NCBI RefSeq assembly: GCF_000428945.1
Contig: NZ_AUAX01000009.1
Location: forward strand, 124,001-188,000
DNA: 64,000 nucleotides
Reading direction: 5' to 3'
From: Hamadaea tsunoensis DSM 44101
GTDB lineage: Bacteria; Actinomycetota; Actinomycetes; Mycobacteriales; Micromonosporaceae
Shown: piece by piece, positions 1 through 64,000 of the stretch
Numbering within the stretch: position 1 is the stretch's first letter
How the letters are laid out: every line of letters begins with the position of its first letter
Made by a program: the position numbers and the translations under genes
The notes under the pieces: generated by a model
Told to the model about the DNA's origin: nothing
The model's input: the letters and a program-made list of their open reading frames with translations, nothing else
Database searches by the model: none

Positions 1-1208
1 TCGTTCTTCTTGCCCTTGTCGGCCGGCGCGGCCTGCACGGGGACGATGCCGGCGAGGCCGGACAGCATCTGGCCGAGCTGGGTGGTGACAGCGTCCTTCT
101 GGCGCGTGAGGTCCTCGACCTCGCGGCGGGCGTGCGTGGTGGTGAGCTCCGCCTCGGTACGCGCCTCGGTGAGCAGTCGGTGCGCCTCGGCCTTGGCCTC
201 GCTGACGGCCTTCTCGGCAGCCGCCTTGGCCTTCTCGAGGGTCTCGGTCGCGGTGCGCTCGGACTCGACCCGGCGGGTCTCGGCGCGCTGCTCGATCTCC
301 TTGGCCCGGTCCTCGGCGGCGCGGGCGCGCTCCTCGGCCTCGTTGACCATCTTCTGCGTGGCGGCGACCTGCGCGGCGTGCCGTGCGGACTCCTCGCGCT
401 CGGTCTTCTCGCGGCGCTCGGCCAGCTCGAGCTGCAGGGCCTGGAGGTCCTTGTCGCGCTTGTCGCGGGCGTCGGCGAGCATCTTGGACGCCTCGGCGCG
501 CTTCTCCTCGGCCTCACGGGAGGCCTTGGCCCGCAGCTGGGTGATCTCCCGCTCGGCGGTGGCGCGCAGCGTCGCGACCTCGCGCTCGACCGTGGCCTTC
601 AGCTCGGCGACCTCGTGCGCGGTGGCCGTACGCAGCTGCTTGGTCTCGCGGTCGGCGTCGGCGCGCAGGGTGTCGGCCTCACGCCGGGCCTGGACGCGCA
701 CCTCGGCGGCCTCGCGCTCGCCGGCGGTGCGGACGTTGGTGGCCTCGCGCTCGGCGGTCGCCTTCATGGCGGCGGACTCGGCCCGCGCCTTGTCGGTGAT
801 CTCGCGGGCCTCCAGGCGGCCGGCGGACAGGATGCCCTCCGCCTCCCGCTTGGCCTCGCCGCGGTGGTCGTTGGCCTGCTCCTCGGCGAGGCGCAGGATC
901 TGCTCGACCCGCGTGCCGAGACCCGAGAGGGTGGGCCGGCTGTTCTCTTCGAGCTGCTTATTGGTGTCGGTGAGCTTCTGCTCGACCGAGTTGAGTCGCT
1001 GTTCGGCCTGGCGCAGGCGGCGCTGGGCGTCGTTCATGCGCTGCTCGGACTCGCCGCGCGCCTGGTCCGACTGGATCAGCTGCGCGTTGAGCCGGGAAAG
1101 TTCCCGGTTGACCTGCTCGCGGTCGTAACCGCGCAGGACGACGGTGAAATCGCTGGCGTGGGACGCGCCGTCGAGGAACGGCGCGACATCAGGTTGCGGC
1201 TGGGGCAT
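1..1208 (-). CDS. DivIVA-like coiled-coil protein (partial, runs off left edge)
   Basis: About 402 codons lie in the window and the C-terminus is outside. The ATG at 1208 has AGGA about 7 nt upstream. The N-terminus (MPQPQPDVAPFLDG, then FTVVLRGYDREQVNRELS) carries the short RGYDREQV motif found at the start of DivIVA/Wag31-type and actinobacterial 'cellulose-binding protein'/Scy-like coiled-coil proteins. The rest is almost entirely heptad-rich Glu/Ala/Arg/Lys sequence (AEEQAN, AKREAE, EAREITDKARAE), so a long cytoplasmic coiled coil is expected. The last residues seen (GLAGIVPVQAAPADKGKKNE) leave the coiled coil. Such proteins organise polar growth or the cytoskeleton in actinomycetes; the exact role here is inference. 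The opposite strand stays open because of the biased codon third positions. Confidence 0.8.
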   Translation of the reverse strand, partial: MPQPQPDVAPFLDGASHASDFTVVLRGYDREQVNRELSRLNAQLIQSDQARGESEQRMNDAQRRLRQAEQRLNSVEQKLTDTNKQLEENSRPTLSGLGTRVEQILRLAEEQANDHRGEAKREAEGILSAGRLEAREITDKARAESAAMKATAEREATNVRTAGEREAAEVRVQARREADTLRADADRETKQLRTATAHEVAELKATVEREVATLRATAEREITQLRAKASREAEEKRAEASKMLADARDKRDKDLQALQLELAERREKTEREESARHAAQVAATQKMVNEAEERARAAEDRAKEIEQRAETRRVESERTATETLEKAKAAAEKAVSEAKAEAHRLLTEARTEAELTTTHARREVEDLTRQKDAVTTQLGQMLSGLAGIVPVQAAPADKGKKN

Positions 1209-1411
1209 TGGGACATCCTGACAGACGTACCGGGGTGTTTCGCAAGAGCATGGGCCCTGTTTCGCTGACAAAGGCATGGTCAACTTGCGGGAGTTGTAAA
1301 TTTTGTGGCTATTGCCCGTTCTTCGGGTGATAAATGCCACCGATGGAGCGGTACAGGCGCGTCGTTGAGCCTGTACCGGGTCACCCACACAGGGCATCCG
1401 CGCGTACGCGG

Positions 1412-2785
1412 TCAGACGCCCCGGAAACGGTTGATCGCCTCGCTGTGCCGGGCACGCTTCTCCGGATCGCGTACGCCGAGTCCTTCTTCGGGGGCGAGGC
1501 ACAGTACGCCCACTTTGCCCTGATGTGCGTTGCGGTGCACCTCGTACGTCGCCTGCCCGGTCTGCTCCATCGGGAACGTCTTGGACAGCGTCGGGTGCAC
1601 GAGGCCGAGATCGATCAGCCGGTTGGCCTGCCACGCCTCGTGGTAGTTGGCGAAATGGCTGCCGACGATCCGCTTCAGATGCATCCACAGATAGCGATTG
1701 TCGTACTGGTGCTCGAAGCCGCTCGTGGACGCGCACGTCACGATCGTGCCGCCGCGCTTGGCCACGAACACGCTGGCGCCGAACGTCTCCCGGCCCGGGT
1801 GCTCGAAGACGATGTCGGGGTCCTCGCCGCCGGTCAGCTCCCGGATGCGGGCCCCCAACCGCTTCCATTCGGCCGGATCCTGGGTGTTGTCGTCCTTCCA
1901 GAACCGGTACGCCTCGGCGGTCCGGTCGATCACCAGCTCGGCGCCCATCCGCTTGCAGAGATCGGCTTTCTCCGGACTGGACACCACGCAGACGGGGATG
2001 GCGCCGCCGTTCAGCGCCATCTGGGTCGCGTAGCTGCCGAGACCGCCGCTGGCGCCCCAGATCAGCACGACGTCGCCCTGCTTCATGTCCGCGCCGTGCC
2101 GCGACACCAGCTGCCGGTACGCCGTCGAGTTGACCAGGCCCGGCGCGGCGGCCTCCTCCCAGGTGAGGTGGGCGGGCTTGGGCATGAGCTGGTTGGTCTT
2201 GACGATCGCGAGCTGCGCGAGGCCGCCGAAGTTGGTCTCGAAGCCCCAGATGCGCTGCTGCGGGTCGAGCATCGTGTCGTCGTGGCCGGCCGCGTCCTCC
2301 AGTTCGACGCTGAGGCAGTGCGCGACGACCTGGTCGCCGGGCTGCCACTTGGTCACGCCCGCGCCGACCCGCAGCACCACGCCGGCGGCGTCCGAGCCGA
2401 CGACGTGGTACGGCAGGTCGTGGCGCCTGGTCAGGGTGGACAGCTTCCCGTACCGCTGCAGGAACCCGAAGGTGGACATCGGCTCGAAGATGGACGTCCA
2501 CACCGTGTTGTAGTTGATCGCGCTGGCCATCACGGCGATCAGCGCCTCGCCCGGGCCCAGCTCCGGCGTCGGGACCTCCTGCACGTGCAGGGACTTGCGC
2601 GGGTCCTTGTCCCTCGTGGCCTGACCGTCGAACATGGACACTTCGTCGGCGCGTACCGCGACGCCGAGATAGGACTCCGGGACGTCCAGACCGGCGACGC
2701 CGGCGAGTGCCCGCGCCGGGTCAGCAGCGTTCTCGGCCGACATGATCGCTTCGAGGATACGGTCCACCGGAGCCCCTCCGTCCAT
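1412..2785 (-). CDS. ccr: Crotonyl-CoA carboxylase/reductase
   Basis: 457 aa, the usual family length. The enzyme reductively carboxylates crotonyl-CoA to ethylmalonyl-CoA with NADPH; it feeds the ethylmalonyl-CoA pathway and ethylmalonyl-CoA extender units. Zinc-independent MDR fold: N-terminal GroES-like domain, then a Rossmann domain with WGASGGLGS at about 243-251. Residues matching the described CO2 pocket are visible: Asn in SAINYNTVW (~91), Phe-Glu in WGFETNFGG (~182-183) and His in the SHFANYHEA segment. The ATG at 2785 is chosen because AGGTG lies just upstream; the next Met is 15 codons in. A palindromic operator at 2791-2808 overlaps the ribosome-binding region. It is transcribed away from the divergent coiled-coil gene's promoter region and lies beside epimerase and thiolase genes. 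Confidence 0.95.
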   Translation of the reverse strand: MDGGAPVDRILEAIMSAENAADPARALAGVAGLDVPESYLGVAVRADEVSMFDGQATRDKDPRKSLHVQEVPTPELGPGEALIAVMASAINYNTVWTSIFEPMSTFGFLQRYGKLSTLTRRHDLPYHVVGSDAAGVVLRVGAGVTKWQPGDQVVAHCLSVELEDAAGHDDTMLDPQQRIWGFETNFGGLAQLAIVKTNQLMPKPAHLTWEEAAAPGLVNSTAYRQLVSRHGADMKQGDVVLIWGASGGLGSYATQMALNGGAIPVCVVSSPEKADLCKRMGAELVIDRTAEAYRFWKDDNTQDPAEWKRLGARIRELTGGEDPDIVFEHPGRETFGASVFVAKRGGTIVTCASTSGFEHQYDNRYLWMHLKRIVGSHFANYHEAWQANRLIDLGLVHPTLSKTFPMEQTGQATYEVHRNAHQGKVGVLCLAPEEGLGVRDPEKRARHSEAINRFRGV

Positions 2786-2790
2786 TCACA

Positions 2791-2808
2791 CCTGAACGAC
2801 CGTTGAGG
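2791..2808. promoter_or_regulatory. Palindromic operator upstream of ccr
   Basis: CCTGAACGACCGTTGAGG fits CCTnAACG-NN-CGTTnAGG, a perfect 7+7 bp dyad apart from the n positions. It sits 6 nt upstream of the ccr start codon and overlaps its ribosome-binding site. The same site occurs at 3426-3443 and 13275-13292 upstream of functionally related genes. Size and symmetry resemble TetR-family operators; the regulator is not identified in this window. Confidence 0.7.
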
Positions 2809-2935
2809 CCGTGGCGTCAGGTTACCGTCGGGTAGCTTCGGGGTGGAACGCTTCTGTGAAATAGTCCACCGGCTCTGCACCGGGTTGGCCCGGCCGCTGC
2901 TCGGAGCTGCTCGGAAAGCGCTCCCAGCGCGCTGT

Positions 2936-3412
2936 TCAGTGCTCCGCGGCGGTCCCGGTCGCCGGCTCGACCAACTCGACGAGTACGCCGCCGGCGTCCT
3001 TCGGGTGCACGAAGTTGATCCGCGAGTTCGCCGTGCCGCGCCGGGGCTCCGGATACAGCAGGCGTACGCCCCGGTCGCGCAGCGCGGCACACGCGGCGTC
3101 CACGTCCTCGACCGTGTACGCGACCTGCTGCACCCCGGGACCGTTGCGGTCCAGGAACTTCGCGATGGTCGACTCGGCCGACAGGGGGGCGAGCAACTGG
3201 ACGCAGCCGCCGGCGGCGGTCGGGCCGACGGCCATCATCGCCTCGCGTACGCCCTGCTCCTCGTTGGTCTCGACGTGCACGCAGGTCATCCCGAACACGC
3301 GCTCGTAGAAGGAGATCGCCTCGTCGAGATCGGCGACCGCGACCCCCACGTGATCGATGCGGATCAGGCCGATGCCCTGTGACATAGCCGACTGCTCGTG
3401 AACAACAGACAT
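2936..3412 (-). CDS. mce: Methylmalonyl-CoA epimerase (VOC family)
   Basis: 158 aa single-domain glyoxalase/VOC protein that interconverts (R)- and (S)-methylmalonyl-CoA (homologues also act on ethylmalonyl-CoA). Family signatures: IDHVGVAVADLDEAISFYERVFG near the N-terminus (shown in parts: IDHVGVAV, ISFYERVFG), NEEQGVREAM, GGCVQLLAP, RINFVHPKDAGG and LVELVEP. Metal-site His, Gln and Glu candidates are present, but the usual GEGxHHIAF segment reads GPGVQQVAYTV. An internal Met (codon 10, MSQGIGLIRIDH) could be the true start. It is divergent from the thiolase gene, with a shared operator at 3426-3443 in the 47-bp gap. Confidence 0.93.
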   Translation of the reverse strand: MSVVHEQSAMSQGIGLIRIDHVGVAVADLDEAISFYERVFGMTCVHVETNEEQGVREAMMAVGPTAAGGCVQLLAPLSAESTIAKFLDRNGPGVQQVAYTVEDVDAACAALRDRGVRLLYPEPRRGTANSRINFVHPKDAGGVLVELVEPATGTAAEH

Positions 3413-3425
3413 GTGGTTAGTCTTA

Positions 3426-3443
3426 CCTGAACGCTAGCTAAGG
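3426..3443. promoter_or_regulatory. Palindromic operator between mce and thiolase-meaB
   Basis: CCTGAACGCTAGCTAAGG matches the CCTnAACG-NN-CGTTnAGG consensus of the ccr and icmA sites with two right-arm mismatches. It lies in the 47-bp divergent gap between mce (start 3412) and the thiolase gene (start 3460), so one bound protein could control both directions. Confidence 0.65.
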
Positions 3444-3459
3444 TCGCAGGGAGGCCCTC

Positions 3460-4644
3460 ATGAGTTCGGTCATCGTCGCGGGTGCGCGTACGCCCATGGG
3501 ACGGTTGCTCGGCAACCTCAAGGACTTCTCGGCGGTCCAGCTCGGCGGCGTGGCCATCAAGGCGGCGCTGGAGCGGGCCGGTGTCGCGCCGGAGGCGGTC
3601 GACTACGTGATCATGGGCCAGGTGCTCCAGGCCGGCGCGGGGCAGATCCCGGCCCGGCAGGCGGCCGTGGCGGCGGGGATCCCGATGGACGTGCCCGCGC
3701 TGACGATCAACAAGGTGTGCCTGTCGGGGCTCGACGCGATCGCCCTGGCCGACCAGCTCATCCGGGCCGGCGAGGCGGAGATCGTGGTGGCCGGCGGCAT
3801 GGAGTCGATGACGAACGCCCCGCACCTGCTCGTGGGCCAGCGCCAGGGCTACAAGTACGGCGACGTGACCCTGAAGGACCACATGGCGCTGGACGGCCTG
3901 ACCGACGCGTGGCAGGGCATCCCGATGGGTGAGGCCACCGAGAACGACGGGAAGAAATGGGGCATCACCCGCGAGGAGCAGGACGCGTTCGCCGCCGCCT
4001 CGCACCAGCGGGCCGCCGCCGCCCAGAAGAACGGCGTCTTCGCCGAGGAGATCGCGCCGGTGAGCGTGCCTCAGCGCAAGGGTGACCCGATCGTGCTAGC
4101 CGAGGACGAGGGCGTACGCCCGGACACCACCGTCGAGACGCTTGCCCGGTTGAAGCCGGCGTTCACCAAGGACGGGACGATCACGGCCGGCTCGGCGTCG
4201 CCGATCTCCGACGGCGCGGCCGCGGTGCTCGTCATGAGCAAGGCGAAGGCGCAGGAGCTGGGCCTGGACTGGCTGGCCGAGATCGGCGCGCACGGCATGG
4301 TCGCCGGACCGGACAGCTCGCTGCAGGCGCAGCCGTCCAACGCGATCAAGAAGGCGCTCGCCAAGGAGGGCCTGACCGCCGCCGACCTCGACCTGATCGA
4401 GATCAACGAAGCGTTCGCGCAGGTCGGCATCGCCTCCACCCGCGAGCTCGGGGTCGACCCGGCGATCGTCAACGTCAACGGCGGCGCCATCGCGCTCGGC
4501 CACCCCATCGGCATGTCCGGCGCCCGGCTGGCCCTGACGCTCGCGCTGGAACTGCGCCGGCGCGGCGGCGGTGTCGGCGCGGCCGCCCTCTGCGGCGGCG
4601 GCGGGCAGGGTGACGCCCTGATCATCAAGGTCGCGAAGTCTTGA
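3460..4644 (+). CDS. Acetyl-CoA acetyltransferase (thiolase)
   Basis: 394 aa, standard thiolase length. It condenses two acetyl-CoA to acetoacetyl-CoA or the reverse. Nucleophilic Cys in INKVCLSG (~C87), His in [10 protein letters not shown] (~H348) and the second active-site Cys in LCGGGGQG (~C378) are all present. The ATG at 3460 follows AGGGAGG at ideal spacing. The stop codon overlaps the TTG start of meaB (TTGA), so the two are probably translationally coupled. With ccr and mce next door the likely job is the first step toward crotonyl-CoA in the ethylmalonyl-CoA pathway; a beta-oxidation role cannot be excluded. Confidence 0.93.
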
Positions 4645-5588
4645 GCGAGGTCGACCGGCTGGTCGCGGCTGCGCGCGATGGGGACGCGCGCAGCACGGCC
4701 CGCCTGATCAGCCTCGTCGAACGAGGGGCGCCGGAACTGCCCGAGATCGCGGCGGCCCTGGGCGGCGACGCCCAGCGCGCGCACATCCTCGGCCTCACCG
4801 GCTCGCCCGGCGTCGGCAAGTCCACCACGACCAACGAGCTGGTACGCGCGTACCGGCAGGACGGCAAGCGGGTCGGGGTGCTGGCGGTGGACCCGTCGAG
4901 CCCCTTCTCCGGCGGGGCGATCCTCGGCGACCGCGTACGCATGCAGGAGCACGCCACCGACGACGGCGTCTTCATCCGCAGCATGTCCAGCCGGGGCCAT
5001 CTGGGCGGGCTGTCCGCCGCGACCGCCGCCGCCGTACGCGTCCTCGCCGGGGTCGGCTGCGACGTGGTGCTCGTCGAGACGGTCGGGGTCGGGCAGGCCG
5101 AAGTGGAGATCGCGAGCCTCGCCGACACCACGCTGGTGCTGCTCGCGCCCGGTATGGGCGACGCGATCCAGGCTGTCAAGGCCGGCATCCTGGAGATCGC
5201 CGACATCTTCGTCGTCAACAAGGCCGACCGGGACGGCGTCGACGCGACCGTACGCGACATCAACGGCATGATCGCGCTCGGCGAGCGGGCCGCCGGCCAG
5301 TGGCGTCCGCGCGTCGTCAAGTCGGTGGCGGCCCGGGCCGAGGGCATCGACGACATCCGGGAAGCGATCGGCGACCACTGGGCGTACCTGGAGAAAAGTG
5401 GCGAACTGCGGCGCCGCCGGGAGGAGCGCGCGGCCGCCGAGATCGAGGCGCTCGTGCTCGGCCGGATGCGCGCCCGGATGGGTACGCTGCGCGGCGGGCA
5501 CGCGCTGTCCGAACTCGCCGTGAAGGTGGCGGCAGGGGCGGTCGACCCTTACGCCGCGGCCGAAGAGTTGCTGTCTGATCTCGTCTGA
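4641..5588 (+). CDS. meaB: MeaB/ArgK-type G3E GTPase, acyl-CoA mutase chaperone
   Basis: 315 aa. P-loop GTPase of the MeaB family, which protects and reloads B12-dependent acyl-CoA mutases. Walker [12 protein letters not shown] at about 51-61, conserved [17 protein letters not shown] segment ([15 protein letters not shown]), [10 protein letters not shown], and the guanine-recognition motif NKAD. The C-terminus carries the dimerisation tail typical of the family. The TTG at 4641 is inferred because its first four bases overlap the thiolase stop. No mutase subunit is adjacent; the isobutyryl-CoA mutase subunit at 11577-13253 is the only mutase in the window. Confidence 0.93.
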
Positions 5589-5697
5589 GAGGTGACCTTC
5601 CAGTCTGTCACCGGCTGAGGCTATGGTGTCTGGCGGCGCGCCGGGCACACTCCGGTTCGCCGCGCGAACCACGCGGGGACAGAACCGGAGGAAGACC

Positions 5698-8600
5698 TTG
5701 ACGGGTTGGACCGTGCTGCTGCGCGGGATGAGGTACCGGGCCGGGCGATCCCTGGTCGTGCTCATCCTGGCCGCCATAGCGGTGACCGCGGCGGTGCTGA
5801 CGCCCGCGTACGAGAAGGCGGCGCGGCAGTCCGTGCTGACCGACTCGCTGCGCGACGCGCCGGCGTACTCGACGTCACTGACCGTGAGCGCGGTCGGCCC
5901 GGTGAACAGCCCGGCCGGTGAACCGCTGCCCGACTCCACGCTCGTCGGCGACCAGGCGTTCGGCCACCGGCCGCTGATCAAGAGCCTGATCTCCCGTCCG
6001 ACCGCGGCGGTCGACACGCCGGCCAGCCTGAAGATCGGCAGCGACACGTGGGGCTTCCGGTACGTGTACCGGCAGGGCGCCTGCAAGCTGCTGAAGGTCA
6101 CCGGGGCGTGCCCGTCGGACACCGGTCAGATCATCGTGAGCGACCGGGCGGCCAAGGCGCACAACTGGGCGGTCGGCCAGAAGCTCTCCATCGAACTCGG
6201 CGCCGGCACCCCCCAGGTACGCGAGATCGTCGGCACGTACACCCCGCGCGACCCGGTCGGCTCGGAGTGGGGTGCGCACGTCTACTTCACCGAGGGCGTG
6301 ATCGCCGATCCGAACTCCGTGGAGAAGAAGGGCTACCCGACCGACGCCATGTTCGCCGGGGCCGAGGAGGACGTGAAGGCCGTCCCCTCCGCCACGCTCA
6401 ACATGGAGATCGTCTACCCGGTCGCGGTCGGCTCGGTGAAGCTCGACGACGTGGCCGCGCTGCGGGACCAGATCGCCTCGGCCTCCGTCGACATCGCCGG
6501 CGGCGACCTCGCCCTCAACACCCAGCTGCCCGGCATCCTCGACGAGGTCAGCCACGACCAGGCCGAGATCTCCCGCACGATCCCCGTCGTCGCGGTGCCG
6601 CTGCTGCTGCTCGTGGTCGGCGTACTGATGATGCTCGTCGCCACCCTGACCGAGGAGCGCAGTCCCGAGATCGCGCTGGCCAAGCTGCGCGGCTACCCGG
6701 CCGGTCGGGCGTCCCGGTTCGGCCTGGGCGAGGTGCTGCTGCTGATCACCCTCGCGACACCGATCGGCCTGGCCGCCGGCCTCGGCGCGGCCGAGCTGGC
6801 CGCGCGTACCGTGCTGGCGCCCGGCGTACACGTGGATGTGACCGACACGCTGCCCCTGGCCGCCGCGGGGGCCGCGCTGATCGCGGCCTTCGTCGCCGCC
6901 TGGGCCGCGTCGCGGCGGACGGTGCAGTCGGGCGTGCTGAGCCTGCTGCGCCGCGTGCCGCACCGGACCGGCTGGCGGGCGAGCGCGGGTGAGGGCATCG
7001 CGGTCGCGCTCGCGGCGGCGGCGCTGGTCGCGGCCTGGCAGGACCGGTCCTCACCGCTCGCGCTGCTCGCGGCGCCGCTGTTCGCGATCGTGGCGGGCAT
7101 CATCGTCGGCCGCCTGCTGCGGGTCTTCTCGGCCGTGCGGCTGCGGCTCGCCCGCCACCGCGGCAACGTGGCGACCATGCTGGCCGCCGCGCAGCTGGCC
7201 CGCCGCCCCGGGCGGCACCGGGTGGTCATGGTCGTGACGATCGCGCTGGCCCTGCTCGGCTTCGCCGCGACGGCCTGGGACGTCTCGGCCCAGGCCCGCT
7301 CCACGCAGGCCTCCCTCACGCTCGGCGCGGCCCGCGTCTACACCGTCAACGCCACCGACACCCAGGCCCTGATCGCCGCGGTACGCCAGGCGGCCCCGGA
7401 CGGCTCGGCCATGCCGGTCGTGCGGCGCAGCGAGCGGTACGCCGACGATCTCGTCTCGGTGGTGGGCGTACCGGCCGACCAGCTCGGCAAGGTGGCGACC
7501 TGGCCCGGGCACAGCTCGGCCGAGCTGACCGAGCTGGGCACGAAGCTGCGGCCGAAGGCGGGCGAGCAGGTCAAGGTCTCCGGCCGGCTGACCGCCCACG
7601 TGACGGTGCACCAGCTCGGCTCGGCCCTGCTGCAGCTGGAGGTGCTCATCGCCCGGCCGGGGCAGACGCCGCTCTACACGTCGCTCGGCCACCTGCAGAA
7701 GGGCACGCACGACTACACCGGCACCGTCCCGGAAGGACGGTTCGTCGGGCTGGCCCTGGTCCGCGACGCGGCCGACGGCGGGCGGGCCCAGGTCTCCATG
7801 GACGTCGAGTCGCTGCGCTCGGACGGTTCCGAGCCGGACGTCGGCGACCCCAGCCTCTGGCAGCCCGTACGCGACGACGGCATCACCGTGAACGCCGACG
7901 GGTCGCTCAAGCTGGACGTCGACGCGACCGGCAACGCCGACTTCGTGGTGTCCTACCTGGACACTCCGGCTGCTCTCCCGGTCGCCTTGGCGGGCGAGGC
8001 CCCCGACGACGACCGGCACGCGAAGACCTTCACCTTCCTGGCGTTCGCCGAGGACCCGCAGAAGTTCGCCGTCGTGCGTACCGCGGACGGGCTGCCCCGG
8101 GCCGGCGTCCACGGCATGCTGGTCGACCTCGACTACGCGCTGCGCCGGGCCGACGCGACCACGGGTCCCACCGACGGCACCCGGATGATCTCGGAGGTCT
8201 GGGCCAACTCGGCGGCCCCGGCCGACCTGCCGCAACGGCTGGCGGCGGCCGGTGTGACGGTCACGCGTACGCAGACGATCGAGGGGCTCGACGAGCAGCT
8301 CGGCCGGCGCGCTCCCGCTCTGGCCTGGCGGCTGTACCTGCTGGCCGGCGTCGTCGCGGCGGCCCTGGCCCTCGCCCTGGTGCTGCTGGTGGCCCGGCTC
8401 GGCGCGGCGGCCCGGCGGCACGAGTTCGCCGCCCTGCGGGTCACCGGCGTCAAGGCGAAGGTGTTGCGCCGCGGCGTACGCCGAGAGCACATGGCCCTCA
8501 TCGGCCTGCCGATCCTGGCCGGATTCGTCGTCGGCGTGGGCAGCGCCGTCCTGATGTTGCCCGGGTTCCCCCTGGTGACGGTCGGGGAGGTGAGCCCGGT

Positions 8601-8733
8601 GAAGTGGACGCCCACCATCGGCGCCCTCGCGGGCGCGGCCGTGGCCGGACTGCTCTGCCTGATCGTCGCCCTCGTCGTCGCGGTGCGCCTGGTCCGCCGG
8701 GCCGCCCCTGAGCTGTTGCGTGGTGATGTCTGA
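5698..8733 (+). CDS. FtsX-like ABC transporter permease
   Basis: About 1011 aa from the TTG at 5698, which follows a strong GGAGGAAG; an in-frame upstream start lacks such a site. One transmembrane segment near the N-terminus (GRSLVVLILAAIAV) is followed by a large extracellular domain. Then come three FtsX-core segments with the ALAKLRGYP motif, a second extracellular domain after FAATAWDVSAQAR, and a C-terminal FtsX core (ALRVTGVKAKVLRRGVRREH). This is the duplicated MacB/LolE-type layout without periplasmic lipid machinery, as in Gram-positive bacteria. It overlaps the next ATPase gene by 1 nt. Substrate unknown; mechanotransmission or export of lipids/peptides are options. Confidence 0.88.
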   Translation: MTGWTVLLRGMRYRAGRSLVVLILAAIAVTAAVLTPAYEKAARQSVLTDSLRDAPAYSTSLTVSAVGPVNSPAGEPLPDSTLVGDQAFGHRPLIKSLISRPTAAVDTPASLKIGSDTWGFRYVYRQGACKLLKVTGACPSDTGQIIVSDRAAKAHNWAVGQKLSIELGAGTPQVREIVGTYTPRDPVGSEWGAHVYFTEGVIADPNSVEKKGYPTDAMFAGAEEDVKAVPSATLNMEIVYPVAVGSVKLDDVAALRDQIASASVDIAGGDLALNTQLPGILDEVSHDQAEISRTIPVVAVPLLLLVVGVLMMLVATLTEERSPEIALAKLRGYPAGRASRFGLGEVLLLITLATPIGLAAGLGAAELAARTVLAPGVHVDVTDTLPLAAAGAALIAAFVAAWAASRRTVQSGVLSLLRRVPHRTGWRASAGEGIAVALAAAALVAAWQDRSSPLALLAAPLFAIVAGIIVGRLLRVFSAVRLRLARHRGNVATMLAAAQLARRPGRHRVVMVVTIALALLGFAATAWDVSAQARSTQASLTLGAARVYTVNATDTQALIAAVRQAAPDGSAMPVVRRSERYADDLVSVVGVPADQLGKVATWPGHSSAELTELGTKLRPKAGEQVKVSGRLTAHVTVHQLGSALLQLEVLIARPGQTPLYTSLGHLQKGTHDYTGTVPEGRFVGLALVRDAADGGRAQVSMDVESLRSDGSEPDVGDPSLWQPVRDDGITVNADGSLKLDVDATGNADFVVSYLDTPAALPVALAGEAPDDDRHAKTFTFLAFAEDPQKFAVVRTADGLPRAGVHGMLVDLDYALRRADATTGPTDGTRMISEVWANSAAPADLPQRLAAAGVTVTRTQTIEGLDEQLGRRAPALAWRLYLLAGVVAAALALALVLLVARLGAAARRHEFAALRVTGVKAKVLRRGVRREHMALIGLPILAGFVVGVGSAVLMLPGFPLVTVGEVSPVKWTPTIGALAGAAVAGLLCLIVALVVAVRLVRRAAPELLRGDV

Positions 8734-9836
8734 TGGCCGCCATCGGCGTGACCTGCCGTGGGCTGGTCTCGATCTACCGCCTGGAGGGATACGACGTCGT
8801 CGCGCTGGCCGGCGTCGACCTCGACATCGCGCCCGGCGAGTCGGTCGCGTTGCTCGGCCCGTCGGGCTCCGGCAAGTCCACCCTGCTGTCCGTGCTGGCC
8901 GGCCTGATGCGCCCGGCCGCCGGGCGGGCCCATGTGGGCGAGGTGGACCTGGCCAAGGCCGGCGAGCCCGACCTGGCCAAGATGCGTTCGGCGCAGGTCG
9001 GCGTGGCGCTGCAGGGCGCACAGCGCAACCTGCTGCCCTACCTCACCGCGGAGCAGAACGTACGCTTCGCCCAGCGGGGCGCGGTCCGTGGCGGTCCCAA
9101 GCCGCCGTCCGCCCGTGAGGTGCTGAACCTCGTCGGCATGGCGGGCCGGGGCCGGATGCGGCTCAAGCCGGGGCAGCTGACGCCCGGCGAGCGGCAGCGC
9201 CTCGCCCTCGCGGTGGCCCTGGCCAACCGGCCCGGCCTGCTGCTGGCCGACGAGCCGACGAGCCAGCTCGACACGAACGCCCGCGACGACGTCCTGGCCG
9301 CCCTGGATTCCGTGCACCGCAACGGAACCACCGTCATCGTCGTCACGCACGACCCGGACGTGGGCGCGCGGATGGGGCGTACCGTCACCATCCGCGACGG
9401 CCGCGTCGGCGGCGAGGGCCGCTCGGGCGAGGAGTTCGCGGTCGTCGGCCGGGACGGCTCGGTGCACCTGCCGGCGGACGTCCTGGAGATGCTGCCGCCC
9501 GGCACGTACCTGCGGGTGATCCCGCAGAAGGACGGCTCTGCGCTGCTGGTGCCGGCCGACTCCGCCGCCGCGGTGGCCGCCGCCGAGGTCTCGTCCGACT
9601 ACGCCCCCACCGGGTACGCGCCGGGCGAGTACGTCCCGGCCGAGCTGCCGCAGCGCTACCCGTCGGGCGATACGCACCGGCTGCCGGAGACGGCAACCTC
9701 TTACCCGGTCCAGAGCGTTCCCTCGCAATGGAACAGCGACACCCGGCAGTTCCCGGGCACCGGTTCGGGCCCGACCGTGGGTGATGGCGTGCACACCGGC
9801 CGCAGACCGGCCGACTATTACGGAGAGGAGCGCTGA
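8733..9836 (+). CDS. ABC transporter ATPase (LolD/MacB type) with C-terminal extension
   Basis: 367 aa. Walker A GPSGSGKST at about 43-51, Walker B LLLADEPTSQLD, and switch His in VVTHDPDVG are intact. The signature loop reads LTPGERQRLALA instead of LSGGQ, the same type of deviation seen in the ATPase at 19358. Residues ~230-367 form an extension rich in Tyr, Pro, Ser and Gly with no recognisable motif; its end is probably disordered. The start codon overlaps the permease stop and the stop overlaps the next ATPase start (TGATGG in both cases), so the three form one operon. Confidence 0.9.
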   Translation: MAAIGVTCRGLVSIYRLEGYDVVALAGVDLDIAPGESVALLGPSGSGKSTLLSVLAGLMRPAAGRAHVGEVDLAKAGEPDLAKMRSAQVGVALQGAQRNLLPYLTAEQNVRFAQRGAVRGGPKPPSAREVLNLVGMAGRGRMRLKPGQLTPGERQRLALAVALANRPGLLLADEPTSQLDTNARDDVLAALDSVHRNGTTVIVVTHDPDVGARMGRTVTIRDGRVGGEGRSGEEFAVVGRDGSVHLPADVLEMLPPGTYLRVIPQKDGSALLVPADSAAAVAAAEVSSDYAPTGYAPGEYVPAELPQRYPSGDTHRLPETATSYPVQSVPSQWNSDTRQFPGTGSGPTVGDGVHTGRRPADYYGEER

Positions 9837-10489
9837 TGGGCGCGACTGTGCAGGTCGACCGGATCACGGTGGCCTACGGCAAGGACCGCCCGGCGCTGCG
9901 CGACGTCACGGCGATGGCCGTGCCGGGACGGGTGCTGGCGGTGACCGGGCCCTCGGGAGCCGGCAAGACCACGCTGCTGTGGGCGATGGCCGGTCTGGTC
10001 AAGCCGCAGGGCGGTGCGGTCACCGTGAACGGGAAGGCCGTCGCCGACCGCGATCAGGCCGTGGCCGACGGTGTCGTGCTGGTACCGCAGGAGAACGGGC
10101 TCGCCGCCATCCTCACCGCCAGTGAGAACGTCCAGGTCGCCCTGATCGCCAACGGCACGGCCCCGGCCGAGGCCCGCCGGCGTACCGCCGAGGCACTGGA
10201 GCAGGTCGGCCTGGCCGGTCAGGCGGATCAGCTGGTCGAGGAGCTGTCCGGCGGTCAGCAGCAGCGTACGGCCATCGCGCGCGGGCTCGCGCTGCGCGGC
10301 GACGTGCTGCTGGCCGACGAGGTCACCAGCGAGCTCGACGCGGCCAACCGGCAGAAGGTGATCGACCTGCTGCAGGCCGAGGCCCGCCGGGGCGCCGCCG
10401 TGGTGTTCGCCACCCACGACCCGCAGGCGGCCGCCGCGTGCGACGGTGAGATCCACCTCGTCGACGGTGTCGCGACCGTCGTCCGCTGA
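9836..10489 (+). CDS. ABC transporter ATPase, short canonical form
   Basis: 217 aa. Walker A GPSGAGKTT, canonical signature LSGGQQQRTAIARGLA, Walker B VLLADEVTSELD (Val in place of the usual Pro in DEPT) and switch His in FATHDP. It is the third gene of the operon starting at 5698. An operon with one permease polypeptide and two different ATPases suggests a heterodimeric ATPase pair, one with a canonical and one with a degenerate signature loop; this is inference from gene order. Confidence 0.9.
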   Translation: MGATVQVDRITVAYGKDRPALRDVTAMAVPGRVLAVTGPSGAGKTTLLWAMAGLVKPQGGAVTVNGKAVADRDQAVADGVVLVPQENGLAAILTASENVQVALIANGTAPAEARRRTAEALEQVGLAGQADQLVEELSGGQQQRTAIARGLALRGDVLLADEVTSELDAANRQKVIDLLQAEARRGAAVVFATHDPQAAAACDGEIHLVDGVATVVR

Positions 10490-10515
10490 TCATTCCCAGG
10501 CCACAGGGTTCGAAC

Positions 10516-10552
10516 GGACCGCGGGACGCGCGTCGGCGCCGTCCCGCGGACC
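10516..10552 (+). terminator. GC-rich hairpin after the ABC operon
   Basis: GGACCGCGGGAC and GTCCCGCGGACC form a 12-bp stem with one mismatch around a 13-nt loop, 27 nt after the operon stop codon. There is no T-tract, which is common for actinobacterial terminators. Confidence 0.55.
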
Positions 10553-10706
10553 GGGGAGTTCGGTCGGCTAGGTGATCGTCGGGCGGGCGTACGGCGGTTA
10601 TGCTGCCCGCGTCACCGCCGGGTACGACTCGCCTGACCTGGCCTGCGATCTGGGCCGGCAGACGCTCACCAACCGGCGGGCGAACCACGACCAGGGGAGC
10701 ACCATC

Positions 10707-11429
10707 ATGACCGACATCAGCCAGACCGCCCCGGTGGCAGTGCCCGCGCAGGCCGCTGAGGCCGCGCCCGCCCAGCCGGCGGCGGACGACAACTCCACGA
10801 TGGACAACATCCGCGCCGGCGCGACCGACCTCGCCGCGCAGGGCCGCGAGGCCTTCAGCCAGGCGGCCGAGCAGGGTCGCGAAGCCCTCGGCCAGGCGGC
10901 CGAGCAGGGCAAGGAAGCCCTCAGCCAGGCCGCCGACCAGGTGAGCGACGCCGCCGACCGGGCCGTCGACGCCACCAAGCAGTTCGCGACCAACGCCGCC
11001 CGCCGGCTGCGCAACAACGCCGAGCTGCCGGCCGACCGGGGCCGTACGACCATCCGGCACGAGGTCGTCGAGAAGATCGCCGGCATCGCCGCCCGCGAGG
11101 TTCCGGGCGTGTACGACCTGGGTGGCGACGTCGCCCGGGTGTTCAGCGCTGTCAAGGAGCGCATCGGTCTCGGCGAGGCCGACGCGGACCAGGGCGTGAA
11201 GGTGATCCTCGAAGGCGCGACCGCGTCCGTGGAGGTCGTCATCGTCATCGAGTTCGGCTACGTCGTGCACTCGGTGACCGACACCGTCCGGGTCAAGGTG
11301 ATCAACTCCGTCGAGAACCTGCTCGGCCTGGAGGTCACCGGCGTGGACGTCATCGTCGACGACGTGCACATCGAGGACGACGGCCCGGTCGGCAACGACC
11401 AGGCCCGCGCCGCCGACTACGTCGCCTGA
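10707..11429 (+). CDS. Asp23/Gls24 family envelope stress protein
   Basis: 240 aa from the ATG at 10707, preceded by AGGGGAGC; longer upstream readings lack a ribosome site. Residues ~40-85 contain repeated QGREA/QAAEQG units (QAAEQGREALG, QAAEQGKEALS, QAADQVSDAAD), an amphipathic, LEA-like 11-residue pattern. Residues ~105-220 match the Asp23/Gls24 domain (DUF322): TIRHEVVEKIAGIAAREVPG (in parts), GVKVILEG, VEVVIVIEFGY, INSVENLLGLEVTGVDVIVDD. Family members sit at the membrane and respond to cell-envelope stress. It lies between two ABC-FtsX modules, which fits an envelope role, but it is separated from the first by a hairpin terminator. Confidence 0.88.
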   Translation: MTDISQTAPVAVPAQAAEAAPAQPAADDNSTMDNIRAGATDLAAQGREAFSQAAEQGREALGQAAEQGKEALSQAADQVSDAADRAVDATKQFATNAARRLRNNAELPADRGRTTIRHEVVEKIAGIAAREVPGVYDLGGDVARVFSAVKERIGLGEADADQGVKVILEGATASVEVVIVIEFGYVVHSVTDTVRVKVINSVENLLGLEVTGVDVIVDDVHIEDDGPVGNDQARAADYVA

Positions 11430-11464
11430 CCCCGATCGTCACCCCGCCGACCGCACCAACGCCT

Positions 11465-11541
11465 AGATCCCGTTTGGATCAGGGTTTCGCACGTAATCAT
11501 GGGCCATGATTCGGGTGATTTCCCTGATCCAAACGGGATCT
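11465..11541. repeat. Family A palindromic repeat, copy 1
   Basis: A 20-bp perfect inverted repeat (AGATCCCGTTTGGATCAGGG and its complement) encloses an inner 17-nt palindrome AATCATGGGCCATGATT. Copies occur at 56183-56263 and 62988-63064. All three lie between convergent genes. It may act as a bidirectional terminator here for the Asp23 gene and icmA. Confidence 0.85.
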
Positions 11542-11576
11542 TGGCATTGCGGGTCGGGGCGGGTGGAGCGGATCGG

Positions 11577-13253
11577 TCAGAAGCGGGCGGGCTCGCGGTA
11601 GACGCCCCACTCGTCGCGCAGCGCGTCGCAGATCTCGCCCAGCGACGCCTCCGCCCGGCAGGCGTCCAGCAGCAGCGGCACCAGGTTCCCGGTACCCCGC
11701 GCGGCCTCCTTCAGCTTCGCCAGCGTGGCGTCCACAGCGGACTGGTCACGCGCGGCCCGCCGCTCCTTGAGCGCCGCGACCTGCTCGGTCTCCACCTCGT
11801 GCGAGACCCGCATGATCTCCAGCGGCTTGGCCAGGGTGTCGGTGTTCCGCGTGACGCCCACGATGTGCTTGACGTCGCTCTCCAGGCCCCGCTGGTACGC
11901 GTACGCGGAGTCGGCGATGTTGGCCGTGAACCAGCCGTTCTCGATGCCGCGCAGGATTCCCTGGGTGAAGGAGCCGTCCGAGCCCAGGGCGGTGATCCGG
12001 GCGAAGATCTCCTCCGCCTCGGCCTCGATCCTGTCGGTCAGCGCCTCGACGTACCAGGAGCCGCCGAGCGGGTCGGCCACGTTCGTGACACCCGTCTCGT
12101 GCATGATCACCTGCTGCGTACGCAGGGCGATCTCGGCCGACTCGTCGGAGGGCAGGGCCAGCGTCTCGTCGAGGGCGTTGGTGTGCAGCGAGTTCGTGCC
12201 ACCGAGGACCGCCGACAGGGCTTCCAGCGCTGTGCGTACGACATTGTTGACGGGCTGCTGGGCGGTGAGCGAGACACCCGCGGTCTGCGTGTGGAAACGC
12301 AGCCATTGGGCCTTCTCACTGGTGGCGCCGTAGACGTCGCGCAGGCGGCGGGCCCAGATCCGGCGCGCGGCGCGGAACTTGGCGATCTCCTCGAAGAAGT
12401 CGACGTGGGCGTCGAAGAAGAAGCTGAGCCCCGGGGCGAACTGGTTGACGTCGAGGCCGCGCGACAGCCCGAGCTCGACGTACCCGAACCCGTCCGCCAG
12501 CGTGTACGCGAGTTCCTGCGCGGCCGTCGAACCGGCCTCCCGGATGTGGTAGCCGGAGACGGACAGCGGCTTGTAGCGCGGGATGCGTTCGGCGCAGTAC
12601 TCCATGAGGTCGCCGATGAGGCGCAGGTGCGGCTCGGGGGCGAAGAGCCACTCCTTCTGCGCGATGTACTCCTTGAAGATGTCGGTCTGCAGGGTGCCGT
12701 CCAGGACGCTGGTGTCGGCGAGGCCCTGGCGTTCGGCGGCGACGAGGTACATGCAGAAGAGCGGGACCGCGGGACCGCTGATCGTCATCGAGGTGGTGAC
12801 GGCGGCGAGGTCGATGCCGTCGAAGAGCACCTCCATGTCGGCGACGGAGTCGATGGCGACGCCGCAGTGGCCGACCTCGCCCAGCGAACGGGGGTCGTCG
12901 GAGTCGCGGCCCATGAGGGTGGGCATGTCGAAGGCGACCGACAGGCCGCCGCCGCCCGCGTTGAGGATCTGGTGGTAGCGCTCGTTGGTCTGGTGGGCGT
13001 TGCCGAAGCCGGCGAACTGGCGGATGGTCCAGGTACGCCCGCGGTACCCGGTGGGGTAGAGGCCGCGGGTGAAGGGGAACTCGCCCGGCCAACCGATCCG
13101 GTCGAAACCAGGCACTGTGCCGCCCTCCGGCGGCCCGTACACCGGCTCGACGACGTCACCCGAGAGCGTGGTGAAGTCGGCGTCGCGCTTGCGCGCGGCG
13201 TCATAGCGAGCCTGCCAGCGGGCACGGCCGGCGGCGATCTCGTCAGCGTCCAT
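11577..13253 (-). CDS. icmA: Isobutyryl-CoA mutase-like large subunit (B12-dependent acyl-CoA mutase)
   Basis: 558 aa, the catalytic TIM-barrel half only; there is no C-terminal cobalamin-binding domain (no DxHxxG segment). Such large subunits work with a separate ~15 kDa B12-binding subunit. Substrate-determining positions favour isobutyryl-CoA/n-butyryl-CoA: Phe80 in TIRQFAGFG where methylmalonyl-CoA mutase has Tyr89, and Gln199 in KEYIAQKEW where it has Arg207. The [14 protein letters not shown] and [14 protein letters not shown] stretches are typical. No small subunit gene is adjacent. An operator shared with ccr and mce/thiolase sits 22 bp upstream of the ATG, tying it to acyl-CoA metabolism rather than to the flanking transporters. 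Confidence 0.88.
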
Positions 13254-13274
13254 GAGCGGATGGTAGTCCAGAGT

Positions 13275-13292
13275 CCTGAACGATCGCTAAGG
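13275..13292. promoter_or_regulatory. Palindromic operator upstream of icmA
   Basis: CCTGAACGATCGCTAAGG is the third copy of the CCTnAACG-NN-CGTTnAGG site, 22 bp upstream of the icmA start codon. It is nearly identical to the mce/thiolase site (two differences in 18 positions). Confidence 0.68.
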
Positions 13293-13368
13293 CGAAGTAA
13301 ACCGGCGGGTAGGAAGCCCGCTGTGGCGGGGATCACGGGTCCATAACGATCACTGGTCACAGGCGAAC

Positions 13369-16300
13369 GTGAACAGCCGGTTCGGTGGTCATGCTCGCGT
13401 GATCCGACTTGTGTGGGAGGCGTTGCGGGGCCGCCGGGCCCAGGCCGCCACGGTGTTCGCCCTGACCGGGCTGGCCGTGGGGACCGCCGCCGCCGCTCCC
13501 TGGTACGTCTTCGCCACCGCGGAGCAGCTCACCGGCCGGTACGTCGCCGACGCGCCGGTCGCCGAGCGCGTCGTGCACCTGCGCGGTGAGCGTACGAGTG
13601 GGGACGGGCCGGTCGACCCGCACGACGTCCGGGCCCGGGTCGACGCGATCGTGGGCGGCCACGCCGGGCCGGTCTGGGCCGGCCGGGAGCTCACCGGCAA
13701 GGTCATCAACGCCGGCACCGCGGCGGCCGGCGACGACGCCCCGGTCCCGACCCGCCTGCTGTCCCGCGACGGCGTCTGCGACCAGGTCGTCGTGCAGGGC
13801 GCGTGCCCGGCCGGGCCGGATCAGGCCATGATCACTACCGCCTTCGCCCGCGAACGCGGGATGGCGGTCGGCGACTTCCTCTCGTTCAAGCCCGAGGACC
13901 ACCAGGTGCTCGGCCGGTACCGGATCACCGGGATCTACCGGCCCGCCGCCGACACGGACGCGTACTGGGCGGGGGTGTGGGCGCATCCGGACACCGAGCT
14001 CGACCCCGTCTTCACCACCGCCGAGGGGATCGCCGCCGTTCCGTCGGTCACCCCGGTCACGATCGTCGATCTCTGGCTGACCCCCGGCGCGTACGCCGAC
14101 GGTCTCGGGCCGCGCCTGCGGGATTCGGCGGGCACGGCCGACGGCTGGAAGCTGACCGTGGACACGGCCGTCGGCGAGGTGCCCGTCCGGGCCGCCAAGG
14201 CCGCCGGGACCGTCAGCGCCGCCGTCGTCGGCGCGACCGGGCGGTTCGTGCTGCTCGCCTGGTTCGCGCTGCTCGTGGTCGTCCGGCACACCGTCACCGA
14301 CCGGCGGCACGATCTGGCCCTGGTGAAGCTGCGCGGCGTACGCCGATGGCGGACCTGGACGCTGACCCTGGGCCAGGCGTTCGCCACGATGCTCAGCGGG
14401 GCGCTGGCCGGCACGGCGCTCGGTGTGGCGGGCGTCTGGCTGCTCGTCGGCCCGGTACGCCGTCCCGACGACCTCGCTCTCGCGCTGCCGCAGAGCGCCG
14501 CCCTGTTCGGCGGGGTGCTCGCGGCGGCGCTGCTGCTGGCCTGGTTCTCCGAGTTGCGCTCGCTCCGCTCGCCGGTCGTCGAGCTGCTGCGCTACGTCCC
14601 GCCGAGGGCTCGCCGCCGGGCGGCCGACATCGCCGAGATCATCGTCGCCCTGCTGCTCGGCATCGCCGTCTGGCAGCTGTCCGCGGGGAACCGCGGCGGC
14701 AGCGTCGCCGCCACGATGGTTCCCGCGCTGGTCGCCATCGCGGCCGGCCTGATCGCCGCGCGGTTCGTGTTGTGGCTGGCCGGGGCGGCCGGCCGGGGTG
14801 CGATGCGGACCGGGTCGCTGGCGATCGCGCTCGCTGGGCTGACCGTACGCCGCCGGCCGACCCTGCGCTGGGTGGTGACCCTGATCGTCGTGGCGGTCGC
14901 CGGGCTGGCCACGGCCGCGGGCGAGATGATGCGCGCCGACGCGACCGCCCGCGTACGCGCGGAGCAGCAGCTCGGCGCCGACCGGGTGCTCTCCGTAGGT
15001 GCGCCCAGCCGGTCGGCGCTGCTCGCGGCGGTCCGCCAGGCCGATCCCGACGGCCGGTACGCCATGGCCGTCAGCGCCTTCCCGCACGCGACCGGGTTCT
15101 CGGCCGGGCTGATCGCGGTGGACTCGTCCCGCCTGGCGAACGTGGCCGCGTGGCTTCCCGGGTACGGTCCGCGTCCGGCGGCGGCCGACGCGCCCGACCC
15201 CGGCGTGATCGTGCCGGACGGGCCGGTGACGCTGGACGCCTCCTTCGACCCGCGTACGCGACCGGACGGCCTGCTGATGAAGCCCGGCGAGAATCCCAGC
15301 GTCCTCGGTACGCCGATCCCGCCGCCGTCGCACGTGGACGCCGACGTCTACGTGCGCCTCGATCTCGTCGGACCCGCCGGGGAACCGTTCTCGGTGGCGT
15401 GGGGGCCGCTCGCATCGGGCCGGGAGACGTATGCGGCGAAGGTCGAGGGCTGCGGCGGGGGCTGCCGGTTCGTCGACCTGGCGCTGTTCACGAAGCACGC
15501 GGGCGGGTTCGTCCAGGCGCCCTGGGGTACGCAGGTCGTGCTGCACGGCCTGGCGGCCGCGGGCAAGCCGCTCTTCCCGGCCGCCGCCTTCACCGATCGG
15601 ACCGCGTGGAGCGCTCCGGCCGCGACCGGCGCCCAGGCGTTGGAGATCGCCGCGACCGCGAGCGGCCTCGCGCTGACCGTCCCGCCCGGCTGCGGCCCGC
15701 GCGGCGCGTGCCCGCTGTCCGTCCTCCGGCCGGCCGCACCTCTCGCCGCGGTCGTCGCGGGACCCGTCGGCCGCAGCGGCCGCAACGCCACTCCTGTGCT
15801 GAAGCTGTCCGGATCCGGCGGCATCCCGGTCGAGGTCGCCGGCCGGGCGCCTGCCCTGCCGCGGGTCGGCGCCGACGGTGCGCTCGTCGACCTCGCCCAG
15901 CTCGACGCGGCCCTGCCGAGCACCGCTCCCGGCGAGCAGATGGAGGTCTGGCTGGCCGCGGGCGCCCCGAACTCCCTAGTGGACTCACTGCGGCAGGCGG
16001 GCCTGCAGATACGCGGCGAGCGTACGGTCGGCGCGATCCAGCACGGCCTGCTCGACCAGGCGCCCGCCCGCATCCGCCAGTTCCAGCTCGGCGTCTTCGC
16101 CCTCGGCGTCCTCATCGCCGCCGTCGCGCTGCTGCTCGCCGCCGGCGTCGAGCGCGCCGACCGGGCCCGCGAGCTGTCCGCGCTGCGCGTACAGGGGTTG
16201 CGGCTGCGGGAGGTCCGCCGGTCGGGAATCCTCGGGTACGCCGTACCGGCCTTCATCGGCATCGTGGGCGGCATGATCGCCGCGGCCGCGGTCGGCTGGC

Positions 16301-16485
16301 TGCCCGCGACCTCGCCACCGCTGTTCGCCGACGACTGGAAGGTGTTGAGTCCGCCGTCCGGCGCGACCGCCGCCGGTCTCTGGCTCGCCGCGGGGGCGGC
16401 CGCGATCGTCGTGGCGGCCGCGCTCGCGTACTCGGCCCGGCGGCTCGTCCGGGCGTCCGTTCCCGGAGTGCGAGGAGTCCGATGA
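13369..16485 (+). CDS. FtsX-like ABC transporter permease (second module, first subunit)
   Basis: 1038 aa from a GTG at 13369; an in-frame GTG at 13399 (VIRLVWEALRG) is an alternative start closer to GGTGG. It has the same architecture as the permease at 5698: an N-terminal transmembrane segment (ATVFALTGLAVGTAAAAPW), a large extracellular domain, an FtsX core with LALVKLRGVRRWRTW, a second extracellular domain and a C-terminal core with ELSALRVQGLRLREVRRS. Cys residues in GVCDQVVVQGACPAG could form an extracellular disulphide. The stop overlaps the next start (ATGA). Confidence 0.87.
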   Translation: MNSRFGGHARVIRLVWEALRGRRAQAATVFALTGLAVGTAAAAPWYVFATAEQLTGRYVADAPVAERVVHLRGERTSGDGPVDPHDVRARVDAIVGGHAGPVWAGRELTGKVINAGTAAAGDDAPVPTRLLSRDGVCDQVVVQGACPAGPDQAMITTAFARERGMAVGDFLSFKPEDHQVLGRYRITGIYRPAADTDAYWAGVWAHPDTELDPVFTTAEGIAAVPSVTPVTIVDLWLTPGAYADGLGPRLRDSAGTADGWKLTVDTAVGEVPVRAAKAAGTVSAAVVGATGRFVLLAWFALLVVVRHTVTDRRHDLALVKLRGVRRWRTWTLTLGQAFATMLSGALAGTALGVAGVWLLVGPVRRPDDLALALPQSAALFGGVLAAALLLAWFSELRSLRSPVVELLRYVPPRARRRAADIAEIIVALLLGIAVWQLSAGNRGGSVAATMVPALVAIAAGLIAARFVLWLAGAAGRGAMRTGSLAIALAGLTVRRRPTLRWVVTLIVVAVAGLATAAGEMMRADATARVRAEQQLGADRVLSVGAPSRSALLAAVRQADPDGRYAMAVSAFPHATGFSAGLIAVDSSRLANVAAWLPGYGPRPAAADAPDPGVIVPDGPVTLDASFDPRTRPDGLLMKPGENPSVLGTPIPPPSHVDADVYVRLDLVGPAGEPFSVAWGPLASGRETYAAKVEGCGGGCRFVDLALFTKHAGGFVQAPWGTQVVLHGLAAAGKPLFPAAAFTDRTAWSAPAATGAQALEIAATASGLALTVPPGCGPRGACPLSVLRPAAPLAAVVAGPVGRSGRNATPVLKLSGSGGIPVEVAGRAPALPRVGADGALVDLAQLDAALPSTAPGEQMEVWLAAGAPNSLVDSLRQAGLQIRGERTVGAIQHGLLDQAPARIRQFQLGVFALGVLIAAVALLLAAGVERADRARELSALRVQGLRLREVRRSGILGYAVPAFIGIVGGMIAAAAVGWLPATSPPLFADDWKVLSPPSGATAAGLWLAAGAAAIVVAAALAYSARRLVRASVPGVRGVR

Positions 16486-19361
16486 TCGCGATCGTTGCGG
16501 CGGCGCTACGTGCCCGCTGGGGGGCGTACGCGATGATCGCCGCGCTCGCCTGCGGCATCGGTGCACTGGCGGCGGTGGGTGCGGCGTATCCGCGTACGGT
16601 GGCCGACCGGATCGCCGCGGCCGAGATCTCGACCGCACCGCTCGCCGACCGGTCCTTCCTGCTCACGGCGGACAAGCTCGGCGGCGGCGAGGGTACCTTC
16701 CAGAACCTGGCCGAGACCGCGCGGGCGCTGCCGGACTTCACGACCGTCTACGGCGCCTCGTTCCAGGTGTTCGGGGTGGATCCGAAGCTGCCGGCCGTCC
16801 TCATGTACCGCGAGGGATTCTGCGCCCGGGTACACCTGACCGCCGGCCGGTGCCCGCGCGGTGCCGGCGAGGTGATCGTCCCGGCGAGCGACGCGGACCG
16901 TCTGCACGAGACCGTCGGTACCCGGCTCGACCTCCTGGAGGCCCAGCTGGGCGAGAAGGGCCAGGCCCTGCCGGGCGACCTCGGTACGCAGCCCGTCGAC
17001 GTCGTCGGCGTCTACGAACCGATCGACCCGGGCTCCGACTACTGGGGCGTCCAGCGGGTCTTCGGCGCCGACGCCCGCCTCGGTACGCGTGGCCCGCTGC
17101 TCACCCTGCCCGACACGCTCGGCATCGTGCCGCACGCCGCCGAGGGCTACACGATGGACGTCCAGCCCGGCCGGTCGCTGCTGATCACGGGGGACTGGGC
17201 CGCGCTGGAGCACCGGGTCGGCTCCGGCAGCATCGTCCTGACCGGCAAGGGCCTGCCCGAGCTGATGGGGCGGATCGCGGCGAAGCGGACGTTCGTGGAG
17301 ATCATGACGCCGGCCGTCGTGCTGCCGGTCCTCGGCCTCGGCTGCTGGGTCCTCTTCCTCGCGATCGGTACGCGGGTCCGCGCGGACGGCCCCGAGAGCG
17401 GGCTGTCGGCGCTGCGCGGGTTGCCCGTCGGCCGCCGGTGGTGGCTGGCCGTCGGCGCGCCGCTGACCGCCGTCACGATCGCCACTCCGCTCGGCGCTCT
17501 GGCCGCGGCGATCGCGACCGGCGGCTTCGACACCGAGATGCTCCGGGCGGCCGGACTCGCGTACGCCGCGGAAGTGGTCGTGATCATCCTGGCGACCAGC
17601 GGGCCGCTGCGTTCGGGCCTGGCCGACACGCTGCGCCGGCTGAGCTCGCCGCGCGGCCTGCGGTTCCCGGTCCTGGAGGTGCTGCTGCTGGCGCTGACCG
17701 CGGCGAGCCTGGCGCAGCACGCCTCGGGCGACACGACGGGTATCGGGATCTTCGCGCCCACGCTGCTCGCGGTCTCGCTGGCCGTCATCGCGGCCCGCCT
17801 GCTCGCGGTGCTCGCCCGGCCGCTGGCCGGCGGCTCGCTGCGGCGCGGCCGGCTGGTCCGCGGGCTCGCGCTCGTCGTGCTCACCCGCCGCCCGTCAGGC
17901 CGGCAGCTGCTGGCCCTCACCGGCGCCGTCACCGCGCTGTTCGCGCTGGTCGTGAGCGCGGTCAACGTGGCGGCCACCGCGCGCGACAGCCAGGTCATGC
18001 TCTCCGTCGGCTCGGCCCGCGTCCTGAAGGTCCAGGGCGACGCCGCCCAGGTCCTCACCGCGGTACGCACGCTCGACCCGGACGGGAAGTACGCGGTGGC
18101 GGCCGGCACGATCGGCACGGGAAGCGGGACGCTGGCGGTCGACCTGAGCCGCAGCGGACTGATCGACTGGCCGGAGGCGGGGCGGGTGGGCACGGCCGCC
18201 GGGGCCGCCACCGACAGCGGCGAAGCCGTCCAGCCCGGTGCCGAAGTGCTCCTCCGGGCGGTCACCAACGTTCCCGGTGCCGCCTCGCCGAAGGCGTCCA
18301 TCGTGCTCAGCATGGCCGTCGAGACGTCGAAGCACACCTTCCGGGACCTGTCGCTCGGCGTACTGCGGAAGGGCACGGCCACCTACACGGGCCGCGTACC
18401 CGACGAGTGCGAGGGCGGCTGCCGGATCGCCGGGCTGTGGGCGGTCGCGCTCGGCGGCGGCGCCTGGGCCGAGGTCTCCCTGGAGACGCTGACCGTCGGC
18501 GGGCGGAAGGCCGACCTGTCCGGCTGGCACCTTCCCGGGCAGACGGGCGACCCGATGGCCTGGTCGATCGGCGACCTCGCGAGCGCGCCGTCGAGCTGGA
18601 TGCTGCCGGCCGATGTGCCCGTGCAGCTGCCGGTCGCGTACGCGCGTGCCGACGAGGCGACGCTCAAGATGCTGGTCCTGCCGATCCGCGGCGCCGACCG
18701 GCAGGGCACCCCGGTGACCGGGGCCGTCGCCGAGCAGGCCCTCCCCCGCATCGGTACGCAGGGAGTCCTCCTCGATCTCGAAACCGCCCTGCGGGCCTCG
18801 GTCGGCGGCGTGTACACGACCGGCATGCAGGTGTGGCTGACCGCCGACGCGCCGGCCGACGTCGCGGACCGGTTGACGGCGCTCGGCGTACCCGTGGTGG
18901 GGCAGGAGGATCGCGCCGCGGTGCAGGCGGCCGCCGACGGTACGCCCGCCGCCCTGACCCTGCGCATGCAGATGCTCGCGGTGCTGGTGGCGCTGGTCCT
19001 GCTGGTGGTGGCCCTGACCAGCGCGGCGGCCGGTGACCGGCGGATGCCGGAGCTGGCCGCGTTGCGCGTGGCCGGCCTGCCCGAGCGCACCGTACGCCGT
19101 GCGGTCCGCCGTGCCCACCTGTTCGTGCTCGCCGCCGGGGTGCCGCTGGGCCTGGCCGCCGCGGCGGTCGCCTGGGCGGTGGCGCGGTCGGCGCTGCCGA
19201 TCGTCGAGGGCACGCCCTGGCTGCCGGTGCCCGGCTGGCCCGCCCCCGCCTCCGTCCTGCCGCCCCTGATCGGGGCCGTAGCGCTTCCGGCGCTCGCGAT
19301 CTACCTTGTGTTCGCGGGGCGCCGCACCTCATCGGCACGTCCCCTCAAGGAGAAGAAGTGA
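16482..19361 (+). CDS. FtsX-like ABC transporter permease (second module, second subunit)
   Basis: 959 aa. The ATG at 16482 overlaps the stop of the preceding permease by 4 nt and fits the local coupled-gene style. N-terminal transmembrane segment (YAMIAALACGIGALAAVGAAY, in two parts YAMIAALACG, GALAAVG), extracellular domain with paired Cys (GFCARVH, AGRCPRG), an FtsX core with SGLSALRGLPVGRRWW, a second extracellular domain with another Cys pair (DECEGGCRIAG) and a C-terminal core (ELAALRVAGLPERTVRRAVRRAH, in part). It probably forms a heterodimer with the preceding permease. The frame remains open far upstream across the neighbour, but this is only codon bias. Confidence 0.87.
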   Translation: MIAIVAAALRARWGAYAMIAALACGIGALAAVGAAYPRTVADRIAAAEISTAPLADRSFLLTADKLGGGEGTFQNLAETARALPDFTTVYGASFQVFGVDPKLPAVLMYREGFCARVHLTAGRCPRGAGEVIVPASDADRLHETVGTRLDLLEAQLGEKGQALPGDLGTQPVDVVGVYEPIDPGSDYWGVQRVFGADARLGTRGPLLTLPDTLGIVPHAAEGYTMDVQPGRSLLITGDWAALEHRVGSGSIVLTGKGLPELMGRIAAKRTFVEIMTPAVVLPVLGLGCWVLFLAIGTRVRADGPESGLSALRGLPVGRRWWLAVGAPLTAVTIATPLGALAAAIATGGFDTEMLRAAGLAYAAEVVVIILATSGPLRSGLADTLRRLSSPRGLRFPVLEVLLLALTAASLAQHASGDTTGIGIFAPTLLAVSLAVIAARLLAVLARPLAGGSLRRGRLVRGLALVVLTRRPSGRQLLALTGAVTALFALVVSAVNVAATARDSQVMLSVGSARVLKVQGDAAQVLTAVRTLDPDGKYAVAAGTIGTGSGTLAVDLSRSGLIDWPEAGRVGTAAGAATDSGEAVQPGAEVLLRAVTNVPGAASPKASIVLSMAVETSKHTFRDLSLGVLRKGTATYTGRVPDECEGGCRIAGLWAVALGGGAWAEVSLETLTVGGRKADLSGWHLPGQTGDPMAWSIGDLASAPSSWMLPADVPVQLPVAYARADEATLKMLVLPIRGADRQGTPVTGAVAEQALPRIGTQGVLLDLETALRASVGGVYTTGMQVWLTADAPADVADRLTALGVPVVGQEDRAAVQAAADGTPAALTLRMQMLAVLVALVLLVVALTSAAAGDRRMPELAALRVAGLPERTVRRAVRRAHLFVLAAGVPLGLAAAAVAWAVARSALPIVEGTPWLPVPGWPAPASVLPPLIGAVALPALAIYLVFAGRRTSSARPLKEKK

Positions 19362-20206
19362 CTGAGCACGCTGGACTCGCCGTCGCCTGCCGTCGCGTCG
19401 TGCAGATCTACCGGGGTGAGGGCGGCGACGTGGTCGCCCTCTCGGGTGTCGATCTGACGATCTCACCCGGGGAGATGGTGGCCCTCGTCGGGCCGTCCGG
19501 CTCCGGCAAATCCACCCTGATCGCCCTGCTCGGCGGCCTGCTGCGGCCGTCGGCCGGCCGGGTCACCGTGGGCACCTACGACATGGGCCGGCTGACCGAC
19601 CGGGAGGTCTCCCGCCTGCGGGGCACCCGCATCGGCATCGTCCTGCAGGGCGCGGCCCGCAACCTGCTCCCGTACGCCTCGCTCTACCGCAACGTGTGGC
19701 TGGCCCAACGGCGGGCGGCCGCGACCTCCGGCATCGCGCTCGAGGATCCGGAGCGGGTGCTCGACCTGGTCGGCCTGCCCGGGCAGGGCAAGGCGCGGCT
19801 GAGCGACCTGCCGCCGGGCGCCCGCCAGCGGGCCGCCCTGGCCGTCGGCATCGCCGCCTCGCCGGGCCTGCTCCTGGTCGACGAGCCGACCAGCCAGCTC
19901 GACACGGCCGGCCGCGACGAGGTGATCTCGGCCCTGGAGACGATCAACGCCGAACGCGGAACGACTGTGGTCGTCGTCACCCACGACGGCGAGGTCGGCG
20001 CCCGGCTCGGCCGGGTCGTGACGATCCGCGACGGCCGCGTCGGCGCCGAGGGCCGCAACGGCCAGGACTTCGCCGTGGTCGCCGGGGACGGCACCGTCCA
20101 GCTGCCGCCGGAGGTGCTCGACGAGTTCCCGCCCGGGACGCTGTTCACCATCGATCACGCCGACGGTGGCACGGTCACGCTGGTGGTGGGGGCGTCCGTA
20201 AACTAG
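19358..20206 (+). CDS. ABC transporter ATPase (LolD/MacB type) of the second module
   Basis: 282 aa; the GTG at 19358 overlaps the upstream stop (GTGA) and GGAGAAGAA lies just before. Walker A GPSGSGKST, Walker B LLLVDEPTSQLD and switch His in VVTHDGEVG are present. The signature loop is LPPGARQRAALA, strongly degenerate. It is closely similar in wording to the ATPase at 8733 (IYRxEGxDVVALxGVDLxIxPGE; LDLVGLPGQGKARL versus LNLVGMAGRGRMRL), pointing to duplication of a transporter module. It also has a ~50-residue C-terminal tail (FAVVAGDGTVQLPPEVLDEFPPGT, in part) shared with that paralogue. Confidence 0.9.
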   Translation: MTEHAGLAVACRRVVQIYRGEGGDVVALSGVDLTISPGEMVALVGPSGSGKSTLIALLGGLLRPSAGRVTVGTYDMGRLTDREVSRLRGTRIGIVLQGAARNLLPYASLYRNVWLAQRRAAATSGIALEDPERVLDLVGLPGQGKARLSDLPPGARQRAALAVGIAASPGLLLVDEPTSQLDTAGRDEVISALETINAERGTTVVVVTHDGEVGARLGRVVTIRDGRVGAEGRNGQDFAVVAGDGTVQLPPEVLDEFPPGTLFTIDHADGGTVTLVVGASVN

Positions 20207-20210
20207 GGCC

Positions 20211-21119
20211 ATGACCGATCCCCGCAACGACCCGCTCCGCAACCCGTCGATCTTCACGCGCGGCGCGGTGGACCTCGGTGCCCTGCGCCCGGCGAGCCCG
20301 CCGCCCGCGCCGGCCGAGGACGACGAAGCACCGGCGGAGTTCACCGGTACGCCGCGTTTCGGCAGCTCGGTGGCGCTCGACGTGACGGTGGCGACGTTCC
20401 AGCAGGACGTCGTCGAGCGGTCGAAGACGATCCCGGTCGTCCTGGAGTTCATCGCCAGCGGTCAGTACGCCGGCGATCCCGCTCTGGAGCAGTTCGCGGC
20501 GGACGGATCGTTCCTGCTCGCCCGGTCGGACGTACGGACGGATCCGCAGCTGGCTCAGGCCCTGCGGATCCAGTCCCTGCCGACGATCTTCGCGTTCGTG
20601 GGCGGGCAGCCGATCGACGGCGTACCCGGCCAGCTGCCGGAGGCCCAGCTGCGGCAATGGCTCGACGCCGTGCTCCGCGCGGGCGGCGTCGAGGTGGCCA
20701 CGCCGGTCGACCCGCGCCTCGACGAGGCCGACGACCTCCTGATGAGCGGCGACCTCGACGCGGCCGAGCGGGCGTACCAGAAGATCCTCAACGAATCGCC
20801 CCGCGACGCGGCCGCCGAGGCGGGCCTGGCCCAGGTCGGCGTGGCCAAGCGGCTCGTCGGCGTCGACTACGCCAGCGCGGTCGCCGAGGCCGACGCGAAC
20901 CCCGACGACCTGGAGAAGCAGCTGATCGCGGCGGACGTGCTCGTCATGTCCGGCTCGGCCGACGAGGCGTACGCGCGCCTCGTCGCCGTGGTCCGCCGCA
21001 ACTTCGGTGAGGACCGCGAGAAGGTACGCCGCCACCTAGTCTCTTTGTTCACCATGGCAGGGCCGGACGATCAGGCGGTGATCGCCGCTCGGCGCGCTCT
21101 GGCCGGCGCCCTTTATTAA
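20211..21119 (+). CDS. Thioredoxin-fold/TPR co-chaperone (CnoX/YbbN-like)
   Basis: 302 aa. N-terminal Pro-rich ~45 residues, a thioredoxin fold (~55-155: VALDVTVATFQQDVVERS, VVLEFIAS, then RIQSLPTIFAFVGGQPIDGVPG with the conserved cis-Pro) and C-terminal TPR-like helices (~165-300: ADDLLMSGDLDAAERAYQKIL). The usual WCxxC is replaced by SGQYAG, so it lacks the redox pair. E. coli CnoX/YbbN is likewise a chaperone-type thioredoxin that assists folding; that role is inferred. It begins 4 nt after the ABC ATPase stop, so it may be co-transcribed. Confidence 0.85.
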   Translation: MTDPRNDPLRNPSIFTRGAVDLGALRPASPPPAPAEDDEAPAEFTGTPRFGSSVALDVTVATFQQDVVERSKTIPVVLEFIASGQYAGDPALEQFAADGSFLLARSDVRTDPQLAQALRIQSLPTIFAFVGGQPIDGVPGQLPEAQLRQWLDAVLRAGGVEVATPVDPRLDEADDLLMSGDLDAAERAYQKILNESPRDAAAEAGLAQVGVAKRLVGVDYASAVAEADANPDDLEKQLIAADVLVMSGSADEAYARLVAVVRRNFGEDREKVRRHLVSLFTMAGPDDQAVIAARRALAGALY

Positions 21120-21135
21120 AGGTGACATTGATGGC

Positions 21136-21141
21136 TACGCT
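21136..21141 (+). promoter_or_regulatory. -10 element of a leaderless promoter for the arginase-like gene
   Basis: TACGCT lies 6 nt before the ATG at 21148, with no ribosome-binding site. This TAnnnT-N6/7-start geometry recurs before several genes in the window and is typical of leaderless actinobacterial transcripts. No convincing -35 is visible. Confidence 0.45.
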
Positions 21142-21147
21142 CGGTTG

Positions 21148-22128
21148 ATGCGCCGGATCGCCGTGCTCGACGCGCCGACGAACCTCGGCCTGCGTCCACC
21201 GACACCCACGTCGGTGCCCGGCTGCGCGAAAGCGCCCGGAGCACTCCGCGATCAAGCCCTGCTGAGCAGGCTCGACGCCCGGGACGCGGGCTGCCTGACG
21301 CCGCCCCGGTACGACCCGGGCGACTGGCGTCCCGGCGACGGGGTGGCACAGGCGGCCCAGATCTCGGCGTACGCGTTGCGCCAGGCCGACCGCATCGGGG
21401 CGATCGTCGACGGCGGCGAGTTCCCGCTGGTCCTGGGCGGTGACTGCTCGGTGCTGCTCGGTTCGATGGTGGCGATGAACCGGCTCGGCGCGGAGGTCGG
21501 CGGGCGCATCGGCCTCGTCTTCGTCGACGGCCACTCGGACTTCCGCCACCCCGGCAACGCGCCCTACGTCGGCGCCGCGGCGGGGGAGGACCTCGCCCTC
21601 GTCACCGGCCGGGGCCAGATGGAACTGGCCGGCATCGAAGCCCGCCGCCCCTACGTACGCGACGCGGACGTGGTCGTGCTCGGCATCCGGGAGCGCGACG
21701 AGTACCGGATGGACCTGGCCGCCGGGCAGTTCGCCGTGCGTACGGCGACCGTGCTGCGCTCCGCGGGACCGGCCAAGACCGCGCAGTGGGCCCGTGAACA
21801 GCTGTCCGGCTGCGCCGGCTACTGGGTGCACATCGACGTGGACGTCCTCGACCCGGACGTGATGCCGGCGGTGGACGCGCCCGACCCCGGCGGCATCGCG
21901 TTCACCGAACTCGAACAGCTCATCGCCGGCCTCGTGGCCTCGCCGGAGTGCCTGGGCCTGGAGCTGACCGTCTTCGACCCCGATCACGACCCCGACGGCG
22001 CGTACGCGCGGGAGATCGTGGAGACCATCGTGGGAGGACTGTCGCCGCTGCGGCGTACGGCCCCGCCGCGACGGGGGCGGGTGCCGTCCCAGCGCCCCGC
22101 CAAACTCCCCAAGAGCGCGGCTTCCTGA
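21148..22128 (+). CDS. Arginase/agmatinase (ureohydrolase) family protein
   Basis: 326 aa from the ATG at 21148 (a TTG lies one codon upstream). Ureohydrolase motifs: GGDCSVLLG where most members have GGDHS, FVDGHSDF (Asp-x-His-x-Asp metal ligands) and HIDVDVLDPDVMPAVDAPDPGG (in parts DVDVLDP, VDAPDPGG). The first metal-ligand His is Cys here, so one Mn site may be altered. It probably hydrolyses a guanidino compound to urea, but arginine, agmatine and other guanidino acids cannot be told apart by eye. It looks monocistronic, with a leaderless promoter. Confidence 0.85.
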   Translation: MRRIAVLDAPTNLGLRPPTPTSVPGCAKAPGALRDQALLSRLDARDAGCLTPPRYDPGDWRPGDGVAQAAQISAYALRQADRIGAIVDGGEFPLVLGGDCSVLLGSMVAMNRLGAEVGGRIGLVFVDGHSDFRHPGNAPYVGAAAGEDLALVTGRGQMELAGIEARRPYVRDADVVVLGIRERDEYRMDLAAGQFAVRTATVLRSAGPAKTAQWAREQLSGCAGYWVHIDVDVLDPDVMPAVDAPDPGGIAFTELEQLIAGLVASPECLGLELTVFDPDHDPDGAYAREIVETIVGGLSPLRRTAPPRRGRVPSQRPAKLPKSAAS

Positions 22129-22148
22129 GGGCCAACCAAGATCAATTT

Positions 22149-23130
22149 CAAGATCTTTCAAAGGCTTTTGTCCCGGGTTCGTCGATCTCGCTTCCGCTCC
22201 TCCCGCGGGAGACCGTTGCGCCCCTATCGCTTCGCTCCGGGGACTCCACTGCCAGGTTTGTGGGGCGACGCATCGTTCACCGTCGTCCGGTCACCGTTGC
22301 ACCCCTCACCCCGGCCTTTGTCGCGACTGTCCGATATGGCGGCCGGGTGGGTCGGCTGGTCGGTGATTGTTCGCGGCTGGGATGTAGTTTCCGGGCCCAT
22401 CCTCTCGATCCATTGCGGCCGAGATGTAGAGAGGCCGTTTTCCTGCATCCCGACCGATGTGGATCGAGGGGAGGGGCTCGTTTTTACATCTCGGCTGTTG
22501 TGGATCACGTCCATGCCGTCCTGCTTCCAGTCGTTGTCCGTGATGCGGGAACGATCTTCCGTCAGGCGGACACGGCGCACTGATTTCTTGATCGTTTACG
22601 GCTGAGGTGTCAATCCGGCCCGATCTGCATGATCAATGACGCGTCAGGTGTAGCAGAACCCGGTCGGCGCGCTCCAGAACCGTAAACGATCATGCGCCGG
22701 GTGGACGTTTCGACACCACATCCGTAAATGATCACCCCACTGACCGCCGCTCAGCACCCATATCGGACAGTCGCGACAAAGCCGGAACCGGCCAGGGTGG
22801 GACGGTGGCGCCGATCTTCAACGTGGTCGACGATCTTGCGCGAATGCCTCGAATTTCGTCCGATACACCCGAAAAGCCCGGACATTCGCGCAAGATCGTC
22901 GACCGTGACGGGCACAAGTCGGATAGTCGGGACAAAGGCCGGGCGGAGGGTGGGGTGAGGCTGGGTGGGGGTGGGGTGGGACGGTGACCGAACCGCGGTG
23001 GATGATGCGTCGCCCCACTCACCTGGCAGTGGAGTCCCCGGAGCGCAGCGATAGGGGCGGAACGGTCTCCCGCGGGAGGAGCGGAGGTGAGATCGACGAA
23101 CCCGGGCCACATGTCCATAAAATGATCTTG
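22149..23130. repeat. Non-coding island with long terminal inverted repeats
   Basis: About 1 kb with no credible gene. The left arm (~22149-22339) and right arm (~22915-23130) are inverted copies. They share CAAGATC at the outer ends, TCCCGCGGGAGACCGTT (22201 onward; complement at 23061-23077), GGGGACTCCACTGCCAGGT and CGGCCTTTGTC. A 20-bp perfect inverted pair, GTCGCGACTGTCCGATATGG (22320-22339) and its complement (22758-22777), is nested inside. Other dyads are GCCGAGATGTA/TACATCTCGGC (22418-22428/22485-22495), GATCGTTTACGG/CCGTAAACGATC (~22590-22690) and the family B palindrome at 22825-22904. No transposase is present. It resembles a MITE-like or degenerate mobile element; function unknown. 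Confidence 0.75.
22825..22904. repeat. Family B palindromic repeat, copy 1
   Basis: 22-bp perfect arms, left GGTCGACGATCTTGCGCGAA plus TG and its complement on the right, around a 36-nt loop (22847-22882). The second copy at 39753-39824 has the same 19-bp arm core and a similar loop (CTCGAATT...GTC...CCCG). Confidence 0.85.
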
Positions 23131-23201
23131 CTCTACTCCCGTCGGAGTACGGCGAAGAGACGCCAGGGGGACGACGCAGACCCCCACCCTCCCGCGCCAC
23201 T

Positions 23202-23226
23202 CTCGATGTATCGAAGGCATATCGAG
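23202..23226. promoter_or_regulatory. Putative operator upstream of the SHOCT gene
   Basis: CTCGATGT and ATATCGAG form imperfect 8-bp arms around ATCGAAGGC, with an internal TATCGA repeat. The site ends where the ribosome-binding site (GGGAGGAAAC) begins, so a bound protein would block transcription or translation of the SHOCT gene and the two-component genes after it. PadR-type operators have similar TCGATA content; this is a weak inference. Confidence 0.4.
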
Positions 23227-23235
23227 GGAGGAAAC

Positions 23236-23520
23236 ATGATCACCGCGTTCGCGACCCACGCCTATCACGGCGGCGGCTGGTGGTTCTTCGCACCGTGGCT
23301 CTGGATCCCGTTCTGGTTTCTCATCTTCTTCGTGATCCGGGGGCTGTTCTGGCGGCGGCACCGCCACCACCACGGCTACGGCTGGGGGCCGGGCTGGCAC
23401 GGCGGCGAGAGCGATCCCCGTGTGATCCTCGCCCAGCGGTACGCCCGCGGTGAGATCAGCGAGCAGGAGTACACCGAGCGGCTGGCCGTGCTCAACACGC
23501 CGCCGGCGAACCCTCGGTAG
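23236..23520 (+). CDS. Small membrane protein with SHOCT domain
   Basis: 94 aa from the ATG at 23236 after GGGAGGAAAC. An N-terminal aromatic transmembrane helix (GGGWWFFAPWLWIPFWFLIF, FVIRGLFW) is followed by a His-rich linker (RRHRHHHGYGWG) and a C-terminal SHOCT motif (DPRVILAQRYARGEISEQEY, TERLAVL). SHOCT tails are short oligomerisation modules often linked to membrane-stress proteins. It sits 14 nt before a histidine kinase gene and may share its operon. Confidence 0.85.
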   Translation: MITAFATHAYHGGGWWFFAPWLWIPFWFLIFFVIRGLFWRRHRHHHGYGWGPGWHGGESDPRVILAQRYARGEISEQEYTERLAVLNTPPANPR

Positions 23521-23534
23521 CGGGACGGGCGTAC

Positions 23535-24518
23535 ATGCGAGGCAGGATGGTGGGCGTGACAGGATCTCGTCGGCACCGCTTCGGCTTCGGCTGGCCGTTC
23601 GGGCTGATCCTGGTGCAGCTCGCCATCGCCGCCATGCTCGCCTGGCACCTCGGCACCCATGTGACGTGGCCGCAGGTCGCGTTCGTCGTCGCCGGCCCGG
23701 TCGCGCTGCGTATGACGTTCCACCGGCCGTTCCTGGCGGCGACCATCATCGCCGCGATCGACGTCACCGCCGTGCTCGTGCACGTCCCGATCCAGCCGCT
23801 GCTGCCGAGCACCGTCGTCGCCGTGGTCGGGCCGATCGCCCGCGCCCGGCGGGAGGCGTACCGGCAGTGGCAGGCGGAGGAGCAGCTCCGCCGGGTCGAG
23901 GAGGGGCGGCGCAAGGAGGCCGACGAACGCGTACGCATCGCCCGCGAGCTGCACGACATCCTGGCCCACAGCTTGTCCCTCATCAACGTCCGCGCCTCGG
24001 TCGCGCTGGAGATCCTCGAAACGCACCCCGCCGAGGTGCGCCCCGCGCTGGAAGCGATCAAGCAGGCGAGCCGGGACGGGCTGACCGACGTCCGCTCGGT
24101 GCTCGCCGGGCTGCACGGGGGGCAGGCGCCGCGTACGCCCGCCCCGGACCTGTCGCGGTTGGACGATCTCGTCCTGCAGGCGCGGGCGGCCGGGCTCAGC
24201 GTGAACGTCGAGACCGTCGGCGTACGCCGTGCGCTGCCGGCGGCCGTCGAACTGGCCGCGTACCGGATGGTGCAGGAAGCTCTGACGAACGTGATGCGGC
24301 ACAGCGCGGCCCGGGCGGCCGACGTCGTCATCCACTATGGAGAGAAGATGCTGAGCATCGGAGTCGCCGATCCCGGCCCGGCCCAGCCCGCCACCGAACC
24401 CGGCGGCGGCAACGGTCTCATCGGCATCCGGGAACGCGTACGCGCCCTCGGCGGCACCGCGACCGCCGAGCCGGACGGGCACGGCGGCTTCCGCGTACTG
24501 GCGATGATGCCCTCATGA
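23535..24518 (+). CDS. NarL-type sensor histidine kinase
   Basis: 327 aa from the ATG at 23535 (an ATG at 23547 is an alternative). Four hydrophobic stretches in the first ~100 residues form a small membrane sensor with no large external domain. The HisKA_3 dimerisation box has phospho-acceptor His140 (RIARELHDILAHSLSL). The HATPase_c domain has QEALTNVMRHS (N box), VADPGP (G1) and GNGLIGIRERV (G2). It overlaps the response regulator gene by 4 nt (ATGA). The signal is unknown; the adjacent SHOCT membrane protein may be an accessory. Confidence 0.92.
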   Translation: MRGRMVGVTGSRRHRFGFGWPFGLILVQLAIAAMLAWHLGTHVTWPQVAFVVAGPVALRMTFHRPFLAATIIAAIDVTAVLVHVPIQPLLPSTVVAVVGPIARARREAYRQWQAEEQLRRVEEGRRKEADERVRIARELHDILAHSLSLINVRASVALEILETHPAEVRPALEAIKQASRDGLTDVRSVLAGLHGGQAPRTPAPDLSRLDDLVLQARAAGLSVNVETVGVRRALPAAVELAAYRMVQEALTNVMRHSAARAADVVIHYGEKMLSIGVADPGPAQPATEPGGGNGLIGIRERVRALGGTATAEPDGHGGFRVLAMMPS

Positions 24519-25183
24519 TCCGGGTGCTCCTGGCGGACGACCAGGCCCTGGTACGCGCGGGCTTCCGGGCCCTGCTCGACGCCCAGCCGGACGTGACCGT
24601 GGTGGGGGAGGCCGACAACGGCGCGCGGGCGCTGGACCTGGCCCGCGAGCTGAAGCCCGACGTGGTCCTCATGGACATCCGCATGCCGGTGCTCGACGGC
24701 CTGCTCGCCACCCGCCGCATCGCCGGGGACGCGACTCTCGCCGACGTGAAGGTCATCATTCTGACCACCTTCGAGCTGGACGAATACGTCTTCACGGCGC
24801 TGCGCGACGGCGCGGCCGGCTTCCTCGTCAAGGACACCGAACCGGCCGACCTCGTCCGGGCGGTACGCGTCGTCGCCGCCGGTGAAGCGCTGCTCTCCCC
24901 GGGGGTGACCCGCCGCCTCATCGCCGAGTACGCGATCCGCTCGCGGGCGCCCCTCCCGCCGACCGGCCACCTGGACGCGCTGACCGACCGCGAACGGGAG
25001 GTCGTCACGCTGGTGGCCCTCGGTCTGTCCAATGAGGAGATAGCACGCCGTCTGGTGGTGAGCCCGCTGACCGCCAAGACGCACGTGTCCCGGGCGATGA
25101 TCAAGCTCGGCGCCCGCGACCGCGCTCAGGTGGTCGTCGCCGCCTACGAGGCCGGCCTGGTCCGCCCCGGCTGGATGGACTGA
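24515..25183 (+). CDS. LuxR/NarL-family response regulator
   Basis: 222 aa. Receiver domain with acidic pair DD (8-9), phospho-acceptor Asp54 (VLMDIRMPVLDG), Thr in ILTTFELDEYV and Lys in FLVKD. The C-terminal LuxR-type helix-turn-helix is LTDREREVVTLVALGLSNEE (start) with TAKTHVSRAMIKLGARDR. It is the partner of the kinase at 23535, with an ATGA overlap. A GC-rich hairpin follows at 25200-25237. Confidence 0.94.
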   Translation: MIRVLLADDQALVRAGFRALLDAQPDVTVVGEADNGARALDLARELKPDVVLMDIRMPVLDGLLATRRIAGDATLADVKVIILTTFELDEYVFTALRDGAAGFLVKDTEPADLVRAVRVVAAGEALLSPGVTRRLIAEYAIRSRAPLPPTGHLDALTDREREVVTLVALGLSNEEIARRLVVSPLTAKTHVSRAMIKLGARDRAQVVVAAYEAGLVRPGWMD

Positions 25184-25199
25184 CTCCGTTCCACGTACG

Positions 25200-25237
25200 C
25201 GCCGCCCTGATCCCGCTCGGATCCCGGGTGGGCGGCG
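25200..25237 (+). terminator. Hairpin after the two-component operon
   Basis: CGCCGCCC and GGGCGGCG form an 8-bp perfect stem around a loop that contains a second GGATCC-type dyad. It starts 16 nt after the response regulator stop and lies before the amidase promoter. Confidence 0.55.
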
Positions 25238-25247
25238 GCAAGGGTCA

Positions 25248-25276
25248 TTGACGTAGATGAAAACCCCTGCTAGAAA
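25248..25276 (+). promoter_or_regulatory. Sigma70-type promoter of the amidase gene
   Basis: TTGACG (25248-25253), 17-nt spacer, TAGAAA (25271-25276), about 50 nt before the ATG at 25327. The spacing is optimal for a housekeeping sigma factor. Confidence 0.65.
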
Positions 25277-25326
25277 GATCTTGCTGCGCGGGACCACATC
25301 ACCCCCTTCTTCCTCGGAGGAAATCG

Positions 25327-26382
25327 ATGCTGTCTCGTCGTTCTCTCATGCGCAACGCCGTCATGCTCGGCACCGGCGCGACCCTCGGCGGACTGGAACT
25401 CCTCGATGGAGCCCCCGCCCTGGCCGTCGCCACCCCGACGATCGCGAGCTGCGCCACCTGGGGCGCCCGGGATCCCTCGTCGGCGCTGACCCTGCTGAGC
25501 AACAACCCCAACAAGATCCTGATCCACCACACCGACACCCCGAACCAGTCGGACACCTCGCAGGCCGCCGCGTACGCGCTCGCCCGGTCGATCCAGAACT
25601 ACCACATGGACACGAACGGCTGGTCGGACACGGGGCAGCACTTCACGATCTCGCGCGGCGGCTATGTCATGGAGGGCCGTCACTACAGCCTGTCGAAGCT
25701 GACCGCCGGCAGCGGCATGGTGCAGGGCGCGCACTGCCCGGGGCAGAACACGCAGGCGATCGGCATCGAGCACGAGGGCACCTACATGACGGTGACCCCG
25801 CCCGCCGCGCTGTACAACGAGTCGGTGGAGATGTGCGCGTACATCTGCACGAAGTACGGGATCGCGCCGACGGAGATCTACGGGCACCGCGACTTCTACG
25901 CGACGGACTGTCCCGGCGACGCGTTCTACCCGATGCTCCCGCAGCTGCGCCTGGACGTGGCGGCGAAGCTCGCGGCGTGGACGCTGACCGTCGACAACAC
26001 GTCGAGCGGCTTCCGGGCCAGCGCCAACTGGGGCACGTCGACCTACTCCACGCAGCGCTACGGGACCGACTACCGGTACGCGAACCCCACCCCCGCCAGC
26101 GACGCGGCCTACTTCAGCGCGACCCTGCCCAGCGCCGGCAGCTACAAGCTCGAAGTCTGGTACGCGGCCAACAGCGGCTACAACGCGACCACGCCGCACG
26201 TGGTGTTCGCGTCGACGGGCAACCAGACGGTGACCGTGAACCAGACCGCCAACGGCGGCAAGTGGAACAGCCTCGGCACCTTCTCGTTCAACGCCGGCGC
26301 CCAGGATCTCGTGGCCGTCAGCCGCTGGACCTCGGGCACCGGCTACGTCATCGCGGACGCGCTGAGGATCACCAAGGTCTGA
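25327..26382 (+). CDS. Tat-exported N-acetylmuramoyl-L-alanine amidase with C-terminal carbohydrate-binding-like domain
   Basis: 351 aa; the ATG at 25327 follows CGGAGGAAAT. SRRSLM plus a hydrophobic stretch and ALA make a twin-arginine signal. The catalytic domain (~35-215) is amidase_2/PGRP-like, with zinc ligands His67 or His68 (IHHTD), His187 (YGHRDF) and Cys195 (TDCPGD), and Glu/Tyr in IGIEHEGTY. It cleaves the MurNAc-L-Ala bond in peptidoglycan outside the cell. The C-terminal ~130 residues (FRASANWGTST, YRYANPTPASDAAYFSATLP, ADALRITKV) resemble the golvesin/Xly-type beta-sandwich binding module. It stands alone behind its own promoter; the convergent SARP gene ends 14 nt downstream. 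Confidence 0.9.
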   Translation: MLSRRSLMRNAVMLGTGATLGGLELLDGAPALAVATPTIASCATWGARDPSSALTLLSNNPNKILIHHTDTPNQSDTSQAAAYALARSIQNYHMDTNGWSDTGQHFTISRGGYVMEGRHYSLSKLTAGSGMVQGAHCPGQNTQAIGIEHEGTYMTVTPPAALYNESVEMCAYICTKYGIAPTEIYGHRDFYATDCPGDAFYPMLPQLRLDVAAKLAAWTLTVDNTSSGFRASANWGTSTYSTQRYGTDYRYANPTPASDAAYFSATLPSAGSYKLEVWYAANSGYNATTPHVVFASTGNQTVTVNQTANGGKWNSLGTFSFNAGAQDLVAVSRWTSGTGYVIADALRITKV

Positions 26383-26395
26383 GCCGTCATCAGGC

Positions 26396-28444
26396 CTAAG
26401 CGGGTGTGATGTCGGCCCGGAGGCGGCGGGCCTCGTCCTGGTACGCCGAGGCGAGTTCCCGCTGCCCCGCCGCGTGATGCAGCCGGCCGAGCTGTTCGGC
26501 CGTGTCGGCTTCGGCGCGGCGGTCGCCGAGGCGCTGGTAGATCCGCAGCGCCCGGAGCAGCCGGTCGGCCGCCACCTCCGCGGGCTGGTCGAGCCGGCCG
26601 AGTTCCACCAGCGCGTACGCCTCGCAGTGCCGGTCGCCGATCGCCGCGAAGTAGTCCAGCGCGGAGGTGAGCAGCGTCATCGCCTCCTGCGCCCGGGCGT
26701 CCTTGCGGGCGGCGACACCCAGGTGCCGGTGCAGGTGGGCCTGCCGATGCCGGTCGCCCGACTTCTCGGCCAGCACGAGCGCCTCGCGCAGCCAGGTCTC
26801 GGCCTGATCGAGTTCGCCCCGGGCCAGCCAGACCTGCCCGATGGCCCCCCGCGCGTACGCCTCGCCGCCGAGGTCGGCACTCTCCTGATAGGACTCCAGC
26901 GCCCGCCCGTAGTACTCGGCGGCCAGGTCGAGATCGCCCCGGATACGGTGCACCGTGCCGAGGCCGGAGAGCGCGGCGGCCACTCCGGCCGGGCGCCCGA
27001 GCTGCGCGAACAGCAGCCGGGCCCGGCCGAACGCCGCGTCGGCACTCGCGTACTCGTCGCGGTAGAGGTGCAGCTGCCCGAGGCCGCGCAGGGTCACCGC
27101 GGTCCCCAGCTGGTCGCCGACGCGGCGGCTGATCTCCAGCGCCGCGGCGTGCGACGCCTGCCAGACGTCCGCGTGCCCGCCCAGGTCGCACCACGGCAGC
27201 AGGGTCAGGGCAAGCTCCCACGCGAGGTCCGAGCGGTCGAGCCGGCCCGCGATCTCGATCGCCGTCAGCAGCGTGCGGTGCTCGGCCGCGAACCACGCGT
27301 CGCCGTCCACCGGCGCCGGCACGGGCGGCGACCATCGAGGCGCGACCACCACGCCCGGCCCGAAGGGGCTCGGCGGCAGCGTCCGCGCCGCGCGCTCCGC
27401 GAGGCACAGAAGTCCACTCAGGACACGCGCGAGCCCCTGTCCGTCGAGCTGTCCCGGCTGCGCGTCCGCCAGCATTCTCACCAGCACGGGTACGCGATAT
27501 CGGCGCTGACCGAGATCGTCGGTGCCCGCGTCGGCGACGAGCCGGGCGGGCACCAGCCGGCCGAGCTGATCCTCGCCGGAGTTCAGCAGGGCACCGGCGA
27601 ACCAGGCCGGCATCGTCGTCTCGCCGAAGGCGGCCAGCCCGCGCAGCACCACGGCCGCCTCGGCGGGCAGCTGCTGGGCGTTGGGCGGGGCGATCGGCAC
27701 GGCCGCGGCGGTGTCGGCGGCCAGCAGCTCGGCGTGCAGCCGGCGCAGCTCCGGTCCCGGCCCGACGCCCAGTTCGTCGGCGAGCGTACGGCTGACGTCG
27801 GCGTACACCCCGAGGGCGTCGGCCTGCCGGTCGGCACCCATGAGCGCCCGGATCAGCAGCGCCCAGAACCCTTCCCGCAGCGGATGCTCGGCGGTCAGCC
27901 CGCGTAGCTCGGCGATCGCGTTGGCCGTGTCGCCCAGCCGGATACGCAGATCGAACAGCTCCTGCAGGGCACCCATCCGGCGCTCGGCCAGCTGATCGAG
28001 CTCGACCCGCCAGACCGGACTCGCGGGCAGGTCGGCGAGCGGCTGCCCACGCCAGAGCCGCAGGGCGCTCTCGACCGTACGCAGCGCCTCGGCGAGATGC
28101 CCGAGGCGGCGCAGCCGGGCGGCCTCGTCGGTGTCGCGCAGGAACCGGGCCGCGTCCAGCTCGGCGGCACCGAGGACGGCGGCGTAGCCGGGCGGGTACC
28201 GGACCACGTGATCGTCGCCCAGACTCGTACGCAGTCCGCTGACGTAGGTCTGGATGTTCGCGGCCGCCGACCGGGGTGGATCGGCCGGCCAGAGCACCTC
28301 GATCAGGCGGTCCACCGACACCGGCCGGTCGGGTTGCAGCAACAGGGTCGCCAGCAGCTGGCGTGGCTTCACACCGTTGATCGCCACGGGCCGGTCGGCG
28401 TCACGGACCTCGAACGGCCCGAGCAGGCGGAACTGTAGTCCCAC
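26396..28444 (-). CDS. AfsR/SARP-family transcriptional regulator with TPR repeats, no NB-ARC
   Basis: 682 aa. N-terminal OmpR-like winged helix (FRLLGPFEVRDADRPVAING, KPRQLLATLLLQPDRPVS) and bacterial activator domain (NIQTYVSGLRTSLG, ...ADALGVYADVSRTLADELGV in parts) give the SARP unit, residues ~1-250. AfsR then has a P-loop NTPase; here no Walker A is visible. The sequence passes directly to the post-NTPase helical segment (VVLRGLAAFGETTMPAWFAG) and then ~7 TPR repeats (GLGQLHLYRDEYASADAAFG). SARPs activate secondary-metabolite genes; the target is unknown. The GTG start at 28444 lies 7 nt from TACGCT (28452-28457), which suggests a leaderless transcript. Confidence 0.88.
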   Translation of the reverse strand: MGLQFRLLGPFEVRDADRPVAINGVKPRQLLATLLLQPDRPVSVDRLIEVLWPADPPRSAAANIQTYVSGLRTSLGDDHVVRYPPGYAAVLGAAELDAARFLRDTDEAARLRRLGHLAEALRTVESALRLWRGQPLADLPASPVWRVELDQLAERRMGALQELFDLRIRLGDTANAIAELRGLTAEHPLREGFWALLIRALMGADRQADALGVYADVSRTLADELGVGPGPELRRLHAELLAADTAAAVPIAPPNAQQLPAEAAVVLRGLAAFGETTMPAWFAGALLNSGEDQLGRLVPARLVADAGTDDLGQRRYRVPVLVRMLADAQPGQLDGQGLARVLSGLLCLAERAARTLPPSPFGPGVVVAPRWSPPVPAPVDGDAWFAAEHRTLLTAIEIAGRLDRSDLAWELALTLLPWCDLGGHADVWQASHAAALEISRRVGDQLGTAVTLRGLGQLHLYRDEYASADAAFGRARLLFAQLGRPAGVAAALSGLGTVHRIRGDLDLAAEYYGRALESYQESADLGGEAYARGAIGQVWLARGELDQAETWLREALVLAEKSGDRHRQAHLHRHLGVAARKDARAQEAMTLLTSALDYFAAIGDRHCEAYALVELGRLDQPAEVAADRLLRALRIYQRLGDRRAEADTAEQLGRLHHAAGQRELASAYQDEARRLRADITPA

Positions 28445-28605
28445 CCGGCCGAGCGTACGGGAGGCCCCTCGGCCTTTCTAGTGGCGGTTGTAGCCGAAAT
28501 GGAGAACTCCTGTAGGTGAACGGATGACTCTGTTGCGTACCCCCGCGCAGCAACCGGTGGTGAAATGGGTCGGCCCCGGCGCCGACCCGCTGCTACGTTG
28601 ACGCC

Positions 28606-29208
28606 ATGCCCTCGGTACCACCCCGCTCCATCCGGCGCGCCCACCGCATCCTGCTCGGGATCGTCGTCGCCGGTCTCCTGGACATCGCCGCGATCCTCGT
28701 CCTCTGGCGGCACGCCGACGCCGTGTCCCCGCGGCTGCTGGACATCCTGCTCACTCCTGACCAGACACCCGCGTTGCTCGCCGGCATCCACGAGGACAGC
28801 CAGCCCGCGCTCGTCCTCGGCGGCGCGGCCGCGGTCGTCTTCGGGCTCGTCCTGCTCCTGTTGTGGCGCCGCGTCTCCGTCGCCCGGCCGCTCGGTCTCG
28901 TCGCGGCGGCCGTACTCGTCTCGGTGCAGGTGTGGCTGCTCGTCGGTAGCGCCAACCTCACCGCCGGCGAGGCGATGTCGCCCAACACGGGCTTCGGCCC
29001 GGAGGCCGCCCGCCAGGTCAACAGCCTGCTCATCCCGGTCTGGTTCTCGATCGTCCACTGGCTCACCGGTGCGGCGCTGCTCGTCGGGGCCGGAGCGCTC
29101 TTCTTCATGCTGATCTCCGAGACGACCAAGGATTTCCTGGAGTCGGCGCAGGAGGAGAGCCGGGCCGAGGAGGTCCTGGACCTCACCAAGCTCCGCCGCA
29201 CCTCCTGA
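28606..29208 (+). CDS. Four-helix membrane protein of unknown function
   Basis: 200 aa. Four clear transmembrane helices: ILLGIVVAGLLDIAAILVLW, ALVLGGAAAVVFGLVLLLLW, LGLVAAAVLVSVQVWLLVGS and IVHWLTGAALLVGAGALFFM. The C-terminal tail (ETTKDFLESAQEESRAEEVL) is charged and probably cytoplasmic. No enzyme motif is visible and the family is not recognised. The ATG at 28606 sits 6 nt after TACGTT, again a leaderless-type promoter. The stop codon is 4 nt from the convergent HD-domain gene. Confidence 0.8.
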   Translation: MPSVPPRSIRRAHRILLGIVVAGLLDIAAILVLWRHADAVSPRLLDILLTPDQTPALLAGIHEDSQPALVLGGAAAVVFGLVLLLLWRRVSVARPLGLVAAAVLVSVQVWLLVGSANLTAGEAMSPNTGFGPEAARQVNSLLIPVWFSIVHWLTGAALLVGAGALFFMLISETTKDFLESAQEESRAEEVLDLTKLRRTS

Positions 29209-29212
29209 CCGC

Positions 29213-29947
29213 TCAGGACTCGTCGAGGATCGCGGCGAACCGGACCTCGGCCAGGTCGAGCTGATCGAGGATGTGCTCCCTCGCGCCCGCGCTCAGCGGC
29301 GTGTCCGGCCGCCCCACGAGTTCCCGCAGGATCGGCACCAGCGGCCGGTACTTGCGCGCCGAACTCACCACCTTCGGCCCGGTCGCGTGGATGACGCCCA
29401 CGCCGTTGTCGGTGAAGTCCGAGATCTTGATGACCCGCGCCCACGGGTCCCGGTCCAGCGCCGCGGCGACATGCTCCCGGTACTGCTCGTGCGCGTCGCG
29501 GTCGGGCGCGTACCGCGGGTTGGTCACCGAGGCCACCAGCGTCGCGACGCGCGGCCCGAACTCCCCGGCCAGCCGGGCGAGCGCGGCCTCCCGGGGCGGT
29601 TCACCGTTCACGGGTACGCCGGCCAGCGCGTACGGCTGATCTTCGACGGAGTCGTGCAGGAGAGCCGCGATGAGGACGTCCGGATCGTCGATGCCGTAGT
29701 AGTGCTTGATCCGGATCGTGACGCGCAGCAGGTGATTGAGGTAGGGCTCCCGGATGCGCCGCTGCTCGGCGTGCAGGCGGGCGGCGAGGTCGAGGGCGGC
29801 GGTCAGCCGGGCGCGGTCGTGTTCGGGCAGGTCGGCGATCTCCAGGGCGAACCGGCCTCGCAGGCCGGCCTCACCGTAGACCTCGGTGACGGCATGCAGC
29901 GGCATGGTCGCGAGCGCTCGCCCGGGGGCGCCAGGGGTGTCCACCAT
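29213..29947 (-). CDS. HD-domain protein, RelA/SpoT-hydrolase-like
   Basis: 244 aa. Metal-dependent HD fold with the order seen in (p)ppGpp hydrolase domains: HLLRVTIRI (first His), LIAALLHDSVEDQPY (His-Asp plus Glu-Asp), FGPRVATLVASVTNPRY and VIKISDFTDNGVG (last Asp). There is no synthetase or TGS/ACT domain, and the length fits small alarmone hydrolases. It could hydrolyse (p)ppGpp or another nucleotide; the substrate is inference. It is convergent with the membrane protein gene with only a 4-nt gap, and 46 nt upstream of its start lies the end of the MHYT gene on the same strand. Confidence 0.82.
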   Translation of the reverse strand: MVDTPGAPGRALATMPLHAVTEVYGEAGLRGRFALEIADLPEHDRARLTAALDLAARLHAEQRRIREPYLNHLLRVTIRIKHYYGIDDPDVLIAALLHDSVEDQPYALAGVPVNGEPPREAALARLAGEFGPRVATLVASVTNPRYAPDRDAHEQYREHVAAALDRDPWARVIKISDFTDNGVGVIHATGPKVVSSARKYRPLVPILRELVGRPDTPLSAGAREHILDQLDLAEVRFAAILDES

Positions 29948-29991
29948 GCCCTGCTGTATACCGGATCATCGCTCGATGCGTCTCACCGGTG

Positions 29992-30816
29992 TCAGCGGGG
30001 CGACGGCAGATTCCGTTCCTCCGTACGCGGCCGCGGCGGCCGGGCGGAGACGCGGACGACCGGTGGGAGCGGGCCGCCCCGGAACTCCTCCTGCGTCATC
30101 GCCTGCAGAGCGCTGACGGCCAGCGCCAGGATCAGGACCGCGGCGGCGGCGAAGGTCGGCACACTCAGCACGGCCGGGGTCAGCCCGGCGCCGGGCGGCA
30201 CGACCGTGCGGTCCAGGGTGACGCGTACGGCCGCCATCGCGGTGTAGTGCATGCCGGCCACGGCCAGCGCCATCAGGAACGACGTGATCAGCAACGGGCG
30301 CCAGCCGCGTACGGAGACGGCACACCAGAGGGCCACGGTCGCCGCGGCCACCGCGATCATCACCGACGCGATCACCAGCGGGCCGTCGAAGCTGACCTGG
30401 CCGGCGACGTGGACGGCGTACACGCCGATGTAGTGGGTGGCGATGAGGCCGGTGCCGGTGAAGAAGCCGCCGAGCACGATCCGGCTGGTTCGCGGCCGCC
30501 CGTTCACCACGAGGAACAGGCCGCCGCCGACGGCCGCGAGGGCCAGCAGGAAACTGGCCGCCGTCGGGCCGGTGGCGATGCGCAACGGGCTGGCGGGAAC
30601 GTCGAAGCCGAGCAGGGCCATGAAGTGCATGAGCCAGACGCCGGCCCCGCCGATCGCCAGGGTGCCGAGGGTCAGCCAGCGGAACCGCCGGCCCCGGGAG
30701 GCAGCCGTACGCGCCCGCGAAGTGCAGGTCAGACCGGTGAGTGAGCCGGCGAACCCGAGCACGACGGCGAGCACCGGAGTGAGCCACCCGTACGCGAACT
30801 GGTGAATCTCGGCCAT
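29992..30816 (-). CDS. MHYT-domain integral membrane sensor
   Basis: 274 aa from the ATG at 30816 (MAEIHQFAYGWLTPVLAV); upstream in-frame sequence is Pro/Arg-rich and unlikely to be coding. About seven transmembrane helices carry the MHYT signatures WLMHFMALLGF, GLIATHYIGVYAVHV and VAGMHYTAMAAVRV. Their Met/His residues are proposed to bind copper and to sense O2, CO or NO. The C-terminus is a short Pro/Arg-rich cytoplasmic tail with no GGDEF or kinase domain, so any output is by a partner. Confidence 0.88.
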   Translation of the reverse strand: MAEIHQFAYGWLTPVLAVVLGFAGSLTGLTCTSRARTAASRGRRFRWLTLGTLAIGGAGVWLMHFMALLGFDVPASPLRIATGPTAASFLLALAAVGGGLFLVVNGRPRTSRIVLGGFFTGTGLIATHYIGVYAVHVAGQVSFDGPLVIASVMIAVAAATVALWCAVSVRGWRPLLITSFLMALAVAGMHYTAMAAVRVTLDRTVVPPGAGLTPAVLSVPTFAAAAVLILALAVSALQAMTQEEFRGGPLPPVVRVSARPPRPRTEERNLPSPR

Positions 30817-30922
30817 GCCGACATTGATCCATGTTTCCGCCGGGCGGGGTCGGACATGCTGTGCGCTCGGTCCCGCCCTGGTGCCCCGCGAGGGTCGCCG
30901 CGCTCCGGGCCGGCCGGTCCGG

Positions 30923-31435
30923 TCAGGCGGCCTGGGTGTACCAGGCCTGCATCGAGGACGCGGCCGACGGGAACGCGACGTCGGAGTCGACGCGCCAGGC
31001 GCTCTCGCGGGCCCGGATGATGGCCCGGGAGACGGCACCGTAGCGGCGCTCGTCGTCGCAGTAGTAGAGCTGAATGGTCAGGCCCCGGTAGTCGGCCCAC
31101 AGTTCGTAGGCCCGCGGACGCCGCAGGAAGAAGCCGACGGCGACCCCGGCCAGGATCACGACGGCCACGATCGCGCCGAGTACGCCACCCGGCTGCAGTT
31201 CGCGGGCGAACAGCCCGGTCAGCGCGATCCCGCCGGCGGCACAGGCCCCGGCACGCAGCGCCATCGGGTGGTGGGGGCCGCGCACCGTGCGCAGGTTGTG
31301 CAACTCGGTGACGTCGAACCGGCGCTGACCGACCACGAACCACCGGTCGGTGACTCGGACGCCGGGCAGGTTCAGGTGCTCGCCGGCCAGCGGGGTGCCG
31401 TGCCCGGAAGGGGTAGCACGACGGGTGGGGTGCAT
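30923..31435 (-). CDS. DUF6232-type small membrane protein
   Basis: 170 aa from the ATG at 31435, chosen because GGAGG lies 7 nt upstream; longer readings lack a site. An N-terminal soluble part (VRVTDRWFVVGQRRFDVTEL, HNLRTVRG) is followed by two transmembrane helices (AGGIALTGLF, VLGAIVAVVILAGVAVGFFL) and a C-terminal domain with YELWADYRGLTIQLYYCDDE. This matches actinobacterial DUF6232 proteins. Function unknown. Confidence 0.78.
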   Translation of the reverse strand: MHPTRRATPSGHGTPLAGEHLNLPGVRVTDRWFVVGQRRFDVTELHNLRTVRGPHHPMALRAGACAAGGIALTGLFARELQPGGVLGAIVAVVILAGVAVGFFLRRPRAYELWADYRGLTIQLYYCDDERRYGAVSRAIIRARESAWRVDSDVAFPSAASSMQAWYTQAA

Positions 31436-31834
31436 GGGTTGCCTCCGTTGTCGGCTGAAGGGGGCTGGCGGAGTGGGTGAAGCTGCCTGATCTCGATGCA
31501 CGGTGGCGCATCTCGATAAGCACATTGTCTAAGTGACTGCCATCGTAGGGAACTGTTTCAATCTGCCACCTGGCCAACTGGCACTTCGCATGCCAGCGCC
31601 CAGCGTGTGGCCGGTTGAAACGCCCCAACGAGGGACATCAGCCGCCGCCCCCAGCGACTCGGAGCTGTGGAATTTTCCGGTCATTCCCGGTCGTACGCCA
31701 ACGCGTGGTGCATTCCGGCCTACCGTCGTGCCGCTACCGCGAGTTACGGTGTCGAGGCTGGTCAGGGACCCCGATCGCCCACCCCCGGGCGGCACCTGGC
31801 CCGCGCCGTCGCCTCACCGACGGTGGCACACCGG

Positions 31835-31985
31835 GCGATCACAGTACGGCCAGGGCCACAGTGTGAACCGGGGAACCCAGTAATCGGGGCGAATCCACCG
31901 ATGGTGGTAGTGCCAACTTCCGCCCCGGGCCGCCAGGACCATCGCGGCCTCCTCCGGTAGACGGCGAGCCACGCGTCCGCGCAGG
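31835..31985 (+). promoter_or_regulatory. c-di-AMP (ydaO/yuaA) riboswitch-like leader
   Basis: The leader before the NlpC/P60 gene contains GAACCGGGGAACCCAG (31865-31880) and GGGGCGAATCC (~31886-31896). Both are hallmark internal segments of ydaO-type riboswitches, which in actinobacteria precede cell-wall hydrolase and rpf genes. GGGGCG pairs with CGCCCC at 31921-31926. The 3' part diverges from the consensus I remember, so the end is approximate. Cell-wall turnover would be tuned to c-di-AMP. The remaining stretch 31436-31834 shows no gene. Confidence 0.72.
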
Positions 31986-32010
31986 CTCAGGAAGAAAGGT
32001 CGCCGACCCT

Positions 32011-32982
32011 TTGCGAAGCCAACGACGGGGTCTGCGGTTCGCCGTACCCCTGTTCGCCGCGCTCGCGCTCTTCCTCATTCCGGGAATGGCGCAGGCGGCA
32101 CCCTCCGCGGCAGAGCTGCAGGCCCAGATCGACCAGGCATCGAAGAAGCTCGAACAGACCGTCGAGCTCTACGACAAGAGCACCGAGCAGGTCAAGGCGG
32201 CACAGAAGCAACTCGACCAGCTCAACACCAGTCTCGGGCCGCTGCTGCAGCAGCGCGATGTCGCCCGGGCAGCCGTGACGCAGGTGGCCGTCTCGGCGTA
32301 CACCGGCAGCGGCGAACTCGCCACGGTCAACGCCCTGCTCGGCAACGATTCGCCGACGACCGTGCTCGATCGCCTCGACACGCTCCAGCAGATCGCCGTG
32401 GAGCAGACCGATGTGATCAACGCGTCGCGGGACGCGGGCGACAAATACGACGCCCAGAAGGCGGCCCTCGACCAGACCCTCAACGACCGCAACGCCGAGG
32501 TCGCCCGGCTCACGGCCATGAAGACCCAGATCCAGGCGGACCTCAAGAAGCTCGAAGCCCAGAAGAAGCAGCTGTACGGGAGTGCGACCAGCTCCGGCGG
32601 CGGCCGCTACACGGGCAAGATCCCGGCGATCTCGGGCAAGGCCGGCATCGCGGTGCGGTACGCGTACAACGCCATCGGCAAGCCCTACGAATGGGCGGCG
32701 GACGGCCCGAGCAGCTACGACTGCTCCGGTCTCGTCCTCGCCGCCTGGCGGGCCGCCGGTGTCTCGCTGTACCACAACGCGGCCACACAATGGGACGAAG
32801 TCGCCCACATCCCCAGATCGTCACTGCAACCAGGCGACCTGGTCTTCTATGAAAGCCTCGGACACGTGGCCATCTACGTAGGCGGCGGCCAGGTGATCCA
32901 CGCCCCCACCTTCGGCGACCACGTACGCCTGGCCAGCGTCAACATGATGACCCCATACGGCTTTGGCCGAGTCAGAGCGTAA
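32011..32982 (+). CDS. Secreted NlpC/P60 peptidoglycan endopeptidase (RipA-like)
   Basis: 323 aa from a TTG at 32011, about 10 nt after GAAGAAAGG. Sec signal (FAVPLFAALALFLIPGMAQA), then a long coiled coil (~34-190: LQAQIDQASKKLEQTVELYD onward) and a C-terminal NlpC/P60 domain. Catalytic Cys238 (YDCSGL), His285 (LGHVAIYVG) and third-site His297 (VIHAPT) are present. The coiled coil in related RipA proteins is autoinhibitory. It hydrolyses stem-peptide bonds during division or growth and is preceded by a c-di-AMP-type riboswitch. Confidence 0.93.
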   Translation: MRSQRRGLRFAVPLFAALALFLIPGMAQAAPSAAELQAQIDQASKKLEQTVELYDKSTEQVKAAQKQLDQLNTSLGPLLQQRDVARAAVTQVAVSAYTGSGELATVNALLGNDSPTTVLDRLDTLQQIAVEQTDVINASRDAGDKYDAQKAALDQTLNDRNAEVARLTAMKTQIQADLKKLEAQKKQLYGSATSSGGGRYTGKIPAISGKAGIAVRYAYNAIGKPYEWAADGPSSYDCSGLVLAAWRAAGVSLYHNAATQWDEVAHIPRSSLQPGDLVFYESLGHVAIYVGGGQVIHAPTFGDHVRLASVNMMTPYGFGRVRA

Positions 32983-32998
32983 GCACCCGCACTCGGCC

Positions 32999-33065
32999 GC
33001 GACGTCCGGCAGTGCAAGATCCGCAAGCGCGAAGCGTTTGAGGATCTTGCACTGCCGGACGTCGC
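32999..33065. terminator. Perfect 24-bp inverted repeat between convergent genes
   Basis: Arms 32999-33022 and 33042-33065 are exactly complementary (left arm begins GCGACGTCCGGCAGTGCAAG) around a 19-nt loop. It sits 16 nt after the NlpC/P60 stop and faces the end of the sigma factor gene, so a bidirectional terminator is likely. The arm contains GATCTTGC in one orientation, also present in family B. The rest of the gap to 33245 has only short GC-rich dyads. Confidence 0.75.
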
Positions 33066-33245
33066 ATAAGGGCCGATGTGCCCTCGTCTCGCCCGAAGGG
33101 CGAACGGGCAATAACCTTCCCAGCAACCACCCCGGGGGGAAGCGCGCCCATCGGTGGCCGCAACCACCGGGGGAAGTAACCACCCATGGCCTGAACCACG
33201 AATGGCCGCCACCCCCACGGGCAGCGGCCATTGCGGACAGGATGT

Positions 33246-34178
33246 TTAGGCGGCTTGGAGGCCTTCGGCTCGGGCCAGTTCGCGGAGGCGGCCGAGGGCC
33301 TGGATCTCCAGCTGGCGGATGCGCTCGCGGGAGAGCGAGAAGCGTGAGGCGACCTCGGTGAGCGAGTGCTCGCGGCCGTCCTCCAGGCCGTAGCGGGCGC
33401 GCATGATGCCCGCGGACCGGTCGTCGAGGTGGTTGAGCAGGCCCTCGATGCGCTGCCGCTCCAGTGCGGAGAGCACGATCTCCTCGGGGCTCGGCGCGTC
33501 CGAGTCGGCCACCAGGTCACCCAGGTTGGTGTCGCCGTCGTCGCCGACCGGCGTGTCCAGCGAGACCGTGTCCTGCGACCAGCGGATCAGCTCGGTCACC
33601 CGCTCGACGGGCACCTGCAGGGCCGCCGCGATCTGCGCGGGCTCGGGCTCCGAACCCAGCTCACGAGTGAGCTGACGGGCCACGTTGCGCATCCGGTTGA
33701 CGTCTTCCACCAGGTGGACCGGCAGCCGGACCGTACGCTCCTGCTGGGCGATCGCCCGGCTGATCGCCTGGCGGATCCACCACGTCGCGTACGTCGAGAA
33801 CTTGTAGCCCTTGATGTAGTCGAACTTCTCCACCGCCCGGACCAGGCCGGTGTTGCCCTCCTGGATCAGGTCGAGCATCGGCATGCCGGAGCGCACGTAG
33901 CGGCGGGCGATCGAGACCACCAGTCGCAGGTTCGCCCGGATGAACAGGTCCTTCGCCCGGTTACCCTCGGTGATGAGCAGTTCGAGGTCTTCGCGGCCGA
34001 CGCCCTTCGGCTGCTGCCCCTCTTCCAGCCAGTGCTCGGCCAGCAGGCCGGCCTCGATGGACTTCGACAGCTCTACCTCCTGCGCCGCGTCCAGCAGCGG
34101 CGTACGGGAGATCTCGTGCAGGTAGACGCCGACGAGGTCACGCTCCTCGGCCACCTGGTCGGTGCGCAGGATCGTCAT
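33246..34178 (-). CDS. RNA polymerase sigma-70 factor, principal-like (group 1/2)
   Basis: 310 aa from the ATG at 34178, preceded by GTGGAGAAC. Region 1.2 ([20 protein letters not shown]), region 2 ([59 protein letters not shown]), region 3 ([18 protein letters not shown]) and region 4.2 ([20 protein letters not shown]) are all intact. The long acidic region 1.1 of the housekeeping factor is missing, so this is a HrdB-like alternative (SigB/HrdA/D type) with -10/-35 preference close to the housekeeping one. Confidence 0.92.
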
Positions 34179-34571
34179 GTTCTCCACGTTCGGGCCCCTC
34201 CCCCGTAATTGCCGCAGCGGTCTGCGGTACTGACATCTGCGTAACAGATGACCGACGGAGCTGATTCCTTCTCGCCGATCTGAAAGTGTCACAGCTAACT
34301 GTGAAACCCCTGAAAGGCACATGCGACTTCGCTGATCAGCGAGGTACGCTGCGTCGTCCACCACCCGGACCGGCGCTCAGCTCAACGTCGTGTTCGCCTG
34401 TTCCATTCCACCTGATCGGGGTCGACGGCACAGCGACCCAGGTCACTGCGTACCTGCGATCCCGGTCACGTCGGCCCTTCCGTGCGCTGTCTCTTGCGGT
34501 ATAGACGCGCTGACGGCGGCTCCGGGTTGCCATCTCCCCGGTACGAGTGACACGGAGTAATCAAAACGATG

Positions 34572-34602
34572 TTGTTTTAGGCAACTAGGTAGACATAGTT
34601 GC
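34572..34602 (+). promoter_or_regulatory. AT-rich promoter-like site with dyad in a 600-bp gap
   Basis: The gap 34179-34778 contains no convincing gene. TTGTTT (34572-34577) and TAGTTG (34596-34601) are spaced as a promoter, and GCAACTA...TAGTTGC (34581-34587/34596-34602) is a perfect 7-bp dyad across the -10 side. The locally low GC supports promoter use. No + strand gene follows before 35393; it may drive a small RNA or be part of sigma gene regulation. Confidence 0.35.
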
Positions 34603-34778
34603 TATCGCTCGCGTACCCCTGAGCTGGGGAGATGCTCACGACCAGTGATGCCGGGGCAGGGGGCTGCCTGCGGCCGACCCTCGGTGGTGTGTATGTTCAC
34701 AGTGGACTCGGAAGCGGCTTCAGCGGGCGCGGACGGTCTTCCACGGCATCCGGGTGACCGCCCGGGTGCCGTCTGTCT

Positions 34779-34985
34779 CTAGAGACTCGCCGGTCGGTCG
34801 AACTCACCCGCCCGTACGCCGGCGACGAACTCGCGCCAGGACTCGACGCCGAGGCTGATGGACAGCTCGGGGATGTTCGAGTTGCGCAAGCCGACGTTCT
34901 CCAGATCCAGCTCGGCCACTTCGACGCAGGAACCGCTCTCGCACTTCGTGCTGCGTCGCCAGGCCGTGACCCGTTCTGCGGTCAC
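34779..34985 (-). CDS. DUF397 protein, partner of XRE-DUF5753 regulator
   Basis: 68 aa from a GTG at 34985 with AAAGGAAG upstream. DUF397 pattern: WRRSTKCESGSCVEVAEL then SWREFVAGVRAGEFD. These short proteins are encoded beside WhiJ-like XRE regulators in actinomycetes and are thought to modulate them. It is divergent from the XRE gene at 35393; a CATATG dyad lies 39 nt upstream. Confidence 0.88.
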   Translation of the reverse strand: MTAERVTAWRRSTKCESGSCVEVAELDLENVGLRNSNIPELSISLGVESWREFVAGVRAGEFDRPASL

Positions 34986-35023
34986 GCTGCTTCCTTTCCC
35001 GGTCCACTATGTAGGTTTTCCTC

Positions 35024-35049
35024 GCATATGCCGGTCTACTGCCATATGC
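35024..35049. promoter_or_regulatory. Inverted repeat upstream of the DUF397 gene
   Basis: GCATATG (35024-35030) and CATATGC (35043-35049) form a perfect 7-bp dyad in the 407-bp divergent gap between DUF397 and XRE genes. It is a candidate binding site for the XRE regulator. The rest of the gap holds no gene that I can support. Confidence 0.4.
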
Positions 35050-35392
35050 AAAGACACAAGTACAGACGCCGGGATGAAAGATGTCAAGGCGCCAGGCGGC
35101 GATGCGCCAGGTGGCGATCAGGGTCCCGGCGCGCTTCGCGGTACCGTCGCTGATCAGGGATGATCCTTATCGGATCCGAGCATGCACCTGGTGCGCCGTG
35201 TGAGCATATAGATCCACACAGTGACAACCATCCGTGCGCGAGGTAGGCTTTTCGTCAACAGCTGTCAGATAGCGTCAACTAGCCAGGTGGCCATCTGCCG
35301 CCACTGCGAACGGACGCCGTCGGATCTGCGGAACGCCGCAGATGGACTTGGTCGCATCTGGAAAGACGGCTTCGGCTTGGGGGTGAGACGCG

Positions 35393-36256
35393 ATGGCACC
35401 TGTCGCTCAGGGACCGACCATCGCCCGCCGTCGGTTGTCCAACGCTCTGCGAGCGGCCCGGGACGGTTCCGGCCAGACGCAGGAGCAGGTCGCCGGCGCG
35501 CTCGACTGGTCCATCTCGAAGATGATCCGGATCGAGAACGGCAAGGTGAAGCCGACCGTCACCGACGTGAAGGCGCTCCTTCAGCTCTACGGCGTACGCG
35601 AGATCGACCGCGTCGACGAGCTCACGGCGCTCGCCCGGGCCAGCCGGCAGCGGGCCTGGTGGGCGGAGTACCGCGACCAGCTTCCGCAGGGCTTCGCCGA
35701 TTACGTCGCGATCGAGGCCGACGCGAGCGACCTGATGTTCTTCCAGCCGCTCTACATTCCCGGCCTGTTCCAGACCGAGGCGTACATCTGGGACGTCATG
35801 CGCAACCGGGTGCCCGAGGACCTGGCCGACGCCGACAAGCCGATCCGTGTCCGCGTCCGTCAGCTGCGCCAGCAGCACCTGCTGTCCGGCCCGCGGCGGC
35901 CGAAGATCGACGCCGTCATCGACGAGTCCGCGCTGCGCCGGGTCGCCAGCAATCCCGCCGTCATGCGGGATCAGCTGCTGCACCTGGCCGGGCTGGGCAA
36001 CGACCCGCTGATCACCCTGCGGGTGCTGCCGTTCGAGGCGGGCGTGGCCGTCGCCATGAGCTCCTTCATCATCGTGCGGTTCCCCGGCGACGATCCCGAC
36101 GTCGTCTACTACGAGAGCGGGATCGCCCACACCGCCATGCTGGACCGCAGCGACCCGGCGCCCTATTGGTCGGCGTACAACAAGCTGGTCGCATCGGCGA
36201 TGTCGCCCACCGATTCACTCACGTTCATTGCGAAGGTCGCCTCCGAATACCGCTAG
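35393..36256 (+). CDS. XRE-family regulator with DUF5753 domain (WhiJ-like)
   Basis: 287 aa; the ATG at 35393 follows GGGGGTGAG. N-terminal helix-turn-helix (~10-75: LRAARDGSGQTQEQVAGALD, ISKMIRIENGKVKPTVTDVK) and C-terminal DUF5753 (~95-285: AIEADASDLMFFQPLYIPGL, FQTEAYIWDVM, DAVIDESALRR, VAMSSFIIVRFPG). WhiJ-like proteins act with DUF397 partners to control development or antibiotic genes in streptomycetes. Here a DUF397 gene lies on each side: one divergent (34779-34985), one 51 nt downstream in the same direction. Confidence 0.92.
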   Translation: MAPVAQGPTIARRRLSNALRAARDGSGQTQEQVAGALDWSISKMIRIENGKVKPTVTDVKALLQLYGVREIDRVDELTALARASRQRAWWAEYRDQLPQGFADYVAIEADASDLMFFQPLYIPGLFQTEAYIWDVMRNRVPEDLADADKPIRVRVRQLRQQHLLSGPRRPKIDAVIDESALRRVASNPAVMRDQLLHLAGLGNDPLITLRVLPFEAGVAVAMSSFIIVRFPGDDPDVVYYESGIAHTAMLDRSDPAPYWSAYNKLVASAMSPTDSLTFIAKVASEYR

Positions 36257-36307
36257 CGGAGCCGTGTAACACTCGGGACATCGACGAAACAGGCAAAGGT
36301 GGTGTCG

Positions 36308-36511
36308 ATGTCCAGACAGGAACTGCCGAAACGGGGGGAGTGGCGGCGGGCGCGCGAATGTGAGTCGAGTTCGTGCGCGGAGGTACGGCGTGACGGGGTG
36401 ACGACTCAGATTCGCAGCTCCCTGGAGCCGGAAAAGGTCGTGAGCCTCACGGCCGACGAGTGGGCGGTCTTCCGGGCCGGGGTGGCCGCCGGGGACTTCG
36501 ACGAGATGTGA
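36308..36511 (+). CDS. DUF397 protein, second partner
   Basis: 67 aa from the ATG at 36308 with AAAGGTGG upstream (a GTG at 36299 is possible). Pattern: EWRRARECESSSCAEVRRDG, then ADEWAVFRAGVAAGDFDEM. It is co-directional with and close to the XRE gene, so it is probably in its operon. It differs substantially from the divergent DUF397 copy. Confidence 0.88.
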   Translation: MSRQELPKRGEWRRARECESSSCAEVRRDGVTTQIRSSLEPEKVVSLTADEWAVFRAGVAAGDFDEM

Positions 36512-36538
36512 CGGTCGAGCCCCGCGGCGGCCGGGCCG

Positions 36539-37528
36539 TCAGAGGGCGACCAGCATCTTGCCGGTGTTCGCACCACGCATCAGATCGATGAGGGCCGCAG
36601 GGGCATTCTGCAGGCCCTCCACGACGGTCTCCTCGGCGATGAGCCGCCCGTCGGCCAGCCACGATCCGGCCTCGGCGAGGAAGTCAGGCATGAGCGCGGA
36701 GTGGTCGTTCACGATCATTCCGCGCAGTGTCAGCCGCTTGCCGATGGCGAGCGCGAGGTTGCGCGGTCCCGGCTGGTCCTCGTTGTACGCCGAGATCGCC
36801 CCGCACAGCACGACCCGTCCACGAAGGCGCAGCCGGCTGATGGCGGCCTCCAGATGGTCCCCGCCGACGTTGTCGAAGTAGACGTCGATCCCGTCCGGGG
36901 CGGCCTTCTTCAGGGATTCCGCGACCGGTGCGGCCTTGTAGTCGAACGCCTCGTCGAAACCGAGGCGTTCGGTGAGATGGCGGACCTTGGCCGGCGTACC
37001 GGCGGATCCGATGACCCGGGACGCGCCCTTCAGCCGGGCGAACTGGCCGACGAGGCTGCCGACCGCACCCGCCGCTCCGGACACGAAGACGGCGTCGCCC
37101 GGCCGGAACTCGCCGACCTCCAGCAGGCCCGCGTACGCGGTGAGGCCCGGCATGCCCAGCGCGCCCAGGTAATGCGTCAGGCCGAGGGCCGGGTCGACCT
37201 TCCGGAACCGGTCGGCCGGGGCGGTGACAAGGTCCCGGAAGCCGAAACCGTGCAGCACGAAATCGCCGGGGGACAGTCCCGGCGCGGCCGAGTCGACCAC
37301 CTCGCCCACGGCGCCGCCGTCCATCGGCCGGTCGAGCTCGAAGGGCGGCACGTAGGACTTCACGTCGTTCATACGCCCGCGCATGTACGGATCCACCGAC
37401 ATGTAGAGGTTGCGGACGCGTACCTCGCCGGGGCCGGGCTCGGGGACGTCCGTCTCGACGAGGCGGAAGTCGGCCGGTGTCGGCCAGCCGTTCGGGCGCG
37501 CGGCCAGGTGGATCTCGCGGGAGAGCAT
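36539..37528 (-). CDS. NADP-dependent zinc-free MDR oxidoreductase (prostaglandin/leukotriene reductase-like)
   Basis: 329 aa from the ATG at 37528, which has AAAGGAAAC upstream; an in-frame ATG at 37552 overlaps the MarR stop and is an alternative coupled start. YncB/CurA-type motifs: NLYMSVDPYMRGRMND, GMPGLTAYAGLLEVG, VFVSGAAGAVGSLVGQFARL, DVYFDNVGGDHLEAAI and RGMIVNDHS. These enzymes reduce the C=C bond of alpha,beta-unsaturated carbonyls. It is the second gene after an OhrR-type MarR regulator, so induction by reactive electrophiles or peroxides is likely. Confidence 0.9.
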   Translation of the reverse strand: MLSREIHLAARPNGWPTPADFRLVETDVPEPGPGEVRVRNLYMSVDPYMRGRMNDVKSYVPPFELDRPMDGGAVGEVVDSAAPGLSPGDFVLHGFGFRDLVTAPADRFRKVDPALGLTHYLGALGMPGLTAYAGLLEVGEFRPGDAVFVSGAAGAVGSLVGQFARLKGASRVIGSAGTPAKVRHLTERLGFDEAFDYKAAPVAESLKKAAPDGIDVYFDNVGGDHLEAAISRLRLRGRVVLCGAISAYNEDQPGPRNLALAIGKRLTLRGMIVNDHSALMPDFLAEAGSWLADGRLIAEETVVEGLQNAPAALIDLMRGANTGKMLVAL

Positions 37529-37551
37529 GGGTTTCCTTTCGGGGACGGGCA

Positions 37552-38004
37552 TTACGCGTCGGCGAGGGTTCGGGCCAGGTCCTGCAGGGTCTGCCGGAGC
37601 CGCCGCAGGTCGGCCGGATCGAGTCCGGTCGCGTCCGCCAGCTGCCCCGGTACGCCGAGCGCGGCGGCGCGCAGCCGTCGTCCGGCCGGCGTCAGGGACA
37701 CCACGACACTGCGCTCGTCGTCCGGGCTGCGCTCCTTGACGACCTGGCCGGCGGCGACCATCCGCTTCAGCAGCGGCGAGAGCGTCCCGGAGTCGAGCAT
37801 CAGGGCCTCGCCGAGCGCCTTGACGGTCACGCCGTCCGGATCCGCCTGCCAGAGAACCAGCAAGACCAGGTACTGCGGGTAGGTCAGGCCCATCCGGTCG
37901 AGGATCGGGCGGTAGACGGCCGTCACCGCCCGGCTCGCCGAGTACAGGGCGAAACAGACCTGGTTGCGCAGGGCCAGTTCCTCGGCGCCGCGTTCACCAC
38001 TCAT
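37552..38004 (-). CDS. MarR-family regulator, OhrR-like
   Basis: 150 aa from the ATG at 38004. Winged helix with the OhrR signature LRNQVCFALYSASRAV, whose Cys (~17) is the peroxide-sensing residue in OhrR, then LTYPQYLVLLVLWQADP and LDSGTLSPLLKRM, DDERSVVVSLTPAG. A perfect palindrome TTGTGCACAA lies 27 nt upstream. Its stop overlaps an ATG of the oxidoreductase frame (TAATG). It probably represses itself and the oxidoreductase until oxidised. Confidence 0.92.
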   Translation of the reverse strand: MSGERGAEELALRNQVCFALYSASRAVTAVYRPILDRMGLTYPQYLVLLVLWQADPDGVTVKALGEALMLDSGTLSPLLKRMVAAGQVVKERSPDDERSVVVSLTPAGRRLRAAALGVPGQLADATGLDPADLRRLRQTLQDLARTLADA

Positions 38005-38030
38005 GACCACCACATTAAGATTTACTTTGG

Positions 38031-38040
38031 TTGTGCACAA
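38031..38040. promoter_or_regulatory. MarR/OhrR operator TTGTGCACAA
   Basis: A perfect 10-bp palindrome, 27 nt upstream of the MarR start and ~95 nt upstream of the kinase gene on the other strand. It sits in AT-richer DNA (TTAAGATTTACTTTGG just beside it) suited to a promoter. Confidence 0.7.
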
Positions 38041-38133
38041 TGCAAACCCGTGACCTGCGGCGCGGGCCACAGTCGCGAAACTCCTTCGCCAGGCCGGTTG
38101 TCTGGCGTCGATGTGTCCGGAACACTCTCCTCC

Positions 38134-38919
38134 GTGTGGCTTCCCGTCGGTACGGCCCTGAGTGGGCGCTACGTGCTGACCGGTCCGCTCGCCATGGGGG
38201 GCGTGTCGCACGTGTACCGGGCGGTCGACACCGTGCAGGGCGTGACACGGGCAGTGAAATGCCTGTCCGGGCGCGCGCATCAGCGCAACGCCGTCCCCGA
38301 GCTGGTACGCCGGGAGGCGATGATCACCACCCGCCTCCGGCACCCGAACGTGCCGAGGGTCTACGACTACGGCGACGTCGCCCTGCCCAACGGCTCGACG
38401 ATCGGGTTCATGGTGCTGGAGCTGCTCCAGGGCGAGTCGCTGTCGGCTCGGATGGAGCGCCGCATCCTGCTGAGCTGGGATGAGGCGACCCGCATCGCGG
38501 CCAGCATCGCCGACGTCCTCACCGTGGCGCATCGGCGCGGAATCACCCATCGCGACCTCAACCCGGACAACGTCATGCTGACCCCCGCCGCCGTGAAGAT
38601 CATCGACTACGGGCTGGCCCGGTCGACGGACGACGGTGTGAGCCGGGCCGACGACGTGTACGCGCTGGGCGTGCTGCTGTACCGCATGCTGACGGGCGGC
38701 TCGCCGTACCAGACGCGCAGCATCGGCCGGCCGCGTCGCGGGCTGATCCCCGCGAGCCTCGCCCCGGTCCCGGTCCTCGCCGTTCCGGGCCTGCCGACCG
38801 CCCTCTCCGATCTCGTCCGCGCCTGCATGGACAAGAGTCCGCCCAACCGCCCGTCCGCGCGGGAGGCATCCATCACCCTCTGGCGTCTGCTCACGCCGAT
38901 TCAGGTCGGCGGGAACTAA
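38134..38919 (+). CDS. Soluble serine/threonine protein kinase-like protein
   Basis: 261 aa from the GTG at 38134 (VWLPVGTALSGRYVLTGPLA); a GTG at 38113 is an alternative. Small kinase fold with no transmembrane or sensor domain: Gly-rich loop GPLAMGGVSHVYRAV, ATP-binding Lys in RAVKCLSG, Glu in LVRREAMI, catalytic loop ITHRDLNPDNVML and IIDYG in place of DFG. The Lys of HRDxKPxN is Asn here. The catalytic Asp and Asn and the metal Asp are retained, so activity is possible but uncertain. Substrates unknown. It is divergent from marR. Confidence 0.82.
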   Translation: MWLPVGTALSGRYVLTGPLAMGGVSHVYRAVDTVQGVTRAVKCLSGRAHQRNAVPELVRREAMITTRLRHPNVPRVYDYGDVALPNGSTIGFMVLELLQGESLSARMERRILLSWDEATRIAASIADVLTVAHRRGITHRDLNPDNVMLTPAAVKIIDYGLARSTDDGVSRADDVYALGVLLYRMLTGGSPYQTRSIGRPRRGLIPASLAPVPVLAVPGLPTALSDLVRACMDKSPPNRPSAREASITLWRLLTPIQVGGN

Positions 38920-38983
38920 CCTTGCGGGCTGGCCGACTACGAAGGCGTACGCGGCCACGGTGGCCGGAGTGAGGGGGAGAGCG

Positions 38984-39697
38984 GTGCTCGCACGCAGGAT
39001 CGCGGCCGGGGTGGCCGGTGTCGTCATCGGTGGGGTCGCGCTGGCCGGATCGGCTTTCGCGCACGTCGAGGTCGAAGGCAAGCCCGCGCAGGCGCTGGCC
39101 AAGAACGCGCAGGTGAGCTTCTCCGCCGAGGCCGAGAACGGCTCCGCCGGCATCAAGTCGGTCCGGGTCGTGCTGCCCACCGGCATCGCGCCGGCCGACG
39201 TCACCTACGTCTCCGGCCCGGCCGGCTGGACCTTCGCCGCCACCGCCGACGGCTACACCGTGTCCGGCAAGGCGCTGGCCGTGCACAAGGACGCCGCGTA
39301 CGCGATCAAGATCCGGCAGCTGCCCGCGGCGGCGAGCGTGGCCTTCAAGACGCTCGTCACCTATGACAACAATGCGGTGGACCGGTGGATCGAGCTGCCG
39401 ACGGCGGGCGACCCGAGCCCGGACCACCCGGCGCCGCTGCTGAAGCTCGCGGCCGCCGCCCCCGGCGCGTCGCCTGAGCCGGCCGTGCTGATCAGCCCGT
39501 CCGCCGCGGCGAGCCCGTCGACCGAGTCGGCCACCGTCCCGTCGCCCTCGACGACGGCCGACAAGGCCGCGGCCGAGGCGAACTCGCCCGCGGGCACCAG
39601 CGTCGCCACCTGGGTGATCATCGGCGCTTTCGCGGTGGTCGCGGTCGCGCTCGGAACGGTGCTGGGCCGCCGCCGCGCCGCCGCCCGCCAGCGCTGA
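38984..39697 (+). CDS. YcnI family (DUF1775) cell-surface protein
   Basis: 237 aa from the GTG at 38984, after GAGGGGGAGA; an in-frame GTG at 38960 is less well placed. Sec signal ending AGSAFA, then the mature N-terminus HVEVEGKPAQAL: YcnI proteins bind Cu(II) through this N-terminal His. The beta-sandwich domain continues (~28-150), followed by a Pro/Ser/Ala/Thr-rich linker and a C-terminal transmembrane helix (VATWVIIGAFAVVAVALGTV) with a basic tail. It probably handles copper at the cell surface. No copper exporter or PCuAC gene is adjacent. Confidence 0.88.
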   Translation: MLARRIAAGVAGVVIGGVALAGSAFAHVEVEGKPAQALAKNAQVSFSAEAENGSAGIKSVRVVLPTGIAPADVTYVSGPAGWTFAATADGYTVSGKALAVHKDAAYAIKIRQLPAAASVAFKTLVTYDNNAVDRWIELPTAGDPSPDHPAPLLKLAAAAPGASPEPAVLISPSAAASPSTESATVPSPSTTADKAAAEANSPAGTSVATWVIIGAFAVVAVALGTVLGRRRAAARQR

Positions 39698-39752
39698 CCC
39701 CAACCTCGGCACCACCCACCCGGCACACCTGCCGCCGTGGCCCGATCGTCTC

Positions 39753-39824
39753 GACGATCTTGCGCGAATGTCTCGAATTCTGTCGCATCTGCCCGGAATG
39801 CCCGAACATTCGCGCAAGATCGTC
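39753..39824. repeat. Family B palindromic repeat, copy 2
   Basis: Arms GACGATCTTGCGCGAATGT (39753-39771) and its exact complement (39806-39824) enclose a 34-nt loop beginning CTCGAATT, similar to the loop of the copy at 22825-22904. A partial arm (GCGCAAGATCGCCGCAAGG) follows at ~39840. It lies between the convergent YcnI and DUF4188 genes. Confidence 0.85.
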
Positions 39825-39912
39825 GCAAGGCTCCCGGCCGCGCAAGATCGCCGCAAGGTTTCCCGGACGCGCAAGGGCGCGCGCACGACGGGGTGTGGGG
39901 CAGGGCGCGCCG

Positions 39913-40401
39913 TCAGTGGGTCGGGGTGGGGGCGCCGCGGCGGGTTGCGGCGGTTTCTCCCTTGCGGGCCACGGGAAGGTGTTCGCCCGCCTGGGCCAGG
40001 CCGAATCGGGGCATGTTCGCGTACAGGGTCTCGTAGTGGCCGGCCGAGACGAGATAGGTCTCGTGCCACACGCCCACGTCCCCGCTGCCACCGACGGCCT
40101 TGTTGTACGCCTTCCAGGCCGGCCGGTGCGTGAACCGCGGGTCCCGCGCGAACTTCTCCAACTGCTCCACCGTCCGCCAGTACTGCACGGTCAGCGTGCC
40201 GCTGCCGGTCATCGCCAGCGTGTGGCCCAGCAGTCCGGAGTTCGGGTCGGCGTACAGCTCCTTCATCATGCGCGGCATCGCCGACATCATCGGCAGCCAC
40301 TTGTGGATCTTCCACTTCTTGTTGAAGCGCATGCCGATCATGAAGACGACGAAGTCGCCGTCGATGTTCGCGGTCATGCGGCCGGGGACGACGTGTGCCA
40401 T
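39913..40401 (-). CDS. DUF4188 family protein (monooxygenase-like fold)
   Basis: 162 aa from the ATG at 40401 with TGGAGACC upstream. DUF4188 pattern: GRMTANIDGDFVVFMIGMRF, NKKWKIHKWLPMMSAMPRMM, LLGHTLAMTGSGTLTVQYWR and GDVGVWHETYLVSAGHYETL. Ferredoxin-like ABM-type fold is expected; the catalytic role is unknown. It is divergent from a MerR regulator whose palindromic site lies between them, so it is the likely target. Confidence 0.88.
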   Translation of the reverse strand: MAHVVPGRMTANIDGDFVVFMIGMRFNKKWKIHKWLPMMSAMPRMMKELYADPNSGLLGHTLAMTGSGTLTVQYWRTVEQLEKFARDPRFTHRPAWKAYNKAVGGSGDVGVWHETYLVSAGHYETLYANMPRFGLAQAGEHLPVARKGETAATRRGAPTPTH

Positions 40402-40425
40402 GATGGTCTCCAGATCTCGGATAGC

Positions 40426-40442
40426 GGATAGTGTCACTATCC
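40426..40442. promoter_or_regulatory. MerR-type palindromic operator
   Basis: GGATAGTGTCACTATCC, a perfect 8+8 bp palindrome with one central base, in the 75-bp gap between DUF4188 (start 40401) and merR (start 40477). A partial direct repeat GGATAGC precedes it. Confidence 0.75.
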
Positions 40443-40476
40443 ATCTGAAGAGTCCGACGCGCAAGAGGGATGCCGG

Positions 40477-41226
40477 ATGAAGGTTGGCGAGTTGGTGGAG
40501 CGCAGCGGCGTACCGCTGCCGACGGTCAAGTTCTACCTGCGGGAAGGCCTGCTCCCGGCGGGCGAGGCCACCGGCCGCAATCAGGCCGCCTATGGCGAGG
40601 AGCACCTGCGCCGCCTCCGCGTGATCCGCGCCCTCGTCGACGTCGGCGGCCTGCCGATCACCGCCGTCCGCGAGATCCTGCGCGCCGCGGACGACCCGGA
40701 CCAGGCCGGCCACGACGTCCGCGGGCTCGCGCACTTCAATCTCGCCCGGCCCACGCGTACCGACCGCTCCACCGCGCAGTGGCGGTCCGCCCGGGTCGAC
40801 GCCCTCGCGCTCGTACGCGCGAAAGGGTGGAACGTTCACGAGGAGAGCGTCTGGCTCGACCAGCTCGCCGACGCGATGGCCGCCCTCCGGGCGCTGGGGC
40901 ACGAGGACATCCTCGGCCTGATGGACCACTACGTCGCCTCGGCCGAGCAGCTGGCCGGCCCGGAGGTGGCCGTGGTGATGGCCCAGCCGGACCGGCCGTC
41001 CATGGTGGAGTCGGTCGTCACCGGCACGCTGCTCGGCGAGGCGATGTTCGTCGCGCTGCACCGGATGGCCCAGGAGGACGCGTCCAGCCGGTTCGATCCG
41101 TCCGGCCGGCCGCCGGCGGATCAGGCCGGGGTCGGCGCCGGCGTGGCGGAGCGGGTGCCGACCGCGGCCGAGACCCCGGCCGCCACGAAGCACAGGCCGC
41201 CGGCGACGTACCAGGCGAGGGAGTAG
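40477..41226 (+). CDS. MerR-family transcriptional regulator
   Basis: 249 aa. N-terminal MerR winged helix (MKVGELVERSGVPLPTVKFY, LREGLLPAGEATGRNQAAYG) followed by an alpha-helical effector domain with no clustered metal-binding Cys. It probably senses an organic ligand and controls the divergent DUF4188 gene. The last ~35 codons (AGVGAGVAERVPTAAETPAA onward) lie opposite the 3' end of the convergent MFS gene by 106 nt and look like low-complexity read-through; the ancestral stop may have been lost. Confidence 0.85.
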   Translation: MKVGELVERSGVPLPTVKFYLREGLLPAGEATGRNQAAYGEEHLRRLRVIRALVDVGGLPITAVREILRAADDPDQAGHDVRGLAHFNLARPTRTDRSTAQWRSARVDALALVRAKGWNVHEESVWLDQLADAMAALRALGHEDILGLMDHYVASAEQLAGPEVAVVMAQPDRPSMVESVVTGTLLGEAMFVALHRMAQEDASSRFDPSGRPPADQAGVGAGVAERVPTAAETPAATKHRPPATYQARE

Positions 41227-42434
41227 CTGCCCAGGGCATCCCGGATCACGCCGGCACCGACCGCCGCCACGGCCGCGCCGATCTGGTGGGAGGCGAAGAC
41301 CCAGCCGAACACGATCGGGCCGTCCGCCCCGAAGTACTTGCGGGCCAGGGCGATCGTCGGAGGCACCGTCGCCACCCAGTCCAGGCCGTAGAACACGATG
41401 AAGAAGAGCATGCTCGGATGGGTGGTCGCGTCGAGCAGGTGCGACAGCAGCAGGAGCGAGAACCCGCGCAGGGCGTAGTACCCGGCCAGCAGCAGCCGCG
41501 GGTCCATCCGGTCGGTCAGCCAGCCCGAGCAGATCGTCCCGACGATGTCGAAGATGCCGATCAGGGCCAGCAGGCCGGCTGCGGTCGTCTCCGGCATGCC
41601 GTGGTCGTGCGCGGCCGGGATGAAATGCGTACCGATGAGGCCGTTGGTGCTCGCGCCGCAGATCGCGAAGCCGACGACCAGGGCCCAGAACGTGCCCGTC
41701 TTCGAGGCCGTCCGCAGCGCGCCGATCGCCCGCGTGGCGGCGTTCACGGTCGGCGGCGTCGGGGGCGTCACCTCGGTCGACTCGGCACCCAGCGCGGTCA
41801 GACCGACGTCGCTGGGGTGGTCGCGCAGGAGCAGCACGACGAGCGGCACGACCACGAGAGCCGTTCCGGCCACGGCCAGCGCGGCCGTTCGCCATCCGTG
41901 CGCGGCCGACAGCTGGGCCAGCAGCGGCAGGAAGATCAGCTGACCGGTCGCGCCCGCCGCGGTGAGGACGCCGGTGACCACGCCGCGGTGGCGTACGAAC
42001 CAGCGGCCGGTGATCGTCGCGACGAAGGCCAGCGCCATCGAGCCCGTGCCGACGCCGACGAGCACGCCCCAGCAGAGGATCAGCTGCCAGCCGGCGTCCA
42101 TGAAGACGGTCAGGCCGCTGCCGACGCTGACCAGCAGGAGCGCGAGGGCGACCACGCGGCGGATGCCGAACCGTTCCATCAGGGCCGCCGCGAACGGCGC
42201 GGTCAGGCCGAAGAGCAGGAGGTTCACCGAGACCGCGCCCGAGATCAGGCCGCGGCTCCAGCCGAACTCCTCCTGCAGGGGCGTGATCAGTACGCCGGGA
42301 GTGGCCCGGAATCCGGCCGCTCCGATGATCGCCACGAAGGCGACGGCGGCCACGAACCAGGCGCGGTGGATGCGGGGCGGCCGGGGGCCCGGCGTGATGG
42401 ACGCGTCGGTACGCGCGTCTGCTGTCGTCGTCAC
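41121..42434 (-). CDS. Major facilitator superfamily transporter
   Basis: About 437 aa from a GTG at 42434 (TTTADARTDASITPG); an in-frame ATG at 42485 would almost reach the divergent regulator. Twelve predicted helices with the MFS motif between helices 2 and 3 (ALMERFGIRRVVAL), GRWFVRHRGVVTGVLTAAGA and SGWLTDRMDPRLLLAG. This resembles the oxalate/formate-antiporter-like or MCT-type branch (TPLQEEFGWSRGLISGAVSV near the start). The substrate is unknown. It is divergent from a GlxA-type AraC regulator, its probable controller. The 3' end overlaps merR by 106 nt. Confidence 0.88.
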   Translation of the reverse strand: MTTTADARTDASITPGPRPPRIHRAWFVAAVAFVAIIGAAGFRATPGVLITPLQEEFGWSRGLISGAVSVNLLLFGLTAPFAAALMERFGIRRVVALALLLVSVGSGLTVFMDAGWQLILCWGVLVGVGTGSMALAFVATITGRWFVRHRGVVTGVLTAAGATGQLIFLPLLAQLSAAHGWRTAALAVAGTALVVVPLVVLLLRDHPSDVGLTALGAESTEVTPPTPPTVNAATRAIGALRTASKTGTFWALVVGFAICGASTNGLIGTHFIPAAHDHGMPETTAAGLLALIGIFDIVGTICSGWLTDRMDPRLLLAGYYALRGFSLLLLSHLLDATTHPSMLFFIVFYGLDWVATVPPTIALARKYFGADGPIVFGWVFASHQIGAAVAAVGAGVIRDALGSYSLAWYVAGGLCFVAAGVSAAVGTRSATPAPTPA

Positions 42435-42504
42435 GAGATCATCGTCCCGATATGAGCGGCGGATCACGAGTGGCCCGAGAGCCACTATGTGAAAGAATCA
42501 GGCC

Positions 42505-43470
42505 ATGAACGTTCGACACAAGGTCGCGATTCTGGCCCTCGACGGTGTGGTGCCCTTCGACCTGGGCGTCGCGACGCAGATCTTCCGGGTGGCGCGGGAC
42601 GCCGACGAGCAGCACCTCTACGACATCGCCGTCTGTACGCCGGACGGCGCCCCCGTGCGTACATCCGTGGGATTCTCGATCGTGGCGGACCACGGGCCGG
42701 AGGCGATCGACGGCGCGGACACCGTGATCGTGCCGGGAGTGCACCGGGGGAGCGCGCTGATGGAGGGGCGCAACGAGCCGGAGGTGACGGCCGCGCTGAA
42801 CCGGCGGCGGCCCGGCACGCGGCTGATGTCGATCTGCACGGGCGCGTTCGTGCTGGCCGCGGCGGGCCTGCTGGACGGGCGGCCGGCGGCGACCCACTGG
42901 GCCTGGGCCGCGCAGTTCCGGCAGCTGTTCCCGGACGTGAAGCTCGACCACGACGTGTTGTTCGTGGACGACGGCGACATCCTGTCCTCGGCGGGTGTCG
43001 GCGCCGGGATTGACCTGTGCCTGCACGCCGTCCGCGCCGACTTCGGCAGCGACGTGGCCAACCGGGCGGCCCGCAAGTGCGTCGTGCCGCCGTGGCGGGA
43101 GGGCGGGCAGGCGCAGTTCATCGAGCGGCCCGTCCCCTCGCCCGGCGACACGAGTACGGCGCCGACCCGGGAATGGGCGCTGCGGCGGCTGGCCGAACCG
43201 CTGGACCTGCGCTCGATGGCCCGCCACGCCCGGATGAGCGTACGCACGTTCACCCGGCGGTTCCGGGAGGAGACCGGGGTCAGCCCGGCGGAATGGCTGA
43301 CGCGCCAACGGGTCGAGCACGCGCGCAAGTTGCTGGAGAGCACCGATCTGTCGGTCGACGCGGTCGCCCGGGAGGCCGGCTTCGGCACCACCGTCTCGCT
43401 GCGCCAGCGGCTGCACGCGACGGTCGGGGTGGCGCCGAGCGCGTACCGGCGGACTTTCCGGGGGTTGTGA
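42505..43470 (+). CDS. GlxA-type AraC-family regulator (DJ-1/PfpI domain plus HTH)
   Basis: 321 aa. N-terminal DJ-1/PfpI-like amidotransferase fold (~5-185: VAILALDGVVPFDLGVATQI, VIVPGVHRG, RLMSICTGAFVLAAAGLLDG with the nucleophile-elbow Cys in SICTG) and C-terminal AraC domain (~215-320: MARHARMSVRTFTRRFREET, GVSPAEWLTRQRVEHARKLL). These regulators bind small ligands through the DJ-1 domain. It is divergent from the MFS gene. The stop is immediately adjacent to the stop of the convergent thioesterase gene. Confidence 0.92.
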   Translation: MNVRHKVAILALDGVVPFDLGVATQIFRVARDADEQHLYDIAVCTPDGAPVRTSVGFSIVADHGPEAIDGADTVIVPGVHRGSALMEGRNEPEVTAALNRRRPGTRLMSICTGAFVLAAAGLLDGRPAATHWAWAAQFRQLFPDVKLDHDVLFVDDGDILSSAGVGAGIDLCLHAVRADFGSDVANRAARKCVVPPWREGGQAQFIERPVPSPGDTSTAPTREWALRRLAEPLDLRSMARHARMSVRTFTRRFREETGVSPAEWLTRQRVEHARKLLESTDLSVDAVAREAGFGTTVSLRQRLHATVGVAPSAYRRTFRGL

Positions 43471-43854
43471 CTAACGCAGTGTCCGGCTCGTCCCGCGGAA
43501 TTCGGCGACGACTCTGTCTCCACATCGGACGGTGATGTCGTAGATCCCCGACCGCCCATAGCGTACGCGTTCCGCCGCGATCGCGATCAGCTCGTCGCCG
43601 AGGCGGGCCGGACTCACGAACGTGATGTCGGCGGACGCGGCCACGGTCGCCGGCCCCGGGTAGTTGCAGGCGCAGGCGAAGGCCGTGTCGGCGAGCAGGA
43701 AGATGTAGCCGCCGTGCGCGATGTCGTGCCCGTTGACCATCGACGCGGTCACGGTCATCGACAGTTCCGCGGCCCCCGGCGACAGCCGCCGGACCGCGAT
43801 CCCCAATGCCTGGGAAGCGCGGTCGGCGGCCATCATCTCGGCGGGATCGCTCAC
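43471..43854 (-). CDS. PaaI-type hotdog-fold thioesterase
   Basis: 127 aa from a GTG at 43854, overlapping the preceding stop (GTGA). Hotdog motif MVNGHDIAHGGYIFLLADTA with the conserved Asn/His/Gly pattern and catalytic Asp, then ASADITFVSPARLGDELIA. PaaI hydrolyses hydroxyphenylacetyl-CoA and related aryl-CoAs. No other paa gene lies nearby; a general CoA-salvage role is possible. Confidence 0.9.
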   Translation of the reverse strand: MSDPAEMMAADRASQALGIAVRRLSPGAAELSMTVTASMVNGHDIAHGGYIFLLADTAFACACNYPGPATVAASADITFVSPARLGDELIAIAAERVRYGRSGIYDITVRCGDRVVAEFRGTSRTLR

Positions 43855-44555
43855 GCCTGTTCGTCCTTTGTAGAGGATGCGGCTGGCTCGGTCTTCACAG
43901 CGGATGCGGCGTGCTCGGCGCGGGTCTCCTGGATCCAGCGCAGCGTCCCGGCCGCGCCGCATTCGGTGGCGATCCGGGTCGCCTCGTCCAGCAGGTCCGC
44001 CGCCTCGCCGGCGCGGCCCTGCTCGTGCAGCAGGTCGCCGAGCGCGAGCAGGCCGGCCGCGACCCCCGGCCAGAACTCCAGCTCGCGCCGCAGATCCACG
44101 GACTCGGTCAGGAACCGTTGCGCCGTCTCGGGATCCTTCGCCTCGTACTGGGCGGCGAAGCCGAGATGGCGTACGGCATAGGAAAGCGTGAGGCGGTCGT
44201 CGACCTTGCGCGCGAGCTCCGCGGAGCGTTCGAGATGCGGCAGCGCGGTCACCCCGTCCTGGTGCAGCACCTGGTGGAAGCAGCCGATCCAGAACTCCGC
44301 CTCGGCCAGGCCGCGCTCGTCGCCGAGCCGCTCGTACAGCTCGGCCGCGCGCTCCAGCGCGGGCAGCTCGCCCGGGTCCTCGGTGCGGGTGAACAGGAAG
44401 TCCGCGTGCAGGATGCGGCCGCGGGCCAGCGCGAGGTCCGCCTCCAGCGCGTCCAGGTCCCGGGCCGCCTCGGCCACCGCCGCGGCCTCGCCCTTGAAAA
44501 CGGCGTCCTCGTACAGTTCCTGCGCTCGGTCCAGTCTCAGGTCTCGGGTCACCAT
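43851..44555 (-). CDS. Tetratricopeptide-repeat protein
   Basis: 234 aa of helical repeats (RAQELYEDAVFKGEAAAVAE, ELPALERAAELYERLGDERG, LPHLERSAELARKVDDRLTL, GLLALGDLLHEQGRAGEAAD) with no other domain. Probably a soluble scaffold. It is co-transcribed with the PaaI thioesterase (4-nt overlap). Confidence 0.82.
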   Translation of the reverse strand: MVTRDLRLDRAQELYEDAVFKGEAAAVAEAARDLDALEADLALARGRILHADFLFTRTEDPGELPALERAAELYERLGDERGLAEAEFWIGCFHQVLHQDGVTALPHLERSAELARKVDDRLTLSYAVRHLGFAAQYEAKDPETAQRFLTESVDLRRELEFWPGVAAGLLALGDLLHEQGRAGEAADLLDEATRIATECGAAGTLRWIQETRAEHAASAVKTEPAASSTKDEQA

Positions 44556-44595
44556 CCGAAACTACCCGGCGTACGCGTTGCGCAGCATTCCTATT

Positions 44596-44630
44596 GCGGC
44601 GGCGTGACCGTGGCGTGTGGACGCCGCCGC
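44596..44630 (-). terminator. GC hairpin after the 84-aa gene
   Basis: GCGGCGGCGT and ACGCCGCCGC form a perfect 10-bp stem with a 15-nt loop, between the end of the 84-aa gene (44654) and the start of the TPR gene (44555). No T-run is present. Confidence 0.55.
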
Positions 44631-44653
44631 CCGCCCTCAGTCGTCGTCCGCTC

Positions 44654-44908
44654 TCAGTCGCCGTCGGCCATGTCGGTGCCTTCGATGCTGGCGATGCCGA
44701 GACCGAGCCGGTCGAACGCCTCGACCCGGGCACTGAGCGCGGCGGCGTCCCGGGTGAGCAGGTTGGCGTACTCGGCGATCTCGGCGGGGCCGATCACGTT
44801 GGACAGGCGATCGGCGTACTCGACGAGTTGCTCGGCGACCCGGTGGCATTCGCGGGCGGCCTGGCGGGCGTGGTTGAGGTCTTGGTGCGGGTCGGCGCTG
44901 GGCTTCAT
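44654..44908 (-). CDS. Small helical hypothetical protein
   Basis: 84 aa, ATG at 44908 with AGGAAGA upstream. The sequence (DLNHARQAARECHRVAEQLV, EYADRLSNVIGPAEIAEYAN) predicts two or three amphipathic helices and an acidic tail (DMADGD). No family recognised. Good ribosome site and its own terminator hairpin support expression. Confidence 0.7.
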   Translation of the reverse strand: MKPSADPHQDLNHARQAARECHRVAEQLVEYADRLSNVIGPAEIAEYANLLTRDAAALSARVEAFDRLGLGIASIEGTDMADGD

Positions 44909-44949
44909 GTGTTCTTCCTACCGCAGGGCACGCGCCTTGATCACGCACA

Positions 44950-44979
44950 TTGACACCCTCGCACCCATGGACATTTACA
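44950..44979 (+). promoter_or_regulatory. Candidate promoter of the chitinase gene
   Basis: A perfect -35 TTGACA (44950-44955) is followed at 17-18 nt by ATTTAC/TTTACA. Just downstream is TTAGCTTTCTTAATAATTA, an AT-rich stretch that is unusual here and could be a catabolite or chitin-responsive operator. The spacing gives a leader of ~20 nt to the ATG at 45004. Confidence 0.5.
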
Positions 44980-45003
44980 GTTAGCTTTCTTAATAATTAC
45001 GAG

Positions 45004-46422
45004 ATGTCGAACACACCCCCTCGGGCGCGCCGATCGTCGGCGCGCTGGATCGTCGCCGTGGTGGCGAGCGTCGCCACCACGTTCGCGGCGGCGGCGCTCG
45101 TCTCGGTGCCCAACGGGCAGGCCGCCGGCGCCTCCGTCCAGGTCGCCTGCTCCTACCCCGCATGGGCGGAAGGCACCAGCTACAAGGTGGGTGACAGGGT
45201 CACCTACAACGGTCGTGCGTACGAGGCGCTCGTCGCGCACACCGCCTACGTCGGCGCCGGCTGGAACCCCGCCGCCACGCCGTCCCTCTGGAAGGATCTC
45301 GGCGCCTGCGACGGCACCACGTCGCCCTCGCCCTCGGCTTCCCGCTCGGCGTCCCCCTCGCCGTCGCGCTCCGCCTCGCCGTCCGCGTCCCCCTCGCGGT
45401 CGACGTCCCCCTCCGCGTCACCGTCGGCCTCCCCGTCGCCGTCGGTCTCCACTTCCCCCGGTGGAACGACGTGCGCGGTCAAGTCCCGCCCGGCCGGCAA
45501 GGTCCTCCAGGGCTACTGGGAGAACTGGGACGGCTCGTCCAACGGCGTACACCCGCCGTTCGGCTGGACCCCGATCACCAACACCCAGATCGCGGCCCAC
45601 GGGTACAACGTCATCAACGCGGCGTTCCCCGTGATCCGCTCGGACGGCACCGTCCTCTGGGAGGACGGCATGGACGCCGGAGTCAAGGTCGCCACCCCCG
45701 CCGAGATGTGCGCGGCGAAGGCGGCCGGCGCCACCATCCTGATGTCGATCGGCGGTGCCGCGGCCGGCATCGACCTGTCCTCCAGCACGGTCGCCGACAA
45801 GTTCGTCGCCACGATCGTGCCGATCCTGAAGACGTACAACTTCGACGGCATCGACATCGACATCGAGACCGGCCTGACCGGCAGCGGCAGCATCGGCACC
45901 CTGTCGGCGTCGCAGTCCAACCTGATCCGGATCATCGACGGCGTACTCGCCGCGATGCCGTCGAACTTCGGGCTCACGATGGCGCCGGAGACCGCCTACG
46001 TGACCGGCGGCAGCGTCACCTACGGCTCGATCTGGGGCGCGTACCTGCCGATCGTCAAGAAGTACGCGGACAACGGCCGGCTGTGGTGGCTCAACATGCA
46101 GTACTACAACGGCAGCATGTACGGCTGCTCCGGCGACTCGTACTCGGCCGGCACGGTGCAGGGTTTCGTGGCTCAGACCACGTGCCTCAACAACGGTCTG
46201 GTCATCCAGGGCACGACCATCCGCGTCCCCTACGACAAGCAGGTCCCCGGCCTGCCGGCGCAGTCGGGAGCGGGCGGCGGCTACATGGCGCCGTCGCTGG
46301 TGTCGCAGTCGTGGAACTCGTTCAGCGGTCAGCTCAAGGGACTCATGACCTGGTCGATCAACTGGGACGGGTCGAAGAGCTGGACGTTCGGCGACAACGT
46401 GAAGTCGCTCCAGGGACGCTGA
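45004..46422 (+). CDS. Secreted GH18 chitinase with chitin-binding module
   Basis: 472 aa from the ATG at 45004; a TTG at 44950 is part of the promoter. Sec signal (RWIVAVVASVATTFAAAALV), CBM5/12-type module (~50-105: YPAWAEGTSYKVGDRVTYNG, YEALVAHTAYVGAGWNPAA), a Ser/Pro/Ala linker (~107-152) and a GH18 catalytic domain (~160-472). The catalytic signature FDGIDIDIE carries the proton-donor Glu; QGYWENWDG, ILMSIGGAA, MQYYNG and GLMTWSINWD are typical of family-18 subfamily A-like actinobacterial chitinases. It hydrolyses chitin outside the cell. Confidence 0.95.
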   Translation: MSNTPPRARRSSARWIVAVVASVATTFAAAALVSVPNGQAAGASVQVACSYPAWAEGTSYKVGDRVTYNGRAYEALVAHTAYVGAGWNPAATPSLWKDLGACDGTTSPSPSASRSASPSPSRSASPSASPSRSTSPSASPSASPSPSVSTSPGGTTCAVKSRPAGKVLQGYWENWDGSSNGVHPPFGWTPITNTQIAAHGYNVINAAFPVIRSDGTVLWEDGMDAGVKVATPAEMCAAKAAGATILMSIGGAAAGIDLSSSTVADKFVATIVPILKTYNFDGIDIDIETGLTGSGSIGTLSASQSNLIRIIDGVLAAMPSNFGLTMAPETAYVTGGSVTYGSIWGAYLPIVKKYADNGRLWWLNMQYYNGSMYGCSGDSYSAGTVQGFVAQTTCLNNGLVIQGTTIRVPYDKQVPGLPAQSGAGGGYMAPSLVSQSWNSFSGQLKGLMTWSINWDGSKSWTFGDNVKSLQGR

Positions 46423-46454
46423 TCATCCCGTGAAGTGATCGTCTCTTGAGTACG

Positions 46455-46486
46455 CGGCGGGCCTTCTCCAGGAGGGCCCGCCGTTT
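46455..46486 (+). terminator. Intrinsic terminator of the chitinase gene
   Basis: CGGCGGGCCTTC and GAGGGCCCGCCG form a 12-bp stem with one mismatch, followed by TTTCGTG. It lies 32 nt after the stop codon and before the tRNA gene. Confidence 0.8.
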
Positions 46487-46511
46487 CGTGTCCGCGTCCG
46501 GCGGCGGGGAG

Positions 46512-46584
46512 TGCGCCCGGCAGGATTCGAACCTGCGGCCAACTGCTTAGAAGGCAGCTGCTCTATCCGCTGAGCTACGGGCGC
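46512..46584 (-). tRNA. tRNA-Arg (anticodon TCT)
   Basis: 73 nt; acceptor stem GCGCCCG/CGGGCGC, D arm with TAGCTCAGCGGATAGAGC, anticodon stem GCTGC/GCAGT around loop CTTCTAA (anticodon TCT, reads AGA/AGG), T arm CGCAGGTTCGAATCCTGC. Discriminator A; CCA is not encoded. AGA is rare in this GC-rich genome. Confidence 0.97.
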
Positions 46585-46636
46585 GTGTACGCAATCAGCG
46601 TACCGAAAAGGATATTGGTGCCCTTCCGCTGGACGG

Positions 46637-46665
46637 TTGATTGGGGCGAACGGCCAGGCTAGGTT
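46637..46665 (+). promoter_or_regulatory. Leaderless promoter of the DUF1444-like gene
   Basis: TTGATT (46637-46642), 17-nt spacer, TAGGTT (46660-46665), then 7 nt to the GTG at 46673. The geometry places transcription start on or next to the start codon. TAGGTTAGCC also resembles half an IdeR/DmdR iron box, but the other half is missing. Confidence 0.65.
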
Positions 46666-46672
46666 AGCCCGC

Positions 46673-47188
46673 GTGGACGTGATGAGTACCACATATCTCC
46701 CGGTGCTGGTCGCCCGGGAGGCCGTTGCGGACGACGTCGTCCTGGAGCAGTTCCTGGGAGACCTGTCGATCGGCTTTCTGCCGGGGCCGGCCTTCGAGGC
46801 ACTGGTGACATGGGAGCAGCTGTACGCCGTGCAGGCGCACCCGATGGAGCTGCACCGGCGGGCCTTCGAGTGCCTGGCGAAGTTCGCGGCGGACGCTCAG
46901 GTCGTCGGGCAGCCGCCGGCGTTGATGCTCTCGTTCGGCGGCTGGGAATCGTGCATGCTGCTGATCGGCGAGTTCTGGGAGAGGCTGGCGGGCCACGTTC
47001 CCGGGGAACTCGTGGTCGGTGTGCCGGCCCGGGACGTGGTCATGGTGACCGGGTCGGCGTCGCCGCCGGGGCTGGAACGCGTACACCGGGCGGTCGACCG
47101 GCTGTTCTTCGCGGGCGGGACGAACCTGCTCAGCCGTGATCTGCTGGTGTGGCGGCAGGGGTGGGAACTGTTCCATCCCGGCCAGTAG
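46673..47188 (+). CDS. DUF1444-like (YtpQ-type) cytosolic protein
   Basis: 171 aa from the GTG at 46673, supported by the promoter geometry; an ATG at 46682 is the alternative. Features: YLPVLVAREAVADDVVLEQF, LGDLSIGFLPG, then VPARDVVMVTGSASPPGLER and LFFAGGTNLLSRDLLVWRQG. The overall pattern resembles YtpQ/DUF1444 proteins, whose function is unknown; this assignment is tentative. Its last 59 nt overlap the 3' end of the convergent alpha/beta-hydrolase gene. Confidence 0.72.
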   Translation: MDVMSTTYLPVLVAREAVADDVVLEQFLGDLSIGFLPGPAFEALVTWEQLYAVQAHPMELHRRAFECLAKFAADAQVVGQPPALMLSFGGWESCMLLIGEFWERLAGHVPGELVVGVPARDVVMVTGSASPPGLERVHRAVDRLFFAGGTNLLSRDLLVWRQGWELFHPGQ

Positions 47189-48170
47189 GAAGGTAGGCGC
47201 CCATCCAGCGGCCCAGCTCATCGAAGAGCCGGGCGCGGGCGGGCTCCCGGGACAGGGTCAGGTCGTGCTTGCCGCCCGGGATGCGGACGAGGGTCACGTG
47301 CGTGCCGAGATTAGGGGCCCAGCGCGCGATGTGGTCCACGTCGAGGACGGCGTCGGCGTCGTGGGCCGCGTCCGTGAAGGTGGCGCCCCGGTAGGTCGCG
47401 TCGGATGTGGCGACGAGGATGGGTACGCCGGTACGCAGTCCTGCGCGTACGCGTGTGTGTGCGTTGCGGATGGCGCGCAGCCAGCCGAGGCGGACCGGGA
47501 AGCTGGAGACCGGCTTCCAGTCGAGGCTGTACGCCCATTCGCCGTGATGGTCGACGTGCAGGCTCTGGCCGTAGACGCTGACCGTCTTGCCGGGCAGCGC
47601 GCGGTAGACGCCGGTGTTCGCCAGGCCGGCGATGGCCGGCGCGAGCGGGCGGCGCAGCAGCCAGGGGATGTTGAAGTCGAGGAACGGGCTGTTGAGGAAG
47701 AGCCCGTCGATCAGGCCGGCCGTACGCCGGGCGTGGGCGTACAGCGAGGCGATGAGGCCGCCGGTGGAGTGGCCGTTGAGCAGGACGACGTCGTGACCGT
47801 CCTCCTCGCGCACGATCCGGACGGCCTCGTCGAGTTCGGGGAAGTAGTCGGCCATGCTGTGCGCGTAGTTGGGGGTCTGGTGCCCGCGGAGCGAGCGACC
47901 GTATTTACGCAGGTCCAAGGCGTAGAAGTCGTAGCCGAGGCCGGCGTAGAACTCGGCCAGGTGGGTCTGGAAGAAGTAGTCGTTGAACCCGTGCACGTAG
48001 AGGACCGCGCGGCCGGTCGGCCCCGGGGCGCGGTGGCGCACGAGGGTCGCGACGACCTGGCCCTCGTCGTCGTCGGGCAGCTCGATCGTGTGCTGCTCGT
48101 AGGGTGCGCCCAGGATGTCGGTCTCCACGTCGTCAACGGTACCGCCGGCTGAAGCGATGAAGTTCTCCAC
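47130..48170 (-). CDS. Alpha/beta-hydrolase (serine aminopeptidase S33/monoacylglycerol-lipase-like)
   Basis: 346 aa from a GTG at 48170 (a GTG about 14 codons further in is possible). Oxyanion-loop motif YVHGFNDYFFQTHLAEFY, nucleophile elbow LLNGHSTGGLIAS (Ser in GHSTG), acid residue in VPILVATSDATY region and His in IPGGKHDLTLS complete the triad. The fold resembles lysophospholipase/monoacylglycerol lipase proteins. No signal peptide, so cytoplasmic. Confidence 0.88.
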   Translation of the reverse strand: MENFIASAGGTVDDVETDILGAPYEQHTIELPDDDEGQVVATLVRHRAPGPTGRAVLYVHGFNDYFFQTHLAEFYAGLGYDFYALDLRKYGRSLRGHQTPNYAHSMADYFPELDEAVRIVREEDGHDVVLLNGHSTGGLIASLYAHARRTAGLIDGLFLNSPFLDFNIPWLLRRPLAPAIAGLANTGVYRALPGKTVSVYGQSLHVDHHGEWAYSLDWKPVSSFPVRLGWLRAIRNAHTRVRAGLRTGVPILVATSDATYRGATFTDAAHDADAVLDVDHIARWAPNLGTHVTLVRIPGGKHDLTLSREPARARLFDELGRWMGAYLPTGRDGTVPTPAATPADHG

Positions 48171-48243
48171 ACGCGTCCGTCGTCCACAATTTCGATGATC
48201 GTCACTTGTTCGTCAGCCGCCCCGGTACGCCAGGCTCATCGGC

Positions 48244-49113
48244 ATGAATGAAACCTACGTAACGCTCTGCGGGAACGCGCTCACCGCACCGGATTGGCGG
48301 CGTACGACAGGGTCGGGGCAGCTCGTGGCGAGCTTCAAGGTGGCCGCCTCGACGCGCCGGCTCGACCGGAACACCGGGCAGTGGAACGACGGGCACGGGC
48401 TGCGGATCCGGGTCACCTGCTGGCGGGGGCTCGCGGGCGGGGTGGCTGCCAGCGTCATGGTCGGCGATCCGGTCATCGTCTACGGGCAGATGTTCACCCG
48501 CGACTGGGTGGACGCCGCCGGGGTCAAGCGGACCCTCTACGAGATGGAGGCGCTCGCCGTCGGGCACAACCTCGCCCGGGGCCGCGCCCGCTTCGCCCGC
48601 AACCGGCCCGTCTCCGCCAGCGCCGTCGAGGAAGACCCCACCGAGCCGCTGCGCCTGGGCGGCCAGGACACGGAAGCCGCGCCGGAACAGCGGATCGGCC
48701 TCGCGCCGGACGATCCGCTGAACGCGCTCGACGAGCCCGGATTCGGCGGCTACGCGCTCGGCGACGACCTGGCCGAGTTCGACCCGGCCGCGATCCTGCG
48801 GGACGGCGGCTTCGGTACGCCGGACAGCCTGGCCGGCCTGAACGCGGCCACCGGCGCCGGCGCGATCGGCGGCATGACCGGCGGCATGACCGGCGACACC
48901 GCCGACGACACGGACGACGGCGACGTGTCCGGCGACGGTGACGACGACACGGACGACGACACGGACGACGACAGCGACGACGTCCCCGGGGACACCGACA
49001 CCCCTGGGGACGGCGGAGGTGAGGCGGACGGCGACCTCCTGCACGCCGGCCACCTCACCGACGCGTTCGCGGGACCCGGTACGCGACGCAGGCGTACGCC
49101 TGCGCGGGTCTAG
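48244..49113 (+). CDS. ssb: Single-stranded DNA-binding protein paralogue with long acidic tail
   Basis: 289 aa. OB-fold domain residues ~1-112 (ETYVTLCGNALTAPDWRRTT, LVASFKVAASTRRLD, RIRVTCWRGLAG, VGDPVIVYGQMFTRDW). The remaining 175 residues are low-complexity: a Gly-rich stretch then an Asp/Thr run at ~218-265. The protein ends RRRRTPARV and lacks the DDDIPF-type tip through which SSB recruits partners. This fits the actinomycete second SSB (SsbB-like) class rather than the replicative SsbA, though the long acidic tail is unusual. The start is 7 nt after CAGGCT, again compatible with a leaderless message. Confidence 0.85.
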   Translation: MNETYVTLCGNALTAPDWRRTTGSGQLVASFKVAASTRRLDRNTGQWNDGHGLRIRVTCWRGLAGGVAASVMVGDPVIVYGQMFTRDWVDAAGVKRTLYEMEALAVGHNLARGRARFARNRPVSASAVEEDPTEPLRLGGQDTEAAPEQRIGLAPDDPLNALDEPGFGGYALGDDLAEFDPAAILRDGGFGTPDSLAGLNAATGAGAIGGMTGGMTGDTADDTDDGDVSGDGDDDTDDDTDDDSDDVPGDTDTPGDGGGEADGDLLHAGHLTDAFAGPGTRRRRTPARV

Positions 49114-49154
49114 CGGACGCGCCGGGCCGGAGTGCTCCCTCGCCGGCCCGGATC

Positions 49155-49200
49155 GCCTACGGGTGGCGCCCGCCGGGGCTCGGAGCTGCCGCCCGTAGGC
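49155..49200 (+). terminator. Hairpin between ssb and cobD
   Basis: GCCTACGGGTGGC and GCCGCCCGTAGGC form a 13-bp stem with one mismatch around a 20-nt loop. It probably ends the ssb transcript. It has none of the conserved elements of a cobalamin riboswitch. Confidence 0.6.
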
Positions 49201-49261
49201 TGATCACGAGGAACGGCCGATCGCTGGGAACGCCTGATCGCCGAACGAGAGGAGAGCCGTC

Positions 49262-50212
49262 GTGCGAACGGTCGACGCCGCCGGAATGGCCGCCGGGTAC
49301 GCCTTGGACGCCCTCGTCGGCGACCCGCGCCGCTACCATCCCGTCGCCGGGTACGGGCGGGCCGCGACCGCGCTGGAGCGGCTGCTCTACGCGCCCAGCC
49401 AGGCCGACGGGGCGATCTTCACCGGGGTGGCGGTCGGCGTACCGGTGCTGGCCGCGGTCGCGGCGGCGCGCGCGACCCGCCACCGGCCGGTGGCCCGGTT
49501 CGTGCTCGTCACCGCCACGACGTGGGCCGTGCTCGGCGGGCGATCACTGCGCCGCGAGGCCGAGCACATGGCCGACGCCCTGGAGGGCCATGACCTCGCC
49601 GCCGCCCGCGAGCGCATCACGCACCTCGTCGGCCGCGATCCCGCCGCGCTCGACGCCGCCGGACTCGCCCGGGCCACCGTCGAGTCGGTCGCCGAGAACA
49701 CCTCCGACGCCGAGGTCGCGCCGCTGTTCTGGGGCGCGGTCGCGGGCCTGCCCGGCCTCGTCGGCTACCGCGCCGTCAACACGCTCGACGCCATGGTCGG
49801 TCACAGATCCCAGCGGTACGCGCGTTTCGGCACCGCGTCCGCGCGACTCGACGACGCCGCGAACCTGATCCCGTCGCGGCTGACCGCCGTCCTCACCGCG
49901 CTGCGGGCGCCGGTGGTCGGGGGCGGCGTACGCCGGACGGCCGACGTCTGGCTGCGGGACGGGTCGCGGCATCCCTCGCCGAACTCTGGTCAATGCGAGG
50001 CGGCCTTCGCCGGCGCCCTGGGCGTACGCCTCGGTGGCGAGAACGTCTACTTCGGACGGACGGAGACCCGGCCGCATCTCGGCGACGGCGGGAAGCCCGC
50101 GGCCGGCGACGCCCGGCGGGCCGCCCGGCTCAGCGCGGCGGTCGGCGTGGCGGCACTCGGTGTCGCGGTCGCGGGACGCCTGCTGTTCGGCGGCCGGCGG
50201 AGCGGTCGATGA
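49262..50212 (+). CDS. cobD: Adenosylcobinamide-phosphate synthase
   Basis: 316 aa from a GTG at 49262 with AGGAGAG upstream. CobD/CbiB membrane enzyme joins adenosylcobyric acid to aminopropanol (phosphate). Motifs: [80 protein letters not shown] (family hallmark). Four to five hydrophobic segments. It overlaps cobQ by 4 nt (ATGA). Confidence 0.95.
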
Positions 50213-51765
50213 GCGGCGGGCTGCTCGTCGCCGGGACCACGTCCGACGCGGGCAAGAGCGTGGTGACCGCGGGGATCTGCCGCTGGCTGGCCCGGCAGGG
50301 CGTCCGCGTGGCCCCGTTCAAGGCGCAGAACATGTCCAACAACTCGGCCATCGCGATCGGCGCGGACGGCACCGGCGGCGAGATCGGCCGGGCGCAGGCG
50401 TTGCAGGCGGCCGCCTGCGGCCTGGAACCGGATGTGCGCTTCAATCCCGTGCTCCTCAAGCCGGGCAGTGACCTGTCGAGCCAGGTCGTCCTGCTCGGCG
50501 AGGCCGTCGACCACATCACCGCGGCCAACTTCCGGGAGCTGAGGCCGCGGCTCGCGCGTACGGCGTTCGAGACGCTGGCGAGCCTGCGGGCCGAGTACGA
50601 CGTGGTCGTCTGCGAAGGCGCGGGCAGCCCGGCCGAGATCAACCTGCGCGACACGGACTTCGTGAACATGGGTCTCGCCCGGGAGGCCGGGCTGCCGGTG
50701 ATCGTCGTCGGCGACATCGACCGCGGCGGCGTCTTCGCCTCGTTCTACGGCACGCTCGCCCTGCTCGACGCGGCGGATCAGGCGCTCGTGTCCGGCTTCG
50801 TGGTGAACAAGTTCCGCGGCGCGCTCGATCTGCTCCGGCCGGGTCTGTCCACTCTGGAGAGTCTCACCGGCCGCCCGGTCCTCGGTACGCTCCCGTTCGA
50901 CCTCGATCTGTGGCTGGACGCGGAGGACTCGCTCGCGTACGGCCGGGTGCTGGGCCGGCCCGCCGCACCCGTCGGCGACCAGTGGCTGCGCGTCGCGGTC
51001 GTACGCCTTCCGCGCATCTCCAACGCCACCGACGCCGAGGCGCTGGCGCTCGAACCGGGGGTGAGCGTCCGGTTCACGATCGAGCCGGCCGAGATCGCCG
51101 AGGCCGACCTCGTCGTGCTGCCCGGTTCCAAGTCCACAGTGGCCGATCTGGAATGGCTGCGGACCAACGGAATCGACGCAGCCGTACGCGAGCACGCCGC
51201 GGCCGGCAAACCGGTGCTCGGCATCTGCGGCGGCTACCAGATGCTCGCGAGGACGATCCGCGACACCGTCGAGAGCCGGGCGGGCGAGGTCGGCGGGCTC
51301 GGCCTGCTCGACGTCGACGTCACCTTCGAGGAGCGCAAGGTGCTCGGCCGGCCGCACGGCGAGGCGTTGGGCGTACCGGTGGCGGGCTACGAGATCCACC
51401 ACGGCCGGGTCGTGCGGATCGGGGAGGGGCTGAGTCCCTTCGTGGGCGAGGACGGCACCACCGACGGATCCGTCTTCGGTACGCACTGGCACGGCGCCTT
51501 CGAGTCCGACGCGTTCCGCCGGGAGTTCCTGCGCCTGGCGGCCTGGCTGGCGGGCCGGCCGGGATTCGTGGCGGCCGCGGACGTGTCGTTCGCCGCGGCC
51601 CGGCAGGCGACCGTGGACCGGCTGGGGGACATGGTGGCCGAGCATCTCGACACGGACGCGTTGTGGCGGCTCATCGCGCAGGGAGCACCGGCGGGGATGC
51701 CCGCCCTGCCACCGGGCGCCACACAGACCACCGTTCACAGTGGCGCGGGCGAGGGCCGGGCATGA
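50209..51765 (+). CDS. cobQ: Cobyric acid synthase
   Basis: 518 aa. Amidates the b, d, e and g side chains of adenosylcobyrinic acid a,c-diamide using glutamine and ATP. The N-terminal ATPase/dethiobiotin-synthetase-like domain begins [20 protein letters not shown], followed by [13 protein letters not shown]. The C-terminal class I glutaminase-like domain has nucleophile Cys in [11 protein letters not shown] and His in [11 protein letters not shown]. It is in an operon with cobD and the P-loop kinase gene (ATGA overlaps at both ends). Confidence 0.96.
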
Positions 51766-52391
51766 CCGGTCCGGGCTGGTTCAGATATGTCCTCCGCCTG
51801 GGTCCGGAGACGCCTGGCCGCCTCGCGGAGGACGTCCTCGCGAAACCGCCCCGGGCTGGGCTTACGCGGATCGTCGCCGTGGACGGCCAGAGCGGCGCGG
51901 GCAAGACGCGCTTCGCCGCCGATCTCGCGGCCGCCGTCCGCGACCGCGGGCACACCGTCGACGTCGTACACACCGACGACCTGCTCGACGGCTGGGACGA
52001 CCAGTTCACCTTCTGGGACCGACTCGTGGTGCAGGTGCTGACGCCGCTGCGGGCCGGCCACGCCGGGCACTACTTCCGCTACGACTGGATCGCCGGCCGG
52101 TTCGTCGACGAGCCGACCACGGTGGCGGCCGCCGACGTGGTCATCGTCGAGGGCGTCTCGGTGTCCCGGGCGGCCATGCGGGCGGTCGCCGACCTCACCG
52201 TCTTCTTGCAGATCCCGGCCGAGCTGGCCTGGGAGCGCCTGATCGCGCGGGACCCCGCCGACGCGCTGCCCTTCCTGCGCGCGTGGAAGGCGGCCGAGGG
52301 ACCCTTCTTCACCGCCGACGGGACGTTCCCGGAGGTAGACGTCATGATCGATGCCAGGTTGCCGCATGAACGGCGAAGGCCGACCCCATAG
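51762..52391 (+). CDS. P-loop nucleoside/uridine-kinase-like protein
   Basis: 209 aa; the ATG at 51762 overlaps the cobQ stop. Walker [14 protein letters not shown] at ~40-52, [14 protein letters not shown] and [15 protein letters not shown] resemble uridine kinase/phosphoribulokinase-like proteins; [20 protein letters not shown] is a lid-like region. It may phosphorylate a small molecule. Its place in the cob operon raises the possibility of a B12-related step, but it could simply be coupled by position. No CobU-type Walker/His pattern is visible. Confidence 0.8.
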
Positions 52392-52401
52392 GATCGAGGT
52401 C

Positions 52402-53772
52402 ATGACAACACCCTCCTTCAGCGACGAGGAGCTGCGCACGGCGATCGCCCGCGAGCTGCCGGGCGTCCGCGCCGATCTCGAACGGCTGGCCCGTATCCCG
52501 GGCATCGCCTTCGAAGGCTTCGACTTCACGCCGCTCGAGCGGTCCGCCGAGGCGGTCGCCGAATTGCTGCGCGGGCTGGGCCTGCAGACCCAGATCGCGC
52601 GGATCGGTGACGGCCACCCGGCCGTGATCGGCGTCAAGCCCGCCCCGCCCGGCGCGCCGACCGTGCTGCTCTACGCCCACCACGACGTCCAGCCCGTCGG
52701 CGACCTGTCCCGCTGGGAGAGCGACCCGTTCGAGCCCGTCGAGCGGGATGGCCGCCTCTACGGCCGCGGCTGCGCCGACGACAAGGCCGGCATCATGGCC
52801 CACGTGGCGGCGCTGCGCGCCTTCGGCTGCGGCACGGCCGACGATCGCGTACCGGTCGGGGTCGTGGTGTTCGTCGAGGGCGAGGAGGAGTTCGGCTCCG
52901 CGTCCCTGCCGGACCTGCTGGAAGCGCACAAGGACACGCTGTCGAGCGACGTCATCGTCATCGCGGACTCCGGCAACTGGGACATCGGCGTACCGGCGCT
53001 GACGACCTCGCTGCGCGGCATCGTGAACCTGTTCGTCGAGGTCAAGGTGCTCAAGCAGGCCGTGCACTCGGGCATGGCCGGCGGCGCCACCCCGGACGCG
53101 CTCATGACGATCGCGCGGCTGCTGGCCACGCTGCACGACGACAACGGCGACGTCGCCGTCGACGGTCTCGTGTCGACCTCCGCCGCGCCGCTGGACTACC
53201 CCGAGGACCGGTTCCGCGAGGAGACCGGCATCCTCGACGGCGTCGAGCTCATCGGCACCGGCCGGATCGTCGAGCGGCTGTGGACCAAGCCCGCGATCTC
53301 CGTGCTCGCCATCGACGCGCCGCCGACCGCGGGCGCGCCCAACGCCGTGATCCCGACGGCCAAGGCCAAGATCAGCGTACGCCTCGCGCCGGGGGACGAC
53401 CGCCGCCGCGCGTACGCGACTCTGAAGGCGCACCTGGAGAAGCACGCGCCCTGGGGAGCCCGGGTGACGGTGAGCTTCGAGCACGACGGCGACCCCATCG
53501 TGATCGAGGCGACCGGGCCGGCCTACGACGCCGCCCGCTCGGCGTTCAAGGCGGCGTGGGACGGCACCGAGCCGGTGGACATCGGCGTCGGCGGGTCGAT
53601 CCCGTTCATCGCGACCTTCAAGGAGGCGTTCCCCGACGCGGCGGTCCTGGTGACCGGTGTGGAGGACCCGTTCTCCAAGGCGCACGGCCCCAACGAGAGC
53701 CTGCACCTCGGTGAGTTCGAGAAGGTCTGCCTGGCCGAGGCCATGCTGCTGCGCAACGTCGCGGCGCTCTGA
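52402..53772 (+). CDS. M20-family dipeptidase
   Basis: 456 aa. Di-zinc peptidase: first metal His in LLYAHHDVQPVGD, bridging Asp in GRGCADDKAGIMAHVAAL, catalytic Glu-Glu in FVEGEEEFGS, and His in AHGPNESLHLGEFEK near the C-terminus. A lid domain with VHSGMAGG is present. It resembles PepV/CNDP-type dipeptidases acting on small peptides. Starts 10 nt after the P-loop gene; may be the last gene of that operon. Confidence 0.93.
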   Translation: MTTPSFSDEELRTAIARELPGVRADLERLARIPGIAFEGFDFTPLERSAEAVAELLRGLGLQTQIARIGDGHPAVIGVKPAPPGAPTVLLYAHHDVQPVGDLSRWESDPFEPVERDGRLYGRGCADDKAGIMAHVAALRAFGCGTADDRVPVGVVVFVEGEEEFGSASLPDLLEAHKDTLSSDVIVIADSGNWDIGVPALTTSLRGIVNLFVEVKVLKQAVHSGMAGGATPDALMTIARLLATLHDDNGDVAVDGLVSTSAAPLDYPEDRFREETGILDGVELIGTGRIVERLWTKPAISVLAIDAPPTAGAPNAVIPTAKAKISVRLAPGDDRRRAYATLKAHLEKHAPWGARVTVSFEHDGDPIVIEATGPAYDAARSAFKAAWDGTEPVDIGVGGSIPFIATFKEAFPDAAVLVTGVEDPFSKAHGPNESLHLGEFEKVCLAEAMLLRNVAAL

Positions 53773-53786
53773 CGCGCGAGCGTTCC

Positions 53787-53819
53787 GAGCCCGGTGCCCT
53801 CGTGGAGGGGACCGGGCTC
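53787..53819. terminator. Bidirectional hairpin between convergent genes
   Basis: GAGCCCGGT and ACCGGGCTC form a perfect 9-bp stem around a 15-nt loop, 14 nt after the M20 peptidase stop and 7 nt before the end of the convergent gene. Confidence 0.65.
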
Positions 53820-53826
53820 GCCGCGT

Positions 53827-54441
53827 CTACAGGGCGGCCAGCGACCGCACGTAGTTGATCTGGCTGTTCAGGCTCGCGGCCTGCGCCTGATTCGCGACCG
53901 GGATGTAGGCGACGTAGTGCCGCCCGCCACTGGTCACGCTGACCACCGACTGTCCTGTGTAGTACGTCTCCCGGGCCAGCAGGAACAGGAAGTTCAGCAG
54001 CGGCATGCAGAAGAACGTGAGGATCGTCAGCACGATCGCCCAGGTCGGGATCTTGGTGTGGGCCTGGCGCTGGTCGGTGACGAGCCACTGGGAGCGGCGC
54101 AGCGGCATCTCGCCGGCCGGCGTGTAGATCGTCGTCGAGCTGACCGCGATCTCGCCGATCCGCGCCACGATCGGCGGCGGCGTGCCGGGTGCCGGAACCG
54201 GTGCGGGGACGATCGCGTTCGACGGCCGGGCCGGCGGCGGGGCGGCAGGAGCCGGCGGCTGCACGGGCGGAGCCGGCGGCTGTACGGGTGCGACCGGTGC
54301 GGCCGGCGGCGGCGCGTACGGCCCGATGGCGTACGCGGGCATCGTGTCGGCGTACGGGTCCTGGGGTGGCAGGTGCCCGTGCGGCTCACCGTGCGACGGC
54401 GGTATCGGCTCGGTGGGCAGCGGGAGGGTGGGCTCGGGCAT
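53827..54441 (-). CDS. Pro-rich membrane protein
   Basis: 204 aa. A Pro/Ala/Val-rich N-terminal half (~1-92), then a small domain (IGEIAVSSTTIYTPAGEMPL, RRSQWLVTDQRQAHTKI) and a transmembrane helix (TWAIVLTILTFFCMPLLNFL), followed by ~50 residues with GQSVVSVTSGGRHYVAYIPV. Actinobacterial proteins with this layout are uncharacterised. It follows the SURF1 gene by 10 nt, so it is probably in its operon. Confidence 0.8.
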   Translation of the reverse strand: MPEPTLPLPTEPIPPSHGEPHGHLPPQDPYADTMPAYAIGPYAPPPAAPVAPVQPPAPPVQPPAPAAPPPARPSNAIVPAPVPAPGTPPPIVARIGEIAVSSTTIYTPAGEMPLRRSQWLVTDQRQAHTKIPTWAIVLTILTFFCMPLLNFLFLLARETYYTGQSVVSVTSGGRHYVAYIPVANQAQAASLNSQINYVRSLAAL

Positions 54442-54451
54442 GCCTCACAGG

Positions 54452-55249
54452 TTAAGCGACGGGCGCCGCCGTGCGAGAGGCCTCGGTGGGCGTACCCGCG
54501 AGACCTTCCAGGTGCTCCTTGCGCAGCAGGTAGCCGAACCCGAACAGGGTCAGGCCGGCGAAGAGCCACCACTGCACCACGTACGCGGCGTTCTGCCAGG
54601 CGTTCTCGTCGTCGACCGGGATCGGCTGCGACGTCGCGCCCGGGCTTCCGTCGACCGCCAGGAGGTAGCCGTCGTAGACCGCGTACTTGTCGAGGAACCG
54701 GGCGACGGGTCCGGTCGCCACCCGGCGGATCTCGGTCCGGCCGTCGACCTGGACCGTGTCGGTGCCACCGCTCTCGGACGGGTGCACCCGGGCGGTGATG
54801 GTCACGGACCCGGTCGGCGCCGCCGGGACCGAGGGCGCGACGGTCGGCCCCTTCGGGCTCGGCGGGATCCAGCCCCGGTCGACCAGGAAGGTCGTACCGT
54901 CGGCGGTCACCAGCGGTGTGATCACCTCGAAGCCCACCGTGCTGTCCACCGTCCGGTTGCGGACGAGCAGCTCACCGGCACTGTCATAGGTGCCGGTGAC
55001 GGTCACCCGCCGCCAGGCCGCGTCGTCGGGCAGGGCCGGTCCGACCGAACCGGGCCCGTCCGCCGGGCGGGGGAGCAACCGGTCCGCCGGGACGGCCGCG
55101 CCGGTCTCGCCCGCGTGGATCCGATCGTTGATCGCCGACCGCTCCTCGTAGCGGTGCAGCTGCCACCGGCCGAGGAAAACCATCGTCGCGGCGAGCGCGA
55201 GGGCGGCCAGCAGCAGCCCGAGCCACCGGGGGGTCAGCAAGGTACGCAC
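54452..55249 (-). CDS. SURF1 family cytochrome oxidase assembly protein
   Basis: 265 aa. Two transmembrane helices flank a large external domain, the SURF1 layout: N-terminal RWLGLLLAALALAATMVFLG followed by RWQLHR, and C-terminal VVQWWLFAGLTLFGFGYLLR. Internal signatures: RRVTVTGTYD, FEVITPLVTADGTTFLVDRG and WIPPS. It assists haem a insertion or assembly of aa3 cytochrome oxidase. No oxidase genes are adjacent. Confidence 0.92.
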   Translation of the reverse strand: MRTLLTPRWLGLLLAALALAATMVFLGRWQLHRYEERSAINDRIHAGETGAAVPADRLLPRPADGPGSVGPALPDDAAWRRVTVTGTYDSAGELLVRNRTVDSTVGFEVITPLVTADGTTFLVDRGWIPPSPKGPTVAPSVPAAPTGSVTITARVHPSESGGTDTVQVDGRTEIRRVATGPVARFLDKYAVYDGYLLAVDGSPGATSQPIPVDDENAWQNAAYVVQWWLFAGLTLFGFGYLLRKEHLEGLAGTPTEASRTAAPVA

Positions 55250-55337
55250 CGGTCGAGCGTACCGACACGCCGGAAATTGCCGGACGGTGCCAGGGCTCGG
55301 CCGTCAAGACGTCGAGATATGTGACCCGTATCACCGA

Positions 55338-55374
55338 TTGCCAGTACTCTCACAGCGCACCTTAGGCTGACCTA
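55338..55374 (+). promoter_or_regulatory. Possible promoter/iron-box-like site upstream of GNAT gene
   Basis: TTGCCA (55338-55343) and TAGGCT (55363-55368) with a 19-nt spacer; TTAGGCTGACCTA (55362-55374) resembles the inner part of an IdeR/DmdR iron box but the left outer half does not match. It is ~165 nt before the GNAT start; the 288-bp gap holds no other feature. Confidence 0.3.
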
Positions 55375-55537
55375 CCGGCATCGTCCGGAACAGTTGGGTA
55401 AGGTGCCCAGTGGCCTCCCAGGTCGCCGGTCTGCCAAGGCCCGACGGGTCTTCGAGGCCACTCGAAGTCATGGGCGTACAGCGTCACCCATCAACGGCCT
55501 GGCGGCCCACGGCGCACCCCGAGCGATCGGAGCTGGC

Positions 55538-56104
55538 ATGTCGGAAGTTGCGATCAGGCGCTTCCCCACCCTCACGGTGGCGACTCCACGGCTGGACGTG
55601 CGCCCCCTCGACGCCGACGACGCGAAGCCCGTCGGCGAGGTGTTCGGCGACAAACTGGTCCAGCGGTGGCTGCCGTTCCCCAGCGAGTTCGGCCAGATCG
55701 AGGGCCGGGCGTGGTGCACCGAACTGGCCACCGAGCGGCGCGACAGCGGCCAGGGCGACCACTACGGGATCGTCCGGCGCGAGGACGGCGCCTTCATCGG
55801 CTGCCTGTGGACGAAGCGCACGGACTGGGCGTCGCGGGTGACCGAGGTCTCGTACGCGATCTCCTCCGACATGCGCGGCTTCGGCTTCGCACCGGAGGCG
55901 GTGGACGCGCTGAGCCTCGCGCTCGTCCTGGAGCACGGCTTCCAGCGGATCGAGCTGCGAGTGGCGCCCGGCAACCTGCCCTCGCGCCGGGTGGCGGAGA
56001 AGGCGGGCTTCATCTACGAGGGGCTGCTGCGCAACGCGGGCTTCGTCCACAGCGGCCGGGTCGACCTCGAAGTCTGGTCCCTGGTCGCCGCCGACCTCAA
56101 GTAA
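55538..56104 (+). CDS. GNAT-family N-acetyltransferase (RimJ/RimL-like)
   Basis: 188 aa from the ATG at 55538 after GGAGCTGGC. RimJ/L type: TPRLDVRPLDADDAKPVGEV, GDHYGIVRREDGAFIGCLWT, SYAISSDMRGFGFAPEAVDA (acetyl-CoA pyrophosphate loop; the usual RGxGxG reads RGFGFA) and LRVAPGNLPSRRVAEKAGFI. It probably acetylates a ribosomal protein N-terminus or a small amine. Confidence 0.88.
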   Translation: MSEVAIRRFPTLTVATPRLDVRPLDADDAKPVGEVFGDKLVQRWLPFPSEFGQIEGRAWCTELATERRDSGQGDHYGIVRREDGAFIGCLWTKRTDWASRVTEVSYAISSDMRGFGFAPEAVDALSLALVLEHGFQRIELRVAPGNLPSRRVAEKAGFIYEGLLRNAGFVHSGRVDLEVWSLVAADLK

Positions 56105-56182
56105 CCCCGGCGCACGCCCGACCCCCGCGCACGCCCGACCCCGCGCACGCCCGACCCCGCGTACGCCCGACCCCGCGTACGC

Positions 56183-56263
56183 CAAGATCCCGCTTGGATC
56201 AGGGAAATCACCCGAATCTTGGGCCATGATTCGGGTGACAACCGTGATCCAAACGGGATCTTG
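56183..56263. repeat. Family A palindromic repeat, copy 2
   Basis: Outer arms CAAGATCCCGCTTGGATCA and TGATCCAAACGGGATCTTG (one mismatch) and inner arms TCACCCGAATC/GATTCGGGTGA around TTGGGCCAT. It lies between the convergent GNAT and PBP genes. A short direct-repeat tract of CGCACGCCCGACCC units precedes it (56112-56182). Confidence 0.88.
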
Positions 56264-56293
56264 CCTTCGGGCCGTCTTCGGGCCGTCTTCGGA

Positions 56294-58516
56294 CTACCTG
56301 GGCTTCTTCTTGGGCTTGGCCGGCGACTTGGGCGCCTCGACATACTTGGCCCCGCCGACGATCGCCCCGGACGGCGGCGTGAAGTAGTGCACCGGAGTGT
56401 TCGCCAGCGCGTCCTTGAGCGTCAGGACCGCCGCGTTGATCGGCACGTTGTAGTTCCAGTCGCCGACGACGTTGAACGGATTGTCCGGGTCGGCCATGAA
56501 ACTCGCCGCCGCCAGCTCCGGCGTGAACCCGACGAACCACGCCGCCCGGGTGTCGTCCGTCGTACCGGTCTTGCCGGCGATCGGCCGTCCGAGCAGGTTG
56601 TACGGGAGGCTGCCGGTCGTGTTCCAGCTGCCGCAGCTGGCGCGGGCGGCGCCGTAGCCGGTGACGCAGCGGGCGGCGTCGGTGGCGGCCCGGGCGACCT
56701 GGGGGTCGACGACCTGCTTGCACTGCGGCGCGGCGGCCATCACCGAATCCCCGTCGGCGTTGGTGTACGTCGCCGGCGTACCGTCCGGCTTCCAGATCTC
56801 CATGACCGGGCGGGCCTTGCAGTAGAGGCCGTCCCCGGCGACGGCCGCGTACGCGGTGGCCATCTCGAGCGGCGTCGTGTCGGCCACGCCCAGGGTGAAC
56901 GCGCCCCAGGTCCGGCTGCGCGGGTAGGTCGCCATCATCGTGTCGACGTCGTTGTGCCACGTCAGGCCCAGGCTCTCGGCCATCTTCACGACGTTGTCCG
57001 CGCCGACGGCCTGTTCCAGCTGGACGAAGTACGTGTTCACCGACTTGCCGAAGCCGGTCCACATGTTCTGCGTACCGGTCATGGCCGCGGAGGCGTTGGA
57101 CGGGCACCAGTGGCCGCCGCCGCACGAACCGCGTTCACCCCAGCCCGCGAAGTACTTGGAGACATAGGTGTTCGGCGCGTAGAACGACTGCGTCAGCTTC
57201 ATGCCGGACTGCAGCGCGGCGAGCATCGTGAACATCTTGAACGTCGAACCGGCCTGGTATCCGGCGGGGGACAGGCCACCGCCGTCGAGCGGGTTCACGG
57301 TGTTGGGATAGTTGCCCTTGATGTTGGCGTTCGCCTTGTTGTAGTCGGAGTTCGTGCCGTTCTGGGACTGGTCCAGCGAGTAGTAGCGGTTGATCCCCAT
57401 CGCCTTGATCAGCCCGGTACGCGGCTCCACCAGCACCACGCCGTTCGCGAACACGCTGCTCTTGCTGACGCCGATGTTGCGTTGGGCGGCCGCCTGGATC
57501 CTGGGATCGATGCTCGTGACGACGCGGTAGCCGCCGCGGCGCAGGTTGCTCTCGCGTTCGGCCGCGTTCTTGCCGAAGGCCGGTTGCTCCATCCACCACT
57601 CTTTGAACACGTCGCAGAAGTAGCCGAAGCTGTTGATGTTGTTGGGGATCGAGACGCAGTCGTTCGGCGGGTTCGTGATCTTCAGCTTGATCGGCTGCTT
57701 CTCCGCCGCCGTCGCCTCGCTCGCCTGCAGGTAGCCGAGGTCGACCATGCGCTTGAGGACGTAGTTGCGCCGCTCGGTGGCCGGACCCGGGTCGGAGTTC
57801 GCGGGGTCGTAGAGCGAGGGCGCCTGCACCAGGCCGGCCAGGGTCGCCGCCTCGGACGGGGTGAGGTCCTTCGGGCTCTTCGAGAAGAAGATCTGCGACG
57901 CCGCGAAGATGCCGTACGCGCGGTGCCCGAAGTACGCGACGTTCAGGTACCGCTCGAGGATCTCCTGCTTGCTCAGCTGCTTCTCGAGCTCGATGGCGAG
58001 CCGGATCTCGCGGATCTTCCGGCCGGAGGTCTGCTCGGTGGCGTCCTTGACCTCCTCGGGCGTCTGCGCCCCGTCGCGGAGAGTCGCGCGGACGTACTGC
58101 ATCGTCAGGGTGGACGCGCCCTGCGTGACCTCGCCGTTGTTGTGGTTGGCCACGAACGCGCGGGCGATGCCCTTCACGTCGACGCCGTTGTGCTCGTAGA
58201 AACGGGCGTCTTCGGCGGCCACGATCGCATGCTGGATGTTCTCCGACATGTCGTTGATCGACGTGTACTTCCGGTGCTCTTCATAGAACGTCGTCAGCAG
58301 CGTCTTGTTGTCGCTCGCGTACACGTAGGTGGTCTGGGCGGGCGGCTGGACGTGCAGGTCGCTCGGCAGCGAGGTGTACCAGTCGACACCGGATTTCACG
58401 CCCAGCCCGCCGACCGCGGCCAGCGGGTAGGTCACCGCGGCGACGATCACGCCCGAGATCAGGCCGGCGCGGAGGATGGGAGCTAGTCGGCCGCCAGCGG
58501 CGAGGGTGCGCTTCAT
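56294..58516 (-). CDS. Bifunctional penicillin-binding protein (class A PBP)
   Basis: 740 aa from the ATG at 58516 with GGACGAG upstream (an ATG at 58537 is an alternative). N-terminal transmembrane anchor; GT51 glycosyltransferase (~85-260) with catalytic Glu102 in AAEDARFYEHNGVD, QGASTLTMQYVR, RKIREIRLAIELEKQLSKQE and YLNVAYFGHRAYG. Transpeptidase (~355-700) with Ser424-x-x-Lys427 (GSTFKMF), Ser492-Val-Asn494 and KTGT. It polymerises and cross-links peptidoglycan. The C-terminal tail is Lys/Pro-rich (APKSPAKPKKKPR). Confidence 0.95.
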   Translation of the reverse strand: MKRTLAAGGRLAPILRAGLISGVIVAAVTYPLAAVGGLGVKSGVDWYTSLPSDLHVQPPAQTTYVYASDNKTLLTTFYEEHRKYTSINDMSENIQHAIVAAEDARFYEHNGVDVKGIARAFVANHNNGEVTQGASTLTMQYVRATLRDGAQTPEEVKDATEQTSGRKIREIRLAIELEKQLSKQEILERYLNVAYFGHRAYGIFAASQIFFSKSPKDLTPSEAATLAGLVQAPSLYDPANSDPGPATERRNYVLKRMVDLGYLQASEATAAEKQPIKLKITNPPNDCVSIPNNINSFGYFCDVFKEWWMEQPAFGKNAAERESNLRRGGYRVVTSIDPRIQAAAQRNIGVSKSSVFANGVVLVEPRTGLIKAMGINRYYSLDQSQNGTNSDYNKANANIKGNYPNTVNPLDGGGLSPAGYQAGSTFKMFTMLAALQSGMKLTQSFYAPNTYVSKYFAGWGERGSCGGGHWCPSNASAAMTGTQNMWTGFGKSVNTYFVQLEQAVGADNVVKMAESLGLTWHNDVDTMMATYPRSRTWGAFTLGVADTTPLEMATAYAAVAGDGLYCKARPVMEIWKPDGTPATYTNADGDSVMAAAPQCKQVVDPQVARAATDAARCVTGYGAARASCGSWNTTGSLPYNLLGRPIAGKTGTTDDTRAAWFVGFTPELAAASFMADPDNPFNVVGDWNYNVPINAAVLTLKDALANTPVHYFTPPSGAIVGGAKYVEAPKSPAKPKKKPR

Positions 58517-58630
58517 CACTCGTCCAAGGTAGGACATGTCACGGTATGAAGTGATTGAAAGCGACAAACGGCGCGGAGGAAACAACGCCTGGGTCAACTT
58601 GTCGACACAGCATCTGGTTACCCTCCGATC

Positions 58631-59647
58631 GTGGATCTCCACCATCACGGTGACGCCGAGGTCGGCGACGGTCTCATCGACCTGGCCGTCAATGTGCGTA
58701 CCGAGCCAATGCCCGACTGGCTGTCCGGACCGCTCCTGCGATCCCTGTCGCAGCTTTCGGCGTACCCCCGCGACGACGCGGCGCGCGAGGCCGTGGCCGC
58801 CCGGCACCGGCGCGCGGCGGGTGAGGTGCTGCTGACCGCGGGCGCGGCACAGGCATTCACGCTGGTCGCTCAGGCTCTGCGGGTACGCGTACCCCTGGTG
58901 GTCCATCCGCAGTTCACGGAGCCGGAGGCGGCGCTGGCCGCGGTGGGCCACGACGTGCGGCGGCTGGTGCTGGAGCCGCCGTGGGTGCTGGACCCGGCGG
59001 CGGTGCCGGACGAGGCGGATCTGGTGGTGCTCGGCAACCCGACCAACCCGACCTCGGTGCTGCACCCGGTCGAGACGATCGAGCGGCTGGCCCGGCCCGG
59101 CCGGGTGCTGCTGGTGGACGAGGCGTTCGCGGACACGGTCCCCGGCGAGGCCGCGTCCGTGGCGCACCGAGCTGACATCCCCGGCCTGCTGGTGCTGCGG
59201 AGTCTGACGAAGACGTGGGGCCTGGCCGGGCTGCGCATCGGCTACCTGCTCGGCGCGCCCGAACTGCTGAAACCGTTGCGCCGCATGGCTCCCCTGTGGC
59301 CGGTGAGTACGCCGGCCCTCGCGGCCGCCGTCGCCTGCTCCCAGCCGGACGCGCTCGCGGCGGCCGACGCGTACGCGGTCCGTCTGGTGGCCGAGCGTGC
59401 CCACCTCGTGGGAGGACTGCGTGACATTGGTATCACCGTCCCGGGCGAACCCGCGAGCTCTTTCGTGCCGGCGTACCGCCCCGGCGCCGAACAGATCCGG
59501 GCGGAGCTGCGTGTACGCGGCTGGGCCGTCCGCCGGGGCGATACATTCCCAGGGCTGGGCGCGGACTGGCTGCGCATCGCGGTACGCGACACTGCGACGA
59601 CGGACGCGTTCCTCGCGGTCCTGAAGAGGGTGATGGCGGATGACTGA
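58631..59647 (+). CDS. cobC: CobC-type aminotransferase/decarboxylase of cobalamin biosynthesis
   Basis: 338 aa from a GTG at 58631. Class I PLP enzyme: GNPTNPTSVLHP, Asp in LLVDEAFADTV and PLP Lys194 in RSLTKTWGLAGLRIGYLLGA. It resembles the Rv2231c/CobC/CobD(Sal) group: L-threonine-O-3-phosphate decarboxylase, giving the aminopropanol arm. TACCCT lies 6 nt before the GTG, a leaderless-type promoter. Its stop overlaps cobT by 8 nt, which supports the B12 assignment over histidinol-phosphate aminotransferase. Confidence 0.88.
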   Translation: MDLHHHGDAEVGDGLIDLAVNVRTEPMPDWLSGPLLRSLSQLSAYPRDDAAREAVAARHRRAAGEVLLTAGAAQAFTLVAQALRVRVPLVVHPQFTEPEAALAAVGHDVRRLVLEPPWVLDPAAVPDEADLVVLGNPTNPTSVLHPVETIERLARPGRVLLVDEAFADTVPGEAASVAHRADIPGLLVLRSLTKTWGLAGLRIGYLLGAPELLKPLRRMAPLWPVSTPALAAAVACSQPDALAAADAYAVRLVAERAHLVGGLRDIGITVPGEPASSFVPAYRPGAEQIRAELRVRGWAVRRGDTFPGLGADWLRIAVRDTATTDAFLAVLKRVMADD

Positions 59648-60710
59648 GCCGACGAGCGAGTTGCTGAACCGGACGATCGCGTCGATCGTGCCGCCCGACG
59701 TCGCCGCGATGGAGGCGGCCCGGGCGTTGCAGGGGCGGCTGACGAAGCCGGCGGGTTCGCTGGGCGTCCTGGAGGAGCTGTCGATCCGGCTCGCCGGGCT
59801 GGCGCGTACCTGCCCGCCGCCGCTGCTGGATCCGGCGACGGTCGTCGTGTTCGCGGGCGACCACGGGGTCCACGCGCAGGGCGTCACGCCGTGGCCGCAG
59901 GAGGTCACCGCGCAGATGGTCGCGAACTTCCTGGCCGGCGGCGCGGTGGTCAACGCGTTCGCCCGGCAGGCCGGTGTGCACGTGACCGTCGTCGACGTGG
60001 GCGTCGCGGCCACTCTCGAAGCCGGCCCGGGCCTGATCCTCGCCAAGGTACGCCCCGGCACCCGCGACCTCGCGGTCGAACCGGCGCTGACCCGGGCGGA
60101 GGCCCTGCAGGCGATCGAGGTCGGCATCACGGTCGCCGACCAGCTCGTCGACGCGGGGACGAGGGCGCTGCTGACCGGCGACATGGGCATCGCCAACACC
60201 ACGCCGTCGGCGGCGCTCATCGCCACGTTCACCGGCGTCGACCCGGGCCGAGTGACCGGTCTCGGCACCGGTATCGACAGCGCCACCCACACGACCAAGA
60301 TCGACGTGGTCCGCCGGGCGCTGGCCCTGCACTCGCCCGAGCCGACCGATCCGGTCGGCGTCCTCGCGGCGGTCGGCGGCCTGGAGCACGCCGCCCTCGC
60401 GGGGCTGATCCTCGGCGGCGCGGCGCGTGGCGTACCGGTGGTGCTGGACGGGGTCATCGCCGTCTCGGCGGCCCTGGCGGCCGTCGCCCTGGCCCCGGCC
60501 GCGCTCGGTGCCCTCGTCGCCGGGCACCGCTCGGTCGAGCCGGGCGCCACCGTCGCACTGTCCCATCTGGACCTCGAACCCCTGCTCGACCTCGGCCTGC
60601 GGCTCGGCGAGGGGACCGGCGCGGTCCTCGCGCTGCCGATCGCCGCCGCGGCCGTCCGGGTCCTGCACGAGGTGGCCACCTTCGACACCGCGGGCGTCAG
60701 CGAGAAATGA
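59640..60710 (+). CDS. cobT: Nicotinate-nucleotide-dimethylbenzimidazole phosphoribosyltransferase
   Basis: 356 aa. Activates the lower ligand DMB as alpha-ribazole phosphate. Motifs: LTKPAGSLGVLEELSIRLAG, VFAGDHGVHAQGVTPWPQEV, TAQMVANFLAGGAVVNAFAR, LLTGDMGIANTTPSAALIA, GGLEHAALAGLILGGAARGV and GHRSVEPG with the catalytic Glu. It overlaps cobC by 8 nt. cobU and cobS, often adjacent, are not in this stretch. Confidence 0.96.
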   Translation: MTEPTSELLNRTIASIVPPDVAAMEAARALQGRLTKPAGSLGVLEELSIRLAGLARTCPPPLLDPATVVVFAGDHGVHAQGVTPWPQEVTAQMVANFLAGGAVVNAFARQAGVHVTVVDVGVAATLEAGPGLILAKVRPGTRDLAVEPALTRAEALQAIEVGITVADQLVDAGTRALLTGDMGIANTTPSAALIATFTGVDPGRVTGLGTGIDSATHTTKIDVVRRALALHSPEPTDPVGVLAAVGGLEHAALAGLILGGAARGVPVVLDGVIAVSAALAAVALAPAALGALVAGHRSVEPGATVALSHLDLEPLLDLGLRLGEGTGAVLALPIAAAAVRVLHEVATFDTAGVSEK

Positions 60711-60761
60711 CGTCCGGGTGCGGCTTCGTACGACTGCCCCTCTCGACACCGGAGTGAGCGA

Positions 60762-61940
60762 GTGAGTTCCCCCGATTACCCTCTCGGCCTTCGGTTGGCC
60801 GGTCGCCGCGTCGTCGTGGTCGGCGGCGGCGCGATCGCCACCCGGCGCGTACCGGCGCTGCTCGACGCGGGCGCCGACGTCGTGCTCGTCTCGCCCGCCC
60901 TCAGCCCGGCTCTGCAGGGCCTCCTGCCCCGCTTCACCTACCACGAGCGCGTCTTCACACCGTCCGATCTCGACGGTGCGTGGCTCGTGCACTGCGCCGT
61001 CGACGATCCGACCGCCGGCGCCGCCGTCTCCGCCGCCGCCGAGGAGAGGCGCATCTTCTGCGTACGCGCGGACGACCGGCATGCCGCGACGGCGTGGACT
61101 CCGGCCGTCACCCGGCACGGCCAGGTGACCGTGGCCGTCCTGGGCGGCGGATCACCTCGCCTGTCGATGGGCGTACGCGACCGCATCGCCGGCCTGCTCA
61201 GCGAGATCTCCGCCGACCGCCTGGCCGGGACCGTGGCCCTCGTCGGCGGTGGCCCGGGCGATCCCGAACTGATCACCGTCAAGGGCCGCCGCCTGCTCAA
61301 CGCCGCCGACGTCGTCGTGGCCGACCGGCTGGCGCCCGGCGTACTGCTCGACGAGCTGCGGCCCGAGGTCGAGGTGCTCGACGTCGCGAAGCTGCCCTAC
61401 GGCGCGGCCGCCGCCCAGTCCTTCATCAACGAGACCCTGGTCGACCGGGCCCGCGCCGGCAAGTTCGTCGTACGCCTCAAGGGCGGCGACCCGTTCGTCT
61501 TCGGCCGCGGCGGCGAGGAGGCGATCGCGTGCTCGGAGGCCGGCGTACCGGTGCTGGTGGTGCCCGGCGTGACCAGCGCGATCTCGGTTCCGGCCCTGGC
61601 CGGCATTCCGGTCACCCATCGCGGCGTGACCCACGAGTTCACGGTGCTGTCCGGGCACGTGGCCCCCTCGTCGCCCGAGTCGCTGGTCGACTGGCCGGCG
61701 CTGGCCCGGGCGCGCGGGACGATCGTGGTGCTCATGGGCCTGCGGCACCTGGCGGAGATCGCCGACGTGCTCATCCGGGGCGGCCGGAATCCGGAGACCC
61801 CCGCCGCGGCCGTCCAGGAGGGCAGCACCTCCCAGCAGGTGGTCGTCCGCGGGACCCTGGCGAGCATCGCGAGCGCCGCCGCCGACCTGCGTACGCCGGT
61901 CGTCACGGTCATCGGAGAGGTCGTGACGGTCCTGGGGTGA
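60762..61940 (+). CDS. cobA: Bifunctional precorrin-2 dehydrogenase/uroporphyrinogen-III C-methyltransferase (CysG-like)
   Basis: 392 aa from a GTG at 60762 (GGAGTGAG upstream). N-terminal NAD-binding siroheme-synthase domain (RRVVVVGGGAIATRRVPALL), followed by SUMT: ALVGGGPGDPELITVKGRRL, ADVVVADRLAP, VRLKGGDPFVFGRGGEEAIA, VVPGVTSAISVPALAGIPVT. It dimethylates uroporphyrinogen III to precorrin-2 and can oxidise it, serving both B12 and sirohaem. The N-terminal part is shorter than enterobacterial CysG. Located 51 nt after cobT. Confidence 0.93.
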   Translation: MSSPDYPLGLRLAGRRVVVVGGGAIATRRVPALLDAGADVVLVSPALSPALQGLLPRFTYHERVFTPSDLDGAWLVHCAVDDPTAGAAVSAAAEERRIFCVRADDRHAATAWTPAVTRHGQVTVAVLGGGSPRLSMGVRDRIAGLLSEISADRLAGTVALVGGGPGDPELITVKGRRLLNAADVVVADRLAPGVLLDELRPEVEVLDVAKLPYGAAAAQSFINETLVDRARAGKFVVRLKGGDPFVFGRGGEEAIACSEAGVPVLVVPGVTSAISVPALAGIPVTHRGVTHEFTVLSGHVAPSSPESLVDWPALARARGTIVVLMGLRHLAEIADVLIRGGRNPETPAAAVQEGSTSQQVVVRGTLASIASAAADLRTPVVTVIGEVVTVLG

Positions 61941-62054
61941 GCGTGCGGGTTTTGCGAGTTTGATCCAAGTCTGGGAACTCTCACCGTTAAGTCCGATATA
62001 ACACACTAAGGGCGACGAATGGCGTTGCGGGGTGTGTGAGGCGGTGCGTGCGCG

Positions 62055-62978
62055 GTGCGCAGACTCGGGTGGCTCAAGTGGGGCGGTGTCCTCGCGATCA
62101 TCGCGGTGCTGCTCGGCAGCGGGCACATGCTGGGGCAGATGTCGTCCAAGTCGCGCACCAAGCCGCCGGCCGCCGGTACGCACAGGAACGCGACCGCCGA
62201 CGGCATCACCGACACGGCCCGGCAACCCGAGGCGGCGAAGCCCCGGCTCGTGGCCGCGCCGCCGCTCGCACCCCGGTCGGTTCCGATCACCGGACCCGAC
62301 CACCCGCCGCTGCCGCGCGAGCCCAGCGGGCCGTACGGCAGCCGGATCACGACCGGCTACCCCGACGTGGCGCTCACGTTCGACGACGGGCCCGACCCGG
62401 ACTGGACGCCGCAGGTGCTCGACCTGCTCGCGCGCTACCACGTGAAGGCGACGTTCTGCCTGATCGGGGTCAACGTCGTGCAGTTCCCCGCGCTGGTACG
62501 CCGGATCGTCGCCGAAGGCCACACGATCTGCAACCACAGCTGGATCCACGACATCGCCCTCGGTACGCGTACTCCTGAGTGGATCCAGGCGGACCTGCGG
62601 CGGACGAGCGACGCGATCCACGCGGCCGCGCCCGACGCGAAGATCTCGTACTACCGCCAACCCGGCGGGGCCTGGACGCCGGGGATCGTGGCGATCGCGA
62701 CCCGGCTCGGCATGACGCCGCTGCACTGGCAGGTCGATCCGCGGGACTGGATGAAGCCGGGCACCGGAAGCATCCTGTCCACGATCCTCGGTGACACCCA
62801 CCCCGGCTCGATCGTGCTCATGCACGACGGCGGGGGCAACCGTTCGCAGAGCGTGGCGGCACTCCGCACGATCCTCCCGAACTTCGTGGCCCGGTTCCAC
62901 CTGGAGGCGCTGCCGCCCGGCGTGGACCCGCCGAAGCTCTACGGCATCCAGCTCCCGCTCCACGCCGGCCAGCAATAG
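62055..62978 (+). CDS. NodB-type polysaccharide deacetylase, membrane-anchored
   Basis: 307 aa from a GTG at 62055. One N-terminal transmembrane segment (WGGVLAIIAVLLGSGHMLGQ), a Pro-rich linker to ~95, then the NodB domain: catalytic/metal Asp110-Asp111 (LTFDDGPD), His161/His165 (NHSWIHD), RQPGGAWTPG, WQVDPRDW and IVLMHDGG. It is an extracytoplasmic metal-dependent deacetylase, probably acting on peptidoglycan or another GlcNAc polymer. The fifth motif Leu/His pair (LMHD) is intact. Confidence 0.92.
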   Translation: MRRLGWLKWGGVLAIIAVLLGSGHMLGQMSSKSRTKPPAAGTHRNATADGITDTARQPEAAKPRLVAAPPLAPRSVPITGPDHPPLPREPSGPYGSRITTGYPDVALTFDDGPDPDWTPQVLDLLARYHVKATFCLIGVNVVQFPALVRRIVAEGHTICNHSWIHDIALGTRTPEWIQADLRRTSDAIHAAAPDAKISYYRQPGGAWTPGIVAIATRLGMTPLHWQVDPRDWMKPGTGSILSTILGDTHPGSIVLMHDGGGNRSQSVAALRTILPNFVARFHLEALPPGVDPPKLYGIQLPLHAGQQ

Positions 62979-62987
62979 CCGCCCTGA

Positions 62988-63064
62988 TGATCCGGTTTGG
63001 ATCAGGGAAATCACCCGAATCATGGACCAAGATTCGGGTGGAAAACCTGATCCAAGCCGGATCA
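62988..63064. repeat. Family A palindromic repeat, copy 3
   Basis: TGATCCGGTTTGGATCAGG and CCTGATCCAAGCCGGATCA form the outer stem; the inner stem is TCACCCGAATC with GATTCGGGTGG (one mismatch). It lies between the convergent deacetylase and asparagine synthetase genes, as for the other two copies. Confidence 0.85.
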
Positions 63065-63084
63065 TGGGAGCGGGAGGGGCGCTG

Positions 63085-64000
63085 TCAGGAGGGGCGGCGG
63101 GGCGGGAAGGCGTTCCAGCGCAAGGCTCCCAGCAGGTCCCGGGCGTGCTCCCAGACCGTGTAGTCCGGCGCCACCGTCGCGAGCCGGTCGAGGTCGTAGC
63201 CGCTCCGCGCGAGCAGCGTGTCGAAGTCCCGGCGTACCGGTTCGAGCAGGTCGTAGCCGTAGGACCGGTGCAGCCGGGCGAACAGCGGCTTGTACAGCCG
63301 GGCCCGTTCGTGCAGCCCCGACGAGTAGGACATCGGGTTCTTGGGCCGGTTCAGGATGTACTCCGGCAGTTCGCCCCGGAACGCCTGCCGCAGGATCCAC
63401 TTCTCCACGCCGTCGCGTACCTTGACGTCGACCGGGAGGCGGAGCGCGAGGCGTACCAGGGCGAGGTCGAGGAACGGTACGCGTGCCTCCACCCCCTGGC
63501 CCATGCTCGCCCGGTCCACCCGCTGCAGCTCGGTACGCGACAAGTTGCGGATCTTGTGCAGGAACAGCCGCCGGGCGGCCACCGGCGGTACGCGGCGGTA
63601 CATGGAGTAGCCGCCGAACAGTTCGTCGGAGCCGTCGCCGGTGAGCACCACCTTGACGCCGGCCTCGTGGACCCGGCGGAACAGCGGTACGGAGACGACC
63701 GCGTTGATGATGTCGCCGTACTCGGTCAGCTCGCCGAGCCGGATCGCCTCCCGGATGTCGGGCAGGCGGATGTCGCCGGGGCGCACTTCGATGATCTCGT
63801 GGCGTACGCCGAGGTCGGCCGTGAGCCGCCGCGCGTACGCGAGATCCGGGCTGTCCGGCGCCCCGATCGTGAAGGCCACGCAGTCGGGGTGGACCTTGCG
63901 CACCTCGTGCAGGGTCAGTGAACTGTCGAGCCCGCCGGACAGGATGACGCCGACGGTGAGATCGGTGTCCACGCGTACGCGGATCGCGTCCACGACGGCC
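63085..64000 (-). CDS. Asparagine synthetase, C-terminal domain (partial, runs off right edge)
   Basis: About 305 codons; the reading frame continues beyond 64000, so the N-terminal glutaminase part is outside. PP-loop SGGLDSSLTLHEVRK near the visible start, TGDGSDELFGGYSMYRR, VDRASMGQGVEARVPFLDLA and RPKNPMSYSSG match AsnB-type enzymes. It would adenylate aspartate (or a similar carboxylate) and amidate it with ammonia. Whether it is AsnB or a specialised homologue (beta-lactam synthetase-like, lasso-type) cannot be judged from this half. Confidence 0.88.
   Translation of the reverse strand, partial: AVVDAIRVRVDTDLTVGVILSGGLDSSLTLHEVRKVHPDCVAFTIGAPDSPDLAYARRLTADLGVRHEIIEVRPGDIRLPDIREAIRLGELTEYGDIINAVVSVPLFRRVHEAGVKVVLTGDGSDELFGGYSMYRRVPPVAARRLFLHKIRNLSRTELQRVDRASMGQGVEARVPFLDLALVRLALRLPVDVKVRDGVEKWILRQAFRGELPEYILNRPKNPMSYSSGLHERARLYKPLFARLHRSYGYDLLEPVRRDFDTLLARSGYDLDRLATVAPDYTVWEHARDLLGALRWNAFPPRRPS

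Follow-up and report, generated by a model that had tools for sequence, protein, structure and literature searches.

The window, the 64-kb stretch of DNA that was analysed here (G000:C9:124001-188000), contains several genes of acyl-CoA metabolism. On the reverse strand, ccr (1412..2767; longest ORF to 2785) encodes a crotonyl-CoA carboxylase/reductase and mce (2936..3412) a methylmalonyl-CoA epimerase, each above the cut-off of an NCBIfam equivalog model (TIGR01751 and TIGR03081, respectively). Divergent from mce, on the forward strand, are a gene for an acetyl-CoA acetyltransferase-type thiolase (3460..4644; above the cut-off of the subfamily model TIGR01930) and meaB (4641..5588; Pfam MeaB), which overlaps the end of the thiolase gene and for which the TTG of the longest ORF was taken as the start. 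An icmA-like gene for the large subunit of an acyl-CoA mutase lies on the reverse strand (11577..13253). These matches agree with the functions proposed in a first-pass annotation of this DNA for ccr, mce, the thiolase gene and meaB; the icmA product is above cut-off only for the general NCBIfam model of the acyl-CoA mutase N-terminal domain (TIGR00641), so that the isobutyryl specificity also proposed is presumptive.

The likely start codon of ccr is the GTG at 2767, because relatives mostly align from about residues 2-8 and a GGAGGG sequence is situated upstream. A TANNNT sequence resembling a -10 box (TACCAT, 13260..13265, reverse strand) lies 6 nt ahead of the ATG of icmA, an arrangement like that of leaderless promoters, and is a putative promoter element. 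Separately, an approximately 80-bp, near-identical palindromic element, REP- or MITE-like, was observed after icmA (window about 11468-11545) and after a biotin-carboxylase gene elsewhere in the genome (L022 about 9080-9170); its core occurs once in the window.

Three palindromic 18-mers, which the first-pass annotation had regarded as one shared operator, are situated upstream of ccr (CCTGAACGACCGTTGAGG, 2791..2808), between the divergent mce and thiolase-meaB genes, to which the site is common (CCTGAACGCTAGCTAAGG, 3426..3443), and upstream of icmA (CCTGAACGATCGCTAAGG, 13275..13292); the coordinates given there were exact. They differ from the 18-mer consensus, CCTNAACGNNCGTTNAGG, by 0, 2 and 1 mismatches, respectively. 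The distances to the start codons of the longest ORFs are 5 bp (ccr; 23 bp if translation starts at GTG 2767), 13 bp (mce), 16 bp (thiolase) and 21 bp (icmA), all within the 25 bp that had been claimed. When up to two mismatches to the consensus were allowed, the three sites compare with a mean of 0.14 in shuffled sequences, and none of 300 shuffles reached three; chance origin of the three sites in the window is ruled out at this level. With up to three mismatches the number found, again three, is not above chance (shuffle means of 2.13 and 2.20). At that threshold the window contains no further match, and hence none by the FtsX/ABC-transporter genes (5623-10489, Pfam), both as originally stated.

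Occurrence of the motif in the genome and in related species

The genome (G000; 9.48 Mb in 68 contigs) was scanned using the motif written backwards as the control. The scan suggested in the first-pass annotation, with the 18-mer and up to two mismatches, was barely informative: the counts were 89/82, slightly above those of the control (73/64), and most such matches must therefore be attributed to chance. The 16-bp core, CTNAACGNNCGTTNAG, performed far better, with 17 unique sites at no more than one mismatch vs 0 for the control. Thirteen of the 17 are found at the starts of acyl-CoA genes, the regulatory gene tetR or a NUDIX gene. Twelve of these precede a start codon by no more than about 60 bp, the genes being tetR, ccr, etfB, an acyl-CoA dehydrogenase gene, the NUDIX gene, two biotin-carboxylase genes, an accD-type gene, hmgL, hbd, icmA and echA, and the thirteenth lies across the beginning of a methylmalonyl-CoA mutase gene. 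The names hbd, accD and biotin carboxylase are those of the best NCBIfam models, at scores below the cut-offs, with additional support from Pfam for the biotin carboxylases; the likely accA start is a GTG six bases beyond 10528, a position that is itself out of frame. The remaining four core sites adjoin no clear acyl-CoA gene start, and for two of these four no clear target gene was found. The other two, L163:2429-2444 and L023:7918-7933, occupy the leuB/class IV aminotransferase intergene and a position well upstream of an aspartate kinase gene, respectively, a hint that amino-acid genes belong to the regulon. It is apparent that the shared motif is a real operator-like element, present above chance.

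The sites of mce/thiolase and of a meaA-like mutase gene have two mismatches each, the level at which the genome scan was close to its control, and their inclusion therefore rests on conservation. Conservation was scored at a threshold of at least 15 bits, with the genome under study left out and 300 permuted matrices as the control. Within the family, presumably the Micromonosporaceae, the site was retained in the orthologous promoters of icmA (21 of 21), mce (15 of 21), hbd (15 of 22) and meaA (8 of 10, although two of these eight matches, in G020 and G022, are GTTAACGATCGGTAAC and are nearer to another palindrome), and more weakly in those of tetR (8 of 21) and ccr (3 of 13). The means for the permuted matrices did not exceed 0.15; the observed count was attained by a single permuted matrix in the case of icmA and likewise in that of tetR. 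Outside the family the site was present in 0 of 8 icmA loci and 1 of 8 mce loci. Second copies or distant matches of ccr (L099-L101) and a partial meaA locus of G005 (L296) were omitted from these counts; the family genomes contributing no locus were G007, G014 and G017 for icmA, G014, G015 and G016 for mce, and G001 (partial locus), G005 and G008 (no orthologue) for tetR. In G005 and G008, both of which are fragmented assemblies, the icmA site is kept and a TetR orthologue was not found.

Another palindrome, GTTAC(C/T)GATCGGTAAC-like, was observed in 7 of 11 ccr promoters outside the family (L084, L086, L087, L088, L092, L093 and L094, from other families of the order). The palindrome GTTAACGATCGGTAAC before meaA in G020 and G022 resembles it. 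The GTTAC(C/T)GATCGGTAAC-like sequence perhaps represents the site of a second regulator of ethylmalonyl-CoA genes.

From the sites taken together, the predicted regulon would comprise leucine breakdown, the route from acetyl-CoA to ethylmalonyl-CoA (thiolase, hbd, ccr, meaA-like and mce) and acyl-CoA mutases. The supply of methylmalonyl- and ethylmalonyl-CoA to polyketide synthesis is governed by crotonyl-CoA carboxylation, epimerisation and acyl-CoA mutation. Were a single repressor to hold all of these steps, the loss of just one gene could increase several precursors together. For accR, which encodes a regulator discussed below, deletion is described as leading to a higher titre of avermectin B1a (PMC11611008).

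A TetR-type candidate regulator

The first-pass annotation had postulated an unlinked TetR-type repressor controlling the supply of short-chain/branched acyl-CoA and polyketide precursors, to be sought as a TetR gene preceded by the same site. Such a gene exists: tetR, at G000:C6:93664-94290 (equivalent to L022:10665-11291, minus strand), lies on a different contig from the window, encodes a product of 208 aa with a TetR-family DNA-binding domain (Pfam TetR_N, 2.5e-17, above cut-off), and has a perfect core match in its own promoter, 48 bp upstream, as expected of an autoregulated gene. It is situated directly before a biotin-carboxylase gene, which is itself preceded by another core site, with hmgL and an accD-type gene within about 8 kb in a rearranged order; proximity to acyl-CoA carboxylase genes is typical of AccR/BkaR-type regulators. 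When the TetR from the accD-accA-hmgL-acyl-CoA dehydrogenase locus of S. albidoflavus was used as the query, its only match in the genome at 1e-12 or below was this protein (51%, 9.1e-47), and a 49-row tree agrees with orthology of the two. The regulator is assigned to the AccR type because it is the sole strong match of the S. albidoflavus TetR, whose gene set matches the AccR locus described in a review. The closest solved structure is 4g12 (E value 4.9e-41), named Fad35R (PMC4418694). The score against the NCBIfam model for SACE_7040 family regulators was 222.6 bits, below the cut-off of 250.

The initial view proved correct in most respects; the regulator, however, belongs to the known AccR/BkaR kind, a point missed at that stage. 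On the basis of these sequence comparisons, the motif is very probably the operator of the AccR/BkaR-type TetR repressor at G000:C6:93664-94290; binding by this protein, repression and the kind of ligand are presumed by extension. Alternatively, the sites could be used by another TetR or palindrome-binding protein, of which the AccR-type TetR would be merely one target. With the query, 57 TetR-like matches were indeed obtained in the genome at E values of 0.001 or below, and one core site is located beside another TetR gene (C18:188077). This explanation is nevertheless improbable, given that the promoter of the AccR-type TetR gene itself contains a perfect site, that the published operator of this regulator's group is in the same register, and that orthologues in other families carry GTTAA-N6-TTAAC-like sites in their promoters.

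Several characterized systems may be compared with the AccR/BkaR-type repressor proposed here. AccR of Streptomyces avermitilis is a TetR encoded beside accD-accA-hmgL-acyl-CoA dehydrogenase genes, as in the S. albidoflavus locus, and the targets listed for it in the review are accD1A1-hmgL-fadE4, echA8, echA9 and fadE2 (PMC10933834). The predicted regulon is wider than that list, adding ccr, hbd, thiolase-meaB, mce, the meaA-like gene and icmA. BkaR of mycobacteria is described as an autoregulated TetR repressor of branched-chain keto-acid genes, encoded beside accD1/accA1, with a small regulon of 10 genes in M. smegmatis; its 16-bp core, GTTA(N)T(N4)A(N)TAAC, is Arg-type with G..C ends, unlike that of the host (PMC3920632). 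Fad35R, the binding of which is reportedly reduced by palmitoyl-CoA, has Arg in the recognition helix where the host regulator has His (IYRHF); from the position of both by fadD35, it is presumably the same protein as BkaR. PccD of Saccharopolyspora erythraea, a TetR repressor of acyl-CoA carboxylase genes, is termed similar to AccR (PMC8176718), but its binding sequence, as quoted in the review, is unlike the host motif (PMC10933834). None of the papers listed by searches that combined AccR with Micromonospora, or TetR with ccr or isobutyryl-CoA mutase, describes such a regulon in its title or in the opening of its abstract. As far as could be seen, the variant form of the operator is new, as is the extension of the predicted regulon to genes of ethylmalonyl- and isobutyryl-CoA metabolism.

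Operator variant and recognition helix

The host motif, CTTAA-CGNNCG-TTAAG, and the AccR box, GTTAA-N6-TTAAC, are both 16-bp palindromes, and an apparent difference in half-site orientation disappeared once both were centred. Comparison of a matrix of 14 sites with the published boxes places TTAA at positions 4-7 of each half in both; the outermost pair is G..C in the AccR box (PMC10933834) and C..G here, C being present in 24 of 28 half-sites in the genome under study. The operator is consequently a variant of the AccR box and not the AccR box itself.

The outer pair was compared further by a scan in which it was left unscored. G..C was found in 127 of 132 sites in tetR promoters of Arg-type regulators, drawn from 80 named loci (the best among the matches listed for an Arg-type query, and so not an unbiased survey) and seven loci in further families of the order, whereas C..G was found in 45 of 57 sites in six gene promoters of the host family, the two sets thus differing in the genes they represent. 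For tetR promoters only, 5 of 10 in the host family gave C..G and none of the 10 gave G..C. The same scan yielded no sites in the sister-family genome. Strict whole-genome counts pointed the same way: those for 25 family genomes were 66 for C..G (control 18) and 34 for G..C (control 19), and for ten Arg-type genomes 6 (control 9) and 13 (control 6), respectively.

Residue 66 of TetR is His in all 23 rows of one class and Arg in all 87 of the other, and is the only position in the recognition helix without overlap between them; positions 37, 78, 81, 128 and 179 also separate the classes fully. The His-type rows form one clade (100/100 in the 49-row tree), so the correlation between His and the outer pair rests on one event. 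Thr/Ser in the recognition helix was set aside as the cause of the operator change, since L053 has Thr together with Arg and G..C sites. The chances are evenly balanced that an AccR-type repressor, in the ancestor shared by the host family and a single sister family, replaced Arg by His as the outer pair changed from G..C to C..G, that its regulon grew from leucine degradation to a general switch for C4/C5 acyl-CoA and polyketide extender supply, and that several operators became fused to the -10 regions of leaderless promoters. A recognition-helix residue and an operator base pair changing together would illustrate how a regulator can change in concert with all of its sites. Residue 128, outside the DNA-binding domain, was observed to be Arg in 87 of 87 Arg-type rows and His in 21 of 23 His-type rows, and may bear on ligand choice.

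Promoter layout and proposed mechanism

Of 16 genes, 10 have a TANNNT box 6-7 nt ahead of the start codon. In seven promoters (those of hbd, the meaA-like gene, hmgL, the acyl-CoA dehydrogenase gene, the second biotin-carboxylase gene, echA and the NUDIX gene), the last 3-4 bases of the operator are the first 3-4 bases of the box. The operators of icmA and tetR are located upstream of the -10-like box.

A mechanism can be proposed in which a dimer of the AccR/BkaR-type TetR would bind the 16-bp palindrome CTNAACG-NN-CGTTNAG and block RNA polymerase until released by an acyl-CoA. Because the operator end overlaps the TANNNT box in seven promoters, the repressor would there sit on the core promoter, as for leaderless genes. 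The ligands reported for AccR are methylcrotonyl-, propionyl- and acetyl-CoA (PMC8546615), and by analogy a short or branched acyl-CoA probably serves as the inducer here.

The arrangement at icmA and tetR might instead suggest that TetR binds but activates at some sites, as TetR proteins positioned upstream of the -35 are stated to be able to do (PMC7324645). That would be difficult to reconcile with the overlap in seven promoters, and both AccR (PMC10933834, PMC11611008) and BkaR (PMC3920632) are described as repressors, so activation is considered very unlikely. It is scarcely credible that the motif serves in part as a core-promoter element of leaderless genes instead of as an operator, for, despite the seven overlaps with TANNNT and the near-constant distance to the start codon, such an element needs neither dyad symmetry nor restriction to acyl-CoA genes, and the palindromes of icmA, tetR, etfB and ccr are away from the TANNNT position.

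In the case of the NUDIX hydrolase gene (L064:1525-2148; site C5:77123), where the operator is fused to the -10-like box, the product is perhaps an acyl-CoA or CoA pyrophosphatase.
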